Below are positions 1 to 64,000 of a DNA stretch of 64,000 bases, in pieces. Under the pieces are notes generated by a model, which did not search any database, was not told where the DNA came from, and saw only the letters and a list, made by a program, of their open reading frames with translations. Numbering within the stretch: the stretch's first letter is position 1; each line of letters starts with the position of its first letter. The translations under genes and the position numbers were made by a program. The DNA comes from Calditerrivibrio sp. (GTDB lineage Bacteria; Chrysiogenota; Deferribacteres; Deferribacterales; Calditerrivibrionaceae). The DNA lies in assembly GCA_026415135.1 (NCBI GenBank), contig JAOAHS010000009.1, forward strand, positions 1 to 64,000, in the 5' to 3' direction.

Positions 1-431
1 TACTCTATCCTGCCGTTTTTATCGGTGATAATGATTTCCACCGTAGCATTTTCAAGAATCTGATGAAGAATAAGGGAATTTCTCTTCAAATCTAAATCAT
101 CCGTAATATCAGAAAAAATCATAAAATACTTATATTTAACCTTTTTCAGTAGAACAGAAAAAGTTCTTATTCCTCGATTTGTTTCTAATCTTTCTATCGT
201 TTTAAAATCTGACACTTTTTCCATGATTTTACCAATTAAAGGACAAGAACAAAAAGCTAAAGATGGATGTATTTTATCATGTAAATCTCTCATAGTCTTT
301 ATCTCATCTTTATCAAAACCAAACAAAGTATCAAAAGCTTCATTAATATACAACACTTCTAAACTATCATCGAAAACAACGATAGCTTTATCAAATAAAT
401 CCAACAGTTCATAACTATTTATTTTTTTCAT
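1..431 (-). CDS. Tandem-PAS signalling protein, C-terminal part outside the window
   Basis: This gene begins at the ATG at 431-429 and stays open to the window edge (143 complete codons visible), so only the N-terminal part is seen. Residues about 8-115 form a PAS domain: a YINEAF strand is followed by a DTLFGFDKDEI helix and a closing FSDITDD segment. A second PAS starts near residue 122 (ENATVEIIITDKNGRIEY). The ATG overlaps the stop of the upstream gene in an ATGA, so the two are probably translationally coupled. The remainder is most likely a histidine kinase or GGDEF output, but that is inference. It is the last visible gene of the signalling operon running leftward from 6540. Confidence 0.75.
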   Translation of the reverse strand, partial: MKKINSYELLDLFDKAIVVFDDSLEVLYINEAFDTLFGFDKDEIKTMRDLHDKIHPSLAFCSCPLIGKIMEKVSDFKTIERLETNRGIRTFSVLLKKVKYKYFMIFSDITDDLDLKRNSLILHQILENATVEIIITDKNGRIE

Positions 432-979
432 ACAACACTCTCCAATTGAGATCTTACACAGTCATTACATATAATATCCACAATGGAAGAAAGTGGAAAG
501 TAAAAGTATTTTACAGCTTCTTCAACATCGATCCATCTGTTCTTGTATAAAAACCTATTACATATAGAACATCTTGTAACCTTTAGATAAAACTCGTTAT
601 AAAAGTTCAGACATATTGGTTGAACAATTTTTTCAATTTTAACAATATAATGATCCAATCTTATCAAATTGTTTTCTAAAAGATATATCTTCATCTTCAT
701 AAATCTCTTTACTTCTGGGCTATCGCATCTGTAGTCCCTTATCACAGGTTTACCTGAAATTTTAGCTAAGTTTAAAAGGGATTCAAACCACATCCTGATA
801 TGATCTCCTGTAATAAAGTCAAAAATACTTTTTCCTAATACATTTTCCTTTAACACATGGAAATTGCCACAGTTTTCGTATACCATAAGGTCCCACCGGG
901 AACCCACTTCTATAATTTTCATGTCCCTATCCAAAACATAACTATTTTGGATCTCATTCAAACCATTCAAATCATCCAT
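428..979 (-). CDS. PAS-like protein with C-terminal four-cysteine zinc-ribbon motif
   Basis: A 183-residue soluble protein that I do not recognise as a named family. Residues about 10-115 resemble a PAS fold: a YVLDRDMKIIEVG opening, a LGKSIFDFITGD helix and an LDHYIVKIEKI closing strand. The C-terminal third carries two CxxC pairs (C137/C140 and C171/C174), arranged as a zinc ribbon or metal site. Further cysteines are C37 and C85. It lies 8 bp downstream of the CheB-CheR fusion and overlaps the next PAS gene by 4 bp, so it probably acts in the same signalling operon. The paired cysteines could be a structural zinc site or a redox switch. The sequence does not decide between them. Confidence 0.6.
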   Translation of the reverse strand: MDDLNGLNEIQNSYVLDRDMKIIEVGSRWDLMVYENCGNFHVLKENVLGKSIFDFITGDHIRMWFESLLNLAKISGKPVIRDYRCDSPEVKRFMKMKIYLLENNLIRLDHYIVKIEKIVQPICLNFYNEFYLKVTRCSICNRFLYKNRWIDVEEAVKYFYFPLSSIVDIICNDCVRSQLESVV

Positions 980-987
980 TCCAACCC

Positions 988-3873
988 CTATTTATTAGAC
1001 ATATCAGTAATCGTACCAACCACTCCGATAATTTTATTCCCATCATATACTGCATTACCAGTAGTTTTTACAACAATTTCCTCACCAGTATATTTTTTAA
1101 ATGGAACAACAAGATCATAAGCCACCCCTTCCCTTACACATCTTTTAAAAGCCTCCATAATATCGTCAGCCCTATCCCCATAGCATATCAGTGATCTTTC
1201 TATATATGTCATTGGGTCACTACCAAAATATCTTTTTTCTAATCCATGAATTGCATAAACCTCATCCGTCCAAAACATGGTATTATGAACAATATCGTAA
1301 TACCAGCCCCCTACCTTAGAAATCTTCTGGGTTGCTTTGATGATCTGATCCCTTATAGAGATGGATTCGTACAACTTTTTATACTGTGTAATATCAATAA
1401 ATGTAACAACAAGCCCATGATTTCTGGGAATATCAGCCAAAAAAGGCATTATTCTCATCAGAAAATAATTGTTAGAGCTTGTTTTCACCTCATACTCCTT
1501 TTGACCAAAATCGCTTAACGCTGTCTTAAAAAGTTGATAAGGATCAACATCCTCAATAAAATGAGATATATGGGTAATTGACCTACCCACATCCAGTTCT
1601 ATTACTTTAAATATTTCCCTGATTTTAGGAGAAAATTTTCTAATTTTTAGCTCCAAATCCAACATCAATATACCAATTGCAGAGGATGTAAGAAGGTTAT
1701 CCAGATCGTTTTGTAATTCCGTAAGTTCAAGTATCTTTGATTGTAGTTCGTTATTGACTGTATAGAGTTCTTCATTGGTTGACTGGAGCTCTTCATTTGT
1801 AGATTGTAATTCTTCATTACTTGCTAAAAGTTCTTCATTTGTTGCCTGTAGTTCTTCATTGGAAGTCTCAAGTTCCTCAATAGTTGCCTGAAGATTTTCT
1901 TTTGTTATTTGGAGTTCATTCTCAAGATCCTTAATCCTCTCCTCCACATGTGATGGTATCTCCAAACTGACCTGGTCATCGAAATGGACATCTTTATGAA
2001 CCATATCAAGATTCGATAAAACAATAAGACAGTATTGCTCCTTTTTATATCCAGTAAAAGGGAACATATCTATTAATACAGTCTTCTTTTTATTCTTTTT
2101 ATGGAGTATTTTACGATACTTCAGCCTTTTGTTCGATTTAAAACACTTTTTTACACCGTTTACTATTGGAATTGATAGATCCCTCGTAGTAATTTTTTCC
2201 AACTCAATGACAGGCTTTCCTTTGGGCATGGTAAAGTAGTTGGATAGATTCCCCTCCATATACATGACATCCATAGCACTATTAACAATAACTAAAGCAT
2301 CAAAATAGCCATTGCTAAGCTGGGATAATGTCATTTCAAGCAATTTTTCATTCTCTTCAGCAGTATAATATTTTAACCTATCCAGATTTGTTCCTATTCT
2401 TCTTGTACCATTCAGGGGAGATTTTTCGATATTATAGTCAATGGTTACCTTAGGAGCACCGAGAGATTCATATATCTTCAGTTTAGGATCCATAATATCA
2501 AATAATTCTGGGAGATCACCAATGGTTTCACTATTACCCAATAGAAGCACACCATGGGTTTTCAAGGAGAAGTGAAAGTTTCTTAAAACCTTTAACTGGG
2601 TCTCAGGCTTTAAATATATCAAAAGATTTCTACAACTAATAAAAGATATATTAGTAAAAGGTGGATCTTTTATGAGATTATGTTCTGCGAAAACTATAGA
2701 TTCCCTTACAGATCGTGTAATAACAAACTGATTACCTTGTTTTATAAAATATTTACTCAAATAGTTCACAGGCACATCTGCAGTAATACTCTCCGGATAA
2801 GCTCCCACGGCTGCAAACTGTAAAGCCCTTTTATCAATATCTGTGGCAAATATTTTAAGTTGCTTGATGATATTGAGCTTTTCCATAACCTCTTTAAAGA
2901 TTATTGCTATGGAGTAAGCCTCTTCTCCAGTGGAACAACCAGCTACCCACACCCTTATCTCTGCATCAGGTATACGGTTTAAAAGATCTGGAATTACATC
3001 CTGTTCCAATTTCAAGAAAACCTCTGTATCCCTAAAAAAACTCGTAACACCTATTAAAAACTCTTTGAAAAGTATTGCCACCTCAGAGGGGTTTTTATAC
3101 ATGTAATTAAGATAATCGGATATATCTTCTAACTTATTAATGGACATCCTTCTTTCAAGCCTTCTTGTAATGGTAGATGGCTTATAATAGGAAAAATCCA
3201 CTCCATGACTTGTTTTTATCAAAGAGAAAATTTTGTTTAATATCTCTTCATCAGTCACTACTCTGTCTTGATCCACTTTTATAAAATTCGTTGGATATTC
3301 AAGCATAGAAATAATCTGCTTTGGCATATCTGATGGTTTCATTATGAAATCCACCAATCCTGTGGAAATCGCAGCCTTTGGCATCCCATCAAATTTTGCA
3401 GTGGTTTCATCCTGAACAAATATTATACCGCCATGCTGTTTGATAGCTCTTATCCCCCTTACTCCATCACTACCTGTTCCGGACAAAATTATCGCTATAG
3501 CTTTTTCGCCTTGATCTTCAGCCAATGAACGTAAAAAAAGGTCTATGGGGAAATTAAGGCCACCTGAATAGTTTGGCTCGTTTAATACAAGCCTACCTTG
3601 ACTGATCGTTAGATTCTTTTTAGGAGGAATAAGATAGATATTTCCGGCCTCCACCAGCATACCATCTTCAGATTTATGTACAGGGATGTTGGTTTTTTTT
3701 GAAAGTATCTCCGCCATCATACTTTTATAGTCAGGAGAAAGATGCTGGATAATAATTATGCCGAAATTATTTTTTTCTGGCATATTTGTAACAAATTGCT
3801 CAATAGCCTCTAATCCACCAGCTGAAGCACCAATTGCAATATAATAATCTGGCATCTTAATATCTTTGTTCAT
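988..3873 (-). CDS. CheB-CheR-PAS fusion (methylesterase/methyltransferase-type sensor)
   Basis: A 961-residue fusion. Residues about 8-190 are a CheB methylesterase domain with the serine in IGASAGG (S17), histidine in IIQHLSP (H44) and aspartate in SGTGSDG (D136), so the catalytic triad looks complete. There is no receiver domain in front. Residues about 210-480 are CheR, with a short N-terminal helical part and a SAM-binding region ([12 protein letters not shown], then SCRNLLIYL). Residues about 650-720 form a highly repetitive coiled coil built from EELQ/TNEE units, followed by two PAS domains. Such fusions are usually sensory or phase-variation-like regulators rather than classical chemotaxis enzymes, and no other che gene is in this window. 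It lies between a PAS kinase (20 bp upstream) and a PAS/zinc protein. Confidence 0.92.
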
Positions 3874-3892
3874 TCCATCACCCCATCAAACA

Positions 3893-5485
3893 TTATTCTA
3901 CTATTGGCAAATACAATTCCACAATAGTCCCTTCATTGACCTTTGACTCCAGTTCCACAAAACCACCATGCTGTTCCATAATCCCCAATACCTCAGACAA
4001 ACCCAGTCCAGGAGATGTATGCATAAATTTTGTAGTAAAAAACGGCTCAAAAACATTAGGTTTTATATGATCTGGTATTCCGACACCTGTATCTTCAATC
4101 TGTATAACAGCAAATTTTCCACAGATATCATTCCTTTGAATATCTTTTACAAATAATCTTACATAGATATCTCCTCCAGTAGGCATAGCCTCCTTTGCAT
4201 TCTTTATGACATTAAAGATAGCCTGACTTATCATATCCAAATCAGCTTTGACATAATAGTTTATGTCAGGATCAGTCTCCATGATAAGTTTTATGTTGTC
4301 AGTTAGAATATGCTTTGAGTAACCGAGTGCAATATTCAAAAGAGGCATTAAATTAACTTTTTTAGGTGTCATAATTGCATTTCTACTAAACTTCATTATA
4401 GAATTTATAATATTAGTAGCTCTCAATACAGATTTTTGAATTATCTGGAGCTTTTCCAGATACTCCGGTTTATCTTTGAGATTGTTCGAGAGCTCTTGAG
4501 CTATGATGAGAATCGGTGTATTTATATTATTCAAGTGATGTGCTATACCTCCAGAGATGTTTATCAGCGACTTGGCTTTCGCTATACTTTTTTCTTTTTC
4601 CTGCAACAAGATCTTCTCTGTAACATCATTTTTTATAGCAACATAATAAATAATATTCCCCCTTTCATCAAGAATTGGGGTTATCTTTGCTTCTTCAGTA
4701 AACAGTTCCCCGTTTTTTTTACGATTTATAAAACTCCCTTCCCAAGTCATTTTTTTACTTAAAGTAGCCCAGAGGGATTTATAAGTATCCAAAGGTGTTT
4801 TACCTGATTTTATAAAACCAGGATTTCGGCCGATAATCTCATGTTTCGAGTAACCTGTAACATTGCAATAAAAATCATTAACAAAGATTACATTATTGTT
4901 CCTATCAGTTATTACAATGGAAACCGGAGCAAGGTCTATGATCTTCATATAAGTATCGATCTTTCTTTGTGACTCTTTTATTTCACTAATATCGGTAACT
5001 ATAATATTCAAATTATTGCTATATTTATCTCTTTTTCCAGTCACAAGACAACTAAGATAGCCTTTGCCTCTAATAAAACGCAACTCCATGTTCTTACCTT
5101 CAGGTTGGGTATAAAAATCTTTATAATTAGCCAAAAAATACCTGTGATCATTACTATGAACAAAATCTATCAACGATTTCCCCTTGATGTCATTACCCAC
5201 AATTTTTAACATTGTGGAAAAGGTCTGATTATAACTTAATATAATCCCCACTTCATTCAATGTTAGATAACCCACTGGAGCGGAGTTATAAAGATCATAA
5301 TACTTATTTTTTAGTTCTTCGAGCTCAAGATTAGCCCTTCTTATCTCCTCATTCTGGATCTCCAGCTCCCTTTGATGCACTAACAACTCATAAATGATTG
5401 ATAACTTATCTTTATGCTCCAAGTTGAGTTCAGATAGATTTATAGAGTCAACTAATTCTTCTGCTTTCTTTCTCAAGTCACTCAT
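3893..5485 (-). CDS. PAS-PAS sensor histidine kinase, soluble
   Basis: A 530-residue kinase with no membrane segment. A coiled N-terminus (to about 65) leads into two PAS domains (about 66-170 and 180-292). The second has a typical NVTGYSKHEIIGRNPGFIKSG helix. The dimerisation helix carries SGGIAHHLNN, where the phosphoacceptor is probably H316. In most relatives the next residue is aspartate (HDFNN), whereas here it is histidine. The ATPase domain follows with an N-box (NVIKNAKEAM), a G1 box (IEDTGVGIPD) and a G2 box (SPGLGLSEVLGI). It sits between an EAL gene and the CheB-CheR fusion in one leftward operon. No cognate receiver is attached, so it signals to a separate response regulator. Confidence 0.88.
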   Translation of the reverse strand: MSDLRKKAEELVDSINLSELNLEHKDKLSIIYELLVHQRELEIQNEEIRRANLELEELKNKYYDLYNSAPVGYLTLNEVGIILSYNQTFSTMLKIVGNDIKGKSLIDFVHSNDHRYFLANYKDFYTQPEGKNMELRFIRGKGYLSCLVTGKRDKYSNNLNIIVTDISEIKESQRKIDTYMKIIDLAPVSIVITDRNNNVIFVNDFYCNVTGYSKHEIIGRNPGFIKSGKTPLDTYKSLWATLSKKMTWEGSFINRKKNGELFTEEAKITPILDERGNIIYYVAIKNDVTEKILLQEKEKSIAKAKSLINISGGIAHHLNNINTPILIIAQELSNNLKDKPEYLEKLQIIQKSVLRATNIINSIMKFSRNAIMTPKKVNLMPLLNIALGYSKHILTDNIKLIMETDPDINYYVKADLDMISQAIFNVIKNAKEAMPTGGDIYVRLFVKDIQRNDICGKFAVIQIEDTGVGIPDHIKPNVFEPFFTTKFMHTSPGLGLSEVLGIMEQHGGFVELESKVNEGTIVELYLPIVE

Positions 5486-5511
5486 AAAAACCTCCGCATC
5501 AAAAAAAAGAT

Positions 5512-6540
5512 TTAAGGTGCAGGTTTACCTAAAAAATACCCTTGAGCCAGATCGATATTCAAATCTCTTATGACTTTAAGTTCATCTTCAGATTCTATAC
5601 CTTCAGCAAGAGTCAATGCTTTTATCTCATGGGATATTAACACTAAAGAGTTAACGATAGCCTTCTTTGCTGTATCGAGATGAATGTTTCTGATAAGCTC
5701 CATATCGATCTTTATAATATCTGGTTTTAACTTAGCTAACATATTCAAAGACGAATAACCGGAACCCACATCATCCAGTGCCACCCTAAACCCCATCCCT
5801 TTATAAAAATCAAATATGCTCTTTAAATGTTCAATATTTTCTACTCTTTCACTTTCCACCACTTCAAAAACAATCTTTTCAAAATTATAACCCAGATTAA
5901 CTGCTGCTTCAATTGTATCTTTTAAACAATATTCAGGATTATAGATGGAAGTCGGTGTGAAATTTATAAAAATATTAGCATCCAACCCTTTTGATTTAGC
6001 ATTCTTTAGGGCACTGATACGACAGAGCCTATCAAGGTTAAAAATCAGCTCTGTTTTTCTTGCGGATTCAAACATAATATTTGGTGGCATGATACTACCA
6101 TCGATCTTTCTCCCCCTTGACAAACACTCATAAGCATAAACTGTATTAGATCTAATATCAAATATAGGTTGAAAATAAGTAACAATAGATTGATTATCTA
6201 AAATCGAGATAAGATCTTTTGAATAACATAGATTTATCCAATAACTAAAAGATTTTGCCTTTCTATAGGAACTAAAAATGGGTGTTTCATGGGGCTCTAA
6301 AACAAGTGCAGATATATTTTCCAACTCCATCTGGTTGAAGATCTTTGAAGTAGCAATATTATCTATAAATTCGCTAAATATACCCATAAGTTCTACGTAT
6401 TCACCATAATGAACAATCTGAAACTGACCTGAAAAATTATCATAAAACTTTTTTAACATATAATCATGATTGGCAAAAACAAGTATCTTAACTACACCCT
6501 CAGGCAGATCTGGTGTTTTTGTACACTTATCACAACCCAT
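5512..6540 (-). CDS. EAL-domain c-di-GMP phosphodiesterase
   Basis: A 342-residue protein with an uncharacterised N-terminal region (about 1-95) that begins with three cysteines (MGCDKC..C) and then an EAL domain (about 100-340). The signature motif reads ECL instead of EAL but keeps the metal-binding glutamate. Other catalytic positions are present: NFTPTSI, EVVESE, DDVGSG, DIIKID, AEGIES and QGYFLGKPAP. Activity is therefore likely. It is the first gene of the leftward signalling operon, with a GGGG Shine-Dalgarno just before the ATG. The N-terminal region resembles the small sensory part found in several stand-alone EAL proteins, but I cannot name it. Confidence 0.85.
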   Translation of the reverse strand: MGCDKCTKTPDLPEGVVKILVFANHDYMLKKFYDNFSGQFQIVHYGEYVELMGIFSEFIDNIATSKIFNQMELENISALVLEPHETPIFSSYRKAKSFSYWINLCYSKDLISILDNQSIVTYFQPIFDIRSNTVYAYECLSRGRKIDGSIMPPNIMFESARKTELIFNLDRLCRISALKNAKSKGLDANIFINFTPTSIYNPEYCLKDTIEAAVNLGYNFEKIVFEVVESERVENIEHLKSIFDFYKGMGFRVALDDVGSGYSSLNMLAKLKPDIIKIDMELIRNIHLDTAKKAIVNSLVLISHEIKALTLAEGIESEDELKVIRDLNIDLAQGYFLGKPAP

Positions 6541-6571
6541 ATAAACCCCGTTTTTTATATGTTTAATATTT

Positions 6572-6580
6572 ATTATATCA
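6572..6580 (-). promoter_or_regulatory. Extended -10 promoter of the EAL/PAS/CheBR operon
   Basis: On the minus strand the sequence reads TGATATAAT, an extended -10 element (TGn plus the TATAAT consensus), 31 nt before the ATG of the EAL gene. No good -35 is visible, which is usual for extended -10 promoters. The 76-bp gap after the DUF454 gene indicates a separate transcription unit. Confidence 0.5.
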
Positions 6581-6616
6581 CATAAATAATAAAATTAAAA
6601 TAGGGTCATGTAAATT

Positions 6617-6970
6617 TCATTTTTTAAGGATATACAAAGTTATCAATACACCAATTAGTATTAAAAGGATTAACACCGGGATATACCTAAAAGTAAAAAA
6701 GATCGATACCGATAAACTTAACCACAATAAAACAACAATTTTTATCTTAGTAGTTCTATTTAAGCCTCTATTAAGTCTTATGTACCCTCCCCATACAGGA
6801 TGAGATACCAACCAACTATGCAACTTTTTAGAACTTCGAGAAAAACAGAAAACAGCAACCAATAAAAAAGGGACTGTAGGCATAATTGGTAAAAAGGCAC
6901 CTATTATACCTAAAAAGAGTGATACAAAACCAACAGTTAAATATAAAAGTCTTTTAACATCAAAAATCAT
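6617..6970 (-). CDS. DUF454/YbaN family inner-membrane protein
   Basis: A 117-residue integral membrane protein. The N-terminal part has the family pattern: one helix (about 6-28), an IMPTVPFLLVAVFCFSRSS segment and the SWLVSHPVWGGYIR motif, followed by two closely spaced helices at the C-terminus (about 76-115). YbaN proteins have no established biochemical role. The ATG follows the stop of the GGDEF-EAL gene with no gap (TAGATG), so it is translated from the same message. Nothing in it suggests direct participation in c-di-GMP signalling. Confidence 0.8.
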   Translation of the reverse strand: MIFDVKRLLYLTVGFVSLFLGIIGAFLPIMPTVPFLLVAVFCFSRSSKKLHSWLVSHPVWGGYIRLNRGLNRTTKIKIVVLLWLSLSVSIFFTFRYIPVLILLILIGVLITLYILKK

Positions 6971-9487
6971 CTACTTAGGTAAATGGGGCTGTGGTTTTCC
7001 TATATAGTACCCTTGAGAATATGTTATACTAAGTTTTTTCATTTCATTTAATAGTTCTTCATTTTCCACATACTCTGCGATGGTTTTTATATCAAACTCC
7101 TTAGCAATCATACCAAGTGTCTTAACCAAAACATAATCCTTACTATCTTTCAAAATATTTCTTACAAACTCACCCTCTATCTTGATAAAATCTACAGGAA
7201 ATCTTCTCAGATACTGGAAAGAACAAAATCCAGAACCAAAATCGTCTATGGCAAACTTAAAACCTTCCACCCTTAAATTTGCAATAAACCTTTCCAACAA
7301 AGATAGATTTTTTATCGTTTCTCTCTCAGTAATTTCAAAAACCACCTTTGACCTATCAAAATCATACTCTCCAGTAATCCTTAAAACCTCAGGGATAAAT
7401 TCGCTCATAACAAGGGATCGTGGTGAAAGATTTACAAAAATAAGACCCTTAAAGTTTGATTTCTTCACTTCTATGATAGCGTTTTCCAGAAGAATAATAT
7501 CAAGCCTGGATATTAAATGAATCTTCTCAGCAATCTCGATAAACTCATAGGCATTCATTGTCCCTTCTGGAGTCTCTATCCTACTTAACACCTCACAACA
7601 CTCTATTTCACCATTGCTATTTCTCATAATAGGCTGAAAATATGGTATAATCCTTTTTTCATTCACAGCTTTGGTGACTATAATAGTTTTTTCCGTAATA
7701 GCTTTTAATACCTCCACCACTTCATTTTGGGTGGGAAGCATGATCCTATTTTTACCTTCATCTTTAGCTTTTTTAAGGATATTATCTGCAAATATAAAAA
7801 GATCTTTAGCGTTATCAGCATGATCAGGATATATCGATATACCCGCTGAAATAGTTACTTTGATATCCTTACCATCGTTTGATTTAAAAGTATGGGCACC
7901 TATGGTCTCCTGAATCCTCTTGCCAACTGTAAAAGCCTGTTCTTCACCGGCTTCTGGCAATATTGCCACAAACTGATCCCCACTATACCTTGCCAATATA
8001 TCACCCTTCCTCAAACATTGCCTTATGATAATTGCAATTTCAGAGATTATATAATCACCAACAGCATGAGAATAAGAATCGTTTATATACTTAAAATTAT
8101 CTATATCTACCAATAGAATAGAAAATTTATAATTATTCCTCGATGCTCTACCCACTTCATACCCTAATACCTCCCAAAAGACCCTTTGATTGAAGAGATT
8201 GGTAAGTGGGTCCCTTGTTGTGTAATATTCCAGCTGTTTAGTATACTTGGACATAGCCTTTACTGAACCCACAACATTCATAAGCGTAGCTAAAATACCT
8301 TCTATAACCAAACCATTAATGTTATCAGAAGCAAGTTCAGAATGCACCCCTATACCCACCACACCACCTATCTTTGGTGCATCCAATATGAGGGATTTTG
8401 TCTGTATAGCTATATCCTCCTCAGTCAATTCTTTTAGATAATCATTTGTATTGGCTATGTTGTGCTCCATGCGAAGATCTGTAACATCACTAAAGAAAGT
8501 GGTATTTGACTTAATCTTTTTAACAATAAACTTTTCTGTTATCTCAATAGTTTTAAGAGAAGGTTTTTTAAGCCAGAAAATCTCCAAAGACAAAACCTCA
8601 TTATCAACTTTAAACAGAGAAAAAATGGCATAGGTCTCCATCAATCTGTTTACTTCTAACAACATATTTTTAACGTTTTCCTTCCAATCCTTTATAACTT
8701 CTGAGGTAATAATAAACTTTTCCAGAATCTTAATCTCAAATTCGAGTATATCTTTGTCCACAGCAATAGATTTTATCTTTTGGCTCAGATTATGAATATT
8801 TTCAACTACATTATTAAACTCTTCAAATCCAAAATCAATAGGCTCTAAAGAGATCACTTTAAGATCTTTGACTGAACTAATATTGTTTACTATATTACTT
8901 AACCTATCAAACTTATTTTTAAGCTTCTTTGAAATATATCTGGATAAAAAGAATGCAAAGATTAAAGGAATAGGGGACAGCAGTAAAAAATAAAAGAACA
9001 TCTTTCTATTGTAATCGTTGAAAAATGGCTTTAGATCATAGTTTATTGTAAGTATAGCCAATATATCTCCCAGGTTTTCTTTCTTATGACATTTCATACA
9101 GCTTTCTGTTAATCTTATTGGATAGGCATACACTATTGAATCTTTATTCCTTTTAAACACCTTATTCTTAGTCTCAAAAGCTATTCTCGCCTCTTCAGAT
9201 TCTTCAAAGTATTCAAATTTTACTCCATTTCTTTTTGTACCAAAAATTTCGATAACATAAGGGTAATTAAATCGACTACCATCAAACTCTTTTGCAAATC
9301 TCTTTAGTTCCCCTTGTTTGAAATCTTTGTTCATTAACTCGATTATAGACCTGTTTAGATTTGAGGATATGATTTCTGAAGTTGTTAAAAAATGTTTTGT
9401 AGCTAAATTATAACAGATTAAAAGAGATAAACCTGCAGCAATAGTAAAACCCGCAAAGGATATGAAAAATGTTCCAAACCAGACCAA
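6971..9487 (-). CDS. Membrane GGDEF-EAL protein with periplasmic CxxCH haem-motif sensor domain
   Basis: An 838-residue protein. A first membrane helix (about 5-27) and a second (about 163-183) enclose a periplasmic DUF3365/Tll0287-like domain carrying CMKCH (residues 130-134), a c-type haem attachment motif. A linker of about 230 residues follows. The GGDEF domain (about 425-585) reads SGDQF instead of GGDEF, so cyclase activity is doubtful. The EAL domain (about 600-835) keeps all key residues: EVL, NLSPRSL, EITERE, DDFGSG, IKIEGE, AEYVE and QGYYIGKPQP. It is therefore probably a haem- or redox-controlled phosphodiesterase whose GGDEF part may bind GTP as a regulator. The start is a TTG at 9487. 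No good ribosome site precedes it, but the upstream stop is in frame and the next ATG would remove the first membrane helix. Confidence 0.85.
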   Translation of the reverse strand: MVWFGTFFISFAGFTIAAGLSLLICYNLATKHFLTTSEIISSNLNRSIIELMNKDFKQGELKRFAKEFDGSRFNYPYVIEIFGTKRNGVKFEYFEESEEARIAFETKNKVFKRNKDSIVYAYPIRLTESCMKCHKKENLGDILAILTINYDLKPFFNDYNRKMFFYFLLLSPIPLIFAFFLSRYISKKLKNKFDRLSNIVNNISSVKDLKVISLEPIDFGFEEFNNVVENIHNLSQKIKSIAVDKDILEFEIKILEKFIITSEVIKDWKENVKNMLLEVNRLMETYAIFSLFKVDNEVLSLEIFWLKKPSLKTIEITEKFIVKKIKSNTTFFSDVTDLRMEHNIANTNDYLKELTEEDIAIQTKSLILDAPKIGGVVGIGVHSELASDNINGLVIEGILATLMNVVGSVKAMSKYTKQLEYYTTRDPLTNLFNQRVFWEVLGYEVGRASRNNYKFSILLVDIDNFKYINDSYSHAVGDYIISEIAIIIRQCLRKGDILARYSGDQFVAILPEAGEEQAFTVGKRIQETIGAHTFKSNDGKDIKVTISAGISIYPDHADNAKDLFIFADNILKKAKDEGKNRIMLPTQNEVVEVLKAITEKTIIVTKAVNEKRIIPYFQPIMRNSNGEIECCEVLSRIETPEGTMNAYEFIEIAEKIHLISRLDIILLENAIIEVKKSNFKGLIFVNLSPRSLVMSEFIPEVLRITGEYDFDRSKVVFEITERETIKNLSLLERFIANLRVEGFKFAIDDFGSGFCSFQYLRRFPVDFIKIEGEFVRNILKDSKDYVLVKTLGMIAKEFDIKTIAEYVENEELLNEMKKLSITYSQGYYIGKPQPHLPK

Positions 9488-9526
9488 AAAATTTATAGAT
9501 TTGAAACTTTTAAATTTTATCGTATG

Positions 9527-9829
9527 TTACCTCATTCTAATATCAAAAAGATCTATCAAATGCATTGTCTTTAAACTTTTATATAATTCATTAGAGCCAA
9601 CTCGTATACGAACTTTAACTTTATCATGGTTTATCAACTTCATAAAAAAACCAAGTAACGATGACATGATTGTCTTGGAGTCTTCAAAGTCCACCACAAT
9701 ATCTATAGCACCATTACCAATCAATTCATTAATTGAGTCCCTAATTCTCGCATAATCTTCAATAGTTGATACATCCCCCTTTATACTTATAACATTATTA
9801 CTACTAACAGTTATCTTCACAGGTTCCAT
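9527..9829 (-). CDS. STAS-like (anti-sigma-factor-antagonist-like) small protein
   Basis: A 100-residue protein from the ATG at 9829. A TTG four codons upstream (9841) would make the protein start MRCSM, but those bases are the Shine-Dalgarno (GAGGTG) overlapping the stop of nfo, so 9829 is preferred. The sequence alternates strands and helices, with a STAS-like core: IDIVVDF, then DSKTIMSSLLGFFMKL, where STAS proteins have the DSSGL phosphorylation loop. Serine and threonine near that site could accept phosphate. No kinase or phosphatase of the SpoIIAB/SpoIIE type is nearby. It lies between nfo and the GGDEF-EAL gene in a leftward operon. Confidence 0.55.
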   Translation of the reverse strand: MEPVKITVSSNNVISIKGDVSTIEDYARIRDSINELIGNGAIDIVVDFEDSKTIMSSLLGFFMKLINHDKVKVRIRVGSNELYKSLKTMHLIDLFDIRMR

Positions 9830-9837
9830 ACTACACC

Positions 9838-10674
9838 TCAAATCTTTCTTAAGCTCTTTAAAACAACAAGCTCTTCTTTATAAGTTTGTTCACCTTTTAT
9901 TGGTGTTTCAAGTATACCTAAAATTTTTTTAAAACGCAAATCGTTTATTAACCTTTTAAAAAAATCGATACCCAAAAGCCCCTTACCTATAAACTCGTGT
10001 CTATCTATTTTACTGCCCAAACTTTTTTTAGTATCGTTTATGTGGATGACCCTTACCTTGTCTCCAAACCTTTCAAATATTTCATCAAATACCTTATCAT
10101 AATCATCCAACAGATCAAACCCAGCTGAATAAAGATGACAGGTATCAAGACAGACACCTAACCTATCGGAATATCTCGAACTATTTATCAAAAAGTCTAT
10201 CTCCTCAAGGCTACTACCCAAGTTACTCCCCTGACCAGCTGTTGTCTCAAAAAGCGTCATAACTTTGAAATCCCCATCGGTGTAGATTCTATCGATAAAA
10301 TTCACTACCCTTTTGAGACCCTCATCAACACCTATACCCAAATGGGAACCAGGATGTATGATGTAGTATGGTATATTTAGTTTATCACAGCGACTAAGCT
10401 CATCCTTCATAGAGGCATAAGATTTATCGTATGTGTCCCCCATGGAAGCCATATTTATAAGATATGAGCTGTGGGCACAAACACAATCAGACGGGATTTG
10501 CACCCGTCTTAGTTCCAAAAAATATTTTTCAATATCTTCTTCCTTTAGTGGCTTATCAAACCATCTATTTGAACTTTTTACGAATATCTGAACGGACTCA
10601 GCACCATCCTCTTGTGCCCTTGTGATACTCTTATAAATACCTCCAGCAATCGATTCATGTGCCCCAAGTATCAT
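9838..10674 (-). CDS. nfo: Endonuclease IV (AP endonuclease, family 2)
   Basis: A 278-residue TIM-barrel enzyme that cuts DNA at abasic sites and other 3' blocked ends in base-excision repair. Visible family signatures are GAHESIAGG at the N-terminus, CAHSSYLINMAS, LDTCHLYSAG, HINDTKKSLGSKIDRHEFIGKG and ILETP. These supply the histidine, aspartate and glutamate ligands of the three-zinc site. The length matches the family. The ATG overlaps the stop of fbp by 4 bp and its own stop overlaps the ribosome site of the STAS gene, so the three are coupled. Confidence 0.95.
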   Translation of the reverse strand: MILGAHESIAGGIYKSITRAQEDGAESVQIFVKSSNRWFDKPLKEEDIEKYFLELRRVQIPSDCVCAHSSYLINMASMGDTYDKSYASMKDELSRCDKLNIPYYIIHPGSHLGIGVDEGLKRVVNFIDRIYTDGDFKVMTLFETTAGQGSNLGSSLEEIDFLINSSRYSDRLGVCLDTCHLYSAGFDLLDDYDKVFDEIFERFGDKVRVIHINDTKKSLGSKIDRHEFIGKGLLGIDFFKRLINDLRFKKILGILETPIKGEQTYKEELVVLKSLRKI

Positions 10675-11675
10675 TGCAACTCTTTTTTCCAGTACTTAGC
10701 AAAGAGCTCCACTTCAAACTTTGAACCGATGATAAGAGGAGTTTTTTGATGTAGATTCTCCGGAACAATATCAAGTATGTTGTTATCACCATCTATGGCC
10801 ATACCACCAGCTTGTTCCACGATATATGCAAGGGGAGAAGCTTCATACAAAAGACGTAGCTTACCCCTCGGATTTTTACTGTCACCAGGATATAGAAACA
10901 CTCCACCTTTCAGCAGATTCCTATGGAAATCAGCCACCAATGATCCTATATAACGTGTGGTATACTGCCTCTCTTTTATACTTTTTAGATGTTCCACATA
11001 CTTTTTGATTCTTTCATCCCATTTATGATAATTTGCCTCATTTATACTATAGATGGAACCACATTCAGGTGTTTTCATATCCTGATGGGATAATAAAAAC
11101 TCACCTACACTTGGATCAAGAGTAAAACCATTTACACCTCTACCAGTAGTGTAAACGAACATCGTACTGGAACCGTATATTACATAACCAGCCGCCAAAA
11201 GGTTTCTACCCGGCTGCATAAAGTCCTGACGGCAACCATCCCCATCAACAGACTGTCTCTTGTAAATACCAAAGATCGTCCCAATACTTATATTCACATC
11301 TATGTTACTGGAGCCATCAAGGGGATCAAAAACCACAAGATATTTACCTTTAGGATATTTACTGGGGATACTGATCACATCATCCACTTCCTCAGAGGCC
11401 ATGGCACAGATCTTACCTGTATGGTCAAGAGCCTGTATCATCTTCTCATTAGCAAACACATCTAATTTTTGTTGCTGTTCACCATGCACATTTGAGGACT
11501 CAGCCTTTCCAAGTATATTCACAATACCAGCCTTGTTAACTTCCCTGCTGATTATCTTGGCAGCAAAAGCTATCTGTTCAAGAATCATAGTAAAATCCCC
11601 AGTAGCCTCTGGGAAATTCCTTTGCTCTTCCAACAAAAATCTTGACAAATTTGTTACACCGCGTCTTATACTCAT
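10671..11675 (-). CDS. fbp: Fructose-1,6-bisphosphatase, class I
   Basis: A 334-residue class I enzyme that hydrolyses fructose 1,6-bisphosphate to fructose 6-phosphate in gluconeogenesis. The metal and phosphate site is seen as VFDPLDGSSN. Other class I signatures are SEEVDD upstream of it, YVIYGSSTMFVYT, RYIGSLVADFHR and KLRLLYEASPLAYIVEQAGG, with a lysine of the substrate site in GKLRLLYE. A strong AAGGAG ribosome site lies 8 nt before the ATG. With the ATP-dependent PEP carboxykinase at 54513 it points to an organism that makes hexoses from smaller carbon compounds. Confidence 0.95.
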   Translation of the reverse strand: MSIRRGVTNLSRFLLEEQRNFPEATGDFTMILEQIAFAAKIISREVNKAGIVNILGKAESSNVHGEQQQKLDVFANEKMIQALDHTGKICAMASEEVDDVISIPSKYPKGKYLVVFDPLDGSSNIDVNISIGTIFGIYKRQSVDGDGCRQDFMQPGRNLLAAGYVIYGSSTMFVYTTGRGVNGFTLDPSVGEFLLSHQDMKTPECGSIYSINEANYHKWDERIKKYVEHLKSIKERQYTTRYIGSLVADFHRNLLKGGVFLYPGDSKNPRGKLRLLYEASPLAYIVEQAGGMAIDGDNNILDIVPENLHQKTPLIIGSKFEVELFAKYWKKELQ

Positions 11676-11700
11676 AACTTTTTGCTCCTTAAATAAATTT

Positions 11701-12831
11701 TTACAAATCTTTATAAATCTTCATCCTTTCAAGAACTTTGTTTAAGTATTCAACGCCTCCCCTTGGGGAAAGCTGCTTGTTTATAATATCATAAACTTCA
11801 TCAGATGACAATTGGTTTATTTTATTAAATGCATTTTTAGGGTTGCCATCATTAGAAAAAACCCTATACACATTTCTCAATCCCACATTATACCCTACAA
11901 TAGCCACATAAAATCGGCTTTCTGGATTTTTTATATCCCGTAGATAGCTTGACATCATCAGATCAAGGTAGGTAGTTCCAACATTAATATTATTTTCTGG
12001 ATTATATAAAAAAGATGGTAACAGAATGAGAGGATTACCATAAAGTACCCTGGCTGCATCTTTACCTGCCTGTGTAGGTATTATCTGCATTAGCCCATAA
12101 GCTGGTGCTGGTGAAGTAGCCAGAGGGTTAAAATAACTTTCGGTATGGATGATGGCATAAATAAGCTCTGTTTTTAAGTTATATTTCGTAGCATAACGAA
12201 CAACAATATCTTTAAATTTTTTTGCCTTGTCTTTATCACTTACTTTGATATTTACTGTAAAAGTTGTAACGTATCCACCATTTTTATCCCTTGAAGACTG
12301 AATGTTACCAGCATCTACCAACTTGTCCAACTGTTTGCCATCTGCTGGGACAATATCACCAATAACTTTTTGGTCTGTTAACTCCTCTGTTTTTGCTTGT
12401 TTTGACTGGGACATTTTTTTTTCTATGTTTATAATAGGCTTATTGTTATTGATAGCATCCTTTATAGACTCATTTAAAATACCTTTTAATTTTTCCTTAA
12501 TAACAATTTTGTCCTCTTTCGGTGCATCAGATCTATATTGAATTGTGATTTTGTTTTTTTCAAAATCCACTATCGTTCTTGATTTTAAATCAGGGGAATA
12601 TTCAACCCATTTGTATCTATCAGATATCAGTTGATCCCCCCACTCTTTGAAAACCTCCCGCTTAAATTTGTCAAACTCTTGGACTACTATTTCCAAATAT
12701 TGCTGAAAATCGTCTTTCACCCCCTTTTTATACTTTTCAAAATCCTCAATCTCTTTAAGAAAATCATCCGCAAAAACGCTAAATGAAATAAATAAACTTA
12801 CTGAAAAAATTAATATGAAAGATCTTCTCAA
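11701..12831 (-). CDS. mltC: MltC-type lytic murein transglycosylase
   Basis: A 376-residue exported protein with an N-terminal signal peptide ending near FADD. There is no clear lipobox cysteine, unlike E. coli MltC. Residues about 20-60 are a charged helix with aromatic pairs at 11-residue spacing. Next comes a DUF3393-like domain (about 65-120: EWGD, KWVEYSPDLKSRTIVDFE). The C-terminal transglycosylase domain (about 215-370) has the catalytic glutamate in IHTESYFNP and the motifs APAYGLMQI and NINVGTTYLDLM. It cleaves peptidoglycan glycan strands to form 1,6-anhydro ends. It is the last gene of the leftward envelope cluster, 25 bp before fbp. Confidence 0.88.
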   Translation of the reverse strand: MRRSFILIFSVSLFISFSVFADDFLKEIEDFEKYKKGVKDDFQQYLEIVVQEFDKFKREVFKEWGDQLISDRYKWVEYSPDLKSRTIVDFEKNKITIQYRSDAPKEDKIVIKEKLKGILNESIKDAINNNKPIINIEKKMSQSKQAKTEELTDQKVIGDIVPADGKQLDKLVDAGNIQSSRDKNGGYVTTFTVNIKVSDKDKAKKFKDIVVRYATKYNLKTELIYAIIHTESYFNPLATSPAPAYGLMQIIPTQAGKDAARVLYGNPLILLPSFLYNPENNINVGTTYLDLMMSSYLRDIKNPESRFYVAIVGYNVGLRNVYRVFSNDGNPKNAFNKINQLSSDEVYDIINKQLSPRGGVEYLNKVLERMKIYKDL

Positions 12832-12851
12832 TCAGACCTCCTGACAGCAAT

Positions 12852-13262
12852 CTATTCCTCACACATCAAAATAAAGATCTCATCATTTTTAGGGTTCATC
12901 CAGATTTTATCTATCTTTGCCCTAACTGTTGCCCCGTCAGTAGTCTGAACAGAATAAACATTCATAGATGTTGATGCCGACTGGCTCGTTCCTGACATAA
13001 AGGACTCAACCTCAACATTTACTTTTACATTTTTCTGTCTTGCAATCCCCTCAATGCCCCGAGAAACTGCAAGTGCTCTCTGATAAGGTTTGCCACTTAC
13101 ATGGGGTAATGCACTACCCACATAACAGATTTTACCAGATGGAGGGTTACCATATACCCATTCTGGAGCACCAGCATATTCACTTGTAGCAACAGGCTTT
13201 GAATGATAGCAGGCCACAGACAAAAATAATGTTAAAAGCATAAAGATATACATATTTTTCAT
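12852..13262 (-). CDS. LPP20-like outer-membrane lipoprotein
   Basis: A 136-residue lipoprotein from the ATG at 13262. An in-frame ATG four codons upstream (13274) lies within the ribosome site GAGGTG and is unlikely to be used. The signal peptide ends in a lipobox (LFLSVAC). The mature part begins with the GAPEWVYGNPPSGK segment typical of LPP20-like proteins. Then come YVGSA, a helical region rich in serine and alanine, and a final strand pair (KIDKIWMNPKNDEIFILM). Such proteins are surface or periplasmic lipoproteins of unknown biochemical role. It is one of three related proteins in this cluster (also 13324-13905 and 15394-15912). Confidence 0.72.
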   Translation of the reverse strand: MKNMYIFMLLTLFLSVACYHSKPVATSEYAGAPEWVYGNPPSGKICYVGSALPHVSGKPYQRALAVSRGIEGIARQKNVKVNVEVESFMSGTSQSASTSMNVYSVQTTDGATVRAKIDKIWMNPKNDEIFILMCEE

Positions 13263-13274
13263 CCAACACCTCAT

Positions 13275-13304
13275 AAAAAAATAGGGCGGCCATTAAGCCA
13301 CCCT
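13275..13304 (-). terminator. Hairpin plus T-run between two lipoprotein genes
   Basis: On the minus strand AGGGTGGC and GCCGCCCT form a stem (one mismatch) with a 6-nt loop, followed by ATTTTTTT. This is an intrinsic terminator downstream of the 13324-13905 gene. The T-run touches the ribosome site of the next gene, so it probably attenuates read-through into the second lipoprotein and mltC. Confidence 0.65.
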
Positions 13305-13323
13305 TTCACAGAAATATGTCACA

Positions 13324-13905
13324 TTACTTTTTGGAGCCAAACTCTTTTTCGATCTCTTTATCCATCTCTTCTGTAGCTTTTTTAGCTTGATACAGCTGCC
13401 ACAGCGCCTGTTCATTCCTCAAGCTTGTGTTCACAGCTTGTTTTACAGCCTGCTTAGCAATATTTGGATCCTGAACTACAAGTACAAAAAGCTCATTACA
13501 AGCAGGGGATATCCACTGATTCTTCACCTTGCTACCTTCAATAAGCTGGCTTGAAACCTGCTTTGAGACATTGCTGGCAACTTTATCCACAGTCTGGGCA
13601 TCACCTATACCAGTTGTCTGGGTAAAGCTTTTAAACATATTATTCACTTTTACACTAATATTTCTTGCCATCTCATCTCTAGCAGCAGCAGTAGCCTCCT
13701 GACGAGCAAAACTTATTCCAGCAGGTCCTATCTTTGCAGAACCAAGTCCTGTGATCCCACCTTCCATAGTTGGATCAATAACCCATGCTGGAGCTCCTTC
13801 AAAACATGGATTAGCAAGCTTTGGAGGCTGTTTCTTATCGGCACAACCGGACAAAACAAACATACCAAAAGCAAACACTAAAGCTAAAAGATAAAATCTT
13901 TTCAT
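13324..13905 (-). CDS. LPP20 family lipoprotein
   Basis: A 193-residue lipoprotein with a signal peptide and lipobox (VLSGC, cysteine about 20). The mature part opens with FEGAPAWVIDP and GLGSAKIG. A long alanine-rich helix follows (FARQEATAAARDEMARNISVK), then an ISPACNELFVLV strand and a charged C-terminal helix (about 160-193). This is the LPP20 arrangement. A GGAGG ribosome site precedes the ATG and a near-consensus promoter lies directly upstream, so this gene probably heads the transcript that also reads mltC. Its function is unknown. The family is associated with the outer membrane. Confidence 0.8.
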   Translation of the reverse strand: MKRFYLLALVFAFGMFVLSGCADKKQPPKLANPCFEGAPAWVIDPTMEGGITGLGSAKIGPAGISFARQEATAAARDEMARNISVKVNNMFKSFTQTTGIGDAQTVDKVASNVSKQVSSQLIEGSKVKNQWISPACNELFVLVVQDPNIAKQAVKQAVNTSLRNEQALWQLYQAKKATEEMDKEIEKEFGSKK

Positions 13906-13944
13906 AAAATTCCCTCCATTTTTATTTGGAACTTCCTTAATATA

Positions 13945-13972
13945 ATTTTAAAGGCCATATTTTATTTGTCAA
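13945..13972 (-). promoter_or_regulatory. Sigma-70-type promoter of the lipoprotein/mltC transcript
   Basis: On the minus strand TTGACA (13967-13972) is followed after 16 nt by TAAAAT (13945-13950). It lies 40 nt before the ATG of the LPP20 gene, in the only non-coding gap between that gene and the transglutaminase-fold gene. Confidence 0.55.
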
Positions 13973-13978
13973 CCTTTT

Positions 13979-15385
13979 TTAAAAAATAATTTTAGGCGCA
14001 ACATTCTTAAATTGAGGCATAGCCATACCAACACTGGCATTGATGTAAGTTGGATCACTTACAACATATATTTTATCATTATACTGCACCCTATCCCCAG
14101 CCACATTTTCATTAAATCTCACACCGGTCGCTATATGCCCGGGATATTCCAACAGAACAACTTCAAGACCTAATATCTTCCTTACAAGATAAGAAAACAA
14201 GATAGATCTATCTTCACAATCGGAGTAGGGATAATATACAGTTTCATCTGGCAAAAGATATTTTTCATATCCAAAATTATCCTGATCCGTTTTATATTCA
14301 AAGGCAGTCTGGACAAACCTTAACAAAATATTTACAGCCTCAACCTCACTCTTACCCTCTACAACCCTTCTAAGCCCTTCCACAACAGAGGCAACCACCA
14401 TCCCAGAAACATCGGCTTTGTGATAAACCGACAGTTCTGTTTGGGGAAAATCTTCATAAAACTTTACATTTGATAAGTTATAATATACTGGGAACTCATA
14501 TCTTTTACCATCATAACTAAATGATAAAACCTTTGATTTTATAATCTGATCTATACTCTGCTTTTCTATCATGAAAGAAAAGTATGATTTAGATTCTTGA
14601 TGATTCCCAGAGTAACTATACAGACCTTTTACCTCTCTCCCATCTGTCCAAAGCAGATAATACCTAACATTACCAAATCTAAAAAAGGCTGAGCCATAAA
14701 TCATCTGATTTGCTGGAACCATCATATAGACAGCTTCTTTGTTAAAACCTATTTTTACATCATACCCCAATTTAGAAAGGAGAAACCAGGAAAGGATTAT
14801 TTTTGAGTTATAATCGCTTGGGTAGACACCATTCGAAATAGTTTTAGTAAACTTGAAATACCCCCAGTCATCAAAATTCATTTTTTTACCTACTCTACGC
14901 ATCTCTTCAGCCAATTCCAAAAATCTACCAGTTGCCATCATCTTCCATGCTTCTGCGATCTTTTCGCCTGTTATTGGTTTTTCTATTAGCACATTTTTTG
15001 GGTAAGTTTTAAGGTCAATTTTATATAAATTAATTTCAAGCTCTTCTTGTTTCGGATCTGATGTTACTTTTACTTCACTTCCTTTGGACCTAATTCCATC
15101 ATCTAAAATACTACCTGTTATTTTTGTTTTCATTTCGGTGGTAAGCTCGTTACCTTTTTTATTTAATACAGGTGGTGTTTTGATTTTGGGTTTTTCATCC
15201 CTTTTAACTGCAGCAAATGCTTTAAACTCCTCCCATGATGTTTTTAAGTACTCATAAAACTCCTTATCAGCCTGACTCTTAAACTCTTCAAAACCACCCA
15301 ACTCCTTTTTTAAAAACCCTTTAAAACCATCATCCGCATAAACCCCACTAACAAAAAGAAAAAATATTACTACCAACAACCTCAT
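13979..15385 (-). CDS. Exported transglutaminase-fold (cysteine protease-like) protein
   Basis: A 468-residue protein from the ATG at 15385. The ATG-like codon four triplets upstream sits in the GAGGTG ribosome site. A signal peptide ends near GVYADD. Residues about 20-60 are a charged helix with aromatic pairs at 11-residue spacing, matching the ones in MltC and the FecR protein. A large central part (about 100-340) is unassigned. The C-terminal part (about 345-450) looks like a transglutaminase-like fold with cysteine in SDCEDRS, histidine in GHIATG and aspartate in SDPTYI. The reaction could be peptide cleavage or crosslinking in the periplasm, possibly acting with MltC on peptidoglycan-linked peptides. 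That role is inferred only from context. Confidence 0.68.
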   Translation of the reverse strand: MRLLVVIFFLFVSGVYADDGFKGFLKKELGGFEEFKSQADKEFYEYLKTSWEEFKAFAAVKRDEKPKIKTPPVLNKKGNELTTEMKTKITGSILDDGIRSKGSEVKVTSDPKQEELEINLYKIDLKTYPKNVLIEKPITGEKIAEAWKMMATGRFLELAEEMRRVGKKMNFDDWGYFKFTKTISNGVYPSDYNSKIILSWFLLSKLGYDVKIGFNKEAVYMMVPANQMIYGSAFFRFGNVRYYLLWTDGREVKGLYSYSGNHQESKSYFSFMIEKQSIDQIIKSKVLSFSYDGKRYEFPVYYNLSNVKFYEDFPQTELSVYHKADVSGMVVASVVEGLRRVVEGKSEVEAVNILLRFVQTAFEYKTDQDNFGYEKYLLPDETVYYPYSDCEDRSILFSYLVRKILGLEVVLLEYPGHIATGVRFNENVAGDRVQYNDKIYVVSDPTYINASVGMAMPQFKNVAPKIIF

Positions 15386-15393
15386 GCTACACC

Positions 15394-15912
15394 TCATTTT
15401 GCAGGAGAACTTTCTAATTCATCAAAAGCTTCATCTGCCCTTTTGTGGGTGAGCTTCTTCCTAATCATATCGATTCTTTCTTTTTCATACTCGATGATAG
15501 TATTCTTATCCACACAGCCCCTGACAAAAGTAATATTAACTTTTTTAACGTATTCTATATTACGAAAATCTATATTCTTATTTACGAATATATGTAAATC
15601 ATCATCCTTCACAAAGCTCTTTACAAAAGCTTTTTCAGATTTGTTCTCCAGATTACGATAATTATCATACACAACTATCTCCATTATCTCATTAATTTTT
15701 GATATCATCATCTTCTTAGCCTTATCCTTCGCTATATCTACAGATTCAAGCCCACCTTCCTGATATGTGGAAACACACACATAAGCAGATTCCGGCTTGT
15801 GAAACCAACTTGGAGCCCCTTGAATATTAACATCAGAATAGACAAGCATTTTGGAAAAAAGAAATGAAGATAAGGTCTTAACCAAAGAAACTGCTATGGC
15901 TTCTAAGAACAT
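15394..15912 (-). CDS. LPP20-like envelope protein without lipobox
   Basis: A 172-residue protein starting with a hydrophobic stretch (about 3-27) that could be an uncleaved signal or an anchor. No lipobox cysteine is visible. The segment IQGAPSWFHKPESAYVCVSTYQEGG parallels the GAPxW opening of the two LPP20-like lipoproteins downstream. The middle is a lysine-rich helix and the C-terminus a charged helix. Two cysteines (in YVCVS and VRGCVDK) could form a disulfide. Its stop overlaps the ribosome site of the transglutaminase-fold gene, so the two are co-translated. I assign it to the LPP20-like group from motif position only. Confidence 0.55.
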   Translation of the reverse strand: MFLEAIAVSLVKTLSSFLFSKMLVYSDVNIQGAPSWFHKPESAYVCVSTYQEGGLESVDIAKDKAKKMMISKINEIMEIVVYDNYRNLENKSEKAFVKSFVKDDDLHIFVNKNIDFRNIEYVKKVNITFVRGCVDKNTIIEYEKERIDMIRKKLTHKRADEAFDELESSPAK

Positions 15913-15980
15913 AAATACCCCCTTAATATACTATCCTTAAATTAATTATACCCCCATCAACTTTTTTTACAATATTTTTA

Positions 15981-16008
15981 TTGAAAAAAAAATCTCAACA
16001 GCTATAAT
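15981..16008 (+). promoter_or_regulatory. Sigma-70-type promoter of the FecR-domain gene
   Basis: TTGAAA (15981-15986), a 16-nt spacer and a perfect TATAAT (16003-16008) lie 20 nt before the start at 16029. The AAGGGGG Shine-Dalgarno follows directly. The gap is divergent: the LPP20-like/transglutaminase-fold pair leaves on the other strand. Confidence 0.7.
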
Positions 16009-16028
16009 GGCACTATAAGGGGGTGTAT

Positions 16029-16718
16029 ATGAAAAAACTAATAACGCTTGCGTTCATACTTTTCCTTACCCTTCCTCTTTACGCCCAAAACAACGCGGGC
16101 AATATAGAAAAAGTAGAAGGAAAAGTGATTGCCTATCCATCTGGGGCTGTCAAAGGTGTTACGGCTAAAGAAGGTATGATACTTAAAACAAAAGACACGG
16201 TGAGAACTTTTCAGAAATCCAATGCTTTTGTCAAGTTTATTGATAACTCAAAAATAGTCCTAACAGAGAATTCAATTTTGACCATCAAAGACACTTCAAG
16301 TCTAAATCTCAAAAATGGTAAAGTGGTTTTTGACATTCAAAAACAGGGTGACAAAGAAGGGATCAAAATAGCCACCAAAACAGCGATAATCGGAGTAAAG
16401 GGGACAAAGTTTCTCATAGATATCGATAAAGATGGTATAGATGTCATCCTCAAAGAGGGTGAAATATCTGTAAAAGCAGTTAAAGGGGAATTTAAAAGAT
16501 ACTTAGAAAAAGAGGAAGAGGATTTTAATAAATTTGTGAAAGAGACAAAAGAGGATTATGAAACATATAAAAAGAAGATAGAAGAGGAATTTGTCGAGTT
16601 TGTAAAAGAATTTACAATGAAAAATGAGATGGGTGTAAGTATAAAAGGTAACGAAGTAAGAAAAATAAAAGATCTATCAGAGTTCGATGATGAGTTTGAT
16701 CTATTGAATAAGTTTTAA
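16029..16718 (+). CDS. Exported FecR-domain protein with C-terminal aromatic hendecad helix
   Basis: A 229-residue protein. The ATG at 16029 is chosen over the GTG at 16023 because the GTG lies inside the AAGGGGGTG ribosome site. A signal peptide ends near LYAQN. Residues about 25-150 form a FecR-type beta domain (KDTVRTFQKSNAFVKF, KTAIIGVKGTKFLI). Such domains can bind glycans or sense periplasmic signals. Residues about 155-200 form a highly charged helix with aromatic pairs spaced by 11 residues, the same pattern as in MltC and the transglutaminase-fold protein on the opposite strand. No sigma factor or TonB receptor is adjacent, so it is not a FecIR system. Confidence 0.75.
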   Translation: MKKLITLAFILFLTLPLYAQNNAGNIEKVEGKVIAYPSGAVKGVTAKEGMILKTKDTVRTFQKSNAFVKFIDNSKIVLTENSILTIKDTSSLNLKNGKVVFDIQKQGDKEGIKIATKTAIIGVKGTKFLIDIDKDGIDVILKEGEISVKAVKGEFKRYLEKEEEDFNKFVKETKEDYETYKKKIEEEFVEFVKEFTMKNEMGVSIKGNEVRKIKDLSEFDDEFDLLNKF

Positions 16719-16721
16719 GTT

Positions 16722-17645
16722 ATGCATCATACCTTAGGCTGGGTAGTTTTTACTCTCATTATTCTCGTATTACTTTTATTAGATTTAGTTATATTTAACA
16801 GAAAAGCCCACGTAATAACCTTAAAGGAGTCCCTTGCATATAGCTCCATGTGGATAGCTATCGCCTTTGTATTTAACATAGGTTTATATTATTTTAATGG
16901 TGATAAACAGGCGATTGAGTTTCTCACTGGATATATCATAGAAAAATCCCTTAGTATAGACAATATCTTTGTTATGATTCTAATTTTTCAGACCTTTCAG
17001 ATACCTTCAGAATACCAACATAAAATTCTTTTTTTAGGTATTATAGGAGCAATTATTTTAAGAGCTATAATGATATTTGTGGGTATCAGTTTAGTGGAGA
17101 GATTTCATTTTATATTTTACATCTTTGGTTTATTGTTAATATTTAATTCTATAAAAATGGCTTTTAAAAAGGAGGAAGAGGAGATAGATTTTGAAAGTAA
17201 ATGGTTCTTTAAAAGAATAAAAAATATTTACCCCATAGCCAACAATACAAAAGAAGGAAGGTTTTTTGTATTATTAGATGGTAAGAAACATGCTACACAA
17301 ATACTCATTGCCTTACTGGTAATCGAGTTTAGTGATATTATGTTTGCAATGGATTCTATCCCTGCAATATTTGGAATAACTACCGATCCATTTATCGTCT
17401 TTTCATCAAATATATTTGCCATCTTAGGGCTAAGATCCCTTTATTTTGCTTTGGCTGGCATAATGGGTATATTTCATTTTATAAAGTATGGTCTTAGTAT
17501 CATTTTGGGTTTTATAGGTGTTAAAATGTTGATTGCTAATATAATTCATATACCAACCATCATATCCCTTATCACAATAATAGCTGTACTAAGTATATCT
17601 ATCCTTTTTTCACTGCTATTTCCCAAAGTGATTGAAAATAAGTGA
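16722..17645 (+). CDS. TerC/Alx family membrane protein
   Basis: A 307-residue inner-membrane protein with about nine helices. The family signature is clear: LDLVIFNRK in the first helix, EKSLSIDNIFVMILIF with the acidic residue pair in the second part, then VIEFSDIMFAMDSIPAIFGIT and FAILGLRSLYFAL. The conserved aspartates lie within the membrane. Relatives export or balance manganese or protect secreted metalloproteins. It starts 3 nt after the FecR gene without its own ribosome site, so it is probably translated from the same mRNA. Confidence 0.9.
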   Translation: MHHTLGWVVFTLIILVLLLLDLVIFNRKAHVITLKESLAYSSMWIAIAFVFNIGLYYFNGDKQAIEFLTGYIIEKSLSIDNIFVMILIFQTFQIPSEYQHKILFLGIIGAIILRAIMIFVGISLVERFHFIFYIFGLLLIFNSIKMAFKKEEEEIDFESKWFFKRIKNIYPIANNTKEGRFFVLLDGKKHATQILIALLVIEFSDIMFAMDSIPAIFGITTDPFIVFSSNIFAILGLRSLYFALAGIMGIFHFIKYGLSIILGFIGVKMLIANIIHIPTIISLITIIAVLSISILFSLLFPKVIENK

Positions 17646-17674
17646 TTGACTTTTTACTGCTAAAAATTTATCAA
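17646..17674 (+). promoter_or_regulatory. Promoter placed for a leaderless HD-GYP mRNA
   Basis: TTGACT (17646-17651), 17 nt, TATCAA (17669-17674), then 7 nt to the ATG at 17682. The expected transcription start falls on or next to the ATG, and no Shine-Dalgarno is present in CAAACACTCT. Confidence 0.5.
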
Positions 17675-17681
17675 ACACTCT

Positions 17682-18884
17682 ATGATTAGAATTCATGTGG
17701 ATGAACTTAAAATTGGTGATAAAGTTATAAAACTCGATGAAAGCTGGCTTAACACACCATTTCTTTTTCATAGATTTACAATAAAAAACTGGGACGACAT
17801 TAAAAAACTAAAAGACAACAATATCGATTATGTATACATAGAAAAAAGGTGTGAAGATAACCTTTTTAAAGAGATTATCCAAGAAAACATAGAAAAGTTA
17901 GAAGAGATCCAAAAAGAAGAATTACCCAAGCATTATATAGATTATCAAAACATCACCAAAGCCGCAGAAATTTACGAACTATCGGTAAAGATTATGAGAT
18001 CCGTTATGGATGATATAAGATCAGGTAAGCTATTTGACGATACCGGTGTAAGATTAGTCGCTGATAAAATCACAGAACTTACGATAAAAAAAGGGGATCT
18101 ATTAAGCAGTGTAGCAAAATTAAAAACCTATGATGAATATACATTCCAACACTGTGTAAACGTATCTGTGTTTGCTACCTCATTGGGCAAACTAATGAAT
18201 CTATCCCCAAAAGAACTCAAAATGTTAGCCACCAGCGCTCTTTTACATGATACAGGTAAGATGTTAGTACCAAAAGAGGTTTTGAACAAACCAGGAAAAC
18301 TTACCGATGACGAATTTAAGATCATGAAAAACCACGTAATCTTGGGTTATGATTACCTAATAAATAACGGTATGATCAAAGATAACCTAAAGATTGTTAT
18401 AGAACACCATGAACGATACGATGGTAGTGGATACCCCTATGGTTTGAAAGATCCTGATATCTCAATCTTTGGGAAAATAGGTGCTGTTGTGGACATCTAC
18501 GATGCCATAACAAGTAACAGAGTCTATCACAAAGGCATGGAACCTCCATCAGCTTTAAAAATGATGTTTAAGTGGACAGATACCCATATAAACAAAAAGG
18601 TATTTGAATTTTTCATCACCCACATAGGTATTTATCCAGTAGGAACATTAGTATTGCTTAATACCAATGAACTTGGTATAGTAGCCAAAATAACTACAAA
18701 TCCCACTGCCCCAATCGTAGCAATATTTAAAAACCCAAAAGGAGAGGATATACCTATCTATCTTCATGACCTCTCCAAAAAGAGCATATTAAACAAAAAG
18801 ATAATAGGACCAGTAAATCCAGAAAAGGTGGATATTTCCCAAGAGATATATAGCTTAATAGAAAAAATAAACGAACAAAATTAG
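17682..18884 (+). CDS. HD-GYP c-di-GMP phosphodiesterase with DUF3391 N-terminus
   Basis: A 400-residue soluble protein. Residues about 1-60 match DUF3391 (IRIHVDELKIGDKVIKL...FTIKNWDDIKKL). The HD-GYP domain spans about 145-320. Its signatures are the HD pair in HDTGKMLVPKEVL, a histidine in KNHVILGYDY, EHHERYDGSGYPYGL, and DIYDAITSNRVYHKGM. This type hydrolyses c-di-GMP to GMP. The C-terminal about 70 residues are a beta-rich tail. The TAG stop codon shares its G with the first base of the tRNA-Sec gene, so the two are transcribed together. Confidence 0.93.
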   Translation: MIRIHVDELKIGDKVIKLDESWLNTPFLFHRFTIKNWDDIKKLKDNNIDYVYIEKRCEDNLFKEIIQENIEKLEEIQKEELPKHYIDYQNITKAAEIYELSVKIMRSVMDDIRSGKLFDDTGVRLVADKITELTIKKGDLLSSVAKLKTYDEYTFQHCVNVSVFATSLGKLMNLSPKELKMLATSALLHDTGKMLVPKEVLNKPGKLTDDEFKIMKNHVILGYDYLINNGMIKDNLKIVIEHHERYDGSGYPYGLKDPDISIFGKIGAVVDIYDAITSNRVYHKGMEPPSALKMMFKWTDTHINKKVFEFFITHIGIYPVGTLVLLNTNELGIVAKITTNPTAPIVAIFKNPKGEDIPIYLHDLSKKSILNKKIIGPVNPEKVDISQEIYSLIEKINEQN

Positions 18885-18979
18885 GAGACGGTTGGGTGGC
18901 TGGTGCCCCTCGGAGGCTTCAAACCTCGACTGTTTCGCCAAAAGCGAAAGGAAGGTTCGATTCCTTCACGTCTCCGCCA
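18884..18979 (+). tRNA. selC: tRNA-Sec (UCA anticodon), CCA encoded
   Basis: The acceptor strands GGAGACG and CGTCTCC pair over 7 bp. The eighth pair that is usual in tRNA-Sec would be G-A here. The anticodon loop is CTTCAAA (anticodon TCA) on a GAGG/CCTC stem. A long variable arm has TTTCGC/GCGAAA closed by CAAAA, and the T arm is GAAGG-TTCGATT-CCTTC. The discriminator is G (18976), followed by CCA at 18977-18979. Length is about 93 nt before CCA. The extra-long variable arm with TCA anticodon is diagnostic of selenocysteine tRNA and says the organism decodes UGA as Sec. The 5' G overlaps the stop of the HD-GYP gene, and one base separates CCA from the stop of the convergent gene. Confidence 0.95.
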
Positions 18980-18980
18980 A

Positions 18981-21900
18981 TCAAATGCTTAGCTTTCTTC
19001 TCAACTCTCTGCTAAAATCATCCCAGTTAGTGGTTTTTAGCTGCTTTTCATCTATCGGCTTGGAGAAAAGGTAGCCCTGCACAATTTCACAACCATGTCT
19101 TCTAAGATAATTAAACTGCTCTTGTGTTTCAACACCCTCTGCAAGGGTTGTGTATTGAAATCTGTTTGCAAGCTCTATAATAGCCCTTACAAAAGAAGTG
19201 TCCCTTTCAGTTTTAAACATCTCCCTAATAAAGGATATATCTATCTTAATAATATCACAAGGCATCTGCTTTAGTCGCAAAAGGGAAGAATAGCCAGTTC
19301 CAAAGTCGTCGATAGCTATTTTAATATGATTTCTTCTCTTAAAATCCAAGAAATCATCGCCAAATAAATCTATATTATCGTTTAACTCCCTCTCTGTAAT
19401 TTCAATAGTTATCTTTTCTACACTTTTCATTGATAGATTTCTGAATTTCTCAAAAAACCTTTTTGAGTCCAGATTTTTAGCTGAAAGATTGACTGAAAAA
19501 TCGTAACCTGTTTCCTCAATAATCTTGTTTACTTCACCCATCAACCAATCTTCAAAATTATCAAGGAATACAGATTGTTCCAATTGATCTATAAAAACAT
19601 TAGGATATAAAATATTACCTTCCCTGTCATACATTCTGATCAAGGCCTCAAAACCAGCTAATGATAGATCCCGGGCAAAGAAATAAGGCTGGAAATGCAA
19701 TACAAATCTCTTTTCCTCTATTGCATTTGATATAAGACTCTCCACCATTAAAAACTTTTCAGCTTCATTCTCAAGATCAACATCATAAAACCTGAGATTA
19801 TTCTCATCTTTCCTAATCTTTGAAAGTGTAAGGGAACATTTATTTAATATATCATTAACATCTTTTCCATCATATGGGTATAAAACAACAGCAATCTTAG
19901 AAACAACAGCAATAGACACGTCATCAATAACAAAGTTTCTTTTGAAAAGGCTGTCGATCCTATCAACAATCTTAAAGATATTTTCCCTTTTCTTAATGTT
20001 TGCCAAAAAAACTCCAAAATCATCTCCCCCTATTCGTGCAATAAAATCCCTTTGTTTTAGAATTCTTTTCAACTCTTCAGCAATAGCAATCAAAAATTTG
20101 TTACCAAAATCATATCCATACTTATTATTTATATAACTCATATTTACAATATCTATCATAACAACAGCAGAAATACTCTCTGGGTTTAGATGAAGAAATT
20201 CTTTTATCTTTGTAGTAAAACCTAAAAAGTTGAAAGCTTTAGTCAGATGATCCTCGTACCTCAATCTTTCCATTTCATGTTTTAACATAATTTCGTCTGT
20301 GATATTCTTACCTATAAAAACAAACCCCTGGATAGTATCCTTTTTTACGATTGGTAGAATTGACGCATCCAAATAAAAGAACTCCCCATTCTTAGTCTTA
20401 TTTATAAAAATAGCATCAAACTGTTCCCCTTTATATATCTTAGAATATAAGTTATTGTAAAAATCAATCCCCATCTTATCAGACTTAAAAACAGATGGCT
20501 TTTTCCCTATTATTTCAGATTCAGAAAAACCTGAAATTTTAGTCACCGAATCGTTGATAAAAATTATTCTGCTTTCCTTGTCTGTAATAAAACAGAAATC
20601 TTTGGATGATTTAATCGCATTATAGAAGGAAATAGCTCTAAAATTTTTATCAAGTCTATCAAGTGTAAAGGTAACATCCCTCTTAAGCTCTTCCATCAAA
20701 ATAGATAGCTCATTTAAATAATCTAAGTATTTATCAGCATGTATTTCAATAATCGTATCCAAAACCCCATTCAAAAAAACAGGCACATTGAAAATAAGCC
20801 CTTTTATTTCACTTAACTCATTAGATACAATATGTACACTTACTTTGTCATCATCTGTCTTAAATCTATCTATAGTTTCTATCGGACAACCAAAACTATA
20901 TTCTAATGGGGTGGAAGAGTTATTAAAAGATATAATCTTGCAGAAATTAAAACCCATCTGTTCCACAATCATTACCTTTAAACGATTAAAAAGCTCTTCT
21001 CTATCCTCAGAATAGATTATGAGATGGTTAATCTCTTTAATAGTATGGAAGAGCTTTTCAAGAAATACTCTTCTACTTATATTTATAAAAATAAAAACAC
21101 CTGATGGCGAACCTTGAAAGATAATTGTGGATGCAAAACCCATCACATCAATTTTTTTACCAGTAGAAGTGATCATCTTAATATGGGAATACGTCGTATC
21201 AAAAAACTCACCGGAAGTTCTTCTTGTAACATTTTTTTCCACTTCCTTAACCAATTCAGAATCAAAAACAGCAATAGTTTCAAGATTATTTATATATTTA
21301 TAATCATGATATTCTAACAACTGTTTGGCATATTTATTCAGATATTTAATATATTTTCCGTAAATCAACACACCCACGTTTGAGACCTGATCAAGGGCAT
21401 TGAAAAAACTTCTATAATTTCTGAAATCAAATATCCTCTCTCCGATACTGTTTAATCTATCCAGGAATTTAAACTCATAACCGATCTCCACAAGTCTGTC
21501 GGAACCAAGTTCTTGTAGTATCTTTTGCCCCCTTTCATCATTGTGCATATTAGATAGTATCTCTTTTATTTTTTCCTCAAATACCCTATCCCCATCTTTT
21601 ACCATAAAAGAATGAAATATACCCATCCCAAACTCTAACAAAATCTCTGTGCTCTCTCTGAAGTCAGCAGACAGCTTGGTATAAGTATCTTTACGGGTTA
21701 TGGCAACATCCACTTCACCATTAATGAGGGCATTATGAATCTCTGCAAGATTTGAATAAATTTTAAAATCTATTTTATCTATATCAAACCCTATTTTTTC
21801 CAACTCCAACAATGTAGAATAAATAACCCTAAGGGGGACAATCCCCACTCTGATAAAATGCTTATCTTTTTTAAAACCTCTTTTTGAGATATAATACACT

Positions 21901-22148
21901 GTATCCCATTGATTATTAAACCTAAGAAATGGTTTATAACCCCTTTGAAGTAAAACAAAAATTGTCTCTGGATTTTGGAATACCAGATCATAATCTTCTT
22001 CACTTGATCTTACTTGTTCCTCATAAAAGCTTGAGAATGTGACAAGCTCAAACTTTTCCCCATAGTAATAGCTCAAATAATCAGCAAACTCTCTCCAGAT
22101 TACAAGATCCTCATTCGTATGGTGAAAGCATACAGCAAAGGTTTTCAT
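18981..22148 (-). CDS. PBP-PAS-GGDEF-EAL c-di-GMP regulator, apparently cytoplasmic
   Basis: A 1055-residue protein from the ATG at 22148. A TTG at 22229 would add 27 residues, but a strong promoter lies within that stretch. Residues about 1-230 look like a periplasmic-binding fold of the phosphonate or ABC-substrate type (YDLVFQNPETIFVLLQRGYKP, RVGIVPLRVIYS, NGEVDVAITRKD), yet there is no signal peptide or membrane helix. Then come a PAS-like part, a region of about 170 residues that may be GAF-like, a PAS domain (about 535-650, GFSESEIIGKKPSVFKS), a GGDEF domain with GGDDF, and an EAL domain with EAL, NLSAKNL, EITERE, DDFGTG, IKIDIS, AEGVE and QGYLFSKP. Both enzymatic domains look intact. 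The gene is convergent with tRNA-Sec. Confidence 0.87.
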   Translation of the reverse strand: MKTFAVCFHHTNEDLVIWREFADYLSYYYGEKFELVTFSSFYEEQVRSSEEDYDLVFQNPETIFVLLQRGYKPFLRFNNQWDTVYYISKRGFKKDKHFIRVGIVPLRVIYSTLLELEKIGFDIDKIDFKIYSNLAEIHNALINGEVDVAITRKDTYTKLSADFRESTEILLEFGMGIFHSFMVKDGDRVFEEKIKEILSNMHNDERGQKILQELGSDRLVEIGYEFKFLDRLNSIGERIFDFRNYRSFFNALDQVSNVGVLIYGKYIKYLNKYAKQLLEYHDYKYINNLETIAVFDSELVKEVEKNVTRRTSGEFFDTTYSHIKMITSTGKKIDVMGFASTIIFQGSPSGVFIFINISRRVFLEKLFHTIKEINHLIIYSEDREELFNRLKVMIVEQMGFNFCKIISFNNSSTPLEYSFGCPIETIDRFKTDDDKVSVHIVSNELSEIKGLIFNVPVFLNGVLDTIIEIHADKYLDYLNELSILMEELKRDVTFTLDRLDKNFRAISFYNAIKSSKDFCFITDKESRIIFINDSVTKISGFSESEIIGKKPSVFKSDKMGIDFYNNLYSKIYKGEQFDAIFINKTKNGEFFYLDASILPIVKKDTIQGFVFIGKNITDEIMLKHEMERLRYEDHLTKAFNFLGFTTKIKEFLHLNPESISAVVMIDIVNMSYINNKYGYDFGNKFLIAIAEELKRILKQRDFIARIGGDDFGVFLANIKKRENIFKIVDRIDSLFKRNFVIDDVSIAVVSKIAVVLYPYDGKDVNDILNKCSLTLSKIRKDENNLRFYDVDLENEAEKFLMVESLISNAIEEKRFVLHFQPYFFARDLSLAGFEALIRMYDREGNILYPNVFIDQLEQSVFLDNFEDWLMGEVNKIIEETGYDFSVNLSAKNLDSKRFFEKFRNLSMKSVEKITIEITERELNDNIDLFGDDFLDFKRRNHIKIAIDDFGTGYSSLLRLKQMPCDIIKIDISFIREMFKTERDTSFVRAIIELANRFQYTTLAEGVETQEQFNYLRRHGCEIVQGYLFSKPIDEKQLKTTNWDDFSRELRRKLSI

Positions 22149-22154
22149 ATAAAA

Positions 22155-22183
22155 GTTATATATTTTTTTGAAACGATTATCAA
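22155..22183 (-). promoter_or_regulatory. Promoter placed for a leaderless mRNA of the PBP-GGDEF-EAL gene
   Basis: On the minus strand TTGATA (22178-22183), 17 nt, TATAAC (22155-22160), then 6 nt to the ATG at 22148. There is no Shine-Dalgarno. The promoter lies inside the extension that a TTG start at 22229 would require, which supports the ATG start. Confidence 0.6.
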
Positions 22184-22297
22184 TATAAAATAAAAGATTC
22201 CAATTAAATTTTACAAAACTATTTTTCAATATTTTCTTATTGATTTATTTATAAAAAAATGTTTTAATAATAAAAATGATATTATCAAGGAGATCAT

Positions 22298-23083
22298 ATG
22301 GTAACTAAGAATACTCCAAAATTGGTACAATCTGTTGCCCATGTTTTGCAACTTTTTGAGGTTTATAGGACAGCTGATCAAAAAGAGGAGTTTGGTGTTA
22401 CAGAGTTAAGTAAGCTTTTAGGACTTCACAAGAACAACGTATTTCGCCTTTTGGCTACATTAGAAGCAAGGGGCTACATAGAGCAGAACAAAGCAACAGA
22501 AAACTATAGACTTGGCATAGAGATCTTTGATCTCGGGCAAAAATATTTAAACAAGCTTGGGCTTTTAAAACTTGCAAGACCCTTTATGGAAAAGATCGTA
22601 TCCGAGATCAATGAATCTGTCTATATCGGTATACTCAAAGATGGTGCCGTCGTTTATCTTGACATAGTTGAGGCATCCCAAACAATTAGAGTCGTATCCC
22701 GAGTAGGTAAAGACGCCCCCGCATACTGCACAGCTATAGGTAAAATACAGTTAGCTTACGCTTCAGAAGAGGAACTAAATAAGATGTACATGGGTGCTAG
22801 ACTAAAAAAATACACCGACAAAACGATCACATCTTTACCTGAGCTTAAAAAACATCTTAAGGTGGTTGCAGAAAACGATTATGCCATCGACGATGAAGAG
22901 TTTGAAGAATCTGTGAGGAATGTAGGCGTTCCTATAAAAAACTATGAGGGTGTCTCAGTAGCAGCAATAAGCGCCACTGGCCCAGTTTGCAGAATGACAC
23001 CGGAAAAAATAGAAAAGGAGGTCCTCCCTGTTTTAAAAAAATACGCAAGAGAGATCTCAAAAAGGTTAGGCTATCAAGGGTAA
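22298..23083 (+). CDS. IclR family transcriptional regulator
   Basis: A 261-residue regulator. A winged helix-turn-helix (about 10-75: VTELSKLLGLHKNNVFRLLATLEARGYIEQ) precedes the IclR effector domain (about 90-255: SVYIGILKDGAVVYLDIVEA, PAYCTAIGKIQLAY, YAIDDEEFEESVRNVGVPI, GVSVAAISATGP). A strong AAGGAG lies 6 nt before the ATG. The gene stands alone between a divergent signalling gene and the convergent clpB operon, so its target is probably elsewhere. The effector pocket suggests a small organic acid or aromatic ligand, but the sequence does not identify it. Confidence 0.93.
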   Translation: MVTKNTPKLVQSVAHVLQLFEVYRTADQKEEFGVTELSKLLGLHKNNVFRLLATLEARGYIEQNKATENYRLGIEIFDLGQKYLNKLGLLKLARPFMEKIVSEINESVYIGILKDGAVVYLDIVEASQTIRVVSRVGKDAPAYCTAIGKIQLAYASEEELNKMYMGARLKKYTDKTITSLPELKKHLKVVAENDYAIDDEEFEESVRNVGVPIKNYEGVSVAAISATGPVCRMTPEKIEKEVLPVLKKYAREISKRLGYQG

Positions 23084-23106
23084 AAAATAGGGGGCTAAAA
23101 GCCCCC
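23082..23106 (-). terminator. Intrinsic terminator of the dnaJ-hspR-clpB transcript
   Basis: On the minus strand GGGGGCT and AGCCCCC form a 7-bp stem with a 3-nt loop, followed by ATTTTTT. It lies directly after the clpB stop, and the stem can also serve the convergent IclR gene. Confidence 0.85.
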
Positions 23107-23113
23107 AGTTTGA

Positions 23114-25714
23114 TCAACTTATATACAAATCACTATTTTTGAATGACAATGTTATTGAGCTGTTCTTTTTAATATTACCTTTTATAATCTCCTCGGCAAT
23201 TCTATTTTCTATAAGTCTTTGCAGAGCTCTTTTCATAGGTCTTGCACCAAACTTTGGATCGTATCCAGCTTCGATTAGCGCATTGACAACTGTTCCATCG
23301 TAGCTCATATCAACCTCTACATTTGCTTTCAACCTCTTTTTAAGATCATCCAACAATAACTTAGCAATTTCATACAGATGATCTTTACCGAGAGGATGAA
23401 ATACAATAAGATCATCCACCCTGTTTAAAAACTCTGGTTTAAAATGCTTTGAAATAATATTAAACACAAGTTTCGATATCCTATCATATTCCTCTTCCCA
23501 GCTTCCACCTTTTTCAAATTCTGTCTGAATAAGTTCACTACCTATATTAGAAGTCATTATTATCACAGTATTTTTAAAATTAACCACACGCCCTTTTGAA
23601 TCTGTCAATCTCCCATCATCCAGAATCTGAAGCATTATATTAAACACCTCAGGGTGGGCCTTTTCAATCTCATCAAAAAGTATCACAGAGTATGGCCTTC
23701 TCCTTACCTTTTCAGTTAACTGGCCACCTTCGTCATAACCCACATAACCGGGAGGAGCTCCGATGAGCTTAGCAACGGAATGTTTTTCCATATATTCACT
23801 CATATCTATTCTGATCAAAGCATCTTCACTGTCAAACATAAATTCAGCAAGAGCCTTAGCAAGCTCCGTCTTACCAACACCAGTAGGCCCCAGAAAAATG
23901 AAGGATCCAATAGGTCTTCTGGGATTACTAAGCCCTGCTCTACTTCTTCTAATAGCTTCGCTGACAGATTTTATAGCTTTATCTTGTCCAATCACCCGCT
24001 TATGTAGGTTTTCTTCCATCCTGATCAACTTATCAGCTTCCTCTTCGAGTAACTTGGTAACCGGAATACCAGTCCATTTCGCAATGATCTCAGCAATATC
24101 CTCCTCATCCACCTCTTCCTTGAGCATCTTCCTATCTTTTTGAATCTCTTTTAATTTATTGTTTAATTGCTCTACCTTATTTGTAAGTTCAACAAGTTTG
24201 CCATATTTTATCTGTGATGCCAGTTCATAGTTACCATTCCTTTCGGCAATAGCCATGGCGTTTTTCTGATTTTCTATCTCTTCCTTGATCTTTTTAATCT
24301 CAGTGATTATACTTTTTTCATTCTGCCAGTGAGCTTTTAAGATATTTATTTTTTCTGATAGATCGTTTATCTCCTTTTCAATCTTTTCAAGTTTTATCTT
24401 TGATGCCTCATCCTGCTCCCTTTTAAGGGCCTGTCTTTCGATCTCAAGTTGCCTTTTCTTTCTCTCCAGTTCATCCAACTCTGTTGGTAAAGAATCTATC
24501 TCCATCCTTAGCTTAGCACAAGCCTCATCCACAAGATCTATCGCTTTATCTGGCATATGTCTGTCCGATATATATTTATGGGAAAGATATGCAGCAGCCA
24601 CAATAGCAGTATCCTTTATACGAACACCATGGTGAACTTCATATTTTTCTTTAAGCCCCCTTAGAATAGAAATCACATCCTCTACAGAAGGTTCATCCAC
24701 AAGAATAGGTTGAAAACGTCTCTCAAGAGCAGCATCTTTTTCGATATGTTTTTTATACTCATCAAGCGTAGTAGCACCTATACAGTGCAACTCACCCCTT
24801 GCAAGAGCAGGCTTAAGAAGATTTGCAGCATCCATAGCTCCTTCAGCAGCACCAGCACCCACGAGGGTATGCATCTCATCGATAAAAAGTATTATCTCCC
24901 CTTCACGCTGTCTTATCTCATTTAAGATTGATTTAAGCCTATCCTCAAATTCTCCTCTATACTTTGTTCCAGCGATAAGGGCACCAAGATCTAAGGCTAA
25001 CAATGTCTTATCCTTCAAAGTCTCTGGAACATCTCCATTTACAATCCTCTGAGCAAGACCTTCCGCAATGGCTGTTTTACCAACACCCGGTTCACCAATT
25101 AAAACAGGGTTATTTTTGGTCCTTCTTGATAGAACATGCATTACCCTTCTGATCTCTTCATCCCTACCTATTACAGGATCAAGTTTTCCTGCCCTAGCTC
25201 TTTCTGTAAGATTTATAGTATACTTTTCCAAAGCCTGTAATTTATCTTCTGGATTCTGATCTGTTATCCTTGTAGAACCTCTCAATTCTTTGATGGCTTT
25301 TTCAGCTTTATTTTTATCTATACTATGTTTTATCAGTACTTGTCTTAAAGAATAGTTAGCATGTTCTATGATCCCTAATATTAGATGTTCTGTTGAAACA
25401 AATTCATCCCCGAAGTTTGAAATGATCTTAAACGCATAATCCAATGATTTCTTAAGATCACTCGAGATATAAACCCCTTCAGATCCAGAAACCTTAGGGT
25501 ATTTGGCAATAAGTTCATCCACATCCTGTACAAAAGAACCAACATTTACACCTATCTTTTGTAGTAAGGGTTTAACAAACCCCTCATCTTGCAAGATAAG
25601 TGCCTTTAAAAGATGCTCCTGTTCGATCTGCTGATTACCATTTCTATCAGCAATGGCATGGGCATTTTGTATAGCTTCACTTGCTTTTATCGTTAGTTTG
25701 TTCCAGTTTATCAT
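23114..25714 (-). CDS. clpB: ClpB disaggregase
   Basis: An 866-residue hexameric AAA+ chaperone that works with DnaK/DnaJ to dissolve protein aggregates. Visible parts are the double Clp N repeat (about 1-145), AAA-1 with Walker [14 protein letters not shown] and Walker [11 protein letters not shown], the long coiled-coil M domain (about 400-520), AAA-2 with [12 protein letters not shown] and LFDEIEKAH, and the C-terminal region ending with [13 protein letters not shown]. Length and motifs are typical. The gene lies 3 bp downstream of hspR and 400 nt from dnaJ, the order of the HspR-controlled heat-shock operon. Confidence 0.97.
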
Positions 25715-25717
25715 AAT

Positions 25718-26086
25718 TTACTCCCTCTCTATCTTTACTTTTATTACAGTATTATTGGGATTAACCTCAACAACCTGTTCTTTTTTTGGTTTTTCCATAT
25801 TCTTTTGTATAAAGTCCATCAACTGCTCCATCTGCTTTCTCATCTCCTCCATCTGCTCCCTCATCTTCAAAATCACCTCAACCCCAGCCAAATTTACCCC
25901 CATATCCCTTGTGAGGGTGATAATAAACCTCAATTTTTCGATATCATCTTCGGAGTATAAGCGCACATTCCCCATTGTTCTTGAAGGTTTTACCAACTCC
26001 AACCTCTCATACTGCCTTAATGTCTGGGGATGGATATTTAAAATGGCTGAGACTACACTTATAGCATACAAAGGTTTATCTTTCAT
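25718..26086 (-). CDS. hspR: HspR-type MerR repressor of heat-shock genes
   Basis: A 122-residue protein with an N-terminal MerR winged helix (about 6-75: YAISVVSAILNIHPQTLRQYERLELVKPSRT, NVRLYSEDDIEKLRFI) and a coiled C-terminal helix rich in Glu, Gln, Lys and Met. HspR binds the HAIR inverted repeat (CTTGAGT-N7-ACTCAAG) and represses chaperone genes, in known systems with DnaK as co-repressor. A HAIR-like element is found at 27736-27756 upstream of hsp20 in the same gene group. Position between dnaJ and clpB matches the classic organisation. Confidence 0.93.
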   Translation of the reverse strand: MKDKPLYAISVVSAILNIHPQTLRQYERLELVKPSRTMGNVRLYSEDDIEKLRFIITLTRDMGVNLAGVEVILKMREQMEEMRKQMEQLMDFIQKNMEKPKKEQVVEVNPNNTVIKVKIERE

Positions 26087-26104
26087 AAGTCACCACCTGC
26101 AGTA

Positions 26105-27208
26105 CTAAATAATTCTTCCCTGTTCAAGGAGCCTATCCCTTAAATTTTTACCATACTTTTTTTTCAACTCCTCTAACAGTCTTTTATCAGTCTCATTTTC
26201 TATCTTAGGTACTCTTACCTTTACCTCAACATAAAAATCACCATTGCCAGTTCCATTTATATTCGGAACACCTTTACCTCTAAGGCGGAATTTATCTCCC
26301 GTTTCAGTTCCAGCAGGGATGCTTATGTTAACAGCACCATAGGGTGTAGGAACAGTTATCTTCGTACCCATAGCAGCCTCAAAAATATCTATATCCACAG
26401 TTAGATAAATATCATTCCCTTTTCTTTCATATATGAGATGGGGGCTAATTTTGGTGATTATGTATAGATCACCAGGTAATCCCCCGAAATCCCCTTCATG
26501 CCCTTTTTGTGGTACCCTTATCTTTGTTCCATCATCTACTCCAGCAGGGATCTTGACCTTGATTCTTTCAGTGTTGTGTATTTTACCGGTACCACCACAA
26601 GATGAACAGACATTCCTAAATATTTCACCACTTCCTCTACAAGATGGACAAGGTGTTTGAGTAAAAAAGAAACCAGATTGGTTACCAACATAGCCTTTCC
26701 CCTTACATGCAGTACATACTATTTTTTCACCACCTTTACCGAGACATTTTGGACAGTTTACCTGTCTTGTGACAGAAATCTCGTACTCCCCACCTTTAAT
26801 AACAGTTTCAAAAGGGAGGTTTATGGAATATGATATATCTTCACCTTTGAGATTCTGCTTACTCTTCCGTCTGGTTCCTCCACCAAAAAACTCTTCAAAA
26901 ATATCCTCAAAGCTGAAACTCCCAGCCCTAAAATGCCTGAGATCTTCAAAATTCATATCATGGAAATTATACCCCTGTCCTGAAGATGTGAAAGCATCAT
27001 GACCCAATGTGTCATACTGCTTTCTCTTCTCCGGATCAGATAAAACAGCATAAGCCTCAGAAATCTCTTTAAACTTAGCTTCAGCCTCTTTATTGCCAGG
27101 ATTAACATCTGGATGGTATTTCCTAGCAAGTTTCCGGTAAGCCCTTTTAATCTCTTCAGCACTTGCAGTTTTTGAAACACCCAGAATATCGTAGTAGCTT
27201 TTACTCAT
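26105..27208 (-). CDS. dnaJ: DnaJ co-chaperone
   Basis: A 367-residue type I Hsp40. The J domain (about 1-70) has the HPD loop in [11 protein letters not shown] Gly/Phe-rich stretch follows (about 75-110). The zinc-binding domain has four CxxCxGxG-like repeats ([32 protein letters not shown]). The C-terminal substrate-binding domains end with [12 protein letters not shown] and [23 protein letters not shown]. It stimulates the DnaK ATPase. No dnaK or grpE lies in this window. The gene lies between hsp20 and hspR. Confidence 0.96.
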
Positions 27209-27219
27209 ACTCTTCCCCT

Positions 27220-27252
27220 AAAAAAGAGGGGCACCCGCAGGTGCCTTTTTTA
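27220..27252. terminator. Bidirectional terminator between hsp20 and dnaJ
   Basis: GGCACC and GGTGCC form a 6-bp GC-rich stem with a 4-nt loop. A T-run follows on both strands (27246-27252 on plus; 27220-27225 after CCTC on minus). On the minus strand it lies at the hsp20 stop, so it would reduce but may not abolish transcription into dnaJ, which has no promoter of its own in the remaining gap. Confidence 0.7.
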
Positions 27253-27693
27253 TTCATCTTTTGTTACTTTTATCACTTTAGCCTTTGATTGTTCAGACTT
27301 TGGAATGGATATCTTAAGCAAACCATCTTTCAAGCTTGCTTTTATATTGGTAAAATCTAAATTATTTGGTAAAGAGAACAACCTTGAAAACTTACCAAAC
27401 TGTCTTTCCATCCTAAAGCAGTTATCTGTCTCCTTTTCAAAGGGAGCTTTCTTCTCACCCTTGATGGACAATACACCATCATTTACTTGAATCTCAATAT
27501 CATCCTCTTTTACCCCTGGGATATCCATAAGCAATACTATCTCATTTTCCTTTTCAAACACATCCACAGGTGGAACAAACTCACCCCTATTCTGAGCAGA
27601 AAGCTCTGGGTAGGTGTTTTCCTCAAAAATCTTATTTATCCTCTCCTGAATAGAAAGTAGATCTTTGAAAGGATCCCATTTTACTATTGCCAT
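27250..27693 (-). CDS. Hsp20 family small heat-shock protein
   Basis: A 147-residue small heat-shock protein. An N-terminal segment with WDPFKDLLSIQERINKIFEE precedes the alpha-crystallin domain (about 40-130: PPVDVFEKENEIVLLMDIPGVKEDDIEIQ, GVLSIKGEKK, FSRLFSLPNNLDFTNIKASLKDGLLKISIPK). The A/P-xxG-x-L pattern ends in GLLKISIPK. It holds unfolding proteins for ClpB/DnaK. It is the first gene after the HAIR element and sits 43 bp downstream of it, so it should be the most directly HspR-controlled gene here. Confidence 0.93.
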   Translation of the reverse strand: MAIVKWDPFKDLLSIQERINKIFEENTYPELSAQNRGEFVPPVDVFEKENEIVLLMDIPGVKEDDIEIQVNDGVLSIKGEKKAPFEKETDNCFRMERQFGKFSRLFSLPNNLDFTNIKASLKDGLLKISIPKSEQSKAKVIKVTKDE

Positions 27694-27725
27694 AGCTGAC
27701 CTCCTTTAATGTTAGTATCTGAATA

Positions 27726-27756
27726 ATAATATATACTTGAGTCTCATTGTGTCAAG
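27726..27756 (-). promoter_or_regulatory. HAIR operator overlapping the hsp20 promoter
   Basis: CTTGAGT-N7-TGTCAAG occupies 27736-27756. The known HspR operator is CTTGAGT-N7-ACTCAAG, so the first half-site is perfect and the second differs at two positions. On the minus strand the TTGACA -35 (27750-27755) lies within the second half-site. The -10 is TATATT (27728-27733, 16-nt spacer) or TATTAT (27726-27731, 18-nt spacer). HspR binding would thus cover the -35 and spacer. The hspR gene is two genes downstream. Confidence 0.88.
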
Positions 27757-27774
27757 TTTTTTATTTAAACAAAC

Positions 27775-28662
27775 TCAACTTTTATGATTATTATATATCA
27801 AAAAATATGAGTCAATCATATAAATACCAATGGCAAGCCATATAAAAAGAAATGTTATCAAATGCTTAAAAGAAAAAGACTCTTTGTAAACAAAAACACC
27901 TATAAGAAAAGCAATCGTAGGAGCTGTATATTGAATAATACCAAGCGTAATAAATCTTAACCTACGGGCAGCGGTTGCAAAAGCCAAAAGAGGGATTGCT
28001 GTTGCTGGACCTGAGAGAATAAGAAGCATATCTGTTTTTATATCAAGATTTCCAAAAGCTCCTTTACCTATAGCCATCAGATATGTAAGATACAAAAATG
28101 ATGGAATACCCATTATAAATGTTTCAACATAAAGACCCTCTATAGACCCAAGAGCCCCCTTTTTTCTTAAAAAACCATAATAGCTAAATGTAGACGCAAG
28201 CACTATGGATACCCATGGAAAATAACTCAACCCCAACATCATATTACCAATACCACACAAAACGAAAAAGAATGCAATAACCCTGCCCTTACTCATCCGC
28301 TCATTGAGCAAAAGCCTTGCAAACAAAACATTAAATATAGGAGCCATATAATATCCCAAGCTCGTATCAAGTATCTTATTTGTGTTGACAGCCCATATAT
28401 ACAAAAACCAATTTATCCCAATCATCATTGAACTCAGCAAAAAGTAACCAAGTGTCTTAAGATTTCTCAAAAGTAAAAATGTATATTTGAGCCTTTTACC
28501 AAAAAACAGAACAATATTCAGAAAAAGAAATGACCAAAAAATTCTATGAAAAACTACCTCAAAAGAATTGACATGTTTTAGAAACTTCCAATAAACAGGG
28601 AAAACTCCCCAAAGGGTATAAGCAATGATCGCAGCCCAAAATCCTTTACTTGACTCCTTCAT
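27775..28662 (-). CDS. rarD: RarD-type EamA permease
   Basis: A 295-residue membrane protein with about ten helices and the two EamA repeats. RarD signatures are AYTLWGVFPVYWKFLKHVNSFEVVFHRIFWSFLF at the N-terminus and LGYYMAPIFNVLFARLLLNERMS in the first half. The substrate is unknown in most bacteria; names such as chloramphenicol-sensitive RarD are historical. The ATG overlaps the ispG stop by 4 bp, so it is co-transcribed with ispG. Confidence 0.85.
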   Translation of the reverse strand: MKESSKGFWAAIIAYTLWGVFPVYWKFLKHVNSFEVVFHRIFWSFLFLNIVLFFGKRLKYTFLLLRNLKTLGYFLLSSMMIGINWFLYIWAVNTNKILDTSLGYYMAPIFNVLFARLLLNERMSKGRVIAFFFVLCGIGNMMLGLSYFPWVSIVLASTFSYYGFLRKKGALGSIEGLYVETFIMGIPSFLYLTYLMAIGKGAFGNLDIKTDMLLILSGPATAIPLLAFATAARRLRFITLGIIQYTAPTIAFLIGVFVYKESFSFKHLITFLFIWLAIGIYMIDSYFLIYNNHKS

Positions 28663-29714
28663 CCTTTACAGAGATCGTCCCTAATGATTTTTAAAAAAAC
28701 CTCTAACAATTCATCCTCTTTTACTTTTTTGACCACTTCACCCCTTTTAAAAATAACCCCCTGACCTTTACCTCCTGCTACGCCATAATCAGCTTCCCTC
28801 GCCTCTCCTGGGCCATTTACCGGGCAACCCATCACAGCAACAGTGATGTGTTTGTTTACAAACTGCAAGGCACTCTCCACCTTTTCTGCAAGACTTATAA
28901 GATCGATTTCTGTTCTACCACATGTGGGGCAAGAGATCACCTCAACACCTCTTTGTCTTATATTAAGTGCCTTTAAAATCTCCCAACCTACTTTTACCTC
29001 CTCCTCTGGATCAGCCGTCAGAGAAACCCTCAACGTATCACCAATCCCTTCCGCTAAAAGGGTACCTATTCCCACAGCAGATCTTACAGTACCAGAAAAT
29101 TTTGTACCAGCCTCTGTAATACCGATGTGCAAAGGGTAATCCACCTGAGCAGACAATTTTCTATATGCATCAATGGTCATAGGGACACTACTTGCCTTTA
29201 TTGATATCTTAAGTTGATCAAACCGTTCATCTTCAAAAATTCTCAAATTTCTTAATGCCGACTCCACAAGGGCATCAGAACAAACACCATATCTTTTTAA
29301 TAGATCTTTCTCTAAAGATCCAGCATTAACCCCAAGCCTTATGGCACAACCGTTTACTTTTGCTGCCTCTATTACTTTTCTTGTTTTTTCCACTCCACCA
29401 ATATTACCAGGATTTATCCTTACACAATGAACACCTCTTTCTATTGCCCCAATAGCAAGCCTATAATCAAAGTGTATATCAGCAACAAGGGGTATATTGA
29501 TATTCTTTAAGATTTCAGGGATATTGTTAAGGGCTTTTTCATCAGGAACAGCTACCCTGATAATCTCACAACCCACACCTTCCAACCTCTTTATCTGATC
29601 GAGGGTGGCATCTATATCACGGGTATCTGTATTTGTCATACTCTGTACGGTTATGGGGGCATCACCACCAACATAAACATTACCCAACCTGATCTTTCTG
29701 GTAATTTTTCTCAT
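28659..29714 (-). CDS. ispG: (E)-4-hydroxy-3-methylbut-2-enyl-diphosphate synthase
   Basis: A 351-residue iron-sulfur enzyme of the non-mevalonate isoprenoid pathway that reduces MEcPP to HMBPP. The N-terminal TIM barrel is seen with VQSMTNTDTRD and PLVADIHFDYRLA. The C-terminal iron-sulfur domain has cysteines in ISCPTCGRTEID and MGCPVNGPGEA. Size matches the bacterial short form. An AGAGG ribosome site precedes the ATG. Confidence 0.96.
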   Translation of the reverse strand: MRKITRKIRLGNVYVGGDAPITVQSMTNTDTRDIDATLDQIKRLEGVGCEIIRVAVPDEKALNNIPEILKNINIPLVADIHFDYRLAIGAIERGVHCVRINPGNIGGVEKTRKVIEAAKVNGCAIRLGVNAGSLEKDLLKRYGVCSDALVESALRNLRIFEDERFDQLKISIKASSVPMTIDAYRKLSAQVDYPLHIGITEAGTKFSGTVRSAVGIGTLLAEGIGDTLRVSLTADPEEEVKVGWEILKALNIRQRGVEVISCPTCGRTEIDLISLAEKVESALQFVNKHITVAVMGCPVNGPGEAREADYGVAGGKGQGVIFKRGEVVKKVKEDELLEVFLKIIRDDLCKG

Positions 29715-29748
29715 TTATCAACCTCTTCGATATTTGTTAACTTGATAT

Positions 29749-29754
29749 ATTATA
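29749..29754 (-). promoter_or_regulatory. Candidate -10 box for ispG-rarD
   Basis: On the minus strand a perfect TATAAT lies 35 nt upstream of the ispG ATG. A convincing -35 is missing (TTATTG at 17 nt spacing), so the assignment is tentative. Confidence 0.4.
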
Positions 29755-29796
29755 GCAGAAATTTTATCAAGCAATAAAATAGTCATCAAACTTCCA

Positions 29797-29824
29797 TTGA
29801 CTTTTACCAAAATACTGATATTAT
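29797..29824 (+). promoter_or_regulatory. Sigma-70-type promoter of the SAM riboswitch operon
   Basis: TTGACT (29797-29802), 16 nt, TATTAT (29819-29824). The expected start near 29831 matches the 5' edge of the riboswitch P1 stem at 29833. Confidence 0.7.
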
Positions 29825-29831
29825 CATTTTA

Positions 29832-29934
29832 CCTTATCAAGAGTGGTTGAGGGACGGGCCCTATGACACCACAGCAACCGGTTTCCAATTTGGAAACGAC
29901 AGGTGCTAATTCCCGCCGTAATGGATAGATAAGG
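29832..29934 (+). promoter_or_regulatory. SAM-I (S-box) riboswitch
   Basis: P1 pairs CTTATC (29833-29838) with GATAAG (29928-29933). The conserved core motifs are in order: AAGAGTGGTTGAGGGAC, GGGCCCTATGACACC, GCAACC, a variable P3 hairpin (GGTTTCC/GGAAAC), then AGGTGCTAATTCC. These match the S-box consensus. With SAM bound the terminator at 29951-29983 forms and the downstream genes are switched off. When SAM is low, the GGCT sequence after P1 can pair with AGCC at the terminator foot to give an antiterminator. Confidence 0.93.
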
Positions 29935-29950
29935 CTATGATGAATATCAC

Positions 29951-29983
29951 AGCCTCTTCTACCAACAAGAAGAGGCTTTTTTT
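29951..29983 (+). terminator. Riboswitch-controlled intrinsic terminator
   Basis: AGCCTCTTCT (29951-29960) pairs with AGAAGAGGCT (29968-29977) over 10 bp with a 7-nt loop, followed by TTTTTT. It lies between the SAM aptamer and the metX ribosome site (GGAGG, 29986-29990) and is the expression platform. Confidence 0.9.
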
Positions 29984-29998
29984 ATGGAGGCATTTTAA

Positions 29999-31129
29999 AT
30001 GGATAAAGGATCCGTTGGCATAGTAAAGGCTAAAACTGTTCACTTTAAAGATGATTTCTTTTTGGAAAGTGGTAGAATGTTATCCAAGCTCACAGTAGCA
30101 TACGAAACATACGGAACACTAAATGAAAAAAAAGATAATGCCATTTTGATCTGCCACGCTCTTACAGGCAGTCACCATGCTGCTGGCTACTACACACCTG
30201 ATGATCAAAAACCCGGCTGGTGGGACGAAATGATAGGCCCGGGAAAACCTTTTGATACAAATAAATATTTTATTATATGCTCCAACTTTTTAGGTTCATG
30301 CTATGGTACGACAGGACCTGCCTCCATAGATCCATCCACTGGAAAACCATACGGTCTTAAATTTCCAGTATTCACCGTAAAGGATATGGTCAAACTACAA
30401 AAAAAACTGATAGACCATTTAGGTATACCCAAACTATTGTGTGTAGCAGGGGGCTCTATGGGGGGCATGCAAGCTCTCGAATGGGCAGTAACATTCCCGG
30501 AAAAAGTACATTCAATAATCCCTATTGCAACAGCTGGCAGAATAACCCCAATGGCAATAGCCTTTAACACTATTGGTAGAATAGCCATAATGAAAGACCC
30601 AAACTGGAATAATGGTGATTACTACGGCAAATCGTTTCCAAAAGATGGATTGGCCATCGCCCGTATGGCAGGACATATCACATTTATGTCAGATGCCTCT
30701 TTTCAAAAAAAATTTGGCAGACGTTATGCTACACTTGAAGGGATATACGATTTTATGGGTTATTTCGAGGTAGAAAACTACTTAAGGTATAATGGCTACA
30801 AATTTACAGAGCGCTTTGATGCCAACAGCTATCTTTATATCATAAAAGCAATGGACATCTTTGATCTTTCCTACGGTTACGGTTCTTTTGAGGAAGCTGT
30901 AAGTAGAATAACCTGCAAATCCCTATTTATCACCTTCACCTCTGATTTCTTATTCCCCACATACCAAACCGAAGAGATCGTGAATATCTTGAAAAAGCTT
31001 AACAGAGATGTGAAATGGATCAACATAGAATCCGATTATGGACATGATGCCTTCCTTTTAGAGTTTGATGTTCAAGGCTCAACAATAGCGAATTTTTTAG
31101 AAGAAACCTACTATGAAATCAGCCAATAA
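29999..31129 (+). CDS. metX: Homoserine O-acetyltransferase
   Basis: A 376-residue alpha/beta-hydrolase-type enzyme that acetylates homoserine in methionine synthesis. The catalytic serine is S153 in GGSMGGMQALEW, the histidine is in YGHDAFLLE, and the aspartate is probably in FTSDFLFP. Other family stretches are ALTGSHHAAGYY, CSNFLGSCYGTTGPASIDPSTGKPYG and PIATAGRITP. It follows the SAM-I riboswitch, as often seen for met genes. The usual neighbour metW is absent; an unrelated methyltransferase takes its place and overlaps by 17 nt. Confidence 0.95.
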   Translation: MDKGSVGIVKAKTVHFKDDFFLESGRMLSKLTVAYETYGTLNEKKDNAILICHALTGSHHAAGYYTPDDQKPGWWDEMIGPGKPFDTNKYFIICSNFLGSCYGTTGPASIDPSTGKPYGLKFPVFTVKDMVKLQKKLIDHLGIPKLLCVAGGSMGGMQALEWAVTFPEKVHSIIPIATAGRITPMAIAFNTIGRIAIMKDPNWNNGDYYGKSFPKDGLAIARMAGHITFMSDASFQKKFGRRYATLEGIYDFMGYFEVENYLRYNGYKFTERFDANSYLYIIKAMDIFDLSYGYGSFEEAVSRITCKSLFITFTSDFLFPTYQTEEIVNILKKLNRDVKWINIESDYGHDAFLLEFDVQGSTIANFLEETYYEISQ

Positions 31130-31841
31130 CCCTTTTGATAACTCTGCCCAAAATTATCTTTTAAGCACAGATCACGCAAGAGGTGACGACCTAAAAATCG
31201 TTCGAGAATACTTCTCCCATAAAAAATTTCATAAACTATTAGATGTAGCTACAGGTGTTGGTCACTTTACAGGGGTGTTTAACGCTGATGAAAAATATGC
31301 AGTTGATTTAAGCTTCAATATGTTGAACATATCAAAAAAAAATTTCCCCATCAAATTAGCTTGTATTGCAGAAGCTACTTGCCTTCCCTTCAAAACAGGC
31401 TCCTTTGATGTAGTAACCTGCCGTATAGCGATGCACCATTTTCAAAAACCTGATCTTTTTTTTAAAGAAGTCTACAGGATTTTAGTACATAAAGGGTACT
31501 TCGTACTAATAGACAGCATAGTAGATGTGGATGACGCTTATCTCAACGTCATAGAGTTTGTCAGAGATAATTCCCATATAAGAAGTATGACTGTAAAAGA
31601 GATTATAAACCTTTCTTATGAACTCTTTCGACTTGAGTTTTTCTTTAATATATATAAAGAACATAATTTCATAGAATGGGCTACGAGATTGGGTGCAGAT
31701 GAAAATAAGGTTATGGTTATCAAGGATAAATTTTTAGCCTTACCAGAGCATGTAAAAGATGAACTCCTCTTAAAGATAGAAAACAATAATATAAAAAGTT
31801 ATACCGACAAAAAAGGTCTTTTTATCTTCACTAAAATATGA
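31113..31841 (+). CDS. Class I SAM-dependent methyltransferase (UbiE/YcgJ-like)
   Basis: A 242-residue protein with the Rossmann SAM site LLDVATGVGHFTG, an acidic motif AVDLSFNML and the motif IV-like SFDVVTCRIAMHHF, followed by VYRILVHKGYFVLIDS. The substrate is unknown. MetW, which often follows metX, has a different motif set, so this is not a MetW. Its C-terminal half is helical and lysine-rich. It overlaps metX by 17 nt and fetA by 4 nt. Confidence 0.8.
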   Translation: MKSANNPFDNSAQNYLLSTDHARGDDLKIVREYFSHKKFHKLLDVATGVGHFTGVFNADEKYAVDLSFNMLNISKKNFPIKLACIAEATCLPFKTGSFDVVTCRIAMHHFQKPDLFFKEVYRILVHKGYFVLIDSIVDVDDAYLNVIEFVRDNSHIRSMTVKEIINLSYELFRLEFFFNIYKEHNFIEWATRLGADENKVMVIKDKFLALPEHVKDELLLKIENNNIKSYTDKKGLFIFTKI

Positions 31842-32539
31842 ACACTATATTACTCGAAGACTTTACCATTTTTTTACAAGGAACTATTTTAATACATGTT
31901 GATGGAATATCCTTCGAAACAGGTAAGATATATACCATATTTGGTAAAAGTGGCACAGGTAAGACCACCTTTTTAAAAGCATTAGGATCTTTGATAAGAT
32001 TTTTAGGAACAGCAAAACTCAATGGAAAAAATTTTAACAGCTATGATATAAGGGATTTAAGAAAAAAGGTTCACTATATAAGACAAGAACCAAGATTTAT
32101 CCCCGATACCGTACTAAAAAATATCAACTATGTTTTTGATTTTGCAGCAAATAAAAGCAATCTTAACAATATCGAAAGAACAAAATATCTACTAAAAAAG
32201 ATGAATCTTAACGACGACATCTTAGAAAAGGATACCAGAACCTTATCTGGTGGAGAAAAACAAAGGATTAGTATTATCAGATCACTATTACTAAACCCCT
32301 CTTTCATACTTTTAGATGAACCCACATCAGCCCTCGACATCTATACCGAAGAACTTTTATTATCTTTTTTACACGATTTGAAAAAAGATATAGGCATAAT
32401 TGTCGTTTCCCACTCCCCTAATATTATTCAGCATTCTGATTGCAAGATATTGTTGGACAATAAGAAGCTCCACATAATCGATGGAGAGCTTTCAACAGAA
32501 GAAATAAAAAAGATCATAGAAGGTGAAAATGGAAGGTAA
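31838..32539 (+). CDS. fetA: FetA-type ABC ATPase
   Basis: A 233-residue ATP-binding subunit. Walker A is FGKSGTGKTTF, the signature is LSGGEKQRISI and Walker B is FILLDEPTSALD, followed by a switch histidine in VVSHSP. Pairing with the UPF0014 permease FetB makes it the FetA/YbbL subunit, implicated in iron export and oxidative-stress resistance in E. coli. It overlaps the methyltransferase by 4 nt (ATGA) and fetB by 11 nt. Confidence 0.85.
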   Translation: MNTILLEDFTIFLQGTILIHVDGISFETGKIYTIFGKSGTGKTTFLKALGSLIRFLGTAKLNGKNFNSYDIRDLRKKVHYIRQEPRFIPDTVLKNINYVFDFAANKSNLNNIERTKYLLKKMNLNDDILEKDTRTLSGGEKQRISIIRSLLLNPSFILLDEPTSALDIYTEELLLSFLHDLKKDIGIIVVSHSPNIIQHSDCKILLDNKKLHIIDGELSTEEIKKIIEGENGR

Positions 32540-33296
32540 TGTTTTGGATATAAGTGTCCTATCCCTTGTTATCCTATACCTGATCAGCGGTATATTTGCA
32601 CTTTTTATCCATATATTGAAACTGGGGATTTTAAAAGACTTTATTACTTCGTTAATGAGAATGTCAATACAACTTTTTATTGGTTCGTTTGTTTTACTTT
32701 TTATATTCAAAGTAAATACATTTTGGATAGTTCTTCTATTTTTTTTAATTATGTCTTTAATTGCCTCCCAAACGATCATCAGAAAATCGAACCTAAAAAG
32801 AGCCTACTATATATACCCTGTTATATTCCTTGTGTCTTTTTTCATGACATCTTTTTTTCAATTCTTTATAGTTAATTGTAAAAACCTGTTCGAGGCCAGA
32901 TACTTCATCACCATAAGTGGCATGTTAATGGGAAACTCCATGAACGCATGCGCTGTGGCATTAGAAAGATTTAACTCAGATATAAAGGAAAACTATGATC
33001 TTGTGGAGACATTTCTAAGCTTTGGAGCAACCCAGTTTGAATCAGTGATGATCTTTTTCAAAAAAGCCCTGAGATCTTCCCTGATGCCAATAATCACAAA
33101 TATGAGTAGTGTAGGTATAGTCTTTTTTCCCGGTATGATGACAGGTCAGATTTTAGCTGGTGCAAATCCAACAGTTGCTGTAAAATACCAGATTGCCATG
33201 ATGATAACCATCGCCATAACTATTCTATTAACAACACTACTAAGCCTATATTTCTGGACAATAAACTTTTTTAGAACAGTGGAACATGGCATATAA
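32529..33296 (+). CDS. fetB: FetB-type (UPF0014) ABC permease
   Basis: A 255-residue permease from the ATG at 32529; the GTG two codons upstream lies within the AGAAGG-type ribosome site. About seven membrane helices. Family signatures are LMRMSIQLFIGSF in the N-terminal part, GMLMGNSMNACAVALERF, ATQFESVMIFFKKALRSSLMPIITNMSSVGIVFFPGMMTGQILAG, and a C-terminal helix. Together with FetA it forms the putative iron exporter. It overlaps the ClC gene by 11 nt. Confidence 0.88.
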   Translation: MEGNVLDISVLSLVILYLISGIFALFIHILKLGILKDFITSLMRMSIQLFIGSFVLLFIFKVNTFWIVLLFFLIMSLIASQTIIRKSNLKRAYYIYPVIFLVSFFMTSFFQFFIVNCKNLFEARYFITISGMLMGNSMNACAVALERFNSDIKENYDLVETFLSFGATQFESVMIFFKKALRSSLMPIITNMSSVGIVFFPGMMTGQILAGANPTVAVKYQIAMMITIAITILLTTLLSLYFWTINFFRTVEHGI

Positions 33297-35070
33297 TATA
33301 GTAAAAAAATATAACCTACCTGTGGTTGGTAAATGGTTTATCCTGGGGACAATTGTAGGAGTTGTAGCGGGTATAGCAGCTATAATATTCTACACTCTTT
33401 TGCAACTGACAAACGGGTTTTTCCTGCACTATATTGCTGGTTATACTACCCCTGAAGCCACCGGGGAAGTCTCTATTTTTGATTTCAAAGGTGGAGAATT
33501 TAGAGAATATCTCTTAATAATAATGCCAGTCATTGGAGCTTTTATATCGGCTATTTTGGTTTTAAAATTTGCTCCTGAGGCTGAGGGGGCAGGACTTGAC
33601 GCTGCAATTACTGCCATCCATAAAAACAAAGGACTTATAAGGTGGCAGGTACCCCTGGTAAAAACCATAACCTCTTCAATCACAATAGGTTCAGGAGGTT
33701 CTGGTGGTGGTGAAGGACCAATATCCCATATAGGAGCAGGGGTAGGATCGGTACTATCCCAAATATTTCACCTCACTGAAAAAGAGAGAAGGATCCTCAC
33801 AGCTGCAGGTATGGGAGCAGGTGTGGGAGCAATCTTCAGATCACCACTGGCTGGAGCCATATTTGCTGCAGAAGTTTTGTATTCGAGCTCTGACATGGAG
33901 TATGAAGCTCTCCTACCATCCACCATCACTTCGATTATAGCCTATTCCATTTTTTGTAGTATATTTGGATGGAGCCCCCTCTTTTATACCATAAATGCCC
34001 ATTTTTCAAACCCTTTAGAACTGGTAGGTTATACAATACTCATAATAGGGTGCATACTCGTAGGACATCTTTACACAAAGGTATATCACAAAACAAAAAT
34101 CTATTTTGATCTTTTAAAATTACATAAGATTAATAAAATTCTATCAGGTGCTCTACTTACAGGTATAATAGGATTTTTTATACCTGAGGTTTTAGGGGCA
34201 GGGTATTTCATAATAGACCAAGCCATTCAGACAGATATAACAATACAATCTCTCATAATCATAGTTATCGGTAAGATCTTTGCAACATCTTTCACCATAG
34301 GCAGTGGTGGTAGTGCCGGGACTTTTGCTCCTACGATGGTAATAGGAGCTGCAACTGGTGGTGTCATAGGTCTAATATTAAACCGATATTTTCCCATATT
34401 AGCTCCAAACCCAGGAGCATACGCTGTGGTGGGGATGGCCGGATTTCTATCAGGGCTTGCAAAAACACCCCTATCTGCTATCATAATGGTAAGCGAATTA
34501 ACCGGCAACTACCAACTAATAGTACCAGCCATGTGGGTAAGTACTCTAACATTCCTTTCATTAAAAAAAGTGAAATTTTATAAAAGTCAGATGCAATTTA
34601 GAAGCGATTCACCCATCCATAAAAATGAATATTTACTCATGTTTTTGCAGGAGATCAAAGTAAAAGATATTATGAAAAAAGAGCCCATTGTAATAAAGGA
34701 AGATATGAAGTTTCAAGACATTATTCATTTTATAGCATCCACAAAACACAACAGCTTTCCAGTGGTAGATCCCATGAACAAACTTGTGGGAGTTCTAAGG
34801 TTTGAAGAGATCAGGGAATTTGTCTTTGAGGAAGGGCTTGAAAATCTGGTGGTAGCAAGCGAAATCTGCGACAAAGACGCCCCTACTGTTACTTCAAACA
34901 ATACCTTAGCAGAAGCTATAGAACTCATTGGTAGTATGAATGTGGAACTGCTTCCTGTGGTTGATGAAGAAAAAAAAGTAACAGGTATCGTAACCCGTAG
35001 AGATATCATCTCCACTTATAACAAAGAGATGTTAAGACAAAAAAAACAAAGTGAAGAAAATATATTCTAA
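33286..35070 (+). CDS. ClC-type chloride channel/antiporter with two CBS domains
   Basis: A 594-residue protein with the ClC membrane core (about 1-430) and two C-terminal CBS domains (about 450-590). The filter-region motifs are visible as GSGGSGGGEGP and GGSAGTFAPT. The gating glutamate is present in GGGEGP, whereas E. coli ClC has GREGP. Whether it is a channel or an H+/Cl- exchanger cannot be told. The CBS pair suggests control by an adenine nucleotide. It overlaps fetB, and the nitroreductase gene starts 11 bp after its stop. Confidence 0.9.
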   Translation: MAYNIVKKYNLPVVGKWFILGTIVGVVAGIAAIIFYTLLQLTNGFFLHYIAGYTTPEATGEVSIFDFKGGEFREYLLIIMPVIGAFISAILVLKFAPEAEGAGLDAAITAIHKNKGLIRWQVPLVKTITSSITIGSGGSGGGEGPISHIGAGVGSVLSQIFHLTEKERRILTAAGMGAGVGAIFRSPLAGAIFAAEVLYSSSDMEYEALLPSTITSIIAYSIFCSIFGWSPLFYTINAHFSNPLELVGYTILIIGCILVGHLYTKVYHKTKIYFDLLKLHKINKILSGALLTGIIGFFIPEVLGAGYFIIDQAIQTDITIQSLIIIVIGKIFATSFTIGSGGSAGTFAPTMVIGAATGGVIGLILNRYFPILAPNPGAYAVVGMAGFLSGLAKTPLSAIIMVSELTGNYQLIVPAMWVSTLTFLSLKKVKFYKSQMQFRSDSPIHKNEYLLMFLQEIKVKDIMKKEPIVIKEDMKFQDIIHFIASTKHNSFPVVDPMNKLVGVLRFEEIREFVFEEGLENLVVASEICDKDAPTVTSNNTLAEAIELIGSMNVELLPVVDEEKKVTGIVTRRDIISTYNKEMLRQKKQSEENIF

Positions 35071-35081
35071 GGAGGATATTT

Positions 35082-35600
35082 ATGGATGTAATCACCGCTA
35101 TTAAAACAAGAAGAAGTATAAGAAACTACATTAATAAGCCTGTTGAACCAGCTAAGATTGAAGAGCTTTTAAAACTAGCCATGTGTGCACCCTCCGCTGG
35201 AAATCAGCAACCTTGGCACTTTATCATCGTGGATGATCCAGAACTTAAAACAAAAATCGCAAATATGCATCCTTACGCTAAGATGCTTCATCAAGCACCA
35301 ATGGGGATAATAGTATTAGGGGATACAAACTTAGAAAAGTACAAAGGGTTCTGGGTTCAAGATTGTTCAGCTGCAATCATGAACATTCTCACAGCAGCTC
35401 CTGCTTTTGATCTACAAACTGTTTGGTGCGGGATATATCCAAGCGAGGAAAGGGTAAAAGAGTTTGTAGAACTCTTTGAGCTACCAGCACATATTATCCC
35501 ACTTGCCCTCATTGTAATAGGATATTCAGATAAAAAAGGATTCGAAGTGGATAGATACAAACCAGAAAGGATACATAAAAACAGATTCAAAAGAACATAA
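35082..35600 (+). CDS. Nitroreductase family flavoprotein
   Basis: A 172-residue FMN-dependent oxidoreductase. The N-terminal signature is IKTRRSIRNYINKPVEPAKIEELLKLAMCAPSAGNQQPW and the later motif is AAIMNILTAAPAFDLQTVWCGIYPSEERVKEF. A cysteine in the last motif and GYSDKKGFEVDRYK at the C-terminus are typical of small single-domain members. The substrate is not predictable. An AGGAGG ribosome site precedes the ATG. It is the last gene in the riboswitch operon. Confidence 0.88.
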   Translation: MDVITAIKTRRSIRNYINKPVEPAKIEELLKLAMCAPSAGNQQPWHFIIVDDPELKTKIANMHPYAKMLHQAPMGIIVLGDTNLEKYKGFWVQDCSAAIMNILTAAPAFDLQTVWCGIYPSEERVKEFVELFELPAHIIPLALIVIGYSDKKGFEVDRYKPERIHKNRFKRT

Positions 35601-35622
35601 GGGGGAACTTAGTCCCCCCTTA
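35599..35622. terminator. GC-rich hairpin between convergent genes
   Basis: AAGGGGG and CCCCCTT can pair around the stop codons of the nitroreductase gene (plus) and merR (minus). There is no clear T-run on the plus strand, so it is only a possible terminator. Confidence 0.4.
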
Positions 35623-35932
35623 ATATGTTTAAAATATCTATTAACTCCTTTTTGATATTATCTATCTTTTCGTTTTGATCTGATATTCTCAGCTTTTTTT
35701 TAGCCCCTTCAATGGTCAGTTTCTCCTCATACAAGAGATGTTTTATTTTATTTATAATGTTGATATGATTTTGTGTATACAGCCTTTGATTTGAAGATAC
35801 CCTAACAGGCTTAAGCTGTCTAAACTCTTTTTCCCAAAACCTGATCACAGAAGGCTTAAGGCCTGTTAGCTGACAAACTTCACCTATTTTATAATAAACC
35901 TTATTGTCAGATAGCTGGCTTGTCTTTAACAT
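35609..35932 (-). CDS. MerR family regulator next to ihfA
   Basis: A 107-residue protein with an N-terminal MerR-type helix-turn-helix (about 13-75: YKIGEVCQLTGLKPSVIRFWEKEFRQLKPVR, NQRLYTQNHINIINKIKHLLYEEKLTIEGAKKKL) and a short coiled C-terminus. No cysteine or ligand domain is present, so it is a small DNA-binding member. It lies 9 bp after ihfA, a pairing known in proteobacteria and relatives. Its target is unknown. Confidence 0.82.
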   Translation of the reverse strand: MLKTSQLSDNKVYYKIGEVCQLTGLKPSVIRFWEKEFRQLKPVRVSSNQRLYTQNHINIINKIKHLLYEEKLTIEGAKKKLRISDQNEKIDNIKKELIDILNILRGD

Positions 35933-35941
35933 GGAAAGTAT

Positions 35942-36217
35942 TTAGCCGTTAACCTCTTCTTTCAACAATCTGCTTGGCTTAAAAGAGACAACTGTCCGGG
36001 ATTCTATAATCTTCTCTTCACCAGTCTTAGGATTTCTTCCTACCCTTCTGCCCCTTGTCTTTACTTCAAAACTTCCAAAACCAGATATCTTAACATTCCT
36101 CTTTTCTAAAATCTCATTTTTGATAGTTGTAAAAACAGCATCAACTACATTATAAATATCCTTTTTAGAAATACCTAAGGTCTCATGAATTATATCCACT
36201 ATATCCGCTTTCGTCAT
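35942..36217 (-). CDS. ihfA: Integration host factor/HU-type DNA-bending protein
   Basis: A 91-residue protein of the HU/IHF fold: MTKADIVDIIHETLGISKKDIYNVVDAVFTTIK forms the dimerisation helices. KISGFGSFEVKTRGRRVGRNPKTGEE forms the strand and DNA-binding arm, with the proline of RNPKTGE, which intercalates in DNA. The C-terminus is SFKPSRLLKEEV. It is closer to IHF alpha than to HU. It stands under its own strong promoter. Confidence 0.9.
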   Translation of the reverse strand: MTKADIVDIIHETLGISKKDIYNVVDAVFTTIKNEILEKRNVKISGFGSFEVKTRGRRVGRNPKTGEEKIIESRTVVSFKPSRLLKEEVNG

Positions 36218-36243
36218 AAATAACCCCCATAAGTTTATGTATT

Positions 36244-36272
36244 ATCATAAATAATTTATCTATATTTGTCAA
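36244..36272 (-). promoter_or_regulatory. Near-consensus promoter of ihfA-merR
   Basis: On the minus strand TTGACA (36267-36272), 17 nt, TATGAT (36244-36249), ending 27 nt before the ATG at 36217. The -35 lies directly after the stop of the SPOR-like gene. Confidence 0.8.
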
Positions 36273-36275
36273 CCA

Positions 36276-37169
36276 TCAAGATTTATTAATAAACACTTTT
36301 TTATTATTAAGACCTAATTTTGCTAAAAATGAATAAACCTCATCTTCTTTAGAAAAACTACCCACAGTAACATGATATTTAATCACTTCTTCCTGCTTAG
36401 AGGTGATAACACCCTTGATGGAGTTCTCCCTTAAAAAGTTTACTGCCTCCTCTTTACTATAAAAGTACCCTAAAAACAAAACAGGTTTATTACCTATATA
36501 TACATCAGACTTATCAGTATATTTATAAGCCTTATACACAACCATCTTCAGCCTTTCCACCTCTTTACTACTGTACGACAGTTTTCCATCTTTCAAGGCA
36601 GCTTTTATACGGTCAAGTTCCCCGGGGTAACAATCCTCGATAACCAATTGATAATTTGATTTGGTATCAGATGAAAGATAAGGCTTATCTATTGCTTTAT
36701 CTTTTGTATCATTATCGATTTTTCGAACTGAGGATATATTATCAACTGTCTTCTTTTTATCCTTTTCTTCATCAATAAACACAATCTCCCCTATCACCTT
36801 AAACTCTGCAAACTCAGCAGTGTCATTATCAACGGATGTTACATTGTCATTAGGTTTAGTCACAGGTGGCTTTTTGTTATTAACCTGCTCGACAATCTGC
36901 TTTTTTTTCTCTACTTCTTTTTTCAATTGCAACATCTTATAGTAAAAATAACCAAATACAGACGCAGAAACTATCAAAAGCACAGAAAAACCAGTTAAAC
37001 TATATATCAGTAATCTCGAAACTTTTTTCTTAGGTGTAGGAACTGACTCCACCTGTTCAGTGGATTCTAAAACCTCCTCCTCTTCCTGAAGTTGTATTTC
37101 ACCGTGGGTGATCTGATATATCTCAGAAAAACTCTTATCAAAAAATCTTAGAAGATTTAATCTAATCAT
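36276..37169 (-). CDS. Membrane-anchored SPOR-like protein
   Basis: A 297-residue protein with a cytoplasmic N-terminus (about 1-52), one membrane helix (about 53-75) and a long polar linker containing many Asp, Lys and Thr residues (about 80-185). The C-terminal domain (about 225-297) has two repeats resembling SPOR: PVLFLGYFYSKEEAVNFL and HVTVGSFSKEDEVYSFLAKLG. Such domains bind denuded peptidoglycan at division sites. It is an inner-membrane protein facing the periplasm. No clear Shine-Dalgarno precedes the ATG. Confidence 0.65.
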   Translation of the reverse strand: MIRLNLLRFFDKSFSEIYQITHGEIQLQEEEEVLESTEQVESVPTPKKKVSRLLIYSLTGFSVLLIVSASVFGYFYYKMLQLKKEVEKKKQIVEQVNNKKPPVTKPNDNVTSVDNDTAEFAEFKVIGEIVFIDEEKDKKKTVDNISSVRKIDNDTKDKAIDKPYLSSDTKSNYQLVIEDCYPGELDRIKAALKDGKLSYSSKEVERLKMVVYKAYKYTDKSDVYIGNKPVLFLGYFYSKEEAVNFLRENSIKGVITSKQEEVIKYHVTVGSFSKEDEVYSFLAKLGLNNKKVFINKS

Positions 37170-37171
37170 AA

Positions 37172-37194
37172 GAATAAAGGAGGGTTACCCCTCC
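37172..37194 (-). terminator. Short GC stem after the EF-G-like gene
   Basis: On the minus strand GGAGGG and CCCTCC form a 6-bp stem with a 4-nt loop, followed by TTTATTCTT. It lies between the EF-G-like gene and the SPOR-like gene and might be a weak terminator or a ribosome-site-masking hairpin. Confidence 0.45.
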
Positions 37195-37199
37195 CATCA

Positions 37200-39296
37200 C
37201 TAATCTTCCTCTTCTTCTTGTTGAGCTTTTTTATTCTCAGCGATAACCTTTTCGGCAAGATAACTTGGCAGTTCCTCATAGTGGCTAAATTCTATGGTAA
37301 ATGTTCCTCTGCCACCTGTTATAGATCTGAGATCTGGTGCATACTTTAAAACTTCTGCCATAGGTACCTGAGCCCTTATATGCTGGCCATTTACCTGTGG
37401 CTCCACATTTACGATCCTACCCCTTCTGGAGTTCAGATCACCTATTACAGCACCAGTGGTATCATCTGGTACAAACACATCAAGGTTCATTATGGGCTCA
37501 AGTATTGTAGGTGAAGCCAAAGCGGCAACCTTTTTAAACGCTAAGGAAGCAGCTATTTTAAATGCCATCTCGGAGGAGTCTACGGAATGATATGATCCAT
37601 CGTACAAAATAGCCTTAAAATCAACTGTAGGGAATCCAGCAAGTACGCCCCTCTGGGAAGCTTCCCTTAACCCTTTTTCCACAGCAGGGATATACTGCTT
37701 TGGAACCACACCACCAACTATCCTATCTTCAAAAACAAAACCAGCACCCCTTTCAAGAGGCTGAAGCTCTATCCATACATCCCCATACTGACCTCTACCA
37801 CCGGACTGCTTCTTATACTTACCCTGTCCTTGAGCAGACTTTTTAATCGTCTCTTTGTATGGTACTTTGGGTGTTTTTAGATCAACTTCAACATTAAACT
37901 TTTTCTTCAGCTTATCCACTATAACCTCAATATGCATCTGCCCTGTTCCGCTGAGGAGTAGTTCATTTGTCTGCTCATCTCTATTTAGCCTTATACCTAT
38001 ATCTTCTTCCATAAGTCTATGCAAACCAGAACTTACCTTATCCTCATCATCCTTAGATTTTGGAACAAGAGAAAATGCCAGAACAGGCTCAGGGATCTGA
38101 ACAGGCTCAAATACTATGGTTGATTTTTTATTTTTTGATAATGTATCAAATGTTTCTGTATATTTCAATTTATTGATCATACCTATCTGTCCCGAGATAA
38201 GTTTATCTACTTTGATAAAGTTTTTACCTTGAAGTAGGTAAAGCTGGTTTACCTTTTCTGTTTCATCTTTATTTACATTATAGATCTCTGTATCGTTTGT
38301 TATTTCACCGGAATAAACTCTAAAAATAGTCAATTTTCCAGCAAAAGGATCTATAAAAGTTTTGAATACAAAAGCCCTAAACTCATTATCCATAGGATCA
38401 ATAAATATCGCTTCACCGGTTTTTTGATCTATAGCTTTTTTTCTTTCCCTTTCAAGAGGTGATGGTAAAAACTTGATAATGGATTCAAGTAACAGTTTGC
38501 TACCGATATTTTTCACAGCAGAACCTGGTATCACAGGGAAAAACCTTTTGGCAATAGTCCCCTCTCTAATACCTTTTATAATCTCTTCCTCAGTAAAATC
38601 TGCACCATCTAAATACTTCTCAATAAGGGAGTCATCTACCTCACTTATGGCCTCAAGTAGCTTGTTCCTGTGCACTTCAGCCTCTGACAGCAGATCAGCA
38701 GGTATATCTTCTATTTTATAATTTGCAGTAGGCTCAGATGGGTAAAAATATGCTTTCATTTTTACCAAATCTATTACTCCCTTAAAACTGTCCTCTTGAC
38801 CTATAGGGAGATATATGGGTAATGGTCTTACTTTAAAGGTTTTCTCTATATCTGCAAGGGCTCTAAAAAAATCAGCCCTCTCTTTGTCCATTTTATTAAC
38901 AAAAATAATTTTAGCTAAATCATACTCGTCAGCATACTTCCATACCCTTTCTGTTTCAACTTTAACACCCGTGATGGCACTGGCAACCACCACCGCCCCA
39001 CCAACGGCAGACACTGCACACTTTGTCTCATGAAGAAAGTTTGCATAACCTGGAGTATCTATAATATTTATGAGGGTATTATTCCACTCAATTGATGCTA
39101 CTTTTAGATTTATAGATATTTTACGGTCGATCTCAACAGGATCAAAGTCCATAAGGCTTGTCCCATTGTCCACACTTCCTATTCTATTGTTTACTTTTGC
39201 GTTATAAAGAATTGTATCTACAAGACTTGTCTTACCCGCACCACCATGAGAAATAAAAGCAACGTTGCGGATATTCTTAATGTCACCTACATTCAT
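37200..39296 (-). CDS. EF-G paralogue (elongation factor G-like)
   Basis: A 698-residue five-domain translational GTPase. G1 reads SHGGAGKTS instead of the AHIDAGKTT of canonical EF-G. G2/G3 are seen as EIDRKISIN and IIDTPGYANF, G4 as VNKMDKERAD. The domain IV loop RGGRGQYGDVWI and the C-terminal domain V (LNSRRGRIVNVEPQVNGQHIRAQVPMAEVL) are present. The variant G1 groups it with the EF-G2/FusA2-like set, whose role (recycling, stress or other) varies. A canonical fusA is expected elsewhere. The C-terminus ends in a run of glutamates. Confidence 0.85.
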   Translation of the reverse strand: MNVGDIKNIRNVAFISHGGAGKTSLVDTILYNAKVNNRIGSVDNGTSLMDFDPVEIDRKISINLKVASIEWNNTLINIIDTPGYANFLHETKCAVSAVGGAVVVASAITGVKVETERVWKYADEYDLAKIIFVNKMDKERADFFRALADIEKTFKVRPLPIYLPIGQEDSFKGVIDLVKMKAYFYPSEPTANYKIEDIPADLLSEAEVHRNKLLEAISEVDDSLIEKYLDGADFTEEEIIKGIREGTIAKRFFPVIPGSAVKNIGSKLLLESIIKFLPSPLERERKKAIDQKTGEAIFIDPMDNEFRAFVFKTFIDPFAGKLTIFRVYSGEITNDTEIYNVNKDETEKVNQLYLLQGKNFIKVDKLISGQIGMINKLKYTETFDTLSKNKKSTIVFEPVQIPEPVLAFSLVPKSKDDEDKVSSGLHRLMEEDIGIRLNRDEQTNELLLSGTGQMHIEVIVDKLKKKFNVEVDLKTPKVPYKETIKKSAQGQGKYKKQSGGRGQYGDVWIELQPLERGAGFVFEDRIVGGVVPKQYIPAVEKGLREASQRGVLAGFPTVDFKAILYDGSYHSVDSSEMAFKIAASLAFKKVAALASPTILEPIMNLDVFVPDDTTGAVIGDLNSRRGRIVNVEPQVNGQHIRAQVPMAEVLKYAPDLRSITGGRGTFTIEFSHYEELPSYLAEKVIAENKKAQQEEEED

Positions 39297-39324
39297 AAAT
39301 GCCCCCTAACAAAAATTTTAACTA

Positions 39325-39352
39325 ATTTTAACAGATAAAATGAAAAATTCAA
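39325..39352 (-). promoter_or_regulatory. Promoter of the EF-G-like gene
   Basis: On the minus strand TTGAAT (39347-39352), 16 nt, TAAAAT (39325-39330), with a TGT extension before the -10. The box ends 28 nt before the ATG at 39296, which has a GGGGG ribosome site. Confidence 0.55.
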
Positions 39353-41238
39353 GATTTTTTGTTTAACAATGGGATGGTAAAATAGAACGTTGCTCCCTTA
39401 CCCAGTTCAGATTCAGCCCAAACTCTTCCACCATGGTTCTCTATAATACTTTTTACTATAGAAAGCCCCAATCCTGAGCCCTTAACTATCGGATTATCAC
39501 CTCTTGCCTCTTGAAAAAAAGGCTCGAAGATCTTATCTTTATTCTTAGGATCAAAACCTATTCCGTCATCAGCAATACTTATCACCATTTCCCTCATAGC
39601 AGTATCCTCATAACCCCTGATGACTATGTGGCCCTCGTGCCCTACGAATTTTATAGCATTCCCCAGTATGTTAAAGACAACATCTTCCAACAATTTTTCA
39701 TCAGCATAAACTGTTAAGTTGGGATCGATATCGATCTCCAATTTTATTTTTTTCTCAGATAATAAAGAAGAGAGAATCGATATAACCCTGTTTACAATGG
39801 TTAAGACCTTATTATCTTTTTTATTTAACGCCAATTTGTTAGTTTGTAATTTTGAAAAATCTATGATCTTGTTTACATAATCGAGAAGTTTCCCGCCAGC
39901 CTCAATTATCTTTTCCGCATATTTTACAGTTGTTTCATCGACATTTCTCATCTTTTTTAATAGCTGTGCAAAACCTAAAATGGCATTCAGGGGGGTTCGT
40001 ATCTCGTGGGTAACACTTGCTAAGAAGATATTTTTTATCTTTTCACTTTCCAACAGTTGCTGTGCCATCTCCAGATATTTAATCTCTTGAATATGTATAT
40101 TAAATAGTTCCTGAAAAAGGTTTATATAAATTTTTAATACACTTTCTTGCAAAAACTTCTTATTTTTCACACATAGATTAGCATTCAAGTAATAATATCT
40201 ATTATTAACAAAAAATTTCATCGAAATATCAAACCCAGTTTCCTCATGATCAGACAATATAAGTTCATTAATAAGGTTAGAGTTTTCTTTTATTATATTT
40301 TGAAACTCAATAATGATTTCAGGAAAATCTCTTTTAAAATTAATATTTATTATCTTCTCTATAATTAACATGATCTCAAGAATTATGGTATTCTTCTCGT
40401 GGGAGATCATCATATCCACGATACTATCCAAATAAGATAAAAACTCTTTTGTCAGAAAGTTAATCCTTTGAAGAGTATCCTCTTTCACTATATTCTTATT
40501 CAAATAGTTGATTAACAAATCAGAAACAGCGACATGATACGTTGAATGGTAGGCACTAATCTCCTCCACCATATCCACAGTAATTCTGTCCAAAGCATGG
40601 CGATGCCTTTCCAAGATCTCGCTTACGTAACATTTTTTTGGATCTTTGATTACCTCCACTATATCCTGTGACAAATCATCTTTTTCTATCATACCCCTAA
40701 TATTATCGTAATTTGTTATATGAGATCTTTTAATGTTGTTGATAATATCCACTATACTTTTAAATTCATTCACACTAAATAGACAAAGATCACTTCTTTC
40801 GTAATAACTGTGAAGCATTATAGCCAGACTCAATCCCAAATACTTTTCCAAAACCTTCAAAATCTCTTTAACATTTGAGTACTTCTCCTCAAAGATAATT
40901 TCTGTATATAAATTTTTCAGCAACGAATGGGCAGCAACCACATAGGTGTTATCCAGTCTGATTCTATAGTGAATAAGCCCCACATTATATATATATGGAA
41001 TAAGATCGTAAAAATCCAAACTGAAGAGGTTTCTCTGATATTGCATCTGGGTCTTGGACAGCCTCAGTATCTCCGATTCACCTCTTAGAAAATTCTTTGT
41101 ATAACCGTTTCTCATCAAAAAGTCGTAAAATTGGGTTGATATCTTCTTACCATATTTTATACTTAGCTTATGAAGAAGATTTGCATAATCCTTATCAGTT
41201 TCTGAAATATCAAATATAGACAAAAAAATATCTAGCAT
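39349..41238 (-). CDS. Globin-coupled sensor histidine kinase
   Basis: A 629-residue soluble kinase. Residues about 15-165 match a protoglobin/globin-coupled sensor: the proximal histidine is H90 in VGLIHYRIRLD, followed by YVVAAHSLLKNLY. The pattern is that of HemAT-like haem domains that bind oxygen or other gases. Residues about 170-385 form a helical region of unknown type with a histidine-rich stretch (RHRHALDR). The kinase core has the phosphoacceptor in VTHEIRTPLNAILGFAQLL, an N-box (NILGNAIKF), a G1 box (DDGIGFD) and a G2 box (GSGLGLSI). It is co-oriented with two response regulators directly upstream, the likely partners. Confidence 0.87.
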   Translation of the reverse strand: MLDIFLSIFDISETDKDYANLLHKLSIKYGKKISTQFYDFLMRNGYTKNFLRGESEILRLSKTQMQYQRNLFSLDFYDLIPYIYNVGLIHYRIRLDNTYVVAAHSLLKNLYTEIIFEEKYSNVKEILKVLEKYLGLSLAIMLHSYYERSDLCLFSVNEFKSIVDIINNIKRSHITNYDNIRGMIEKDDLSQDIVEVIKDPKKCYVSEILERHRHALDRITVDMVEEISAYHSTYHVAVSDLLINYLNKNIVKEDTLQRINFLTKEFLSYLDSIVDMMISHEKNTIILEIMLIIEKIININFKRDFPEIIIEFQNIIKENSNLINELILSDHEETGFDISMKFFVNNRYYYLNANLCVKNKKFLQESVLKIYINLFQELFNIHIQEIKYLEMAQQLLESEKIKNIFLASVTHEIRTPLNAILGFAQLLKKMRNVDETTVKYAEKIIEAGGKLLDYVNKIIDFSKLQTNKLALNKKDNKVLTIVNRVISILSSLLSEKKIKLEIDIDPNLTVYADEKLLEDVVFNILGNAIKFVGHEGHIVIRGYEDTAMREMVISIADDGIGFDPKNKDKIFEPFFQEARGDNPIVKGSGLGLSIVKSIIENHGGRVWAESELGKGATFYFTIPLLNKKS

Positions 41239-41244
41239 ACAATC

Positions 41245-42288
41245 TCAATAAGCTAAGGAAATAGCAAAAGCATTCCCATAAAAATCTATTTTTTTACCAT
41301 CACCAACACAAAGCTTATCCACAACAAACCCAGAAACTGGTTTATCTGAAAAATACTCCCTAACCTTATCCAACAAAAAGCTCTCATCCATATCTTTTAG
41401 AATTCTTTCACATATAATAACAGAAACAAGTCTACCCGTCTCTTTCACCCTGAAACTTTTAAAAAAATCATCCAGTCTATCCATCCTCTCACTATCGAAA
41501 TCGTAATAGTAATAGTTTAAATGTATTTGAGAAGAGAAAATAACAGCATCAACAGGAATCAATACCCCATTTTCTACACAACAAAGATCGTTAGCTTTAA
41601 AACCAATAACCTCTCTGAAATGTCCAAGATTTGTAGAGTAATAGCTCAGTATATAGTTATTATCTTTGAACACCACTCTGTTATTATTATAACAAAAATT
41701 TATATCATCATGAACTTTAATAGCATCAGAGTAAGTAGACACAGTAATCCTATTCTCAACAAACGATTCGTTTACAATACCTTTAGGTATAGAAATAACG
41801 TAGTTCTTTTGGGATCTTTTATCCTTTAAAATGGTTAATACATCAGTATAAAAACATGAAGATGTCCAAACCACCATATTCTGATGTGGCAAATCAAAAT
41901 TTTCAAAGCTCTCTATATCATAGAAAGTAATACTACTAACTCTATTGATCAATAGACTTTTAACCTCGTGAATAAAACTATCCAATACAATAGGCTTTGG
42001 TGCGAAAAAATCGAATTTACCTGTATCACTATCATCTATAAAAGCACTTATCCCAACAACAGGAACAAAAAGATCTTTTTCTTTTATCTTTTGAAGAATC
42101 TCAAACCCATTCCCATCTGGAAGCATTAGATCAACTATAGCTAAATCCACATTAATCTGTTCTAATATTTCAAAGGCTTTAGCCTTGTTAGCAGCTACAT
42201 AAAACTCTGCATCTATTTCATTCCTCAAAAGATCATTCAATATCTCAAGATTAAATGGATCATCGTCCACAATCAATATTCTATACAC
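41245..42288 (-). CDS. Response regulator with an unassigned C-terminal domain
   Basis: A 347-residue protein. Residues 1-120 are a receiver (ILIVDDDPFNLEIL, phosphoacceptor aspartate in LAIVDLMLPDGNG, switch lysine in FAPKPI). The remaining about 220 residues match no family I recognise. They start with SITFYDIESFENFDLPHQNMVVW, are rich in strands and aromatic residues (HLNYYYYDF), and end with IDFYGNAFAISLAY. No helix-turn-helix, GGDEF, EAL or HD motif is present. It overlaps the HD-GYP regulator by 8 bp and lies 6 bp before the globin kinase, forming a three-gene module. Confidence 0.75.
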   Translation of the reverse strand: MYRILIVDDDPFNLEILNDLLRNEIDAEFYVAANKAKAFEILEQINVDLAIVDLMLPDGNGFEILQKIKEKDLFVPVVGISAFIDDSDTGKFDFFAPKPIVLDSFIHEVKSLLINRVSSITFYDIESFENFDLPHQNMVVWTSSCFYTDVLTILKDKRSQKNYVISIPKGIVNESFVENRITVSTYSDAIKVHDDINFCYNNNRVVFKDNNYILSYYSTNLGHFREVIGFKANDLCCVENGVLIPVDAVIFSSQIHLNYYYYDFDSERMDRLDDFFKSFRVKETGRLVSVIICERILKDMDESFLLDKVREYFSDKPVSGFVVDKLCVGDGKKIDFYGNAFAISLAY

Positions 42289-43390
42289 TTTTATATATCT
42301 CCTGCATTATTTTTAAAATAGGAGGCAGTTCCTCCTGATCTTTAAATTTCTCCTTGATAGTAAGGAACTGGGATAGGTTTTCAATAAAGATATCAAGTAG
42401 CTTAGGATTAAACATCTTACCCCTGTCTGCAACCATTATTTTTACAGCTTCTTCTATGGAATAGGGTTCTTTGTATACCCTCTTAGTAGTTAAAGCATCA
42501 AACACATCTGCAATTTTACATATTTGACCATATATATGTATATCATCCCCCTTCTTACCAAAAGGATAACCAGAACCATCCCAGTTTTCATGATGACCTG
42601 CAATAATCTGATAACCAGCCTTCAAAACAGGGAAATCCTCATGATCCTTGAGCATCTCAAGCCCAATATTCACATGTAGCTTCATTATATCAAACTCCTC
42701 TTTCGTGTATCTACCTGGCTTTAAAAGGATAGCATCAGGTATCCCTACCTTGCCTATATCATGCAAAGGAGCAGCCACATGAATCAACTCCACCTCCTCC
42801 TTTCCCAAACCATATAGTTCAGCTAATAAAGCAGAGTACTCACTCATCCTTTTGGTATGATCACCTGTCTCAAAATCCCGGTATTCTGTAGCTTTACCAA
42901 GTCTCAAACTTATTTCAAGCTCTGCTCTTTTGCTCCTTTTGAGAGCCTCTTGAAGCTCAAAGGTTCTCTCAGCAACCATCTTTTCAAGAGTGTTATTAAA
43001 GTTTTGTAGGACATCGGCATACAGCTTAACATTGAGAGTATTTTTTATCCTGAGCTGAAGCTCAAAAATATCAATAGGCTTAGTAATAAAATCGTTGGCA
43101 CCTAACTCGAGACATCTATATTTTTCATCGGGAAATGCTGTTATAACAATTATTGGTATATTGGGATAATTATGAGCTTTGGCTCCCCTTATCTCCCTTA
43201 AAACTTCGATACCGTTCATCAGAGGCATACCTATATCAAGCAGAACAAGGTCAACATCATGCTCCGAAAGCAGATTCAAGACTTGAAGTCCATTCTCAGC
43301 TTCCAAAAGCTTGTACCCTTGATCAGAAAGGAACTCAATAATTAACTCTCTGTTGAAAGACTCATCATCTGCTACTATTATTGTTGGCAT
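42281..43390 (-). CDS. RpfG-type response regulator (REC-HD-GYP)
   Basis: A 369-residue protein. A receiver (about 1-125; aspartate in LVLLDIGMPLMNG, lysine in ITKPID) is joined by a coiled helix (about 125-165) to an HD-GYP domain (about 165-360; HDIGKVGIPDAIL, GHHENWDGSGYPFG, KIADVFDALTTKRVY). It should hydrolyse c-di-GMP in response to phosphorylation. The region upstream has no Shine-Dalgarno and shows TTGATT-N18-GATAAT ending 9 nt before the ATG, so the mRNA leader may be only about 3 nt. Confidence 0.93.
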   Translation of the reverse strand: MPTIIVADDESFNRELIIEFLSDQGYKLLEAENGLQVLNLLSEHDVDLVLLDIGMPLMNGIEVLREIRGAKAHNYPNIPIIVITAFPDEKYRCLELGANDFITKPIDIFELQLRIKNTLNVKLYADVLQNFNNTLEKMVAERTFELQEALKRSKRAELEISLRLGKATEYRDFETGDHTKRMSEYSALLAELYGLGKEEVELIHVAAPLHDIGKVGIPDAILLKPGRYTKEEFDIMKLHVNIGLEMLKDHEDFPVLKAGYQIIAGHHENWDGSGYPFGKKGDDIHIYGQICKIADVFDALTTKRVYKEPYSIEEAVKIMVADRGKMFNPKLLDIFIENLSQFLTIKEKFKDQEELPPILKIMQEIYKSV

Positions 43391-43463
43391 AATAGTTATA
43401 TTATCATAATTTAAAATTTAATCAATCAATTTCTTATAAAAATAGTTGTGTTTCTTCCTAAGA

Positions 43464-43534
43464 AGGCGACGCCCGGGTTCGAACCGGGGTACACGATTTT
43501 GCAGACCGTTGCCTAACCACTCGGCCACGTCGCC
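43464..43534 (-). tRNA. tRNA-Cys (GCA anticodon)
   Basis: On the minus strand GGCGACG and CGTCGCC form the acceptor stem. The D arm is GGCC-GAGTGGTTA-GGC-like. The anticodon loop CTGCAAA (anticodon GCA) lies in a GGT/ATC-type stem, and the T arm is CCCGG-TTCGAAC-CCGGG. The discriminator is U (43464), as usual for tRNA-Cys. CCA is not encoded, in contrast to the tRNA-Sec in this window. Confidence 0.96.
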
Positions 43535-43548
43535 AATTAGGGGTATAA

Positions 43549-43577
43549 TTTATATATGATAAGATGCACCTTGTCAA
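43549..43577 (-). promoter_or_regulatory. Consensus promoter of tRNA-Cys
   Basis: On the minus strand TTGACA (43572-43577), 17 nt, TATAAA (43549-43554), 14 nt before the first tRNA base. Confidence 0.85.
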
Positions 43578-43606
43578 GAAGTTTCATAACAATATCTGTA
43601 AATCGC

Positions 43607-43635
43607 TTGAAAATTGGAACATTCTAATGTAGAAT
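43607..43635 (+). promoter_or_regulatory. Promoter of the luxPQ-like operon
   Basis: TTGAAA (43607-43612), 17 nt, TAGAAT (43630-43635). The LuxP-like gene starts at 43665 with an AAAGGGG ribosome site. Confidence 0.7.
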
Positions 43636-43664
43636 CATAATGAATATCCATCAAAGGGGATTTT

Positions 43665-44726
43665 ATGAGATTTTTATATCTTGTGGTTCTTTTTCTGATA
43701 TCAAAGGTAGCCTACTCTAATGAATACTGGACAATAGAAGAATTTTTAAAAAAATACCCGGAACAAAAAGTTCTCATGGAAAAATTAGATGAATTCGTTC
43801 AGACAAAAGGAACCCCATTAAAAACAAAAGTTAAAAAGGTGAAAATAGGGATAATCTATCCCGGTGGACAACTTTCAGATTACTGGGTTAGAAGTTTGAA
43901 ATCCTTTAAAGCAAGAATGGATGAGCTGGGCATCCAGTATGAACTATACTCTGCGTTTGTAGACGAAGACGATATCGAAAAGATAAAGCTTCATATCAAT
44001 TCATTTTTAAAAAATGAAATAGACTACCTTATCTTTACCCTCGATACGATAACCCACAAAAAGATTCTCTCCCAGCTAATAAATATGGACAAACCAAAAT
44101 TGATACTGCAAAATATCACCACTCCATTAAAGGAATGGGAGTATAAACAGCCCTTTCTTTACGTCGGCTTTGACCATATAGAGGGGACAAAACTTTTAGC
44201 TGATTACTTTAAAAAAAATTTTCCACCTGGTAGTAAATACCTTATGCTCTTTTACAAAGACGGATATGTATCGAAAATGAGAGGTGATCAGTTCATTTTT
44301 CTTACAAAAGACAGATTTACACTGGCAGGGGCTTTTTTTACACATGGCAAGAAAGATGTAGCCAAAGAAGCAGTAAAGAAATTTTTCCAATCGAATTCAG
44401 TGGATTTCATCTATAGCTGTTCTACTGATATTACCATAGGTGCAATGGAAGCTTTATCTGAACTTAAGTTAAAGCATAAAATAGCTTTAAATGGGTGGGG
44501 AGGTGGTGAAAAAGAGATAGAATTGATTTTAAATGGACTATTAGATGTCACAGTAATGCGAATGAACGATGATAACGGAGTAGCTATGGCAGAAGCAATA
44601 AAATTAGATCTTCTTGGAGAAAAAGTACCGGTTATATACACTGGTAAGTTCAATATTGTCGACAAAAGCACCAGTAGAGATAAAATTGAATATTTAAAAA
44701 AGCAGGCTTTTAGATACAGTAAATGA
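43665..44726 (+). CDS. luxP: LuxP-like periplasmic autoinducer-2 receptor
   Basis: A 353-residue exported sugar-binding-fold protein with signal peptide (cleavage near VAYS). Residues corresponding to the AI-2/borate contacts of Vibrio LuxP are all present: Q69, S71, W74, T125, N150, R206, T254, D255, W278 and R299. These stand for Q77, S79, W82, T134, N159, R215, T266, D267, W289 and R310 of LuxP as I remember that structure, with steadily shifting offsets of 8 to 12. The two arginines that hold the borate diester are kept. It overlaps the LuxQ-like kinase by 4 bp. No luxS is visible in this window. Confidence 0.85.
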   Translation: MRFLYLVVLFLISKVAYSNEYWTIEEFLKKYPEQKVLMEKLDEFVQTKGTPLKTKVKKVKIGIIYPGGQLSDYWVRSLKSFKARMDELGIQYELYSAFVDEDDIEKIKLHINSFLKNEIDYLIFTLDTITHKKILSQLINMDKPKLILQNITTPLKEWEYKQPFLYVGFDHIEGTKLLADYFKKNFPPGSKYLMLFYKDGYVSKMRGDQFIFLTKDRFTLAGAFFTHGKKDVAKEAVKKFFQSNSVDFIYSCSTDITIGAMEALSELKLKHKIALNGWGGGEKEIELILNGLLDVTVMRMNDDNGVAMAEAIKLDLLGEKVPVIYTGKFNIVDKSTSRDKIEYLKKQAFRYSK

Positions 44727-47098
44727 CAAAATATAGTTTAAAAACAGCAATATGGCTATATCTGATTTTTACCTTTTTAATGATCATAGGTATTTCTTTT
44801 ATCATGTCATTTACCCTTTATGAAAAGTTGCTATCAAAGGAATACGACTCTTTTTTCCAGAAAAACAAAAAATATGCCCAAAATATTTTTGACAACATCA
44901 TAAATAATCTCGGTACAAGTATTAAAACAGATTCTTTAAATATCCATCTTATCAATGCTATCAAACAAAAAAATGTAACTGAGATAGAAAAGCTTCTACA
45001 ACCAGACACTATTTCCAACATTTTTGGAGTAGTATCCATCGTAGATGATTTCGTTTACAAAAAAGATTACCTCCTTTACGATACACAACTACTTATAAAT
45101 GATGTAAAAAAAAGCATAACATCGCAAATCCATAACAATCTTATCCGGTTAAACACCCCTCTTGGTAACAAAACCCTAATCATTGTCACAAAAACTGTTT
45201 TAGATCCTAAAAATGGCCAATTATTGGCTGTATTGTTTAGAGGCGTAGAATTAAACAGTTACGATCCTTTGATCTATGATATTGTTAAGGGTAGCATGCT
45301 GGATTTAATAAGTCTTTACTATTACAATGAATTGATTATATCAAATTCAAACAAACCTTTTACAAAAAACAACACTCTAAACTATGCATGCGTTTGTGAA
45401 AACGATTATATCACCTACAAAACACAACTCGATTTTGATGGGAAACCAAGTCCGATTATCCTTGTTATGGCGCTTAAAAGTACATTCTTTAAGGAGTTCC
45501 AACACAAGTTGATAGTCTGGTTTTCACTATTTTTTATACTTATGGTTTTGCTCTTAATGGGTATCACATTTTTTTTAAACAAAATGTTTCTTAATCCACT
45601 TTTAAAAATTCAAGATTTTGCAGGTAGGATCTCTACAGGAGAAAAACAATTGGAAATCCCCCATTTTTACTTTAAAGAATATGAAAACTTAGCAGTCTAC
45701 ATAAAACAGGTTATAGAAGAGCTATACAAAGCAAGGGAGTCAGCAGAAAGATCAAATAAGGCTAAAGATTTTTTCCTTGCCAATATCAGCCATGAGTTAA
45801 GAACACCTCTTAATTCAATCTTGGGCTTTGCAGAGATACTAAAAAATAAAGAAACAGATCCAGAAAAAATGAGTTTTATTGGCAATATATATACTTCATC
45901 AGAGATACTTATGAATCTTATAAACGATATATTGGAGTATTCAAAGATTGAATCTGGAAGATTTGAACTGCAAAGGGTTGATTTTTCATTAAAAGAGATC
46001 GCGTTAAACCTGGTAAATATCTTTCACCTTAGCGCATCAAAAAAGAATATCAAACTTAATTTAATCTTTGACGACACACTTCCACCATTAGTTATTGGAG
46101 ATAAGCTAAGAATTACCCAAGTACTTTCTAACCTTTTGAGTAATTCAATAAAATTTACTGAAGAAGGTAACATTACAATAGAAATAAAACTTTTGAACAA
46201 AAGTAGTGATTTATCAAAGGTATTAGTAAGATTCTCTGTAAAAGATACAGGTATTGGTATAAATGACACCGATAAAGAAAAGATATTTAGACCTTTTACC
46301 CAAGCAGACATATCCATCACAAGGAAATATGGTGGCACAGGTCTTGGTCTAACAATATCCAAAAAATTAGTTGAGCTTATGGGTGGAAATCTGCTACTGG
46401 AAAGTGAAATCAATAAAGGGAGCCATTTCTATTTTGACCTATATCTTGAAGTTCAGAGCTGGAATTTGGATGAAAAAAGAGATACCAATGACATTGTAGA
46501 TGCTGTATCTAATATAGATTTAAATGGCAATAGAATTTTGATTGTAGAGGATAATATAATTAACCAACAACTTTTAAAAAACATGCTAAAAGATCATAAT
46601 GCAACAGTGGATATAGCTTCAGATGGTAACGAAGCTTTAAATTTGTATAAGACCAACAAATACAATCTTATACTCATGGATATCCAAATGCCAAATATGG
46701 ATGGTTACACCACAACCCAAAAAATTAGAGAATTGGACAAAGATATACCCATTATAGCCCTAACAGCAGCTGCCATGATAGAAGACAGAGAAAAAGCATT
46801 ACAAGCAGGTATGAATGAACATCTGGCAAAACCTTTTAAAAAATCTACTTTAATTAAAACGTTACAAAAATATCTATTAAGCAATAAAAAAAACAAATCA
46901 GATCTAATCGATAATTATATAAAGATCTCCAGAGCCCTTTCCAACAGAGAGAAGATAGATGATAGCGTAATATCAAGTTTTATAAAGCTTCTCGAAGGAA
47001 AAATTCCAGTCGATACATTGAAAGTTCTTTATGAAAAAATAAAAGAAGAAAAATATGATGAGGCAAAAGATATATTCGAAAAACTAAAGATATCTTAA
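44723..47098 (+). CDS. luxQ: LuxQ-like hybrid sensor kinase
   Basis: A 791-residue inner-membrane hybrid kinase. The first membrane helix is about 9-31, the periplasmic part about 32-262, and the second helix about 263-285. A HAMP-like linker leads to the kinase core with phosphoacceptor H357 in ANISHELRTPLNSILGFAEIL, an N-box (NLLSNSIKF), G1 (DTGIGIND) and G2 (GTGLGLTI). A C-terminal receiver (about 605-720) has its aspartate in LILMDIQMPNMDG. There is no HPt, as in Vibrio LuxQ, which uses LuxU. The about 65-residue tail is helical. It forms a two-gene unit with the LuxP-like receptor. Confidence 0.87.
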   Translation: MTKYSLKTAIWLYLIFTFLMIIGISFIMSFTLYEKLLSKEYDSFFQKNKKYAQNIFDNIINNLGTSIKTDSLNIHLINAIKQKNVTEIEKLLQPDTISNIFGVVSIVDDFVYKKDYLLYDTQLLINDVKKSITSQIHNNLIRLNTPLGNKTLIIVTKTVLDPKNGQLLAVLFRGVELNSYDPLIYDIVKGSMLDLISLYYYNELIISNSNKPFTKNNTLNYACVCENDYITYKTQLDFDGKPSPIILVMALKSTFFKEFQHKLIVWFSLFFILMVLLLMGITFFLNKMFLNPLLKIQDFAGRISTGEKQLEIPHFYFKEYENLAVYIKQVIEELYKARESAERSNKAKDFFLANISHELRTPLNSILGFAEILKNKETDPEKMSFIGNIYTSSEILMNLINDILEYSKIESGRFELQRVDFSLKEIALNLVNIFHLSASKKNIKLNLIFDDTLPPLVIGDKLRITQVLSNLLSNSIKFTEEGNITIEIKLLNKSSDLSKVLVRFSVKDTGIGINDTDKEKIFRPFTQADISITRKYGGTGLGLTISKKLVELMGGNLLLESEINKGSHFYFDLYLEVQSWNLDEKRDTNDIVDAVSNIDLNGNRILIVEDNIINQQLLKNMLKDHNATVDIASDGNEALNLYKTNKYNLILMDIQMPNMDGYTTTQKIRELDKDIPIIALTAAAMIEDREKALQAGMNEHLAKPFKKSTLIKTLQKYLLSNKKNKSDLIDNYIKISRALSNREKIDDSVISSFIKLLEGKIPVDTLKVLYEKIKEEKYDEAKDIFEKLKIS

Positions 47099-47104
47099 TA
47101 GGTC

Positions 47105-48007
47105 TTATAATAACACTATTTTATTTCTTCCAGTCTGTTTAGCATTATAAAGGGCATCATCTGCATGTTTTAAAAGTTTTTCCCAGGAGTTATGATCAGT
47201 AGGTACTGTCGAAGTACCGCCGATACTAACCGTAACATAGGAAGATATTGCGGAGGTTTTATGTTCTAACTTCAGCTGATCAATATTAGTTTTAATCCTT
47301 TCAGCAACAATTTGAGCATCATTCATATCAGTTTCCGGTAAGATACAAGCAAACTCTTCTCCACCAAACCTAGCAGCAAGATCGGTGGGTCTTTTTAATG
47401 AAATCTGTATTGTTTTAGCAACCATTTTAAGACAATCATCACCACTGATATGGCCATAAGTATCGTTGTACAGCTTGAAATAATCGATATCTATCATTAA
47501 CACTGATATAAACCTTTTTCTTCTGTAAGCTATTTTGTATTGTCTCTCAAGATAGTCGATCAACATTCTTTTATTTGCGATACCGGTCAAACCATCTATC
47601 ATAGTTAGATTTTTAAAAAAATCCCTCTGCTTCTTCAACTCCACATGAGTTTTAACCCTCACTTTCAACAAAGGCCCAACAATTGGCTTTGTTATATAAT
47701 CCACAGCTCCAGCCTCTAACCCCCTCACCTCTTGATCGATGCTATCTAAAGCTGTTATAAAGATAACTGGTATATCCCGAGTGGAAGGATCCTGTTTCAA
47801 CGTTTTTAAAACTTTGTACCCATCTATATCAGGCATCATCACATCGAGAAGAATTAAATCTGGAAGGTTATCCAAAGCTGTTTTTATCGCCGTTTTACCA
47901 TCAGTCGCGAATATAATCTCATATTCATCCTTTAAAATGTTGTTTATCACCATGATATTTGATGTTGAATCATCTACTATGAGTATCTTATCCTTTTTCT
48001 CATACAT
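47105..48007 (-). CDS. PleD-like response regulator (REC-GGDEF)
   Basis: A 300-residue diguanylate cyclase. The receiver (about 1-125) has its aspartate in LILLDVMMPDIDG and lysine in YITKPIV. The GGDEF domain (about 135-300) has GGEEF in RFGGEEFACILPE and YNDTYGHISGDDCL. No inhibitory RxxD is seen at the usual spacing before GGEEF. It lies 2 bp downstream of the big hybrid kinase and is convergent with the LuxQ-like gene, making the hybrid kinase the likeliest source of phosphate. Confidence 0.93.
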   Translation of the reverse strand: MYEKKDKILIVDDSTSNIMVINNILKDEYEIIFATDGKTAIKTALDNLPDLILLDVMMPDIDGYKVLKTLKQDPSTRDIPVIFITALDSIDQEVRGLEAGAVDYITKPIVGPLLKVRVKTHVELKKQRDFFKNLTMIDGLTGIANKRMLIDYLERQYKIAYRRKRFISVLMIDIDYFKLYNDTYGHISGDDCLKMVAKTIQISLKRPTDLAARFGGEEFACILPETDMNDAQIVAERIKTNIDQLKLEHKTSAISSYVTVSIGGTSTVPTDHNSWEKLLKHADDALYNAKQTGRNKIVLL

Positions 48008-48009
48008 AA

Positions 48010-51000
48010 CTAAACCTTTAACATTTTTTTAATGATATCAGAAGCTTTTTTAAATTCAAGATTATTAATACACTTTTCTATTTCTTTTACCAGTTCTGGA
48101 TAATTTGAAACAATGCCATTTTTTATGTGGGTAAACTTATCGATGGCTTTAAGATTGTTGGAGTCTAATAACTGAATTAGGGTAATAAGCTCATCATCGT
48201 TTATAGCGTCATGATCCATTTCTAAAAATGTGTCTTTTGTAAAATCATTAAAGCTTTTTAACATATCTATCTGATTGAAGAATTTTTCAAATAGCTCCAT
48301 ATACAAAGATGGAGGGATCTTCTCCTTCAGCCTCTTATCGATCTCCTGCAAATTTTTATGTATCTCAATAAGACTTAGATTACCCGCTGCACCCTTGTGC
48401 TTGTGTATCTCTTTTTGGAGTATATCAACTTCGTCTCGTTCTAAACATGCTTTTATAGTAGGTAGACTCTTTTCCACCTCTTCAACAAAGATCTTGATCA
48501 ATGGTCTTATATCTTCAAGACGACCGCCCCTTGAATATAAATCCTCTACATCGAGGAAAGGAATTTTAAAACCACTAACTTCTTCTTCCTTTTTTATTTT
48601 ACAACTTAAAGGCACCCATTTTATAAGAGCATTTAATAGGTCATTCAAAGAAACAGGTTTTATGAGATGATCATTCATACCAGCTTCTAATGACTTATCA
48701 GCATCAGTTTTAAAAGCATGGGCACTGACTGCCACAATAGGTACATCTATATACTTTGGTAACATCCTTATCATTCTTGTGGTCTCATAACCATCCATAT
48801 TGGGCATCTGTATATCCATAAAAATAATGCTATAATCTTTATTCTTAGCCATCTCAATCGCTTCAGCACCATCATTAGCAATATCTGCCGCTATATTTAG
48901 TTGTGATAACATTTTGTGCAATACTATTTGATTCACAGGATTATCTTCCACAATAAGGGCTTTAATATTTGCAGTGTCAATATTTGCCATTAAACTTGGT
49001 GATACAGTTTTATCTTCTTTATAAAATAGCTCCACTATAGCATTGTAGATATCTGATGGTAAAAAAGGTTTTTCTATCACTATCACATTCTTATCCAATA
49101 TTCTCTTGATCTCCTGGGATGATATATCAGATAATAACAATACTTTCTGTGGATAGAACTGATTTAAAATATCTTTGATCTTTTCTATGTACTCCGGCTT
49201 GTATTCCAAAAAGATAATATCGAATCGCTCCTTAAATGTTATATCAATACTTTCAAAATCTATATACTCTGCTTCCATATTTAACGATCTCAAAATATCC
49301 ACAACATTTTTTACAAAAATTGTTTTTGTATCTAAAACAGCTATCTTCAGATTAGATAACTGTTTTTTCAAATTACTTTCTTCTAAATCTACTTTCTTAA
49401 AATTTAAAGCTACAGTAAAAACCGAACCACGATTTAACTCTGAGTCTACATATATCTCCCCTCCCAGAGCATCTACTATCTTCTTTACAATACTTAACCC
49501 AAGCCCTGTTCCTCCATATTTTTTAGAAATGGTGAGATCACCTTGATAAAATGGTGTAAACAGTTTGGAGAGCTGTTCCTGAGACATACCAATCCCTGTA
49601 TCCTTGACTTTAAAATAGATTTTCGTCTGGGTTTCATTCACATCACTACAAAATATCTCTAAAGATACATAACCCTTTTCGGTAAACTTTATTGCATTGC
49701 CCAAGAGATTGGTCAATATCTGTTTTAATCTAAAAGGATCACCTATCAAATTGTAAGGAACATGCGGGTCTATGAAAACAGTGAGATCGATATTCTTATC
49801 CTTAGCCCTGTAATACAAAACCTTTATTATCTCATTTACCAAATCCTTTAACGAAAACTCTTCGAAATTCAGCTTAAGTTCCCCAGCCTCTATTTTGGAA
49901 AAGTCTAAAATATCATTAATCAGATCCAACAAATGCAGTGAAGCAACATGTAAATGATTCACATAGTCTTTAATCAGCGGAGAAAGTTTCTCAGACATGA
50001 GGATTTGGGCTATACCAATTATACCATTAAGGGGGGTCCTTATCTCATGGGACATATTTGCAAGAAACACTGTTTTAGCATTATTGGCTCTATCAGCCAT
50101 TTCTTTTGCTATTATTAATTCTGTCTCAGCAAGTTTTTTATCATTTATATTTATTATAACAGCTATAAGATTTTTTATATTATTATAATCATCTTTCAAA
50201 GCTGTTACATTTAAATCCACCCAAACCAGTGATCCATCTTTCTTCACATATTTTTTTTCAATTCGATAGCTATTTATGTTACCGGATAACAGATCTCTCA
50301 TCAACTTTTTTTCCTGTTCAAAATCAGGAGGAAAAGTCAGTTCAGCCACTGAAATATTTTTTAACTCTTCAAGGCTATAGCCTACAAGATCACAGAAATA
50401 GCTATTAGCCAACAGAATATTACCACTTAAATCCCCAAAAACAATACCCACAGTAGCATTATCAAAAATACTCCTAAAGATCTTTTCCTGCTCCTTAACG
50501 GATTGCTCCAATATAACTTTTTCAGTTATATCTTGAACCGTTCCCACAGATCTAATGGGCTTTCCATCGCTATCGTAAAAAGTTTTCCCCCTCTCTATAA
50601 CATACTTAACCCTTCCATCTGGCATAAGCAATCTATGTTCCACAACATAATCTGTTTTATTTTTTACCGAATTCCAGTATGCAGTATTGACCTTTTCCCT
50701 ATCATCAGGATGAACAAAAGAGATAAAGGCATCATAAGAAGCTCCAAAATGTTTTTTATCTACCTCAAAGATCACAAAGATTTCATCGGACCAAGTCAAT
50801 TTATTATTTATAATATCAAGATCCCACGATCCAATAGAAGCAATCTTCTCTGCTTCCTGTAACAAAGATAGTTTTTCCTCGAGTTCCAATTCTACTAATT
50901 TCTTCTCAGTAATATCAATATGGACACCGGATACAAGGTGATACTGTCCATTTTCATCAAACTTGAAAACCTTGCCCGACCCACGTATCCACCGATAAGT

Positions 51001-51273
51001 GTTATCCTTACCCTTCAAGCGGAATTCCACAGTGAAACTATTTTTTTCTTGCAGTTGCTCAAACAAAGACTGCTCAACACCTTTTAAATCATCAGGATGG
51101 ACCAATGAGGCCCATACATCGTAGCTTATAGGAAATTCTTTTGGAGCATAGCCTAACATAATATAAGCATAATCGGACCAATAAGCCTCACCTGTTTTTA
51201 CATCCCATAACCACAAACCGATATTACCATTTTCCAAAGCATTAAATATGGATTCCAAATTAGGTGTATTCAT
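48010..51273 (-). CDS. PAS-rich hybrid histidine kinase with HPt
   Basis: A 1087-residue soluble kinase. Three PAS domains (about 10-125, 140-255, 265-385; two with HPDD motifs) precede a kinase core with MSHEIRTPLNGIIGIAQIL, an NLLGNAIKF N-box, and G boxes (DTGIGMSQ, GTGLGLSI). A receiver-like domain (about 635-750) keeps the fold but has glutamate where the acceptor aspartate should be (IIFLEYKP). A real receiver follows (about 770-890; aspartate in IIFMDIQMPNMDG). A C-terminal HPt domain has its histidine in IHKHKGAAGN. This gives a complete phosphorelay in one chain. The ATG lies 6 nt after a TATAAT, with no ribosome site. Confidence 0.92.
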   Translation of the reverse strand: MNTPNLESIFNALENGNIGLWLWDVKTGEAYWSDYAYIMLGYAPKEFPISYDVWASLVHPDDLKGVEQSLFEQLQEKNSFTVEFRLKGKDNTYRWIRGSGKVFKFDENGQYHLVSGVHIDITEKKLVELELEEKLSLLQEAEKIASIGSWDLDIINNKLTWSDEIFVIFEVDKKHFGASYDAFISFVHPDDREKVNTAYWNSVKNKTDYVVEHRLLMPDGRVKYVIERGKTFYDSDGKPIRSVGTVQDITEKVILEQSVKEQEKIFRSIFDNATVGIVFGDLSGNILLANSYFCDLVGYSLEELKNISVAELTFPPDFEQEKKLMRDLLSGNINSYRIEKKYVKKDGSLVWVDLNVTALKDDYNNIKNLIAVIININDKKLAETELIIAKEMADRANNAKTVFLANMSHEIRTPLNGIIGIAQILMSEKLSPLIKDYVNHLHVASLHLLDLINDILDFSKIEAGELKLNFEEFSLKDLVNEIIKVLYYRAKDKNIDLTVFIDPHVPYNLIGDPFRLKQILTNLLGNAIKFTEKGYVSLEIFCSDVNETQTKIYFKVKDTGIGMSQEQLSKLFTPFYQGDLTISKKYGGTGLGLSIVKKIVDALGGEIYVDSELNRGSVFTVALNFKKVDLEESNLKKQLSNLKIAVLDTKTIFVKNVVDILRSLNMEAEYIDFESIDITFKERFDIIFLEYKPEYIEKIKDILNQFYPQKVLLLSDISSQEIKRILDKNVIVIEKPFLPSDIYNAIVELFYKEDKTVSPSLMANIDTANIKALIVEDNPVNQIVLHKMLSQLNIAADIANDGAEAIEMAKNKDYSIIFMDIQMPNMDGYETTRMIRMLPKYIDVPIVAVSAHAFKTDADKSLEAGMNDHLIKPVSLNDLLNALIKWVPLSCKIKKEEEVSGFKIPFLDVEDLYSRGGRLEDIRPLIKIFVEEVEKSLPTIKACLERDEVDILQKEIHKHKGAAGNLSLIEIHKNLQEIDKRLKEKIPPSLYMELFEKFFNQIDMLKSFNDFTKDTFLEMDHDAINDDELITLIQLLDSNNLKAIDKFTHIKNGIVSNYPELVKEIEKCINNLEFKKASDIIKKMLKV

Positions 51274-51279
51274 AAGCTA

Positions 51280-51288
51280 ATTATAACA
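51280..51288 (-). promoter_or_regulatory. Extended -10 promoter for a leaderless hybrid-kinase mRNA
   Basis: On the minus strand TGTTATAAT is an extended -10 (TGn plus TATAAT). Six nucleotides separate it from the ATG at 51273, so the expected start is the A of ATG. No -35 and no Shine-Dalgarno are seen. A weak GCAG/CTGC hairpin plus TTTTT lies just upstream. Confidence 0.5.
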
Positions 51289-51319
51289 GAAAAAGCAGAA
51301 GATTACTGCCTTATTTGTT

Positions 51320-51460
51320 TTATTTTTTATCACTTTTATCTTTTTTTGTATTTCCGTATCGATCCTCGATACTACATCCTGAGCTGGCTCAGCCACCCTT
51401 AAAGAAACCCATAAAAACTATAAGCACTACAAAAATTATCAATCCTAAATACTCACCCAA
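51320..51460 (-). CDS. Candidate small membrane selenoprotein (in-frame UGA)
   Basis: A 46-codon gene read through one TGA (51389-51391), which ordinary calling misses. It starts at TTG 51460 behind AGGAG (51467-51471, 6-nt spacing) and ends at TAA 51320. Residues about 5-20 are one hydrophobic helix (YLGLIIFVVLIVFMGFF), then KGGU-ASSGCS with selenocysteine at 24 and cysteine at 29, then a charged tail (IEDRYGNTKKDKSDKK). The reading frame after the UGA stays open and has normal coding character. A hairpin at 51356-51372 fits a bacterial SECIS. It lies 29 bp after alaS on the same strand. I do not recognise the family; a membrane-attached Sec/Cys redox role is inference. The alternative is a 23-residue peptide ending at TGA. 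Confidence 0.68.
51356..51372 (-). promoter_or_regulatory. Candidate bacterial SECIS hairpin
   Basis: On the minus strand GTATCGA and TCGATAC form a perfect 7-bp stem closing a GGA loop. The loop begins 24 nt after the UGA, and its first base is G. Bacterial SECIS elements need a G in the first two loop bases and about 16-37 nt between UGA and loop, so both rules hold. A second small hairpin, CTGAG/CTCAG, overlaps the UGA itself. Confidence 0.68.
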
Positions 51461-51489
51461 TGCTATCTCCTAAAAAATAGTTTATACTA

Positions 51490-54114
51490 TTATTGGCTAG
51501 TTATAAAATTTTTCAAATGGTTTATAGCTTCATCCAATTTAGATATATCCTTACCACCTGCCTGTGCAAAATCTGCTCGACCTCCACCACCGCCACCAGT
51601 TATCTTAGTGGCTTCCTTCACCAAGATATTAGCAGATAATTTAGCTGTAAGATCTTTGGTTACTCCACATAAAAATGTCAGTTTTTCACCATTTATTACA
51701 GGGATAAAAATTACCCCAGACTTTATTTTATTTTTGATATTATCTATCAGTTGCCTTACTGTTTCAAGATCGTCGGCATTTATTTTAAATGTGACAAATC
51801 TTATGCCATTTATATCAGAAGAATATTTATCCACTTCACCTAAAAAGCCCATTATATCTTTAGTCTTTATCTCATCCAGTTCCCTTTTTAGGGCTCTATT
51901 TTCATCTATGAGTTCCTGAATCTTGGTACTAATCAAATCTGTATTGATCTTGAGAAGAGAAGAAGCCGTATCCAAAATATTATATATCCTTGTCACCTCA
52001 TCGAAAGCCCTAATCCCAGTTACAGCCTCTATCCTCCTAATCCCAGCAGCAACACTTGTCTCAGATATAATCTTAAAAAAACCGATCTCCCCTGTCTGCC
52101 TAACATGACAACCACCACACAACTCTTTTGAAAAACCAAGTACCTCCACAACCCTCACAACCTTATCATATTTCTCTCCAAAAAGAGCCATAGCTCCTGA
52201 CCTGATGGCATCATCTATAGACATATACTCTTTTTTTACAATAGAATTTTTTATTATTTCTGAATTTACAATCCTTTCGATTTCATATATATTCTCTCTA
52301 CTCAAACCCTCAAAATGACTGAAATCAAACCTTAGCTTCTCATCATTTACAAGGGAACCAGCCTGACGAACATGATCTCCTAAAACCATCTGTAGTGCTC
52401 TGTGGAGTAAATGGGTAGCGGTATGATTTCTCGCCGTAGCAAACCTCTTCTGCGTATCTATATTAGCAACAACTACATCATTTAACTTAAGAAAACCCTT
52501 CCTAATAGTAGCTTTATGCACTATAATTCCTGCTATTTTTTTTGTATCACGGACCGTTGCCAGTGCCTGCCCATTGGTCAAGGTTCCTGTATCTCCCATT
52601 TGACCACCACCTTCAGGATAAAAAGGTGTTTCATTTAAAACAATATCCACCTCTTCACCTTCTACAGCACTTTCCACTTCTTGTTCACCACGAATAATAG
52701 CAATAATACTACCATCTAGAGAAAAATCTTCATAGCCTTTGAACTCCGTCTTTAGATGCGATAATCTTTTGTATATCTCTGGTATCCTCTCCTCACCACT
52801 TCCAGCCCAATTCTTTTTTGCCCTTTCCTGCTGAATTGTCATCTCTTTTTCAAATCCGATCATATCAAGCTTATAACCATAATCCTCAGCAATATCTTGT
52901 AAAAGATCTGTAGGAAAACCATAGGTATCATATAATCTAAAAATATCTACACCTGATATCTCTTTCGTATCCCTATTTTTCTCCATAATATCTTCAATCA
53001 TTTTAAGGCCAACATCCAGAGTCCTCGAAAACCTCTTCTCCTCAAAAGCCACCATTTTAGAGATATAATCCTTTTTGTCCTTTAGCTCTATATAATGATC
53101 CCCCATAAAATCCACAACATATTCACAAACCCTATAGAAAAATGAATCATCAAACCCAAGCATTTTTCCATGTCTCATCGCCCTTCTCATTATCCTTCTT
53201 AACACATAGCCTCTACCTTCATTAGAAGGTATAACACCATCTGCTATGAGAAAGGTCGTGGATCTACTGTGATCAGCTATCACCCTAAAACTCACATCAT
53301 CCTTTTCACTGACCCCATACTTTTTATTTGCCAGATCAGCAGTAAAATCTATGATAGGTTTTATGAGATCAGTATCGTAGTTTGAGGTCTTTCCTTGGCA
53401 CACAGCTGTGATCCTCTCTAACCCCATACCTGTATCTATACTCGGTTTTGGCAGGGGAGTGAGTTTACCATCAAAGGATCTATCAAACTGCATAAACACC
53501 AAGTTCCACAGCTCAAGATGCCTATCACAATCACAGTCTGGATTGCAATCAGGTCTCTTACACCCAGCATCAGGCCCCAAATCTATATGTATTTCCGAGC
53601 ATGGTCCACAAGGTCCAGTATCCCCCATAGCCCAAAAATTATCCTTTTCCCCTCGTCTTAGTATCTTTTCAGTGGGGACACCAATTACCTCATTCCAGAT
53701 TTTAAATGCTTCCTCATCATCGTAGTAAATGGAAACAAACAGCTTTTCCTTGGGAAGCCCCAACTCCACTGTGAGAAACTCCCAAGCATACTCTATGGCT
53801 TCTTTTTTGAAGTAATCCCCAAAAGAAAAATTACCGAGCATTTCAAAAAAGGTATGGTGTCTCGCAGTCCTGCCTACATTTTCCAGATCGTTGTGTTTCC
53901 CTCCTGCTCTAACAACCTTTTGACATGTTACTGCTTTGTTATAGTCCCTTTTTTCAAGGCCTAAAAAAAGATCTTTAAACTGATTCATACCTGCATTGGT
54001 AAATAAAAGAGTGGGATCATTGTGGGGAACCAGCGATGAAGAATCCACTACTCTATGACCATGCTTTTCAAAATACTTCAAAAACCTTTCCCTTATCTCT
54101 TTTCCAGATACCAT
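51490..54114 (-). CDS. alaS: Alanyl-tRNA synthetase
   Basis: An 874-residue class II synthetase. The catalytic domain has AGGKHNDLENVGRTARHHTFFEMLGNFSFGDYFK and RVIADHSRSTTFLIADG. The editing domain has HTATHLLH and CGGCHVRQTGEIG. The C-terminal part has GGGGGGRADFAQAGG. Length and order match the family. A GGAG ribosome site precedes the ATG. It lies 9 bp downstream of the HNH gene and shares its promoter. Confidence 0.97.
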   Translation of the reverse strand: MVSGKEIRERFLKYFEKHGHRVVDSSSLVPHNDPTLLFTNAGMNQFKDLFLGLEKRDYNKAVTCQKVVRAGGKHNDLENVGRTARHHTFFEMLGNFSFGDYFKKEAIEYAWEFLTVELGLPKEKLFVSIYYDDEEAFKIWNEVIGVPTEKILRRGEKDNFWAMGDTGPCGPCSEIHIDLGPDAGCKRPDCNPDCDCDRHLELWNLVFMQFDRSFDGKLTPLPKPSIDTGMGLERITAVCQGKTSNYDTDLIKPIIDFTADLANKKYGVSEKDDVSFRVIADHSRSTTFLIADGVIPSNEGRGYVLRRIMRRAMRHGKMLGFDDSFFYRVCEYVVDFMGDHYIELKDKKDYISKMVAFEEKRFSRTLDVGLKMIEDIMEKNRDTKEISGVDIFRLYDTYGFPTDLLQDIAEDYGYKLDMIGFEKEMTIQQERAKKNWAGSGEERIPEIYKRLSHLKTEFKGYEDFSLDGSIIAIIRGEQEVESAVEGEEVDIVLNETPFYPEGGGQMGDTGTLTNGQALATVRDTKKIAGIIVHKATIRKGFLKLNDVVVANIDTQKRFATARNHTATHLLHRALQMVLGDHVRQAGSLVNDEKLRFDFSHFEGLSRENIYEIERIVNSEIIKNSIVKKEYMSIDDAIRSGAMALFGEKYDKVVRVVEVLGFSKELCGGCHVRQTGEIGFFKIISETSVAAGIRRIEAVTGIRAFDEVTRIYNILDTASSLLKINTDLISTKIQELIDENRALKRELDEIKTKDIMGFLGEVDKYSSDINGIRFVTFKINADDLETVRQLIDNIKNKIKSGVIFIPVINGEKLTFLCGVTKDLTAKLSANILVKEATKITGGGGGGRADFAQAGGKDISKLDEAINHLKNFITSQ

Positions 54115-54123
54115 ATCTATCTC

Positions 54124-54426
54124 CTATGATTCTTTTTTTATTCTATTAAGATATTCTTCCCATTCAATGGGCAACATATATTTTTTCTTATTATTACAAT
54201 CCTTACAAGCAGCAACGATATTCCCTTTTGTAGACTTACCTCCTCTTATCAAAGGCACTATATGATCCATAGTCAGCTCTTTTGGAGGAACTTTTTTTCC
54301 ACAGTAATAGCATTCCCCTTTAGAGATAAGAGTATTCCACCACTGTTTCTTTCTAAGCTCTCTGGCTTTTTGTCTCTCTTTTTTAATTTCTTCTTCTGAA
54401 ATATCAGATATAAAAAAATTGTCCAT
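54124..54426 (-). CDS. HNH endonuclease-like protein
   Basis: A 100-residue protein with a lysine-rich N-terminal helix and an HNH fold: CYYCGKK, then KELTMDHIVPLIRGGKSTKGNIVAACKDCNNKK. The two CxxC pairs bind zinc and the DH is the catalytic histidine position. Small HNH proteins act as nickases in phages, mobile elements or repair. No mobile element is next to it, and it heads the alaS transcript. The ATG lies 8 nt after the -10, with no ribosome site. Confidence 0.87.
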   Translation of the reverse strand: MDNFFISDISEEEIKKERQKARELRKKQWWNTLISKGECYYCGKKVPPKELTMDHIVPLIRGGKSTKGNIVAACKDCNNKKKYMLPIEWEEYLNRIKKES

Positions 54427-54434
54427 ATTTTAAA

Positions 54435-54464
54435 ACTATAATATATTTTTCTATTTATTTTCAA
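54435..54464 (-). promoter_or_regulatory. Promoter of HNH-alaS
   Basis: On the minus strand TTGAAA (54459-54464), 18 nt, TATAGT (54435-54440), then 8 nt to the ATG at 54426. The leader would be only 1-2 nt. Confidence 0.55.
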
Positions 54465-54512
54465 GCGAAATTTTGCTAAAAGGGATGGCTAAAAATTTTA
54501 AGGGGTAAGTTT

Positions 54513-56105
54513 ATGGAAAAAACAGAACACAGCGGTCTTGAGGCACATGGTTTTAAAAACCTAAAGAGGATCCATTGGAACCTCTCCACACCAGAACTAT
54601 ATGAAGAGATTATCAAAAGACAAGAAGGTATTTTAGCCCACTTAGGGCCAATAGTTGTAAGAACAGGCCATCACACAGGTAGATCACCCAACGATAAGTT
54701 TATCGTTGATGATGGCGTTTATAGCAAAGATGTAAACTGGTCAAAGGATAACAAACCTATCTCCAAAGAAAATTTCGAAAGGATATATGCAAGAATTCAG
54801 GCCTATTTGCAGACAAAAGAGGTTTTTGTTCAGGAGTTGTATGCTGGAGCAGATAAGGAATACCAAATCAAAGTAAGGGTCATCACAGAAACAGCCTGGC
54901 ACAATCTTTTTGCCAGAAACATGTTTATCAGGGAATATGATAAGGATAAACTTAAGGACTTTCAACCTGATTTTACCGTTATAAATGTACCAAGATTTCA
55001 TGCAATACCAGAAATAGATGGCACAAATTCGGAAACATTTATCATTTTAAACCTTGAGAAAAAAGTGGTCATCATAGGTGGTACAAGTTATGCCGGCGAA
55101 ATAAAAAAGTCTATATTTACAGTAATGAATTATCTTCTACCAAAAAAAGGTGTATTATCTATGCACTGCTCTGCAAATGTTGGAAAGAAAGGTGATGTTG
55201 CACTCTTTTTCGGATTATCTGGCACAGGTAAAACTACACTTTCCACTGATCCAGAAAGGGCCCTTGTTGGTGATGATGAACATGGTTGGAGTGATAAAGG
55301 AATTTTTAATATAGAGGGTGGTTGTTACGCAAAAGTGATAAAACTTTCTCAAAAATCTGAACCAGACATATATGAATGCACTAGAAAATTTGGAACCATA
55401 CTTGAGAACGTTACCATCGACGTTATAACCAGAAGAATAGATTTAGATGACGATTCCCTTACAGAAAATACAAGGGCATCTTATCCGATAACACATCTAC
55501 CCAATATCGTCCCAGACGGCATAGCTGGTATACCATCCAATATAATATTTTTAACCTATGATGCTTTTGGAGTGTTGCCCCCAGTGGCAAAACTAAATAT
55601 GAACCAAGCAATGTTCCACTTTATTTCGGGATATACAGCAAGAGTAGCTGGCACTGAAAAAGGGGTAAAAGAACCCAAATCTGTATTTAGTGCATGCTTT
55701 GGTGCCCCTTTTATGGTACACCACCCATCAGTTTATGCCAAAATCCTCGGAGAAAAGATGTGCAAATATAATACCAAATGCTGGTTAGTGAATACAGGGC
55801 TTACAGGTGGTCCCCATGGAATTGGTAAAAGGTTCTCAATAGAATACACAAGAAGGATAATCAAATCAATATTGGACAATGAACTGGACAACATCCCTTT
55901 TAATGAAGATCCTACATTTGGATTTTTAGTACCGACATCTATACCAGATCTGCCAGCAAGCATTTTAAATCCAAGAAATTCTTGGGAAGATAAGTCTAAG
56001 TACGATGAAACGATTCAAAAATTAGCCCGTGATTTTAAAGAGAATTTCCAAAAATATAAAGATAAAATAGATGAAGAGATATTAAAAGGTGCACCAAAAT
56101 GCTAA
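54513..56105 (+). CDS. pckA: ATP-dependent phosphoenolpyruvate carboxykinase
   Basis: A 530-residue enzyme that converts oxaloacetate and ATP to phosphoenolpyruvate, CO2 and ADP. It has the kinase-type loop GLSGTGKTTLST, the metal site DDEHGW, RTGHHTGRSPNDKF in the substrate site, and ARVAGTEKG near the C-terminal third. This is the ATP-using bacterial form rather than the GTP form. An AAGGGG ribosome site precedes the ATG. It stands alone, convergent with acnA. Confidence 0.96.
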   Translation: MEKTEHSGLEAHGFKNLKRIHWNLSTPELYEEIIKRQEGILAHLGPIVVRTGHHTGRSPNDKFIVDDGVYSKDVNWSKDNKPISKENFERIYARIQAYLQTKEVFVQELYAGADKEYQIKVRVITETAWHNLFARNMFIREYDKDKLKDFQPDFTVINVPRFHAIPEIDGTNSETFIILNLEKKVVIIGGTSYAGEIKKSIFTVMNYLLPKKGVLSMHCSANVGKKGDVALFFGLSGTGKTTLSTDPERALVGDDEHGWSDKGIFNIEGGCYAKVIKLSQKSEPDIYECTRKFGTILENVTIDVITRRIDLDDDSLTENTRASYPITHLPNIVPDGIAGIPSNIIFLTYDAFGVLPPVAKLNMNQAMFHFISGYTARVAGTEKGVKEPKSVFSACFGAPFMVHHPSVYAKILGEKMCKYNTKCWLVNTGLTGGPHGIGKRFSIEYTRRIIKSILDNELDNIPFNEDPTFGFLVPTSIPDLPASILNPRNSWEDKSKYDETIQKLARDFKENFQKYKDKIDEEILKGAPKC

Positions 56106-56108
56106 AAC

Positions 56109-56133
56109 AAACAGGGGTACACCTCCCCTGTTT
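56109..56133. terminator. Bidirectional hairpin between pckA and acnA
   Basis: AAACAGGGG and CCCCTGTTT form a perfect 9-bp stem with a 7-nt loop between the two convergent stop codons. T-runs are short, but both genes need a terminator here and no other structure is present. Confidence 0.8.
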
Positions 56134-56135
56134 GA

Positions 56136-58769
56136 TTATAAAAACCTCCTCAAAACGTAAGGTAAAATCCCACCATTGAGATAATATTCCACTTCAATCT
56201 GGGTATCAAGCCTTGCTACCACTTCAAACACTGTCTTACCACCATCCTGTCTAACTGCTTCTACAGAAATTGTTTTACGAGGATATATCTGCTGTATACC
56301 TTTCAAATTAAAAACCTCATCACCTTTAAGACCTAAGGATTGCCAGCTTTCTCCATCTTTAAACTGCAGTGGAAGAACACCCATTCCAACCAAATTACTT
56401 TTGTGTATCCTTTCAAAAGACTCTGCAATTACAGCTTTAATACCGAGAAGTCTTGTCCCTTTAGCAGCCCAATCCCTCGATGAACCGGTACCATATTCTT
56501 TACCAGCTAAAACTATTAAAGGGGTATTATCCTTTTTATATTCCATAGCCACATCATAAACAAAGCCTAATCTTCTTTCTGGATATTTAATAGTCCAGGA
56601 CCCCTCCTTATCCACCATTTTATTTTTAAGTCTAATATTGCCAAAAGTCCCCCTTATCATCACTTCGTGATTACCTCTTCTTGAGCCATAAGAGTTAAAA
56701 TCATATTCCCCAACACCTTTTGAAATGAGATATTTACCAGCAGGATAATCAGGATCTATTTCACCTGCAGGAGAAATATGATCAGTGGTAATTGAATCAC
56801 CTAACATTAACAACACCCTTGCACCTAAAATATCATAGCTCTCACTTAAAGTGGAATCAAAATCATCGAAATATGGAGGTTTTTTGATATATGTAGATCT
56901 TTCCTGCCAGTTATAAATTTTATCATTGCGGACATTTAAACGCTTCCAAAATTCATCCCCATCAAATATCTTAGCATACTCCCTTTTAAAATCAGCTTTT
57001 GTAAAAACATGCTCAAGTATTTCCTCTATCTCTTCACTTTTAGGCCAGATATCTTTGAGCATCACCTTTTCACCATAGGGTGTAAAACCAATAGGTTCAG
57101 AGGTAAAATCTATATCAATGTTGCCTGCCAAAGCATACGCAACTACAAGGATAGGGCTAGATAGATAATTCGACTTTACAAGCTGATGTATCCTTGCCTC
57201 AAAATTTCTATTGCCCGAAAGAACAGAGGCTACATTTAAGTTATTCTCCACTATCACTTTTTCTATTTCAGTCAATAAAGGACCACTGTTACCTATACAG
57301 GTCGTACAACCATAGGCGGTAACATGAAAACCCAAAGCCTCCAAATAAGGTAACAGATTAGCTTTCTTTAAGTATGCTTCCACTACCTTTGAACCTGGCG
57401 CTAAGGATGTCTTTACATACGGTTTTACTTTCAAACCTTTTTTAACAGCATTCCTAGCCAACAATCCTGCTCCGATCATAACATATGGGTTTGAAGTATT
57501 TGTACAAGATGTAATCGCTGCAATAACTACACTACCATCCCTGATATTAACAGGGGTATCATTTAATGTAATAGTCACAATGGTATCTTTTTTCGAAGCG
57601 GAAACACGTGTTTTAACATCTTTTAAAGATATCCTATCCTGTGGTCTTGAAGGCCCTGCTATGGAAGGCTCAATGGAACCCAAATCTATCTCTAACACAT
57701 CTGTATAATCTACCTTCTCCTGACCTGTATAGTACAAACCTATCTTTTTAGCATATATCTCAAGGATATCAGCATACTTCTCTCTATTGGTAAGTTTAAG
57801 ATAGTCAATTGTTTTTTTATCTATAGGAAATATCCCTAATGTTGCACCAAACTCTGGTGTCATATTAGAGATTGTGGCTCTGTCTGTAATAGAAAGTGTT
57901 TTGATACCTGGGCCAAAATACTCCACAAACTTATCCACTACCCCATATCGGCGCAACTTCTCGGTAATTGTCAAAATTAGATCTGTTGCCGTAACCCCTT
58001 CTTTAAGTTCACCAACAAGTTTTACACCGATAACCTCTGGTATTGGCATATAGTAAGGTTGCCCCAGCATAACTGCTTCCGCTTCAATACCACCCACACC
58101 CCAACCCATTACACCTATACCATTTACCATAGGGGTATGGGAATCTGTCCCGATACAGGTATCAGGATAGACAAGCTTTCCCTGTTTCCTTTCCTCCACG
58201 ACAACAACTTTTGCTAAATATTCAAGGTTTACTTGATGACAGATACCAGAATTCGGTGGCACAACCCTGAAATTATGAAAAGCCTTTTGTGCCCATTTCA
58301 AAAACTTGTACCTCTCTTCATTTCTTTTATACTCTAAGAAAACATTTTTGTTGATACTATCAGAAGTCCCGTAGTAGTCGATCTGAACAGAGTGATCTAC
58401 TACAAGATCCACGGGAACCAAAGGATTTATCTTTTCTGGGTTCTTACCCAAACTAACCATCGCATCCCTCATGGCAGCAAGATCAACAACAGCTGGAACA
58501 CCAGTGAAATCCTGCATCAGCACCCTAATCGGTTTATAGGGGATCTCCACCGGGGAATCCTGCTTCTTCTTCCAACCCGCAACATTCTTAACATCCTTCT
58601 CAGTTATAATTTCCTCATCTAAATTCCTTAAGATATTCTCCAAAAGTATCTTTATCGAATACGGGAGCCTTTTTATATCAAAACCATCTTTGGATAGCTT
58701 GTTTATATCATAGTAATAATACTCTTTTTCTTCAAACTCAAAACTGCTCAAAAACTTCTCCTTTTCCAT
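56136..58769 (-). CDS. acnA: Aconitate hydratase, AcnA type
   Basis: An 877-residue protein from the ATG at 58769; a TTG four codons upstream lies in the GGGGG ribosome site. It interconverts citrate and isocitrate in the TCA cycle. The iron-sulfur cysteines are in SCTNTSNP and GCTTCIGNSG. Other AcnA/IRP signatures are VPVDLVVDHSVQ, GTDSHTPMVNGIGVMGWGVGGIEAEA, LGDSITTDHISPAG and KEYGTGSSRDWAAKG. This is the IRP-like A type, not AcnB. Confidence 0.95.
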   Translation of the reverse strand: MEKEKFLSSFEFEEKEYYYYDINKLSKDGFDIKRLPYSIKILLENILRNLDEEIITEKDVKNVAGWKKKQDSPVEIPYKPIRVLMQDFTGVPAVVDLAAMRDAMVSLGKNPEKINPLVPVDLVVDHSVQIDYYGTSDSINKNVFLEYKRNEERYKFLKWAQKAFHNFRVVPPNSGICHQVNLEYLAKVVVVEERKQGKLVYPDTCIGTDSHTPMVNGIGVMGWGVGGIEAEAVMLGQPYYMPIPEVIGVKLVGELKEGVTATDLILTITEKLRRYGVVDKFVEYFGPGIKTLSITDRATISNMTPEFGATLGIFPIDKKTIDYLKLTNREKYADILEIYAKKIGLYYTGQEKVDYTDVLEIDLGSIEPSIAGPSRPQDRISLKDVKTRVSASKKDTIVTITLNDTPVNIRDGSVVIAAITSCTNTSNPYVMIGAGLLARNAVKKGLKVKPYVKTSLAPGSKVVEAYLKKANLLPYLEALGFHVTAYGCTTCIGNSGPLLTEIEKVIVENNLNVASVLSGNRNFEARIHQLVKSNYLSSPILVVAYALAGNIDIDFTSEPIGFTPYGEKVMLKDIWPKSEEIEEILEHVFTKADFKREYAKIFDGDEFWKRLNVRNDKIYNWQERSTYIKKPPYFDDFDSTLSESYDILGARVLLMLGDSITTDHISPAGEIDPDYPAGKYLISKGVGEYDFNSYGSRRGNHEVMIRGTFGNIRLKNKMVDKEGSWTIKYPERRLGFVYDVAMEYKKDNTPLIVLAGKEYGTGSSRDWAAKGTRLLGIKAVIAESFERIHKSNLVGMGVLPLQFKDGESWQSLGLKGDEVFNLKGIQQIYPRKTISVEAVRQDGGKTVFEVVARLDTQIEVEYYLNGGILPYVLRRFL

Positions 58770-58812
58770 ACAAACCCCCAAACGATGAACTTTTTGACTT
58801 TTATCTTTTCTG

Positions 58813-58841
58813 ATTTTAATATACTAGAACAAATTTGTAAA
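58813..58841 (-). promoter_or_regulatory. Promoter of acnA
   Basis: On the minus strand TTTACA (58836-58841), 17 nt, TAAAAT (58813-58818), ending 43 nt before the ATG at 58769. The 132-bp gap is divergent; the cupin gene on the other strand has a possible TAATAT -10 but no clear -35. Confidence 0.55.
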
Positions 58842-58901
58842 CTAAATATTTGCTTTTTTTGTTTAGTTGTAATATAAAAAATAAAAAAATGAGGTGCTTC
58901 T

Positions 58902-59249
58902 ATGTTTGTTGGGCATTTATCTGATGTTAAAGGGGTTAATTATGAAACAGATGAGATCAAAGGTGTCATTAAACAGGTAGCTATAGGAAAAAAAGAAGGC
59001 TGGGATGATTATGTAATGAGGGTCTTTACAATAAAAAATGGAGGTAATACTCCCAGACATAGCCATGATTGGTGCCATGTAAACTACGTAATAGAAGGAG
59101 AAGGTACCCTTTTTTTAGACGGCAAGGAGTATGAGGTTAAAGCTGGTTCCATAGCCTATATACCCAACAACAAAGAACACCAATTTAAAGCCAACAAAGG
59201 TTCAGATATAAAATTTATATGTATAGTCCCAGAAAAAGGAGAATATTAA
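58902..59249 (+). CDS. Small single-domain cupin
   Basis: A 115-residue cupin. Motif 1 is PRHSHDWCHVNYVIEGEG with histidines for a metal site, and motif 2 is KAGSIAYIPNNKEHQFKA. The substrate and reaction are unknown; such proteins can be sugar isomerases, dioxygenases or simply ligand-binding. A GAGGTG ribosome site precedes the ATG. The Dsb-like gene follows after 13 bp. Confidence 0.85.
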   Translation: MFVGHLSDVKGVNYETDEIKGVIKQVAIGKKEGWDDYVMRVFTIKNGGNTPRHSHDWCHVNYVIEGEGTLFLDGKEYEVKAGSIAYIPNNKEHQFKANKGSDIKFICIVPEKGEY

Positions 59250-59262
59250 AAGGAGAAAAAAG

Positions 59263-60087
59263 ATGAGACTATTTTTTACTTTATTACTAACTTTCATTAC
59301 CACATCTCTTTTTGCGAACGATATCGAAAAAAACCTTGAAAAAAATCTTCTGCTAAACTTTGAAAAACGAGGTATAAAAGATGTAACAATAGACGTTGAT
59401 GTAATAAAAGAGATTGATGAGGTAAAGGGGTATTATCTTGTAAAAGCTACAATTATTGACAAAAAAAACAATAAAAAAGTGGATCAGTACCTGGTTAGCA
59501 ACGGTAATATTTTACTTCCAGATATTATAGACATAACAAAAGGTAACAGCATAGTAAAAGACCTTATTTTTTCTTATGATGTGACCAACGTCGATGTTTC
59601 AAAGTTAACCCTTATCTATGGGAACAAAAATGCAAAAAATGTTATAGTTAAAGTATCCGACTTTGAATGCCCATATTGTAGAAAAGCCAATGAATATCTC
59701 GAAACGAAGTTAAATAACAACAAAAAAGAGGTAGCAGTCTATCTACTCCATTACCCTCTTTCAATCCACAAAAAAGCAAATCTATATGCAAGGATCTTAG
59801 AGGCTGGTCTTAAGTTGGGTAAAAATTTCACCAACGAACTATACTCTGGCAAATACGATAACATGGAAGAATCTAAAATAATAGAAACTTTTGGGCAGAT
59901 GACAGGTAAAAAAGTCGATTTTGAAAAGCTATTAAACTCCAAAGAAATAGCCGATAAAATCAAATCACACATGGAATATGCTGAAAAATTGGGGATAAAT
60001 TCTACTCCTATTATTTTTATAAATGGTAGAAAGGTAGAAGGCTATAACACGCAACTCATAGACAAAGGTTTTTCAATGATGAAATAA
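59263..60087 (+). CDS. Periplasmic thiol-disulfide oxidoreductase, DsbC/DsbA-like
   Basis: A 274-residue protein with a signal peptide ending near LFAND. Residues about 20-105 are an N-terminal domain with mixed strands that could be a DsbC-like dimerisation or a peptide-binding part. The thioredoxin-fold domain has CPYC (C136, C139) in FECPYCRKANEYL, a helical insertion (about 160-235) and the cis-proline in NSTPIIFING. It probably makes or rearranges disulfides in secreted proteins, of which the window has several. Confidence 0.82.
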   Translation: MRLFFTLLLTFITTSLFANDIEKNLEKNLLLNFEKRGIKDVTIDVDVIKEIDEVKGYYLVKATIIDKKNNKKVDQYLVSNGNILLPDIIDITKGNSIVKDLIFSYDVTNVDVSKLTLIYGNKNAKNVIVKVSDFECPYCRKANEYLETKLNNNKKEVAVYLLHYPLSIHKKANLYARILEAGLKLGKNFTNELYSGKYDNMEESKIIETFGQMTGKKVDFEKLLNSKEIADKIKSHMEYAEKLGINSTPIIFINGRKVEGYNTQLIDKGFSMMK

Positions 60088-60104
60088 ACAGATAGAGGTG
60101 GTGC

Positions 60105-61064
60105 ATGGCTATTCAACCTTTAGATTTTGAAGTACCTATATATGAACTGGAAAAAAAATTAGAAGAGTTAAAGGGTATTTCTGAGATTGTAGATAAAGAT
60201 ATAGAGAGTAAGATCCAAAAACTTGAAGATAGAATTAAAAAGGTCAAAGCAAACATCTACCGCAATCTAACCCCAGCCCAAAAAGTTTTGGTTGCAAGAC
60301 ATCCAAACAGACCATACACGCTTGACTATATTTCAGCACTCTTTGAAGACTTTGTGGAACTTCATGGTGATAGACTGTTCATGGATGATGCTGCAATAGT
60401 GGCTGGTATTGCAAAATTTGAAGGGGAACCATGTGTTGTAATCGGACATCAGAAAGGTAGAAACACCAAAGAAAACATCTTTAGAAACTTTGGAATGCCC
60501 AATCCAGAAGGTTACAGAAAAGCTAAAAGAATATTTGAATTGGCAGATAAGTTTAAAAGGCCTATTTTCACTTTCGTCGATACGCCCGGAGCTTATCCAG
60601 GTATTGGTGCTGAAGAAAGGGGGCAGGCAGAAGCTATTGCTAAAAATCTCTTCGTCATGGCAGGCTTAAAAGTACCGATGATCACTGTGATTACCGGTGA
60701 AGGAGGTAGTGGAGGTGCCCTCGCAATAGCAATGGGCAATAGGGTTCTCATGTTAGAACATTCGATCTATGCAGTTATTAGCCCTGAAGGTTGTGCTTCC
60801 ATTCTATGGAAAGATGCCAGCTATTCCAAAAGAGCCGCAGAAGCCTTGAAACTAACCGCTCAAGACCTCAAATCATTAAACATAATTGATGAAATTATCA
60901 AAGAACCAGTAGGAGGTGCCCACAGGGACCACGAATCCACATTTAACAACGTAAAAAGAGCCCTCAAAAAACATTTCAATGAACTTAAACAGTACTCCCC
61001 AGAAGAACTTTTTGAAATGCGCTACCAAAAATTTAGGAACATGGGTGTATTTACTGAACAGTAG
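60105..61064 (+). CDS. accA: Acetyl-CoA carboxylase carboxyltransferase alpha subunit
   Basis: A 319-residue subunit that with AccD transfers the carboxyl group from biotin to acetyl-CoA to make malonyl-CoA. Signatures are PRPYTLDYI in the N-terminal part, HGDRLFMDDAAIV, GHQKGRNTKENIFRNFGMPNPEGYRKA, FVDTPGAYPGIGAEERGQAEAI and GEGGSGGALAI, ending with AAEALKLTAQDL. AccD is not in the window. A GAGGTG ribosome site precedes the ATG. Confidence 0.97.
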   Translation: MAIQPLDFEVPIYELEKKLEELKGISEIVDKDIESKIQKLEDRIKKVKANIYRNLTPAQKVLVARHPNRPYTLDYISALFEDFVELHGDRLFMDDAAIVAGIAKFEGEPCVVIGHQKGRNTKENIFRNFGMPNPEGYRKAKRIFELADKFKRPIFTFVDTPGAYPGIGAEERGQAEAIAKNLFVMAGLKVPMITVITGEGGSGGALAIAMGNRVLMLEHSIYAVISPEGCASILWKDASYSKRAAEALKLTAQDLKSLNIIDEIIKEPVGGAHRDHESTFNNVKRALKKHFNELKQYSPEELFEMRYQKFRNMGVFTEQ

Positions 61065-61085
61065 CATAATTCTACGGAGCAATAG

Positions 61086-62786
61086 TTGCCATCAGAAATA
61101 ATTATTCTCCCTGAAGAGATCTCCAATAAGATTGCAGCTGGAGAGGTGGTTGAAAAACCATATAATGTTGTCAAAGAACTACTGGAAAACGCTATCGATG
61201 CATCTGCAGATAAAATAGATATAGAGCTGAGAGATGGTGGTTTTTCCCTCATAAAAGTCACAGATAACGGCATAGGAATATTACCTGATGATATACCCAA
61301 AACAATTGAGCGGTTTGCCACTAGCAAGATAAGATCCTTTGAAGATATATACAACTTAAGAACTTATGGCTTTCGGGGAGAAGCTTTAGCAGCTATCAGT
61401 TCGGTTTCCGACTTCAAAATATCATCCAGACGAAATGGTTATGATGGATACACCCTCATAAAAAACTATGGTGAACCCAGTGAAGTCAAGCCATCCCCTA
61501 TCCCTCACGGAACGATTGTCGAAGTATCCAATCTTTTTCAAAAAATTCCGGTTAGAAAAAAATTTCTCAAAAATTCAAACAATGAGTATAAAGAGATTAT
61601 AAAATTCGTCAAACAGTTTGCATCTATTAACTACAACGTTTCCATAACCCTTAGCAACGATGGGGAAATCGTCTTAGATTTCTCTAAAGATAAAAAGATG
61701 TTCGATAGGGTAAAAAAGGTATTCAATGAATCTAATATTTTTGAAGTATGCAATAGATATGACAATCTACGACTCAATGCCGTCATAGGTAATCCCCAAT
61801 GCCAGAAATATCGTAAGGATTATATTATCATAGCAGTAAATAAAAGGATTATAAAAGATTATAATATCCAGCAGGCAGTTATAAATGCTTACAATAGACT
61901 TATCCCTGAAAACAGGTTTCCCTTTGCCGTTCTTGATATACAGATAAGTGGTAATGATGTGGATATAAACGTTCACCCAACAAAATCCTCAGTAAAATTT
62001 TATAACAATAATGATATATTTCTTTTTATCTATGACTCAATAAAAAATGCTCTTTATGAAAACGCTTTGCCCAAATATACCTACAATACATTGAACGATA
62101 ATAACCCCAAACTCTCTGATATTTCAGTAAAAGAATCACATCCCCTTTATGAAATTGATTTATCAAAACAGTTTCAGATAGAAGAAGTCATACAACAAAA
62201 TAAGAGAGAAGATAAAGTCATAGAGAAAGACAATGACAACCTCAAGATAATAGGTCAACTGTTTAAAACTATAATCTTATGTGAAAAAGATAACGAACTC
62301 ATACTTATTGACCAACATATTGCCCATGAAAGGGTACTTTTTGAAAAGTACAAAAAATCTTCAACCTTCATCCCTACCATAACTCTTTATGAACCAATAC
62401 TGCTAGATTTAGAAAGTGATGAAGTAGATTTATTTAAAAATCTTTTAGATAGTTTGAAAAAATACGGATTTAATATGGAGTTTTTTGGAAAAAAAAGCAT
62501 TAAAATAACAACAATACCCACTTATGTAATCAAAAAAGATCCAACAGAAGAGATAAAAAATATAGTATCCGAACTAATATCATTAAAAATACCTGATGAT
62601 GATAAACTCCCACTTATTTTATCCTGTAAAAATGCGATAAAATCAGGCGACTACCTCACAACCTTTGAAATGGAAGAAATTGTCAGAAATTTATTTCAAA
62701 CATCAAATCCCTACACCTGCCCACATGGTAGACCTATCTTCATTAGTATATCTAAAGAAACTATCTTTAAGAAATTTCAAAGATGA
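61086..62786 (+). CDS. mutL: DNA mismatch repair protein MutL
   Basis: A 566-residue GHKL ATPase starting at TTG behind CGGAG. The ATPase motifs are ENAIDASADKI, DNGIGI and TYGFRGEALAAI. The C-terminal dimerisation domain has DQHIAHERVLFE, close to the endonuclease motif DQHA-x2-E-x4-E (the alanine is isoleucine here), and the zinc-type CPHGRP. It is therefore a nicking MutL, fitting bacteria without MutH. It overlaps miaA by 4 bp, the same order as in many bacteria. Confidence 0.95.
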   Translation: MPSEIIILPEEISNKIAAGEVVEKPYNVVKELLENAIDASADKIDIELRDGGFSLIKVTDNGIGILPDDIPKTIERFATSKIRSFEDIYNLRTYGFRGEALAAISSVSDFKISSRRNGYDGYTLIKNYGEPSEVKPSPIPHGTIVEVSNLFQKIPVRKKFLKNSNNEYKEIIKFVKQFASINYNVSITLSNDGEIVLDFSKDKKMFDRVKKVFNESNIFEVCNRYDNLRLNAVIGNPQCQKYRKDYIIIAVNKRIIKDYNIQQAVINAYNRLIPENRFPFAVLDIQISGNDVDINVHPTKSSVKFYNNNDIFLFIYDSIKNALYENALPKYTYNTLNDNNPKLSDISVKESHPLYEIDLSKQFQIEEVIQQNKREDKVIEKDNDNLKIIGQLFKTIILCEKDNELILIDQHIAHERVLFEKYKKSSTFIPTITLYEPILLDLESDEVDLFKNLLDSLKKYGFNMEFFGKKSIKITTIPTYVIKKDPTEEIKNIVSELISLKIPDDDKLPLILSCKNAIKSGDYLTTFEMEEIVRNLFQTSNPYTCPHGRPIFISISKETIFKKFQR

Positions 62787-63703
62787 AGATTCCAATAATC
62801 ACTGGTTACACAGCTACAGGGAAAACTGAGATCGCCCTCCTGATATCAAAATACCTCCCAGTTGAAATAATCAGTGCAGATGCGTTTCAGGTCTATAAAT
62901 ACATGGATATAGGTACAGCCAAACCATCCAAAGAGGAACTTTCAGCAGTTAAACACCATTTAATAGACATCTTAGAACCAGACGAAACCTATTCGGCTGG
63001 AGTCTTTTTTGAAAAAGCGGAACAACTGATTGAAGAGATTTCAAAAAGATGTAAAATACCTATAATTGTTGGAGGAACTGGCCTTTATGTTGAAACACTA
63101 AAAAAAGGGCTCTTTGTGGAACCAGCATTGATAAAAGAACTTAGACCATCGATTGAAAAAGAGCTATCATCCAAAGGTATATCCTATTTCTACCAAGCTC
63201 TTCTACAAAAAGATCCCATATATGCCCAAAAAATCTCAAAAAATGACAGGAACAAGATATTAAGAGCTTTTGAAATAATGGAATCCACTGGTCTAACTGT
63301 CACCGAAGCCCATAAAAAATACCATAGACAACCTAAATTTTTATACAATATCTATGTCATTGAAAAAAACAGAATCAAACTATATGATGATATAAATAAA
63401 AGAGTAATTAACATGTTTTCATCCGGCTGGGTAGATGAAGTAAAACGTCTATTGGATAGGGGTTTTTCTCCACAATTACATTCTTTTAAAGCTATAGGGT
63501 ATCGGGAGATTGCCGAATTCCTATGTAACTCAAACATAACCCTTCAACAACTGATAAATTATATACAAACCAAAACAAGGCAATTTGCAAAAAGGCAAAT
63601 AACATGGTTTAAACATATGGATGGTATAAAAAGGGTAGACTATGGGGTTCTGAATATAGACAATCTAGTTCACGATATCGAATTAAACTATTTTGGCAAA
63701 TAG
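62783..63703 (+). CDS. miaA: tRNA dimethylallyltransferase
   Basis: A 306-residue enzyme that adds a dimethylallyl group to A37 of UNN-reading tRNAs. The P-loop reads GYTATGKT. Other signatures are ISADAFQVYKYMDIGTAKPS, HHLIDILEPDETYSAGVF, VGGTGLYVETL, FKAIGYREI and QTKTRQFAKRQITWFKHM. The length is typical. It starts within the mutL stop. Its stop region overlaps the convergent cupin gene by 16 bp. Confidence 0.96.
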   Translation: MKIPIITGYTATGKTEIALLISKYLPVEIISADAFQVYKYMDIGTAKPSKEELSAVKHHLIDILEPDETYSAGVFFEKAEQLIEEISKRCKIPIIVGGTGLYVETLKKGLFVEPALIKELRPSIEKELSSKGISYFYQALLQKDPIYAQKISKNDRNKILRAFEIMESTGLTVTEAHKKYHRQPKFLYNIYVIEKNRIKLYDDINKRVINMFSSGWVDEVKRLLDRGFSPQLHSFKAIGYREIAEFLCNSNITLQQLINYIQTKTRQFAKRQITWFKHMDGIKRVDYGVLNIDNLVHDIELNYFGK

Positions 63704-64000
63704 ATCCATAATATTCTTGAAATATTAGAGGATATATTTCTAACCTTGTGGCTTTTCGAGGAATCGAAATAGAAATACTGATGCACCCCTAACTTAAACC
63801 TCTCATCATCTAAAACCAACTCTATCTCACCTTCTAAAACAAACCCCTGCTCCTCACCGTCATGTTTTAGAGCTTGAGAGTAGCCACCATTAGGAAATAG
63901 CTCCACAAGATATGTCTTCATTTTGTAGTTTCTACTTTTATGTAAAAGATATAAATTGAACTCTCCTTTCTTTGAATATATCAACTCGGCATCCACTTCA
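63688..64000 (-). CDS. Cupin domain protein, probably the C-terminus of an XRE-cupin regulator (partial)
   Basis: About 104 codons are visible, ending at 63688. The frame stays open to the window edge (an in-frame ATG at 63996 is internal or a possible start). The sequence forms a small cupin barrel: LVELFPNGGYSQALKHDGEEQGFVLEGEIELVLDDERFKLGVHQYFYFDSSKSHKVRNIS. This pattern, with a KHDGEEQGFVLEGE core, is typical of the effector domain of XRE-type regulators with cupin tails. The helix-turn-helix would lie outside the window. Confidence 0.7.
   Translation of the reverse strand, partial: EVDAELIYSKKGEFNLYLLHKSRNYKMKTYLVELFPNGGYSQALKHDGEEQGFVLEGEIELVLDDERFKLGVHQYFYFDSSKSHKVRNISSNISRILWIYLPK

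Follow-up and report, generated by a model that had tools for sequence, protein, structure and literature searches.

Within the window (the whole 64,000-nucleotide stretch of the Calditerrivibrio sp. contig JAOAHS010000009.1 that was analysed), the 216-bp gap between alaS and the next gene, which starts at 51273, holds a small open frame that is interrupted only by a TGA at codon 24. The question raised by this locus is whether that TGA ends a short peptide or is read as selenocysteine (Sec), as a first-pass annotation made from the letters had proposed. We conclude that the TGA is very probably read as Sec, and comparative evidence makes us highly confident that the gene at 51460-51320 on the minus strand encodes a Sec-containing microprotein of a family that lies outside current catalogues.

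The features on which the first-pass annotation had built its proposal, namely the gap after alaS, the 46-codon frame with its sole break, the AGGAG 6 nt ahead of a TTG start, a perfect 7-bp hairpin with a G-first loop 24 nt after the UGA, and a tRNA-Sec in the window, were all confirmed (Table 1). The translated protein is MGEYLGLIIFVVLIVFMGFFKGGUASSGCSIEDRYGNTKKDKSDKK, with the TTG start read as M, and contains the KGGU-ASSGC motif that had been pointed out, in which Sec and Cys form a Sec-x4-Cys pair. The single membrane helix predicted in that annotation was recovered by hydropathy and by AlphaFold, which modelled a helix at residues 2-20 (pLDDT 83-87) and a weak helix at residues 33-43. 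AGGAG-like sites also precede the start in most relatives of the window gene, and alaS is likewise the upstream gene in the genus relatives L002 and L003. Elsewhere in the window, the SAM riboswitch listed in Table 1 is ordinary.

Table 1. Coordinates of the candidate selenoprotein gene, its signals and associated genes (window positions unless a contig or locus is given).
Feature	Position	Strand	Remark
Candidate selenoprotein gene, 46 codons + TAA	51320..51460	minus	TTG start at 51460, stop TAA 51322-51320; frame kept in 20 further Deferribacterales genomes
Shine-Dalgarno AGGAG	51467..51471	minus	6-nt gap to TTG start
In-frame TGA, predicted Sec codon (codon/residue 24)	51389..51391	minus	same column in 21/21 Deferribacterales
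SECIS-like hairpin GTATCGA-GGA-TCGATAC	51356..51372	minus	23 nt separate TGA and loop; first loop G is the 24th nucleotide after UGA
Conserved Cys (residue 29), Sec-x4-Cys	51374..51376	minus	invariant in alignments A1 and A4
Single transmembrane helix, residues 4-20	51401..51451	minus	hydropathy
alaS, upstream neighbour on same strand	51490..54114	minus	stop ends at 51490
tRNA-Sec gene (selC)	18884..18979	plus	ARAGORN; Rfam RF01852, 57.9 bits
SAM riboswitch	29831..29935	plus
SelD of window genome, selenoprotein (SHLSKAAGU)	G000:C2:15157-16077 (L147)	minus
Secreted-protein genes upstream of the selenoprotein gene	L032:3976-5985; L033:3937-5967; L034:3896-5986

In a search of 147 genomes, the gene was found in 21 Deferribacterales genomes of five families, including the window genome (G000). 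The frame, the hairpin and a single TGA at one column were kept in all 21, and this conservation across the order rules out a chance ORF. Common to the encoded proteins are the helix, a Gly-rich segment preceding U, a 4- or 6-residue spacer, and CS[IV]EDRY. The codons for SIEDRY are AGT ATC GAG GAT CGA TAC in every genome apart from one ATC-to-GTC change, which retains a G-U pair, while the flanking codons vary freely across the 21 genomes, indicating that this stretch is held at the RNA as well as the protein level. Among their synonyms in seven window genes, these codons account for 20% (AGT), 21% (ATC), 41% (GAG), 88% (GAT), 3% (CGA), and 22% (TAC). The gene was not found in three Deferribacterales that have tRNA-Sec (G006, G008, and G013). 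Its neighbour in this order is alaS (in the window genus) or the gene of a secreted protein that is about 670-700 aa long. This protein carries a weak carboxypeptidase-regulatory-like domain; its gene immediately precedes the selenoprotein gene, sometimes overlapping it, in four families of Deferribacterales.

Outside the order, a single distant genome was picked up with the Deferribacterales profile (G286, whose protein reads U-MSSA-CSVEDR), and the gene with its TGA was present in four of four examined genomes of that phylum. A profile built from these four sequences retrieved a further 29 genomes, most of them from different families, and a 25-row profile matched in 92 of the 396 sampled genomes of the phylum of G405. 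In total, the family occurs in at least about 145 genomes from about 63 families and several phyla, with TGA at the Sec position in 143; this tally was summed over result tables, about 100 members being read in sequence and the rest by automated stop count. Nine matches had ended just before the TGA column, and on re-reading the TGA was present in all nine. The first-pass annotation had named homologues with Sec or Cys at this position as a check on its proposal, and both kinds exist, although Cys occurs only once, in G617, where the codon is TGT. That gene has no SECIS-like hairpin, and tRNA-Sec was not detected in its genome, which is 99% complete; G617 is thus a natural control, having Cys and lacking both the hairpin and a detectable tRNA-Sec. 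The other exception, G296, has CGA (Arg); its copy is degenerate, its tail is short, and no SECIS-like hairpin occurs at the corresponding site.

Members of the family are mostly about 46-75 residues long, and the wider consensus is a helix with W/Y followed by [IV]LP[KR][LM]G[VI]xT-U-[MLIA]SxxC. The Sec-Cys spacing is variable in some members, and the Cys is missing in a few (the G269 fusion and G792). G405 carries two copies of the gene (L096/L126 and L135), and L082 (G321) is extended at the C terminus, with about 85 residues beyond Sec-x4-Cys. In one subgroup (L181-L188, L194, L196, and L197), the TGA is followed by U-[AGS]-V-[PR]-x-P, and a Cys often lies beyond it; we regard this pattern as a distinct predicted Sec motif inside the family. 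Weak TGA matches in G086 (L023), G007, G105, and G031 had E > 0.01 and were not counted as members. Of these, L023 (E 0.014) reads KKAKUTSGCALTGC with a TGA in a genome with tRNA-Sec and is overlapped by a long antisense ORF, and the translation of a G007 match from a separate search (L064) is without family features. The weak matches L061 and L062 were chance-like.

To characterize the predicted SECIS element, we took the best G-first hairpin lying 16-37 nt from the TGA in 33 diverse members, unselected for pairing, and compared it with dinucleotide shuffles, obtaining a combined Fisher p of 8e-29. The loops begin mostly 17-24 nt after the TGA; the second G405 copy, which is without a clear hairpin (p 0.9), and G170, in which it is weak (p 0.1), were exceptions. 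In the unfiltered alignment, 72% of cells were paired, compared with 30-45% when the alignment was slid. In a fixed-register subset of 26 sequences, two-sided changes were seen at all 7 pairs, and 96.7% of cells were paired versus 25-42% when slid, a value biased upward because these sequences had been picked for pairing. The SECIS-like hairpin thus covaries, its stem being maintained in position by compensatory changes. Within the window itself, only 3 of 2,454 TGA triplets on both strands have, at SECIS distance, a 7-bp hairpin whose loop starts with G. Because the FDH-like genes found in the window genome have no in-frame TGA, SelD was used as the SECIS comparator: its hairpin after the TGA, taagccc-GGA-gggctta, has the same architecture as that of the window gene, a 7-bp stem with a GGA loop. 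The family thus shares with bacterial selenoproteins that have an in-coding bSECIS (such as SelD and FdhA) the in-frame UGA, the G-first loop 16-37 nt downstream, and tRNA-Sec, and differs from them in its smaller size, its one helix, the lack of a recognised domain, and the near absence of Cys homologues.

The gene also tracks the Sec machinery. In the first 147 genomes, where tRNA-Sec was called at 57 bits or more, tRNA-Sec was present in 30 of 32 carriers versus 32 of 115 non-carriers (p 7e-12, a certainty inflated by kinship among the genomes), and within Deferribacterales in 20 of 21 carriers versus 3 of 25 non-carriers. Among a further 22 carriers, it was present in 20, counting G385 and G148 with the rest. 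In the phylum of G405, the figures were 36 of 40 carriers versus 25 of 40 non-carriers (p 0.004, kinship again inflating the certainty). The co-occurrence thus comes out in favour of the proposed selenoprotein. tRNA-Sec went undetected in six carriers of the TGA form (G036, G075, G313, G446, G460, and G615), possibly reflecting assembly gaps or divergent tRNAs. In the window genome, SelD is present alongside tRNA-Sec; a scan of six genes flanking tRNA-Sec in the window showed neither SelA nor SelB.

These comparisons bear on how the TGA is read. If it were a true stop, the gene would yield a membrane peptide of 23-30 residues, and the region downstream would be only an RNA element resembling an attenuator or terminator; the TGA is able to terminate, the hairpin is conserved at the nucleotide level, and recoding in bacteria is partial according to PMC4513850. 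We consider a true stop very improbable, since the protein sequence downstream is itself conserved (U-[MLIA]-x3-C and CSIEDR) and codons outside the hairpin vary, and since the residue at position +1 varies among Met, Ile, Leu, Val, and Ala, including codons that are not start codons. In G127 and G269, moreover, the frame passes the TGA into a thioredoxin domain (WCGPC and WCAPC), where a separate downstream thioredoxin start is possible. The Cys replacement in G617, made without a stop, and the dependence on tRNA-Sec argue in the same direction. A reading of the TGA as some residue other than Sec, through a reassigned code, near-cognate readthrough or otherwise, might draw on the few carriers without detected tRNA-Sec and is just as improbable: TGA is an ordinary stop in the window, closing 12 of the 35 ORFs that are 250 aa or longer, so the code has not been reassigned; the SECIS matches in form that of SelD, a known selenoprotein of this genome; tRNA-Sec co-occurs with the gene; and the replacement observed in a full-length protein is Cys. 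UGA recoding is thus strongly supported by the comparative sequence data: the UGA at codon 24 would be decoded as Sec by tRNA-Sec through the in-coding SECIS hairpin just downstream, and the first-pass proposal of a small single-helix membrane selenoprotein is supported.

What the protein does can be approached through its topology and gene neighbours. The charged tail noted in the first-pass annotation is a feature of the family: in 24 proteins, only 2 Lys and Arg residues lie before the helix, compared with 70 within 20 residues after it. According to the positive-inside rule, the positively charged side of a membrane helix is cytoplasmic, which places the Sec side in the cytoplasm. The predicted arrangement is therefore one N-out/C-in helix followed directly by a cytoplasmic Sec-x4-Cys pair and the charged tail. 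Such a protein would most likely be a membrane-tethered selenol/thiol redox module. At the membrane face, its Sec would attack a sulfur substrate that is oxidised or persulfidic (or a metalloid), and Cys would resolve the Sec adduct into a selenenylsulfide. Re-reduction of the module would then fall to cytosolic thioredoxin or, in certain species, to a CoA-disulfide-reductase/rhodanese flavoprotein. Neighbours were counted as similarity clusters within about 3 kb in phyla other than that of the Deferribacterales, and the numbers are raw, with no background comparison. FmdB zinc ribbons accompany the gene in 13 genomes, usually immediately downstream; thioredoxin-like proteins do so in about 10, two of these being the fusions; DUF302 occurs near 9; YgaP-like TM proteins near 8; Usp near 6; rhodanese or CoA-disulfide-reductase/rhodanese near 5; and OsmC near 3. 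Both the Sec form in G813 and the Cys form in G617 lie 3' of a CoA-disulfide-reductase-like flavoprotein, and a rhodanese domain was confirmed in that of G813. These neighbours and fusions suggest that the stress handled involves thiols, persulfides or metalloids and that thioredoxin is the reductant. As no thioredoxin occurs at the Deferribacterales loci, this functional interpretation relies on evidence from other phyla.

The neighbourhoods also include RND permeases (9 genomes) and ArsR/SmtB regulators (about 10), which would suit a metal- or metalloid-binding peptide that uses Sec and Cys as ligands and passes Cu, Hg or As to RND pumps under ArsR/SmtB control; metal-linked selenoproteins, such as mercuric transport protein and E1-E2 ATPase, are known (PMC13188914). 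This role appears possible but unlikely, given the two thioredoxin fusions, the thioredoxin genes directly downstream in G286 and G386, and the CoA-disulfide reductase, rhodanese, OsmC, and DUF302 neighbours, which suggest redox chemistry rather than metal alone. The ligands are also few, one Sec and one Cys, and the RND protein of G385 scores best as a multidrug type. That thioredoxin is the partner and thiol or persulfide redox the chemistry is, in our estimate, an even call. The chances are similarly balanced that the single-helix selenomicroprotein family would act as a membrane-bound selenol partner of thioredoxin in sulfur/persulfide or metalloid stress.

The first-pass annotation could not name a family for this protein, and neither could we. 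The window protein matched nothing in Pfam up to an E of 10 and nothing in NCBIfam 20.0 (2026), which includes models for many of the families in a 2026 inventory, and its relatives had no Pfam or NCBIfam match above the curated cut-off. The FeoB-associated Cys-rich membrane protein (PF12669) is also small, with an N-terminal helix and then a Gly/Cys-rich stretch, and is a look-alike by description; its profile matched neither the window protein nor the relatives (E up to 1 for the latter). No plasmid or PDB match was found, and no description was found in the open-access literature, subscription papers and preprints lying outside the scope of the search. A paper on fmdB with a selenoprotein (PMC4807772) proved unrelated, as it concerns formylmethanofuran dehydrogenase. 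The 2026 inventory lists 119 prokaryotic selenoprotein families, including TsoA, TsoB (UxxxxU), KCU-star, and the small DW/OS_HP3 proteins (PMC13188914), and comparison by name, domain, and motif gave no fitting family. Those families are alike as candidate redox selenoproteins; TsoB has a rhodanese domain, and, judged from the listed names, domains, and motifs, none is a stand-alone single-helix Sec-x4-Cys protein. None of the new families of deep-Sep fits either (PMC12013277). Thioredoxin-like selenoproteins (UxxC) are linked to the family by the thioredoxin that several genomes encode next to it or fused to it, whereas the Sec module itself is without a thioredoxin fold and has Sec beside a membrane helix, four residues from Cys. 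The mechanism of Sec insertion is a known one; the novelty, judged from the sources compared, lies in the protein family.

Almost all selenoproteins have Cys homologues (PMC9312934), and their near absence here may explain why the family was missed. Selenoprotein catalogues have been built largely on Cys/Sec pairs and on genes of annotatable size, and this family fails both filters yet occurs in about 145 genomes, suggesting that bacterial selenoproteomes are probably undercounted. If the assignment is true, the family may be among the commoner selenoproteins in some phyla, as its frequency in the phylum of G405 suggests. It would represent a putative Sec-Cys redox unit in minimal, membrane-anchored form, with naturally occurring fusions to thioredoxin. 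The reason for keeping Sec is directly testable, because G617 naturally carries Cys in its place and has no detected tRNA-Sec.
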